DNA of 11,410 nucleotides from NCBI GenBank assembly GCA_011042755.1, contig DRBY01000076.1:1-11410 (forward strand). The letters run 5' to 3'. The position numbers and the translations under genes are program-made. This document shows positions 1 to 11,410 of this stretch, in pieces (position 1 is the stretch's first letter; each line of letters opens with the position of its first letter). Below the pieces are notes generated by a model that was given only the letters and a program-made list of their open reading frames with translations, was not told where the DNA came from and did not search any database. The DNA comes from Thermoproteota archaeon (GTDB taxonomy: Archaea; Thermoproteota; Korarchaeia; Korarchaeales; Korarchaeaceae).

Positions 1-27
1 ACGCGTCGGTTCCGAAGGGATAGGCCG

Positions 28-1314
28 GTGCCTGGCATAGTCGTCGTGGGGATGCAGTTCGGCGACGAGAGCAAGGGCGCCGTGGTTGACTACTTGGCGA
101 AGGATGCCGACCTCGTGGTCAGATACAACGGCGGGGCCAACGCTGGGCACACGGTGGCCGTCGGGGACCTGGTGATGAAGTTCCGCCTCATGCCGTCAGG
201 GGCCCTCAGGGGGAAGAAGCTGGTCATCGGCAACGGGGTCGTGGTGGACCCGAAGGTCCTGGTGGAAGAGATAGAGATGCTCAGGAGGGCTGGCTTCGAG
301 CCCGACTTGCTCGTCAGCAGGAAGGCGCACGTCGTGATGCCCTACCACAAGGTCATAGACGCCGGCAAGGTCGCCTCCTCGCTCGGCACGACCAGGAGGG
401 GGATAGGGCCGACCTACGCGGACAAGGCTAGGAGGACTGAGGCGATAAGGGTCGACGACCTGGTAGGGGAGCACTTCGAGGAGAGGCTCAGAGAGGTCCT
501 CAGGGCCAAGCTTGACGAGCTTGTCGCCTTCGACATAGTCAGCGGAGAGGGCGAGCTTCTGAGGTACGCCAGGGAGCTGTACGAAGAGTACTCGAGGTAC
601 GCCGAGGTCCTGAGGCCCTACGCTGGCGAGGCCTCCCTGCTGGTCAACGAGGCCCTAGATGAGGGCAAGACGGTCCTATTCGAGGGGGCTCAGGGAACCC
701 TGCTGGATGTCGACCACGGGACCTACCCCTACGTGACTTCATCGAACCCGATTGCGGGAGGGGCCTGCGTCGGCGTCGGCGTGGGGCCCACGAAGATAGA
801 CAAGGTGGTCGGCGTCGCCAAGGCCTACACGACCAGGGTCGGCGCCGGGCCGTTCGTCACGGAGATCCACGACGAGCTGGGAGACAGGATCAGGGAGAGG
901 GGAGGAGAGTACGGCACCGTGACTGGGAGGCCCAGGAGGTGCGGCTGGCTCGACCTGCCGATGCTGAAGTACTCCCTCATCATAAACGGCGTGTCTGAGA
1001 TAGCCCTGCGGAAGCTCGACGTGCTGGAGGGGATCGACCCAGTACGGGTGTGCGTGGCCTACGAGGTCGACGGGGAGGAGAGGGATGTCATGACCCCCTT
1101 CGTGAGGGAGCTCGAGAGGGCCAAGCCAGTCTACGAGGAGCTGGAGGGCTGGAAGGAGATCGGTTCCGAGGGATGGAGGAGGGTTGCGAAGCAGGGATAC
1201 GAGGCCCTCCCAAGGCAGGCGAAAGAGTACATCGAGTTCATCGAGGATCGGCTCAGGGTTCCAGTTAAGATGGTTGGAGTGGGCCCGAGGAGAGAGGACA
1301 CGATAGCGAGATAG
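28..1314 (+). CDS. purA: Adenylosuccinate synthetase
   Basis: This enzyme joins IMP and aspartate using GTP to make adenylosuccinate, the first committed step from IMP to AMP, in the cytoplasm. The 428-residue length matches the full-length bacterial-type family; several archaeal homologues are nearer 340. Visible landmarks are GDESKG at residues 12-17 with the catalytic Asp13, GGANAGHTV with catalytic His41, GTTRRGIGPTYADKARR, FEGAQGTLLDVDHGTYPYVTSS, and TGRPRRCGWLD, all characteristic of PurA. Gly of the usual GDEGKG is Ser15, a mild departure. The GTG start gives Met1-Pro2 and puts Asp13 and His41 at the classic numbering, so it is well supported. Only 27 nt lie upstream, so no promoter can be judged. 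No other purine gene is adjacent. The next gene has its own TATA-like box, so the two need not be cotranscribed. Confidence 0.97.
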   Translation: MPGIVVVGMQFGDESKGAVVDYLAKDADLVVRYNGGANAGHTVAVGDLVMKFRLMPSGALRGKKLVIGNGVVVDPKVLVEEIEMLRRAGFEPDLLVSRKAHVVMPYHKVIDAGKVASSLGTTRRGIGPTYADKARRTEAIRVDDLVGEHFEERLREVLRAKLDELVAFDIVSGEGELLRYARELYEEYSRYAEVLRPYAGEASLLVNEALDEGKTVLFEGAQGTLLDVDHGTYPYVTSSNPIAGGACVGVGVGPTKIDKVVGVAKAYTTRVGAGPFVTEIHDELGDRIRERGGEYGTVTGRPRRCGWLDLPMLKYSLIINGVSEIALRKLDVLEGIDPVRVCVAYEVDGEERDVMTPFVRELERAKPVYEELEGWKEIGSEGWRRVAKQGYEALPRQAKEYIEFIEDRLRVPVKMVGVGPRREDTIAR

Positions 1315-1352
1315 GTTGGACGACCGCTCTCTACCCCGAAGTCTCAGAAAGA

Positions 1353-1359
1353 TATTTTA
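1353..1359 (+). promoter_or_regulatory. TATA-like box for the CPBP protease gene
   Basis: TATTTTA is centred 28 nt before the GTG at 1384. This is the spacing expected when an archaeal transcript begins at or within a base or two of the start codon. No Shine-Dalgarno sequence precedes that GTG, which agrees with a leaderless mRNA. The match is by eye. Confidence 0.55.
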
Positions 1360-1383
1360 CCCAATGGGGCAGTTCACGAACAC

Positions 1384-2094
1384 GTGCGCCCGGCGCTGGC
1401 CTTGGTAGCGTCTGTCGGGGTGGTGCTGGTAGCCTACTCGCTGGCGTTCCCGCTGGTAGAACTGGCCAAGAGCGTGTCTCCCGGCTTTGCGTCGAGGGTG
1501 GAGTCTGACTTCCTCTACTCGTCTGCGATCGTGAGTCCGGTGATCGCGGCCGTCAGCCTAGTAGCCATGTGGGCGGCCGGCCTCCTCCGCAGCCTCAAGG
1601 CGCCGAGCGCCCGCGACCTGGCGATTTCTGCCCTGGTCGGACTGATAGGCGCCGCAATCGTGGAAATCGCAATGGCTCTGCTGCCGGGGGAGTGGCCTTC
1701 GTCCGTGTCCACGCCGAGAGCCGACCTAGAGTACTTACTAGCGTTTCTCTCGCTTGCAGTGGGTCTGGCCAGCCTCGCCGAAGAGTTCCTCTTCAGGGGA
1801 GTCGTCCAAGGACTGATGGACGCGAGCTCGAGTTGGAGGGCTTACGTCGGCCCAGTGCAGGTCAGTCTTGGGATGGTGGCTGGCGCCCTGCTGTTCGGAC
1901 TCCTCCACTTTGCTGGCTTCGCCAGAGTGGGCTCGCCGTGGGCCGCGGCTGCCGCTGGAATCTCTTCCACGATCCTCGGGCTGCTCGCGGGAGAGGCCTA
2001 CCTAACGACTGGGAGTCTCTGGTGCGCCGTCGAGGTCCACGCCCTATTCAACGTAGTGGGGCTCGCCGTGGGCCTGGCTCTCGGAGGGGCCTGA
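1384..2094 (+). CDS. CPBP family intramembrane metalloprotease (Abi/CAAX-like)
   Basis: This is an integral membrane protein of 236 residues with about six hydrophobic helices. It carries the three conserved motifs of the CPBP (Rce1/Abi) family: the glutamate motif EEFLFRG at 133-139, the F-x3-H motif FGLLH at 171-175, and HALFN at 219-223. The two glutamates and two histidines form the presumed catalytic site in the membrane. Family members cleave prenylated CAAX proteins in eukaryotes; in prokaryotes they are tied to bacteriocin self-immunity or peptide processing. The substrate here is unknown and no candidate peptide gene is next to it. The GTG start is supported by a TATA-like box 28 nt upstream and by the start of the first hydrophobic helix just after it. 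It lies 69 nt after purA with no functional link visible. Confidence 0.9.
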   Translation: MRPALALVASVGVVLVAYSLAFPLVELAKSVSPGFASRVESDFLYSSAIVSPVIAAVSLVAMWAAGLLRSLKAPSARDLAISALVGLIGAAIVEIAMALLPGEWPSSVSTPRADLEYLLAFLSLAVGLASLAEEFLFRGVVQGLMDASSSWRAYVGPVQVSLGMVAGALLFGLLHFAGFARVGSPWAAAAAGISSTILGLLAGEAYLTTGSLWCAVEVHALFNVVGLAVGLALGGA

Positions 2095-2130
2095 GCGCTG
2101 CCCGAGCTTTGAAGCAAATCAGATCGGGAG

Positions 2131-2151
2131 GGGACCAGAGTTCAGGGTCCC
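2131..2151 (+). other. Small inverted repeat between the protease and methyltransferase genes
   Basis: GGGACC (2131-2136) and GGTCCC (2146-2151) can form a 6-bp hairpin with a 9-nt loop. CTGAGATCAG (2156-2165) follows at once and is a further 4-bp inverted repeat. It could end the protease transcript or fold in the methyltransferase leader. There is no T tract, so terminator function is not demonstrated. Confidence 0.3.
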
Positions 2152-2205
2152 TAACCTGAGATCAGATGTATGAGATCCTCTCTAACGAGGAGGCGGGAGG
2201 GGGGT

Positions 2206-3087
2206 ATGGATCGTCACGTCGAGCTCCTTCGCGAGATGCTGGAGCAGATCCTGCGCGAGGAGCGATTGGCGCGTGAAGAGGTGAGGAGACTCAGCCGAGA
2301 GGGAGTGATCGGCGAGAGGGCTCTCGCCAGGTACAGTAGGCTCAAGAAGGCGAAGGAGTGGGCAGAGAACGAGTTTGACCGTAGAGGCTTCCTCATGGGT
2401 GGAGCTAGACTCCTGCTGGCTGAGCGCTTGGGTATAAGGCCAGGAGAAGTCATTCTGGACTTAGGATCAGGGGACGGCTGGTTCTCCATTCAGGCGGGTC
2501 TGATGCATCCAGAGTCGCGGTTCTATGGAGTGGAACTCTCTGAGGAGTTCGCTGAGGCAAACGAGTACGCCAAGATCTTCGGCCTGGGCAACGTTCGCTT
2601 CTTCTACTTCGACGCCTACGAACTCCCTCTCCCCAGCGAGTCGGTCGACAAGGTAGCTCTCTTCTTCAGCTTGGCGAACATAGCTCGCGATCCTCAGGAC
2701 CTGGAGAGACTCTTTGACGAGTGCAACAGGGTTCTCAAGCCTGGCGGGCTCGTTGGGTTAGCTGAGGCCTTCCTGGAGGACTTCCCAAGGGAGTTAGGTT
2801 CTCTGCTCCTTGAACTCTATGAGTACTGCGGGGAGAAGGGGGAGACGATCCTCCCGCTGAGCGACGTAGAGGCAGCCCTCTCGAAGCGATTTAAACTGAG
2901 GAGAATCGAGCAAATCGAGTTCAGGGATAGTGGGGTTCCCGCCGGTGAGGCGGCGGAGTACCTGCGGAGGTACTACGGGAGTGGGGTTCCAGAGGAGCTG
3001 GTGGAGGCTGTGAGGTCTTCCTGCGAAAGAGTGTGGGTCAGGGACGACCCTCCCTCGTATCACACCATTATAGCCGAGAAAGCGTAG
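2206..3087 (+). CDS. Class I SAM-dependent methyltransferase
   Basis: This is a soluble protein of 293 residues from the start chosen here. The first 55 or so residues are charged and helical. A Rossmann-type SAM domain follows: motif I is DLGSGDG at 85-91, the acidic end of strand 2 is GVELSEEF around 108-115, an F-D-A motif after strand 3 is near 135-137, and LKPGG at 177-181 is the usual post-core motif. This places it in the ubiE/COQ5-like Methyltransf_11/25 group; the methyl acceptor cannot be inferred. An in-frame ATG exists at 2170, but ATG 2206 is preceded by a strong Shine-Dalgarno-like GGGAGG about 7 nt upstream, and the extra 12 residues are basic and look unlike the domain, so 2206 is preferred. 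The region past 190 is likely a substrate-binding helical part. It stands alone in its orientation, ending 28 nt before a broken minus-strand gene. Confidence 0.88.
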   Translation: MDRHVELLREMLEQILREERLAREEVRRLSREGVIGERALARYSRLKKAKEWAENEFDRRGFLMGGARLLLAERLGIRPGEVILDLGSGDGWFSIQAGLMHPESRFYGVELSEEFAEANEYAKIFGLGNVRFFYFDAYELPLPSESVDKVALFFSLANIARDPQDLERLFDECNRVLKPGGLVGLAEAFLEDFPRELGSLLLELYEYCGEKGETILPLSDVEAALSKRFKLRRIEQIEFRDSGVPAGEAAEYLRRYYGSGVPEELVEAVRSSCERVWVRDDPPSYHTIIAEKA

Positions 3088-3115
3088 AGCCCGCTGATGC
3101 ACGAGGCAAGCCAGC

Positions 3116-3383
3116 TCAGAGGCTCGCAAGCCTTACGCGCTCCCTCAGCTCCCTCTCCAGCTCGTCCACATCAGCCTCCAAGGTTATGGGCACAGATTCG
3201 ATCCCTCTCCTCCTTTATGAACCCCAGGGTCTGCTCGAACACCTCCAGCGCTCGCTTGAACCTGTCGTCCACCGGGCTGACGGAGACCCCCAGTTCGCCG
3301 AGCGGTCTCTCCCTTCCAGCTCGGAAGGTCTCGAAGGTCGCCTTCGTGATCTGCGCACTCGCTCAGGGGGGCTTCTGAGCCAT
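3116..3383 (-). pseudogene. Small frameshifted gene, unknown family
   Basis: Reading the minus strand from ATG 3383, a coding-like frame gives MAQKPP, then an in-frame TGA at 3363-3365. It continues with protein-like sequence (ASAQITKATFETF, then GELGVSVSPVDDRFKRALE, then QTLGFIKEE). Near 3203-3205 the frame breaks in a GGG run (minus strand). Dropping one G joins it to IESVPITLEADVDELERE and RERVRLASL, ending at the TGA at 3116-3118. Restored, it is an acidic, largely helical protein of about 88 residues; I do not recognise the family. There are two lesions in under 200 bp: either a real pseudogene or sequencing/assembly errors. A start inside the remaining frame is possible but I see no good one. 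It converges with the methyltransferase gene, 28 nt apart. Confidence 0.6.
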
Positions 3384-3414
3384 AGTTCTGACTCATAGCC
3401 CCTTACCGTGGTCG

Positions 3415-3465
3415 CCTAATCTCAGAGCCATGTGGGAAAGCTAAACGAGTCTTCCCTAGATTAGG
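3415..3465. other. Long imperfect stem-loop (8-bp outer plus 5-bp inner stem)
   Basis: CCTAATCT at 3415-3422 is perfectly complementary to AGATTAGG at 3458-3465. Inside it GGGAA pairs with TTCCC, extending by three more positions with one mismatch and one wobble. A second hairpin, GTGGC-7 nt-GCCAC, lies at 3495-3511. The cluster sits between the structured RNA element (3584-3654) and the broken gene (3116-3383), so it could be in the leader or tail of a minus-strand transcript. Strand and role are not decided by the sequence. Confidence 0.4.
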
Positions 3466-3571
3466 TGCACAGGGGCCCAAGGAACCGTGTCCGCGTGGCG
3501 GAGAGTGCCACAAAGCCTGACTGCGCACATGGATCTGGAGTGTAGAGAACATCAGACGTTGTAACAAGAGT

Positions 3572-3583
3572 ACCCTCGAGGGT
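3572..3583. repeat. 12-bp perfect palindrome abutting the structured RNA element
   Basis: ACCCTCGAGGGT is self-complementary and touches the 3' end of the minus-strand element at 3584. The second copy also has a perfect palindrome close to the same end (ATCGGCCGAT, 10583-10592), although the sequences differ. It may be a weak 3' hairpin of the RNA; no convincing T tract follows on the minus strand. Confidence 0.4.
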
Positions 3584-3654
3584 GGGAGAGCGACCCTACC
3601 CCCAGTTGCCCAGGTTTCAGGCCGCATCCGCCTTGCGGGCGGAGTTACCCTCCC
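3584..3654 (-). ncRNA. Putative structured small RNA, copy 1 (71 nt)
   Basis: On the minus strand the first eight bases GGGAGGGT pair with the last eight GCTCTCCC, including two G-U wobbles, to close the molecule. TCCGCC...GGCGGA forms an internal 6-bp hairpin over a CGCAA loop. The remaining stretch (GGCCTGA to GGGTAGGG) can form a weak third helix around GGGCAACT. A nearly identical 70-nt copy lies at 10600-10669. The copies differ at about six positions, one of them an A-U to C-G swap that keeps the closing stem. A TATA box (3677-3684) is centred about 26 nt before the first stem base. It is not a tRNA (no T-arm consensus) and I do not recognise it as SRP, 5S, C/D or H/ACA RNA. It could be a free small RNA or a leader element; the next minus-strand start is about 200 nt away. 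Confidence 0.6.
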
Positions 3655-3676
3655 AACAATACTAGATCCTTAGGAG

Positions 3677-3684
3677 TATTTAAA
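3677..3684 (-). promoter_or_regulatory. TATA box of structured RNA copy 1
   Basis: TTTAAATA on the minus strand is centred at about 3680.5, which predicts transcription start at about 3654, the first base of the closing stem. The same box, as part of the shared decamer AGTTTAAATA, stands at almost the same distance before copy 2, although the roughly 21 bases between box and element are not conserved. That pattern is what a real promoter would give. Confidence 0.65.
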
Positions 3685-3943
3685 CTAGAGCCTCCAGCTC
3701 GCAGAGATAAAGTCCTGGAGAATTCTCTGAATATCCTCACAGTCCAACATGCGGATTTAGTGCTCAGTTGGAGACCTTAGCTGGCTTTTGGTTGAATCGA
3801 CTTGAGAGATGGTCTACGCACGTAGCCATCCTGGCGGAGCTTCAGCGAGCGAAGACCTAGCCGCCCAACCGCGGCTCCACGTAACAGAGGCGGGAAGCGC
3901 CCACGAGAGGCTCAGGCTGAGGGATGAGGAGCCTGACCTAAGC
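3685..3943 (+). other. Gene-poor stretch upstream of the PEBP gene
   Basis: There is no convincing gene here. One plus-strand frame is open from 3712 to the TAG at 3858-3860. It contains a protein-like stretch (ETLAGFWLNRLERW, then STHVAILAELQRAKT) that could start only at TTG 3768, and may be a gene fragment. An overlapping ATG frame at 3809-3976 (55 codons) runs through the PEBP gene's TATA-like box and ends at the base before its start; its composition is unremarkable. A 10-bp palindrome GAGAATTCTC lies at 3718-3727. I would not annotate any of these as a gene. Confidence 0.3.
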
Positions 3944-3950
3944 TATTTTA
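3944..3950 (+). promoter_or_regulatory. TATA-like box for the PEBP gene
   Basis: TATTTTA is centred at 3947, 30 nt before GTG 3977 and 39 nt before the in-frame ATG 3986. It is the same heptamer and nearly the same spacing as before the CPBP gene at 1384, again consistent with a leaderless or almost leaderless transcript. Confidence 0.5.
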
Positions 3951-3976
3951 GGAGCGAGTCAAAAGAGGTTCTCTGA

Positions 3977-4579
3977 GTGGGGGTGATGGCAACGGCCAGA
4001 CATAGGCCAGGCCTTCATAGGGCTTGGCTCGTCCTCATCGCCATCGCCGTCGTCGCCCTAGCCGTCCTGATCTTCGGCCCTCAGAGAGGCCGAGAGGAAT
4101 ATCCGGCAGCCCCTGCGACCATCGAGCTGATGAGCGAGGTCTTCGTAAACAACGGCCGCATACCCGAGAGGTACACCTGCGACGGCGGGAACGTCTCTCC
4201 TCCCCTGAGCTGGGAGGGAGTGCCAGCCGAGGCTAAGTCGCTCGTCCTCATCGTGGTTGATCCAGACGCCCCGGGGGGAGAGTTCACTCACTGGGTGCTC
4301 TACGACGTGCCCCCAGATCTGAGCGGCCTGCCCGAGGGAGTACCCGCCGCGGGAGAGGTCGAGGGCATCGGAGTCCAGGGGGTCAACGACTTTGGGAGGC
4401 TTGGCTACGGAGGGCCCTGTCCGCCGCCGGGCAAGGCTCACAGGTACTTCTTCAGGCTCTACGCTCTGGACGTAAAGCTCGGCCTAGCGCCGGGAGCTAG
4501 CAGATCTGATGTGGAAGACGCCATGAGCGGGCACGTGCTCGCCGTTGGCGAGCTCGTTGGACTCTACGAGAGAGGGTAG
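3977..4579 (+). CDS. YbhB/YbcL-type PEBP (Raf kinase inhibitor-like) protein, membrane-anchored
   Basis: This is a 200-residue protein. After a basic N-terminus, residues 16-34 form a single hydrophobic segment, so the rest is probably outside the cell, as an uncleaved anchor or signal peptide. The remainder is a complete phosphatidylethanolamine-binding-protein fold of the prokaryotic YbhB/YbcL type. Diagnostic motifs are YTCDGGNVSPPLSW, DPDAP at 95-99 followed by THW at 104-106, GYGGPCPP at 143-150 and HRYFF at 155-159, which line the anion/ligand pocket. The ligand and role in archaea are not established. Two cysteines (in YTCDGG and GPCPP) lie in the exported part. GTG 3977 is 30 nt after a TATA-like box; ATG 3986 would remove only three residues and cannot be excluded. 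No partner gene is apparent. Confidence 0.92.
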   Translation: MGVMATARHRPGLHRAWLVLIAIAVVALAVLIFGPQRGREEYPAAPATIELMSEVFVNNGRIPERYTCDGGNVSPPLSWEGVPAEAKSLVLIVVDPDAPGGEFTHWVLYDVPPDLSGLPEGVPAAGEVEGIGVQGVNDFGRLGYGGPCPPPGKAHRYFFRLYALDVKLGLAPGASRSDVEDAMSGHVLAVGELVGLYERG

Positions 4580-4675
4580 TAGCAGTCCCCCCTCGAGAGA
4601 ATCGTGCAGCAGAGCCATGCTCCTCATGCGTACGCGTTATCACGTCCGTGAAGTATGGCCTCAGAGAAACAGACA

Positions 4676-4682
4676 TTACTTA
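4676..4682 (+). promoter_or_regulatory. Possible TATA-like box for the KaiC-like gene
   Basis: TTACTTA is centred about 25 nt before ATG 4704, which would make the transcript leaderless. However, a GGAGG at 4697-4701 just ahead of the ATG suggests a Shine-Dalgarno site, although only 2 nt from the start codon. The two readings conflict, so the promoter call is weak. Confidence 0.3.
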
Positions 4683-4703
4683 GCTGCATTCAGGTAGGAG
4701 GGC

Positions 4704-6089
4704 ATGACGGGGTCCGAGATCCCTCCCACAGAGCAGGGAGAAATTGAGTTGGGAATTCCTGGGTTCGACGACGCTCTCGGTAAGCTGCCAAGAGGTTTCG
4801 TTTTGTGCGTTCTTGGCGGCCCCGGGGTGGGGAAGACCGTATTTGGCATTCAGGCGGCCTGTCACGCGGCCTCGCAAGGGAGGAAGGTTCTGTACGTGAC
4901 CGTCGCGCAGGACTCGCTCTCTCTTAAGAGGCAGGCCGCCTCCCTGGGCAGGGACCTGAGCAAGCTCGAGCAGAGCGGCTTCCTGAAGATCCATCACATA
5001 CCGGCCCCAGTAGACGCGAGCGAGTCCCAGCAGACCCTCGTGGATCTCAAGTATGAGGTGGAGTCCCTCAGCCCAGACATCCTCATCATCGACGGCGCGG
5101 CGGCCCTCGCGAGAGAACTCACCTCGTCGGCTCTCATCGGGATGGTCGGAAGGGGCATCTTTCAAGTGGTTCGGGATCGCGGTATCTTGCTCATCGCTCT
5201 ACTCGACGAGGGGATCTTAGAGCAGAACTTCGACCTGAAGCAGTGCGCTATGAAGAATAGCGACGTCGTCCTGTGGTTCGGGTGGAGGAGCGTGGGTAAG
5301 CTGAGGGTCAGATCGGCTAGAGTGCTGAAGGCTAGAGGGATCGATGTGAAGAGGCCGGAGTGGGGCTTCGCCATATCTGGCGTATCCGGGGGCATTGGCA
5401 CGCTATTCATCCCAGACAGCCTAGACCACGTCCCCAGGAGGGAAGGGTTCCTCAGCACGGGGTTGCCAGGTCTAGACGAGTTCCTGGGCGGAGGAATCCC
5501 CAAGGGCTCACTAACGCTGATCTTAGGTCCCACAGGCGCAGGAAAAGCCGAGTTGGCCTCTGCGATCGCCGCAAACCTCGCCAACCGAGGGCGCAGGGTC
5601 TTGATCCTGAGCTTCGAGCTGGTGAAGTCAGATGTGGAGGCCCTAGTTGAGGAGTTTGGCTTGCGGCCAGACCGCTCGAGTTACATAGACATTCACTCGT
5701 TGGAGCCGCAGGTCATTGACACGATAGATCAGCTGACCGGCGTCATGAAGAGGATAATCGAGTTCAGGCCAGAAGTCATCGTAACGCTTGGCTACGCCTC
5801 GCTGGAGATGTGGCTTGGGCTCGATGTGGCGCTGTACCTGATGAGGCACATGCAGTGCATGGCCAAGGTTAGGGATCTCACGATCCTAGTGACGGCGAGG
5901 GCCCGAGATCCGGAGGAACATGCTGAGACGTACGCTCACTATGCCGATCTAATCCTGAGCCTTAGGAGGGAAGAGGGAGAGGGTGTGAAGAGAGTAATCA
6001 CAGTCCTAAAGAGCAGGAACCCGGAACTCGAGGGGAGATCCGGCCTTCTGGAGATTAAGAGAGGGTCGATAAGGGTAATCCCCCGCTGA
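4704..6089 (+). CDS. KaiC-like ATPase with two RecA-type domains, second one degenerate
   Basis: This is a 461-residue soluble protein made of two tandem KaiC/RadA-like modules, each opening with the family's GIPGFDDALG- or GLPGLDEFLGGGIP-type segment. Domain 1 has an intact Walker A (GGPGVGKT, 38-45) and a Walker B ending in Asp130 (ILIID). Domain 2 has GPTGAGKA at 275-282, with Ala282 where Thr/Ser normally binds magnesium. Its Walker B equivalent (EVIVTLG, 357-363) has Leu362 aligned with the Asp. The FEE catalytic motif of KaiC is also altered in both (VAQDS and SFELV). Only domain 1 therefore looks able to bind nucleotide with Mg2+; domain 2 is probably structural or regulatory. Archaeal KaiC-like proteins act in signalling, often with motility or kinase partners; none is encoded nearby. 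It converges with the radical SAM gene. Confidence 0.88.
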   Translation: MTGSEIPPTEQGEIELGIPGFDDALGKLPRGFVLCVLGGPGVGKTVFGIQAACHAASQGRKVLYVTVAQDSLSLKRQAASLGRDLSKLEQSGFLKIHHIPAPVDASESQQTLVDLKYEVESLSPDILIIDGAAALARELTSSALIGMVGRGIFQVVRDRGILLIALLDEGILEQNFDLKQCAMKNSDVVLWFGWRSVGKLRVRSARVLKARGIDVKRPEWGFAISGVSGGIGTLFIPDSLDHVPRREGFLSTGLPGLDEFLGGGIPKGSLTLILGPTGAGKAELASAIAANLANRGRRVLILSFELVKSDVEALVEEFGLRPDRSSYIDIHSLEPQVIDTIDQLTGVMKRIIEFRPEVIVTLGYASLEMWLGLDVALYLMRHMQCMAKVRDLTILVTARARDPEEHAETYAHYADLILSLRREEGEGVKRVITVLKSRNPELEGRSGLLEIKRGSIRVIPR

Positions 6090-6150
6090 GTCGAGTGTGT
6101 GAGCGATCCTGCGAATCCATAACACCAGGAGCCTTGGGCGTTCTTTGGTC

Positions 6151-6166
6151 GCCGGCGGGCGCCGGC
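6151..6166. terminator. GC hairpin between convergent genes
   Basis: GCCGGC-GGGC-GCCGGC forms a 6-bp stem with a 4-nt loop, in the 97-nt gap between the 3' ends of the KaiC-like gene (6089) and the radical SAM gene (6187). The place suits a bidirectional transcription stop. T-rich stretches beside it are short, so it may equally just separate the two mRNA ends. Confidence 0.45.
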
Positions 6167-6186
6167 ATATGCATTCAAAACTTTAC

Positions 6187-7155
6187 TTATCGAGAGACGC
6201 TGTCTCTGGACCTGAGAGTTCTCCTCACGACGAACTGCCTGCCTAGGTATTCGACGATCGCTATATGACCGTCTCCCTGCAGCCTCGACAGGACTTCTCT
6301 TGGATCCAGGCCGTACCTCCTCAGATAGCTCTCCGCGTAGTCTAGCCTCATGGGGTGGACAGAGGTCGTCGCCAACAGCGACTCGACGGGGTCGCCCGAC
6401 GCTGAGAACTGAGGTCCCTCGTAGCCCATCAGGAGTTCTACCTTATTCTCCCCTAGAATCGAGGTGAGGATCTCGTGCGCCTCAATTAGAGTCTCCTCCG
6501 AGGGGGGACGAACGAACCTCTCGGCGGGCGGTCTGATGGGTACCGCGATGTAGGCTTTGTGGAGATTTAACCTCGCCAGAAGGTCTCCAATCAGCTCGAA
6601 TTCCTGTGCAGAGTCGTTAAACCCGCTGACTAGCATCGTCTCCGAGATCAGCGTGCCAGAGAACTCTTCAGAGAACCTAATGATCCCGTCTAGCCTCAGA
6701 TTGTTGGAGATTGCTGGGTGAGGCCTGTTCACGAGCCTCCACACTCTCTCAGTCACCGCGTCGACCTTCACGGAAACCAGATCGGCTTCGCCCAGGTCGG
6801 CCCTCACGTCGGGGAGGTGCAGCAGGGACGCGTTCGTTATCACGGCTACCCTCACGTCGAGTCGAGATTTGAGCATCCGGATGGTCTTCCCCAGATTCCT
6901 GTCGAGCGTCGGCTCTCCATCGGGCACGAATGTCACGTAGTCGAGACCACCTCGAAGGCGGCTTAGGGCCTCCTCGATCTCTCTGACGAGATCCTCGGGA
7001 GGGTAGAACTCCCTCCTCTCTACCTCTAGGTGAGCGGTCTTGCCCACTTGGCAGTAGATGCAGGAGTACGAGCAGTGTTTTGGAGGGATGTTGTTTACCC
7101 CCAGAGACCTGCCCAGTCTGCGCGAGGGTACGGGGCCGAACACCAGCTTGGTCAC
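6187..7155 (-). CDS. Radical SAM protein, COG0731 type, with C-terminal winged-helix-like domain
   Basis: This is a 322-residue iron-sulfur enzyme. It begins with the signature FGPVPSRRLGRSLGVNNIP and the radical SAM cluster motif C-x3-C-x2-C at Cys28, Cys32 and Cys35 (CSYSCIYC). PDGEPTLD (78-85) is the SAM-contacting GEPTL-type motif. Residues up to about 230 complete the barrel. Roughly residues 255-315 look like a winged helix (MRLDYAESYLRRYG, then LSRLQGDGHIAIVEY). This architecture is the COG0731 'Fe-S oxidoreductase' group common in archaea and anaerobes; its substrate is not known to me. The GTG at 7155 is the best start: the protein begins directly with the conserved segment, and a TATA-like box is centred 27-28 nt before it, indicating a leaderless mRNA. 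It faces the KaiC-like gene and is divergent from the antiporter gene. Confidence 0.92.
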   Translation of the reverse strand: MTKLVFGPVPSRRLGRSLGVNNIPPKHCSYSCIYCQVGKTAHLEVERREFYPPEDLVREIEEALSRLRGGLDYVTFVPDGEPTLDRNLGKTIRMLKSRLDVRVAVITNASLLHLPDVRADLGEADLVSVKVDAVTERVWRLVNRPHPAISNNLRLDGIIRFSEEFSGTLISETMLVSGFNDSAQEFELIGDLLARLNLHKAYIAVPIRPPAERFVRPPSEETLIEAHEILTSILGENKVELLMGYEGPQFSASGDPVESLLATTSVHPMRLDYAESYLRRYGLDPREVLSRLQGDGHIAIVEYLGRQFVVRRTLRSRDSVSR

Positions 7156-7178
7156 AGAGAGTTAGACTCAAGTCATGC

Positions 7179-7186
7179 GTATAATC
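7179..7186 (-). promoter_or_regulatory. TATA-like box for the radical SAM gene
   Basis: GATTATAC on the minus strand is centred about 27-28 nt ahead of GTG 7155. This puts the expected transcription start on or next to the start codon, and no Shine-Dalgarno sequence is present there. Confidence 0.55.
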
Positions 7187-7274
7187 GAGATACTGAGCTA
7201 TGCATAAGCTTCTCTATGGGAGGAGAACCGCGCAACACCACCCCAGCGGGTCAGCTCGTTCAGCTCGCGCTTCG

Positions 7275-7282
7275 TTTTTTAA
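7275..7282 (+). promoter_or_regulatory. T-rich TATA-like element for the antiporter gene
   Basis: TTTTTTAA is centred about 46 nt before TTG 7325, so transcription would start near 7305 with a leader of about 20 nt. That leader contains GGGTG, which could act as a Shine-Dalgarno site about 9 nt before the start. This gene therefore appears leadered, unlike several of its neighbours. Confidence 0.4.
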
Positions 7283-7324
7283 CTGCAAAACTCAGCCCCT
7301 CGGAGAGGGCAGGGTGTTCCTAGC

Positions 7325-8521
7325 TTGGAGCTGCTGACGCTGGCCGTGCTTGGCATACTGGCGCTCTTGGCGCCCCTCGCATCCAGGGTATCTGGCATAC
7401 CGTGCGTAGTGCTAGAGATCTGCCTGGGCATACTCTTCGGCAACTCTGTGCTGGGGATAATCCAGTTCGGAGGACCCTGGACTACGTTCTTGTTCGACTT
7501 CGGCCTGATATACCTGCTCTTCCTCGCGGGACTTGAGGTCGAAGCTCGATTCCTGCAAGAGTACGCCGTAGACTCCCTGCTCGTCGGCACCCTCGCGACC
7601 ATCATTCCCTTCGCCATTGGGTACGCCGTCGGGATTGCTGTTGGGTTCTCTCCCACGCTGACGGGATTGATCTTCTCCACCACCTCTGTGGGGGTAGTGC
7701 TCCCGACAGCCAGGGAGCTGGAGCACCTGTTCAACGACGACATCCAAGAGTCCAACAAGCCTTTCTCCAAGCTGCTGATAGGAGCGACGGCGGTCTCAGA
7801 CATGCTCAGCATGTTCATGCTGGCCTTCATGGTCGAGAGCAGGGACGCGATGGGAGAGACGCTTGTTCTGATGATCATGGCCGCGATCCTCCTCCTACCC
7901 TTCTACAGGGCCCTCAAGCTCTACTCGAGGATGACGACCAGGCTCAGAGAGCTGGAGTCGAGGTACTACTTCACGACTAGGCTCAGCATGGTCCTGATGA
8001 TCGTCCTGGCCGCCTTGGCGGAGATCATAGGAATTCACGCAGTGGTCGGGTCCTTCTTCGCCGGAGTCATGATCTCGGTGCTTACAGAGGGTTCAGCCAA
8101 GCTGAGCGACAACCTGCTATCGTTCGGCTACGCGCTCTTCCTGCCAGCGTTCTTCCTGCTGGCCGGCGCCAAGGTCGACCTGCCCTCCATGCTGTTTGCA
8201 GGAGACCTCTGGGTGCTTCCCATCTTCCTAGCCTTCAGCTACTTGGGGAAGTTGGGAGGGGTCTACGCCGCAGCCAGGCTCAGGGGGATAACTAAGCGGT
8301 TCTCCGTCGCCATGGGCACGCTGATGTGGGCCAAGCTGAGTCTCGTCATAGCCGCATCGGAGGCGGCCCTCAGGATGGGCAGGGTCAGCGAGGAAGTGTA
8401 CTCCACTGCGGTGGTCTTCGCGATGCTGACCGTGCTGCTGGCTCCAGTGGCCGCTAGGCTCCTCATATCGAAGACTGCCAAGAGGATCGCATCCCGCGCC
8501 GTGAGTCCTGAGGTCGTGTGA
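7325..8521 (+). CDS. CPA2-family cation/proton antiporter (KefB/NapA-like membrane domain)
   Basis: This is a 398-residue polytopic membrane protein with about 12-13 hydrophobic helices and no cytoplasmic TrkA-N regulatory domain. The family features are IPCVVLEICLGILFGNSVLG near the N-terminus, LLFLAGLEVE, the broken-helix segment FSTTSVGVVLPTARE, AEIIGIHAVVGSFFAGVMIS and LLAGAKVDL. It would exchange Na+ or K+ for protons across the cell membrane. The ion-binding pair, usually DD (electrogenic) or ND (electroneutral), reads Ser158-Asp159 (ATAVSDMLSM), so a single acidic residue remains and transport may be electroneutral or altered. The TTG start directly precedes the first helix and follows a plausible leader. 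It converges with a tiny membrane-protein gene, with only 15 nt between their stop codons. Confidence 0.9.
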   Translation: MELLTLAVLGILALLAPLASRVSGIPCVVLEICLGILFGNSVLGIIQFGGPWTTFLFDFGLIYLLFLAGLEVEARFLQEYAVDSLLVGTLATIIPFAIGYAVGIAVGFSPTLTGLIFSTTSVGVVLPTARELEHLFNDDIQESNKPFSKLLIGATAVSDMLSMFMLAFMVESRDAMGETLVLMIMAAILLLPFYRALKLYSRMTTRLRELESRYYFTTRLSMVLMIVLAALAEIIGIHAVVGSFFAGVMISVLTEGSAKLSDNLLSFGYALFLPAFFLLAGAKVDLPSMLFAGDLWVLPIFLAFSYLGKLGGVYAAARLRGITKRFSVAMGTLMWAKLSLVIAASEAALRMGRVSEEVYSTAVVFAMLTVLLAPVAARLLISKTAKRIASRAVSPEVV

Positions 8522-8536
8522 GCCCCTGGCTCTGGG

Positions 8537-8683
8537 CTACCTGAAGAACCGCTTCAGCAGCGCGTATATAACGAGGGCTAGGACCAGCACGAAGACGATC
8601 TTGACCAGCAGCCACACGATCCTCCAGATTAGCACGGCCAGAGCCAGCGCTATCAGGAGGAGAATCAGGTCCTTAGCCCTCAT
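8537..8683 (-). CDS. 48-residue single- or double-span membrane microprotein
   Basis: ATG 8683 to TAG 8537-8539 encodes a 48-residue product. It starts MRAKD, is then almost wholly hydrophobic, with two stretches (roughly 6-20 and 25-43) split by W-R-I-V-W, and ends in the basic tail LKRFFR. The codon use (CTG, GTC, AGG) matches the real genes here, and the frame holds a sensible start, hydrophobic core and basic end, so I believe it is translated. GAGAG lies about 10 nt before the start as a possible weak ribosome site. It begins 24 nt after the PLP enzyme gene on the same strand, so the two are probably cotranscribed. I do not recognise a family; it could assist a membrane complex. It may equally be an independent short membrane peptide. 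Confidence 0.6.
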   Translation of the reverse strand: MRAKDLILLLIALALAVLIWRIVWLLVKIVFVLVLALVIYALLKRFFR

Positions 8684-8707
8684 CTCAGCATCTCTCGCTG
8701 AGCTTCA

Positions 8708-9781
8708 CTAAAAACTTGGTTCACCCTCGAAGAACGCCTGGAATTCCTTCGGCAGGCTCCTCGGGTCTTGACGCTCTGCGAGAGCAGATAGGTCAACCGA
8801 GTTGAACGTGTTCCAGAAGAGCAGCGGGCCCTCTGCGCCGCTCCTGGCCTCGCTCAGCAGGGCTGCAAAGGCCTTGGCCGTGTACGTCAGGTCGAGCCGT
8901 ATGCCCTCGGCTTCCCGCACGATCTTTGCCGCCTCCACGCACTCGGGGGTCGGAACCCCGTACCCTGGGCCGTAAAACCCGTGGACCACGCTCACATCTG
9001 AGGGGGAGAACCTCAGGTCCGGGATCGACTCTGAGTGCCTTTTGAGGAGCCGCACCACTCTGTTGGCCAGATTGGCCACCTTCCTCTCGTTGCCGATCCT
9101 CGAAGAGGTGACCCTCACGCCCACGACCTGAGAGTCCAGCCCCGCCAGCTTTGCTCCGACTAGGAGTCCGGCCATGGTCCCTCCCGTGCCCAGCGCCAGG
9201 AATATCTTCCTCGGCTCTGGAACCTCCCCCGCGTCGATCTGCCTCCTGAGCTCAAGCATCGCGTCGACGAACCCCAGGGCGCCCAGCGCGGTCGATCCTC
9301 CAAGCGGCAGCACGTAGACGCTCCTCTTCGTCACTATCTGCCAGAGCGTCTTCAGGGCTGCCTCCAGAGAGTTCTTTGCCAAGATCAGCTCTGCGCCGAA
9401 GTGCGCGTCCAGGAGGAGGTTCTCCTGAACGTGGCGCGTGACGGGCTGAGGGAACAGTATGAGGATGGCCTTCAGCCCAAGCCTGCGGGAGTGTATGGTA
9501 GTCGCCAGAGCGTGGTTCGACCCTATCCCACCGTAAGTCAGGACGTACCTCTTCCCCCTAGCGGCGGCGTCCGCCAGGGTGAACTCCAGCTTCCTAACCT
9601 TGTTTCCGCCATAGAGTTCCGAAGAGCGATCATCTCGCTTAACCCAAACTTCGCAGATCCCTTCCCTGCTGGAGAGCTTATCTAGCTTCTGCACGGGCGT
9701 TGGAAAGTCCCCTAGCGGAGTCCAAGGGACCTTGCCCTCCAGCTCTGGAAACTCTTCAAAGAGCCAGGGGGAGGACCTCAT
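8708..9781 (-). CDS. D-cysteine desulfhydrase / ACC deaminase-like PLP enzyme
   Basis: This is a fold-type II (tryptophan synthase beta-like) PLP protein of 357 residues. The cofactor lysine is Lys61 in YGGNKVRKLEF (57-67), exactly the context seen in D-cysteine desulfhydrases and 1-aminocyclopropane-1-carboxylate deaminases. GGIGSNHA (84-91) is the substrate carboxylate loop, PLGGSTALGALGF (159-171) is conserved, and GTGGT (198-202) binds the PLP phosphate. It would release ammonia with pyruvate and sulfide, or 2-oxobutyrate, from a D-amino acid-type substrate; sequence alone does not choose between them. A GTG at 9796 is open in frame, but the TATA box at 9806-9811 predicts transcription from about 9782, so ATG 9781 is the start that can be on the mRNA. 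The 48-residue membrane protein gene follows by 24 nt. Confidence 0.9.
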   Translation of the reverse strand: MRSSPWLFEEFPELEGKVPWTPLGDFPTPVQKLDKLSSREGICEVWVKRDDRSSELYGGNKVRKLEFTLADAAARGKRYVLTYGGIGSNHALATTIHSRRLGLKAILILFPQPVTRHVQENLLLDAHFGAELILAKNSLEAALKTLWQIVTKRSVYVLPLGGSTALGALGFVDAMLELRRQIDAGEVPEPRKIFLALGTGGTMAGLLVGAKLAGLDSQVVGVRVTSSRIGNERKVANLANRVVRLLKRHSESIPDLRFSPSDVSVVHGFYGPGYGVPTPECVEAAKIVREAEGIRLDLTYTAKAFAALLSEARSGAEGPLLFWNTFNSVDLSALAERQDPRSLPKEFQAFFEGEPSF

Positions 9782-9805
9782 CGCTCGGCTCGACACTCAG
9801 CAACC

Positions 9806-9811
9806 TATAAA
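9806..9811 (-). promoter_or_regulatory. TATA box for the PLP enzyme gene
   Basis: TTTATA on the minus strand (TTTATAGG context) is centred 27-28 nt ahead of ATG 9781, predicting a leaderless mRNA. It excludes the upstream in-frame GTG at 9796, which would lie before the transcription start. Confidence 0.6.
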
Positions 9812-9851
9812 CGAAGGGTCAGTCGCCCCAGCCAGATCTCATACCGGCGAC

Positions 9852-10415
9852 CTAGACGAGGGTCACTCCAGCGATGGCTAGGCCGATTCCAGTCCACTCG
9901 ATGGCAGTCATCTCCTCTCCGAGAAAGACCCAGGCGAGAAGGGCTATCTGGGCAGCATAGTGTTCTGAATTAGCGAGAGTTCGAAGGCTCGGACGTAGCG
10001 AAGAGCGCTGTTCCAGAGGAAGAAGACCAACGCAGAATTGACCACGGCGAGCCATGTCACAGTGGCTGCGATCTATGGGTGAGGGCCACAGCTCGCCACG
10101 CGTCGAGACCACCAAGGGAATGCCGAGGGCGACCACCATGACTGGCGTGGAATTCAAGAGGAAGGTAACCGTGGTCGCCGGCAGGAGCGACAGCTCAACG
10201 AACTGGAGCCCTTGCGCGATCGCAAAGGCAAGAATTCCCCGCGCGGTAGAGTCCCTGAGCTTCAGTCTCGCGTCCACACCGAGACCAGCAGATACCCTGT
10301 AGGCTGCGAACGTCAGGGGCGGCAGCTCCTCCACTTCCCACTTGATCAAGATGTGGGATGTGGATCGTGGGAAGGTCACAAGCAGGTCGTACGCCAGTCC
10401 TCTGCCTCTAGACAA
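9852..10415 (-). pseudogene. Degraded EamA/DMT-superfamily transporter
   Basis: An EamA transporter normally has about 290 residues and ten helices in two repeats. Here the start (TTG 10415) gives a recognisable first helix region (SHILIKWEVEELPPLTFAAY). There is then an apparent deletion, then helices 3-4 of repeat 1 (IAQGLQFVELSLLPATTVTF, then NSTPVMVVALG). After that most of repeat 2 is missing and the frame is lost near 10065-10085. In another frame typical repeat-2 sequence resumes (TWLAVVNSALVFFLWNSALR, then AFELSLIQNTMLP). It shifts back at the GGG/CCC run 9950-9952 to give QIALLAWVFLGEEMTAIEWT and a short hydrophobic end. Two compensating frameshifts plus internal deletions make a working transporter unlikely. 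The promoter survives. Sequencing error could explain the single-base shifts but not the missing helices. Confidence 0.8.
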
Positions 10416-10440
10416 CGCGCATATTCTGCCGCGACCGCGC

Positions 10441-10446
10441 TATAAA
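10441..10446 (-). promoter_or_regulatory. TATA box of the EamA pseudogene
   Basis: TTTATA on the minus strand is centred 28-29 nt before TTG 10415, the same leaderless layout as the intact genes. The transporter therefore had its own promoter and did not depend on the structured RNA element about 185 nt further upstream. Confidence 0.5.
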
Positions 10447-10513
10447 CCTGACAGACTGCGTACGAGCCTACAGTCCCTGCGGCTGACATTCATAGCGATC
10501 CAGCAATACTCTG

Positions 10514-10545
10514 AAAAATGAAAACAGACCTGGAGGATTACCTCC
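10514..10545 (-). terminator. Hairpin followed by T tracts, downstream of structured RNA copy 2
   Basis: On the minus strand GGAGG-TAAT-CCTCC (10545-10532) forms a 5-bp hairpin. A few bases later comes TTTTCATTTTTC (10525-10514). A transcript starting at 10669 and ending here would be about 150 nt. An earlier TTTT lies at 10597-10594, just after the closing stem, and archaeal termination often needs only a T tract, so a shorter product of about 75 nt is also possible. Confidence 0.45.
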
Positions 10546-10582
10546 CGCGCTGTGGCGGCCTTCACAGCTGTCATGCAGTCAA

Positions 10583-10592
10583 ATCGGCCGAT
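10583..10592. repeat. 10-bp perfect palindrome near structured RNA copy 2
   Basis: ATCGGCCGAT is self-complementary and begins 7 nt past the 3' end of the minus-strand element, beyond a TTTT. It parallels the palindrome abutting copy 1 in place but not in sequence. Confidence 0.3.
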
Positions 10593-10599
10593 GAAAAGT

Positions 10600-10669
10600 G
10601 GGCGAGCGACCCTACCCCCAGTTGCCCGGAGTTCAGGCCGCATCCGCCTTGCGGCGGAGTTACCCGCCC
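10600..10669 (-). ncRNA. Putative structured small RNA, copy 2 (70 nt)
   Basis: This is the same element as at 3584-3654. On the minus strand GGGCGGGT pairs with GCTCGCCC over eight positions (two wobbles). TCCGCC-GCAA-GGCGGA is a 6-bp hairpin capped by a GNRA-type tetraloop. CTCC (minus-strand bases 39-42) can pair with GGGG (51-54) over GGGCAACT. Relative to copy 1, the fourth base pair is C-G instead of A-U, one C is absent beside the tetraloop, and three bases change around the third helix while mostly keeping pairing. The wobbles would be A-C mismatches, and the tetraloop would read UUGC, in plus-strand RNA, so the minus strand is the functional one if it is RNA. Its TATA box is centred about 26 nt upstream, and a hairpin with T tracts lies downstream. 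I cannot name the family. Confidence 0.62.
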
Positions 10670-10690
10670 GAGTACGATGGGGTCGCTCCC

Positions 10691-10698
10691 TATTTAAA
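10691..10698 (-). promoter_or_regulatory. TATA box of structured RNA copy 2
   Basis: TTTAAATA on the minus strand is centred at 10694.5, about 26 nt before 10669, the first base of the closing stem. It is identical to the box of copy 1 and embedded in the same AGTTTAAATA, while the spacer to the element differs between copies. Confidence 0.65.
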
Positions 10699-10755
10699 CT
10701 GGACGCGAGGTTCAAAGCGTGGAATCGCATCCACAGTTCGTTGCTAGAATGCCTC

Positions 10756-10790
10756 GGCCTCCCTCAGAGGAGATTAGCATTGCGGAGGCC
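10756..10790. promoter_or_regulatory. Inverted repeat upstream of a TATA box, possible operator
   Basis: GGCCTCC (10756-10762) and GGAGGCC (10784-10790) are perfect inverted repeats separated by 21 nt, ending 5 nt before the TATA-like box at 10796-10803. Half-site centres about 28 nt apart could suit a dimeric or tetrameric regulator. It could also be chance in GC-rich DNA. Confidence 0.3.
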
Positions 10791-10795
10791 CCAGC

Positions 10796-10803
10796 TTATA
10801 TTT
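10796..10803 (+). promoter_or_regulatory. TATA-like box for the 10823 gene pair
   Basis: TTATATTT is centred at about 10799.5, 23-24 nt before ATG 10823. The predicted transcription start therefore falls at the start codon, a little tighter than the other genes here. Confidence 0.45.
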
Positions 10804-10822
10804 CTAGGATGAAGAGCGTGTG

Positions 10823-11056
10823 ATGCCACTGAGCGGACTGGTTGGGGCCTGGCTCAGGCTGAGGAGGTCGAGCGTTGAGGTCAGCAGGCAGAGGGTCAGG
10901 AGGCACCTCAGGGCGGTGATCGCCGAGGTCAGAGTGGTCAACCCCAGAGCCAGCGAGGCAGCCGAGCTCTTAGCGAAGCTGCTCGAGAGGATGCTCTTTG
11001 CCAGTGAGAGGGAGATCGAGGTTCTGATTAGACTGATAGGACCGGGAGAGGGGTAA
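10823..11056 (+). CDS. 77-residue helical hypothetical protein
   Basis: The reading frame from ATG 10823 to TAA 11054-11056 encodes a basic, apparently all-helical protein without membrane segments. It is arginine-rich early (RLRRSSVEVSRQRVRRHLRA), then has a leucine/alanine helix (EAAELLAKLLERMLFASERE) and a short I/L-rich end. I recognise no family. A GTG one codon earlier (10820) is possible; ATG is preferred because the TATA-like box puts transcription start at or just past it. The next gene starts 1 nt after its stop, so the two form an operon, and this could be a cytoplasmic partner of that membrane-anchored protein. Codon use matches the other genes (AGG, CTC, GAG), which supports it being real. 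Confidence 0.65.
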   Translation: MPLSGLVGAWLRLRRSSVEVSRQRVRRHLRAVIAEVRVVNPRASEAAELLAKLLERMLFASEREIEVLIRLIGPGEG

Positions 11057-11057
11057 T

Positions 11058-11410
11058 GTGAACCAGGTGCTGTCCTACTCTCTCATAGCCCTAACCTCGA
11101 CTGTCATCCTCCTGCTGCTCCTCACAGGCCCTCTTGGCGACATCTTCAGGAAGATCGACGCGAGGATCGTCAACTCCGCTGAGTGGTCGGTTGGCGGAGC
11201 AATAAGTACCTGCGGGTCCGCCGTCATAGGGGGCGGGTAATGCCACGCGAGGGCCTTCACTCCGGTTGAGCTAGTGGTCGAGTGCAGGGGCGGGCAAGTT
11301 CTGGTCTGGGACAACGAGACCGGCGCGGAGTTCTCAGTGGAGTTCCCTGTTGAGGTCAAGCTCCTGAACGGCGAGGTTTACCCATGGCACCCAACCAACA
11401 AAGTGGTTCT
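11058..11410 (+). pseudogene. Membrane-anchored, probably extracellular protein with an in-frame TAA, cut by the window end
   Basis: From GTG 11058 the frame gives a short N-terminus and a hydrophobic helix (LSYSLIALTSTVILLLLLTG). FRKIDARIVNSAEWSVGG follows, then TAA at 11238-11240. The same frame continues without another stop to the last base with sequence that looks like an exported beta-rich domain (FTPVELVVECRGGQVLVWDN, then EFSVEFPVEVKLLNGEVYPW). Either one gene carries a nonsense codon, or there is a sequencing error, or a 60-residue protein is followed by a second gene starting downstream, e.g. at GTG 11274. I favour one interrupted gene, because the sequence directly after the stop already reads like the same exported protein. 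The GTG sits 1 nt after the stop of the 77-residue gene, with GAGAGGGG as a ribosome site. I do not recognise the family. Confidence 0.55.

Follow-up and report, generated by a model that had tools for sequence, protein, structure and literature searches.

Two intergenic elements and their surroundings

The stretch of DNA that we analysed, here called the window, is 11,410 nt long with 59.9% GC and carries genes of an ordinary kind: adenylosuccinate synthetase, a CAAX-type protease, a methyltransferase, a PEBP protein, a double KaiC ATPase, a radical SAM protein, a Na/H exchanger, a PLP enzyme and an EamA fragment. Two intergenic elements lie between these genes and make up the largest direct-repeat family listed for the window. 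An earlier note on this DNA had proposed that they are a two-copy family of structured RNA encoded on the minus strand, and a repeat search recovers both of them on the same strand where that note had placed them. Their near-identity holds as well, with 65 of 70 aligned positions identical and one 1-nt indel in the whole-element alignment, and 93% identity over the ungapped 57-nt core found by the repeat search. The elements, with the helices, promoter-like boxes and possible tail discussed below, are as follows.

3584..3654, minus strand: putative RNA element copy 1, 71 nt (repeat search and fold)
3649-3654 with 3584-3589, minus strand: helix P1 of copy 1
3638-3643 with 3627-3632, minus strand: helix P2 of copy 1, with loop CGCAA at 3633-3637
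3619-3625 with 3590-3596, minus strand: helix P3 of copy 1, with inner hairpin loop GCAA
3677..3684, minus strand: TATA box TTTAAATA of copy 1, 22 nt upstream of its first G
3572..3583, minus strand: short 3' hairpin ACCCUCGAGGGU, a possible tail, directly after copy 1
10600..10669, minus strand: putative RNA element copy 2, 70 nt (repeat search and fold)
10664-10669 with 10600-10605, minus strand: helix P1 of copy 2
10653-10658 with 10643-10648, minus strand: helix P2 of copy 2, with loop GCAA at 10649-10652
10635-10641 with 10606-10612, minus strand: helix P3 of copy 2, with inner hairpin loop GCAA
10691..10698, minus strand: TATA box TTTAAATA of copy 2, 21 nt upstream of its first G

The surroundings of the two copies had been called unrelated, which is true of most of the flanking sequence but not of all of it, for AGTTTAAATA is common to both and ends 22 and 21 nt upstream of them. 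At both elements Rfam (4227 families) gives no match, in searches of the window at E up to 5 and of the later-found copies L096, L101 and L102 at E up to 3, and ARAGORN finds 0 tRNA genes in the window, L002, L096, L101 and L102; the impression that the elements match no known family is thus borne out. Within the literature covered, mainly titles and abstract openings together with part of PMC10469681 and mostly outside the subscription journals, nothing names such an RNA family.

Copies in related genomes

With the window's adenylosuccinate synthetase as protein query we found the close relatives L001 (80%), L002 (79%) and L012 (82% over 244 residues). A similarity search then locates two copies in L002, which belongs to genome G002 (isolate INS_M12_B43), one on either side of the adenylosuccinate synthetase gene:

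L002:9309-9377, minus strand: relative copy L2a
L002:12899-12967, minus strand: relative copy L2b

A covariance model built from these four copies finds one more in genome G001 (L096, E 3.6e-8) and two in G009 (L101 and L102), which are orthologues of the L002 copies, L2a pairing with L102 and L2b with L101. The description as a two-copy family therefore has to be given up. We count seven copies, which occupy five independent loci and are spread over four genomes; G002, G009 and the window have two each and G001 has one. Their lengths are 69, 69, 69, 70, 70, 71 and 82 nt. Two of the seven are near-identical orthologues (96-97%) of two others. The search of relatives that the earlier note had suggested has thus produced further copies and, as we describe below, further compensatory changes.

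The distribution of the family appears to be narrow. Across the 29 genomes of the phylum-level group of G002, accepted matches (E up to 0.05, up to 150 candidates scored per genome) occur in three, and a pattern of the core formed by P1, the J12 strand and P2, with up to 3 mismatches allowed, hits three of 26 genomes of the class, at known copies throughout, with 0 in the control. A relaxed core pattern yielded one extra 3-mismatch site, in G022 (L142), which was rejected as by eye its P2 loses half its pairs. In a set of 28 genomes (5 of the same group, 23 from outside it) there was no match at E up to 1, an empty result that carries no weight because the set contained no positive genome. The close relative G003, of unstated completeness, holds no accepted copy, and scanning the genome collection for exact matches to a window-specific stretch gave none. 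Several weak matches to the model, namely L098 and its apparent orthologue L105 (24.5 and 23 bits), L103 and L104 (19.2 and 18.3 bits), and L099 and L100 (19.6 and 15.7 bits), were not accepted because their E values of 0.08-9.5 per genome go together with helices that are partial or partly broken. The DNA upstream of L098 has no TTTAAATA-type box at 20-22 nt. As a separate observation, L098:1501-1558 and L105:1501-1558 (G002 and G009) have near-identical letters, and may be an unrelated hairpin or a decayed third copy.

Could the elements be DNA repeats that have been moved about? A non-autonomous mobile element or hairpin repeat (of MITE, REP-like or attC-like type), carried by a transposase or integrase, would explain why the window copies agree at 93% although most of their flanking sequence does not, and why the elements sit at different positions in the window and in L002 even though the two neighbourhoods are syntenic. 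We nevertheless regard such an origin as very improbable. No genome has more than two accepted copies, the orthologous copies occupy the same place in G002 and G009, and exact matches to the element patterns are absent from the viral contigs. The integron attC cores GTTRRRY and RYYYAAC are found in none of the seven copies, and no direct repeat of at least 7 nt brackets either window copy, although shorter target duplications would escape this comparison. The covariation of the paired positions, and a TATA box that is kept while the spacer behind it differs, also argue against mobility.

A three-way junction with compensatory changes

On the minus strand both window copies fold into a three-way junction made of P1, P2 (6 bp) and P3, the last with an inner hairpin; P3 was absent from the earlier description of the elements. 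The minimum free energies are -36.4 kcal/mol for copy 1 and -42.6 kcal/mol for copy 2, corresponding to z values against shuffles of -2.2 and -4.3 (-2.4 and -4.2 in a repeat computation), while on the plus strand the z values are -0.3 and -0.4, which is the level of the shuffles. The strand-specific pairing that had been proposed is therefore clear in the window copies. It is weaker in the relatives: the sense strand has the lower minimum free energy in all seven copies, but the antisense strand also beats shuffles at L002:12899-12967 (z -4.0), L101 (-2.9) and L096 (-5.3), and does so mildly in the remaining two relative copies (-1.9 and -2.0), so that strand preference alone is no proof.

The details of the closing stem are only in part as first described. 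Its fourth pair does change from A-U in copy 1 to C-G in copy 2, and the wobbles G6-U66 and U8-G64 are present in both. The stem of eight pairs is itself real, and the relatives are compatible with it, but its last two pairs compete with the first two of P3, and the minimum-energy folds of both window copies give a P1 of 6 bp and a P3 of 7 bp. Since G7-C65 and Y8-G64 as well as the alternatives G30-C65 and C31-G64 can form in all seven copies, covariation cannot choose between the P1 and P3 versions of these inner pairs. Pair 6-66 is G-U in five copies and the non-standard G-A in two; in the RNAalifold consensus, position 66 has 29 as its partner instead, a standard pair in four of the seven. 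The GCAA tetraloop that had been noted, a GNRA loop, is found as such in copy 2, whereas copy 1 has an extra C that makes its P2 loop the five-base CGCAA. Over all copies, three have GAAA as the P2 loop, three have CGCAA and one has GCAA, a strict GNRA tetraloop thus occurring in four of seven. For P3, five copies share the loop GCAA, L102 has ACAA, and L096 deviates from both.

Comparison of all seven copies supports one common fold, as would be expected of a structured non-coding RNA. In the seven-row alignment, which was fitted to the covariance model and is favoured by it, 98.8% of 161 pair cells are paired, seven of the 24 pairs show changes on both sides, and the covariation score is 0.284 versus 0.165 (sd 0.024) for shuffles. 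In 500 shuffles the pairing, the double changes and the covariation score of the real alignment are never reached; its number of further pair types is reached in 24. Sliding the pair partners lowers the pairing to 39-58%. The covariation is weaker when only the first four copies are used, in a MAFFT alignment: here 98.9% of 95 cells are paired and four pairs show double changes, with 7 of 500 shuffles reaching the pairing and the score, 34 the double-change pairs and 148 the further pair types.

The strongest single case is L096, where P2 reads UUCGCC-GAAA-GGCGAA compared with UCCGCC-GCAA-GGCGGA in copy 2, a C-G pair having become U-A. Its P3 is wholly replaced, starting with a different helix of 9 bp, GCACUCCUC/GAGGAGUGC, and continuing into a longer apical part, and still pairs. 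The fold of L096 has a z of -6.5 against shuffles, and its GC content is 54-56%, where the immediately adjacent DNA has 30-36% and the more distant gene reaches 48%. More generally, P1, the J12 strand (GGYAAC) and P2 with its GNRA-type loop form a conserved core that holds 26 of the 31 invariant alignment columns, while P3 is a variable arm, replaceable in sequence and length, whose hairpin is retained. The internal loop in P3 of the window copies, which we take to resemble a sarcin-ricin loop, was dismissed as a motif of the family because it is not kept in the relatives.

A protein-coding origin of this conservation fits poorly, for the lengths of the copies differ by non-multiples of three and none of the frames read from the first base stays free of stops throughout the seven copies, though L2a and L102 contain none.

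The fold also invites the thought of a new class of catalytic RNA, self-cleaving or other, given the compact three-way junction, the strongly conserved junction strand GGYAAC and the GNRA-type loop; such a fold is compatible with any function. The elements, however, match no Rfam ribozyme, the longest unpaired runs are at most five bases in the three folds checked (both window copies and L096), and the position of the promoter, suited to a start at the 5' end, agrees with a stable product, so that we consider catalysis very improbable.

Promoter-like boxes, neighbouring genes and a possible function

All seven copies have a TATA box 20-22 nt upstream of their first G. In six the box is TTTAAATA, which ends 22 nt (copy 1), 21 nt (copy 2), 22 and 20 nt (L002), 20 nt (L101) and 22 nt (L102) before that G; L096 has TTTTTATA, ending 22 nt before it. 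On either strand of the window TTTAAATA occurs at these two sites only, and in the 21,284 nt of L002 only at its two; in the 1.9 Mb of G002 it occurs 16 times on both strands, and the pattern read backwards 8 times. Simple arithmetic puts two chance matches within three spacings at the order of 1e-10, for a box that was chosen after looking. A pattern that joins the box to the 5' end, run on 29 genomes, finds the four copies already known from G002 and G009 and no others, with 0 in the control. The spacer between box and RNA differs between the window copies, and since the box is kept while the spacer is not, selection on a promoter is the simplest reading. The elements would thus have promoters of their own at a near-fixed distance, as expected of structured RNA genes.

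What else does this box serve? G002 and G009 have 24 other TTTAAATA sites, and two of these, orthologous to each other, lie 25 nt before tRNA-Thr on the same strand (one of the 14 in G002 and one of the 10 in G009): the tRNA-Thr(GGT) genes L119:1501-1607 (G002) and L133:1402-1508 (G009) have CTTTAAATA 25 nt upstream. Rfam finds only tRNAs at the 14 other sites of G002. The box can therefore serve a stable-RNA gene. Our elements share with archaeal tRNA genes their size (69-82 nt here), a TATA box 20-25 nt upstream, a GC-rich fold and, at the tRNA-Thr of G002 and G009, the box CTTTAAATA itself; unlike tRNAs they have a three-way junction rather than a cloverleaf, and are recognised neither by ARAGORN nor by the Rfam tRNA model.

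The 3' ends are less uniform. A short hairpin led by ACCCUC follows P1 in copy 1 and in the L002 and G009 copies, and tails resembling ACCCUCGAGGGU stand after L002:9309-9377, L002:12899-12967 and their orthologues, though not after copy 2 or L096. TTTT occurs within 40 nt downstream in two of seven copies, and there is no clear terminator. Over 10 pairs of downstream flanks, the similarity of copy 1 to L2b and of L2a to L2b is reached by about 0.02 of shuffles and that of copy 1 to L2a by 0.05, the rest being higher, all uncorrected.

Directly after one copy, at L002:12805-12890 on the minus strand and in the matching stretch of L101, we observed a second strongly folded region, with the architecture GGGGUCUC...GAGACCCC enclosing GCGCCUGA...UCAGGCGC. 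Element and following stretch together, 178 nt in L002, have a fold z of -5.6, and L101 differs at one base (by eye). Downstream of window copy 1 a 20-nt piece of this region (CAGGCTTTGYGGC...) is found again, a similarity reached by about 0.02 of shuffles in the comparison of 10 pairs. The stretch could encode a second RNA or belong to a longer transcript.

The neighbouring genes bear on whether the elements act in cis, as riboswitches or protein-binding elements in the 5' UTR of a downstream gene. A leader role would be possible at two of the five loci, where the downstream gene lies on the same strand: the EamA ORF about 185 nt from copy 2 and a KaiC/GvpD-like ATPase about 93 nt from L096. 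These two genes come from different families, and at the other three loci the next downstream gene is convergent (a methyltransferase at copy 1, a YdjM-like gene at L2b/L101 and KaiC at L2a/L102), so that the elements as a group do not lie upstream of same-strand genes. We also considered a switch based on displacement of P1 by the 3' tail ACCCUC; it could form in copy 1, but was discarded since by eye the pairing tail is missing in copy 2 and L096. A general leader function is therefore unlikely in our estimation.

Two side observations concern these neighbours. The EamA transporter ORF (window 9852-10415, minus strand) has only 187 aa with two partial domain matches, and may be a remnant. 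At three of five loci (raw count) a KaiC/GvpD-type ATPase gene is found no further than about 1.1 kb from the RNA, the KaiC-like gene beside the RNA being one long frame in G009 and in pieces in L002 (8180-9406):

window 4704-6089: KaiC/GvpD-type ATPase gene
L102:1219-2541: KaiC/GvpD-type ATPase gene (the long frame of G009)
L096:1675-2346: KaiC/GvpD-type ATPase gene

Archaeal small RNAs with their own promoters are often guides, and the elements resemble H/ACA and C/D guide RNAs in being small free-standing archaeal RNAs. A modification guide of C/D or H/ACA type, or another guide of unusual form, nonetheless seems to us highly improbable. Box C (RUGAUGA) is absent from all seven copies and CTGA is found in four, at differing places; ACA occurs inside one (L102) and in none within the first 20 nt after the 3' end. 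Moreover, the elements have no long unpaired stretch, runs in the window copies being limited to five bases as given above. Some likeness to the Alu domain of SRP RNA may be seen, presumably, in a GUAAC-like junction strand beside short GNRA-type hairpins. The elements differ from SRP RNA in having no Rfam SRP match and in occurring twice in three of the four genomes, and we also take them to be too short for an archaeal SRP RNA.

Thus the view that the elements are minus-strand RNA genes and not plain DNA repeats gains support from the further copies, the compensatory changes and the TATA box in all seven, and judged from sequence it is in our opinion highly probable. Very probably this is a real RNA gene family, apparently undescribed and restricted to one archaeal lineage, and we think it likely that each element constitutes a small non-coding RNA gene of its own, free-standing and encoded on the minus strand. 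Archaeal RNA polymerase would start at about the GGG downstream of the box, and the product would be a stable RNA of roughly 70-95 nt. Because pairing takes up about two thirds of its bases (48 of 71 in copy 1) and no unpaired run exceeds five bases in the folds checked, the RNA would most likely work by its shape, either within a ribonucleoprotein or as a regulator that binds protein and acts in trans, and not as an antisense guide. The short unpaired runs, with the convergent gene at three of five loci, lead us to favour a free-standing protein-bound RNA over a guide, a leader or a mobile repeat, and the paired share and the concentration of 26 of the 31 invariant columns in P1, J12 and P2 likewise make protein binding in trans the function that we prefer. 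We would put a trans-acting, protein-bound role at about even chances, the protein partner itself being something that we purely infer. More tentatively, the RNA might belong to a hitherto undescribed archaeal ribonucleoprotein whose P1-J12-P2 core is bound by a lineage-specific or repurposed protein, with the exchangeable P3 giving paralogues their specificity, as L096 might illustrate.

Orphan structured RNAs have been found by comparative genomics in bacterial genomes (PMC8632094). The likeness lies in covarying RNAs found from sequence; unlike those, the present family is archaeal and has a visible TATA box. Little work has so far been done on the small stable RNAs that uncultured, deep-branching archaea make, and this one has no Rfam match. 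With its short sequence, likely start, fold, paralogues and variable arm the family offers a defined target, which could be used to search hydrothermal-sediment metatranscriptomes and to fish for the protein partner.
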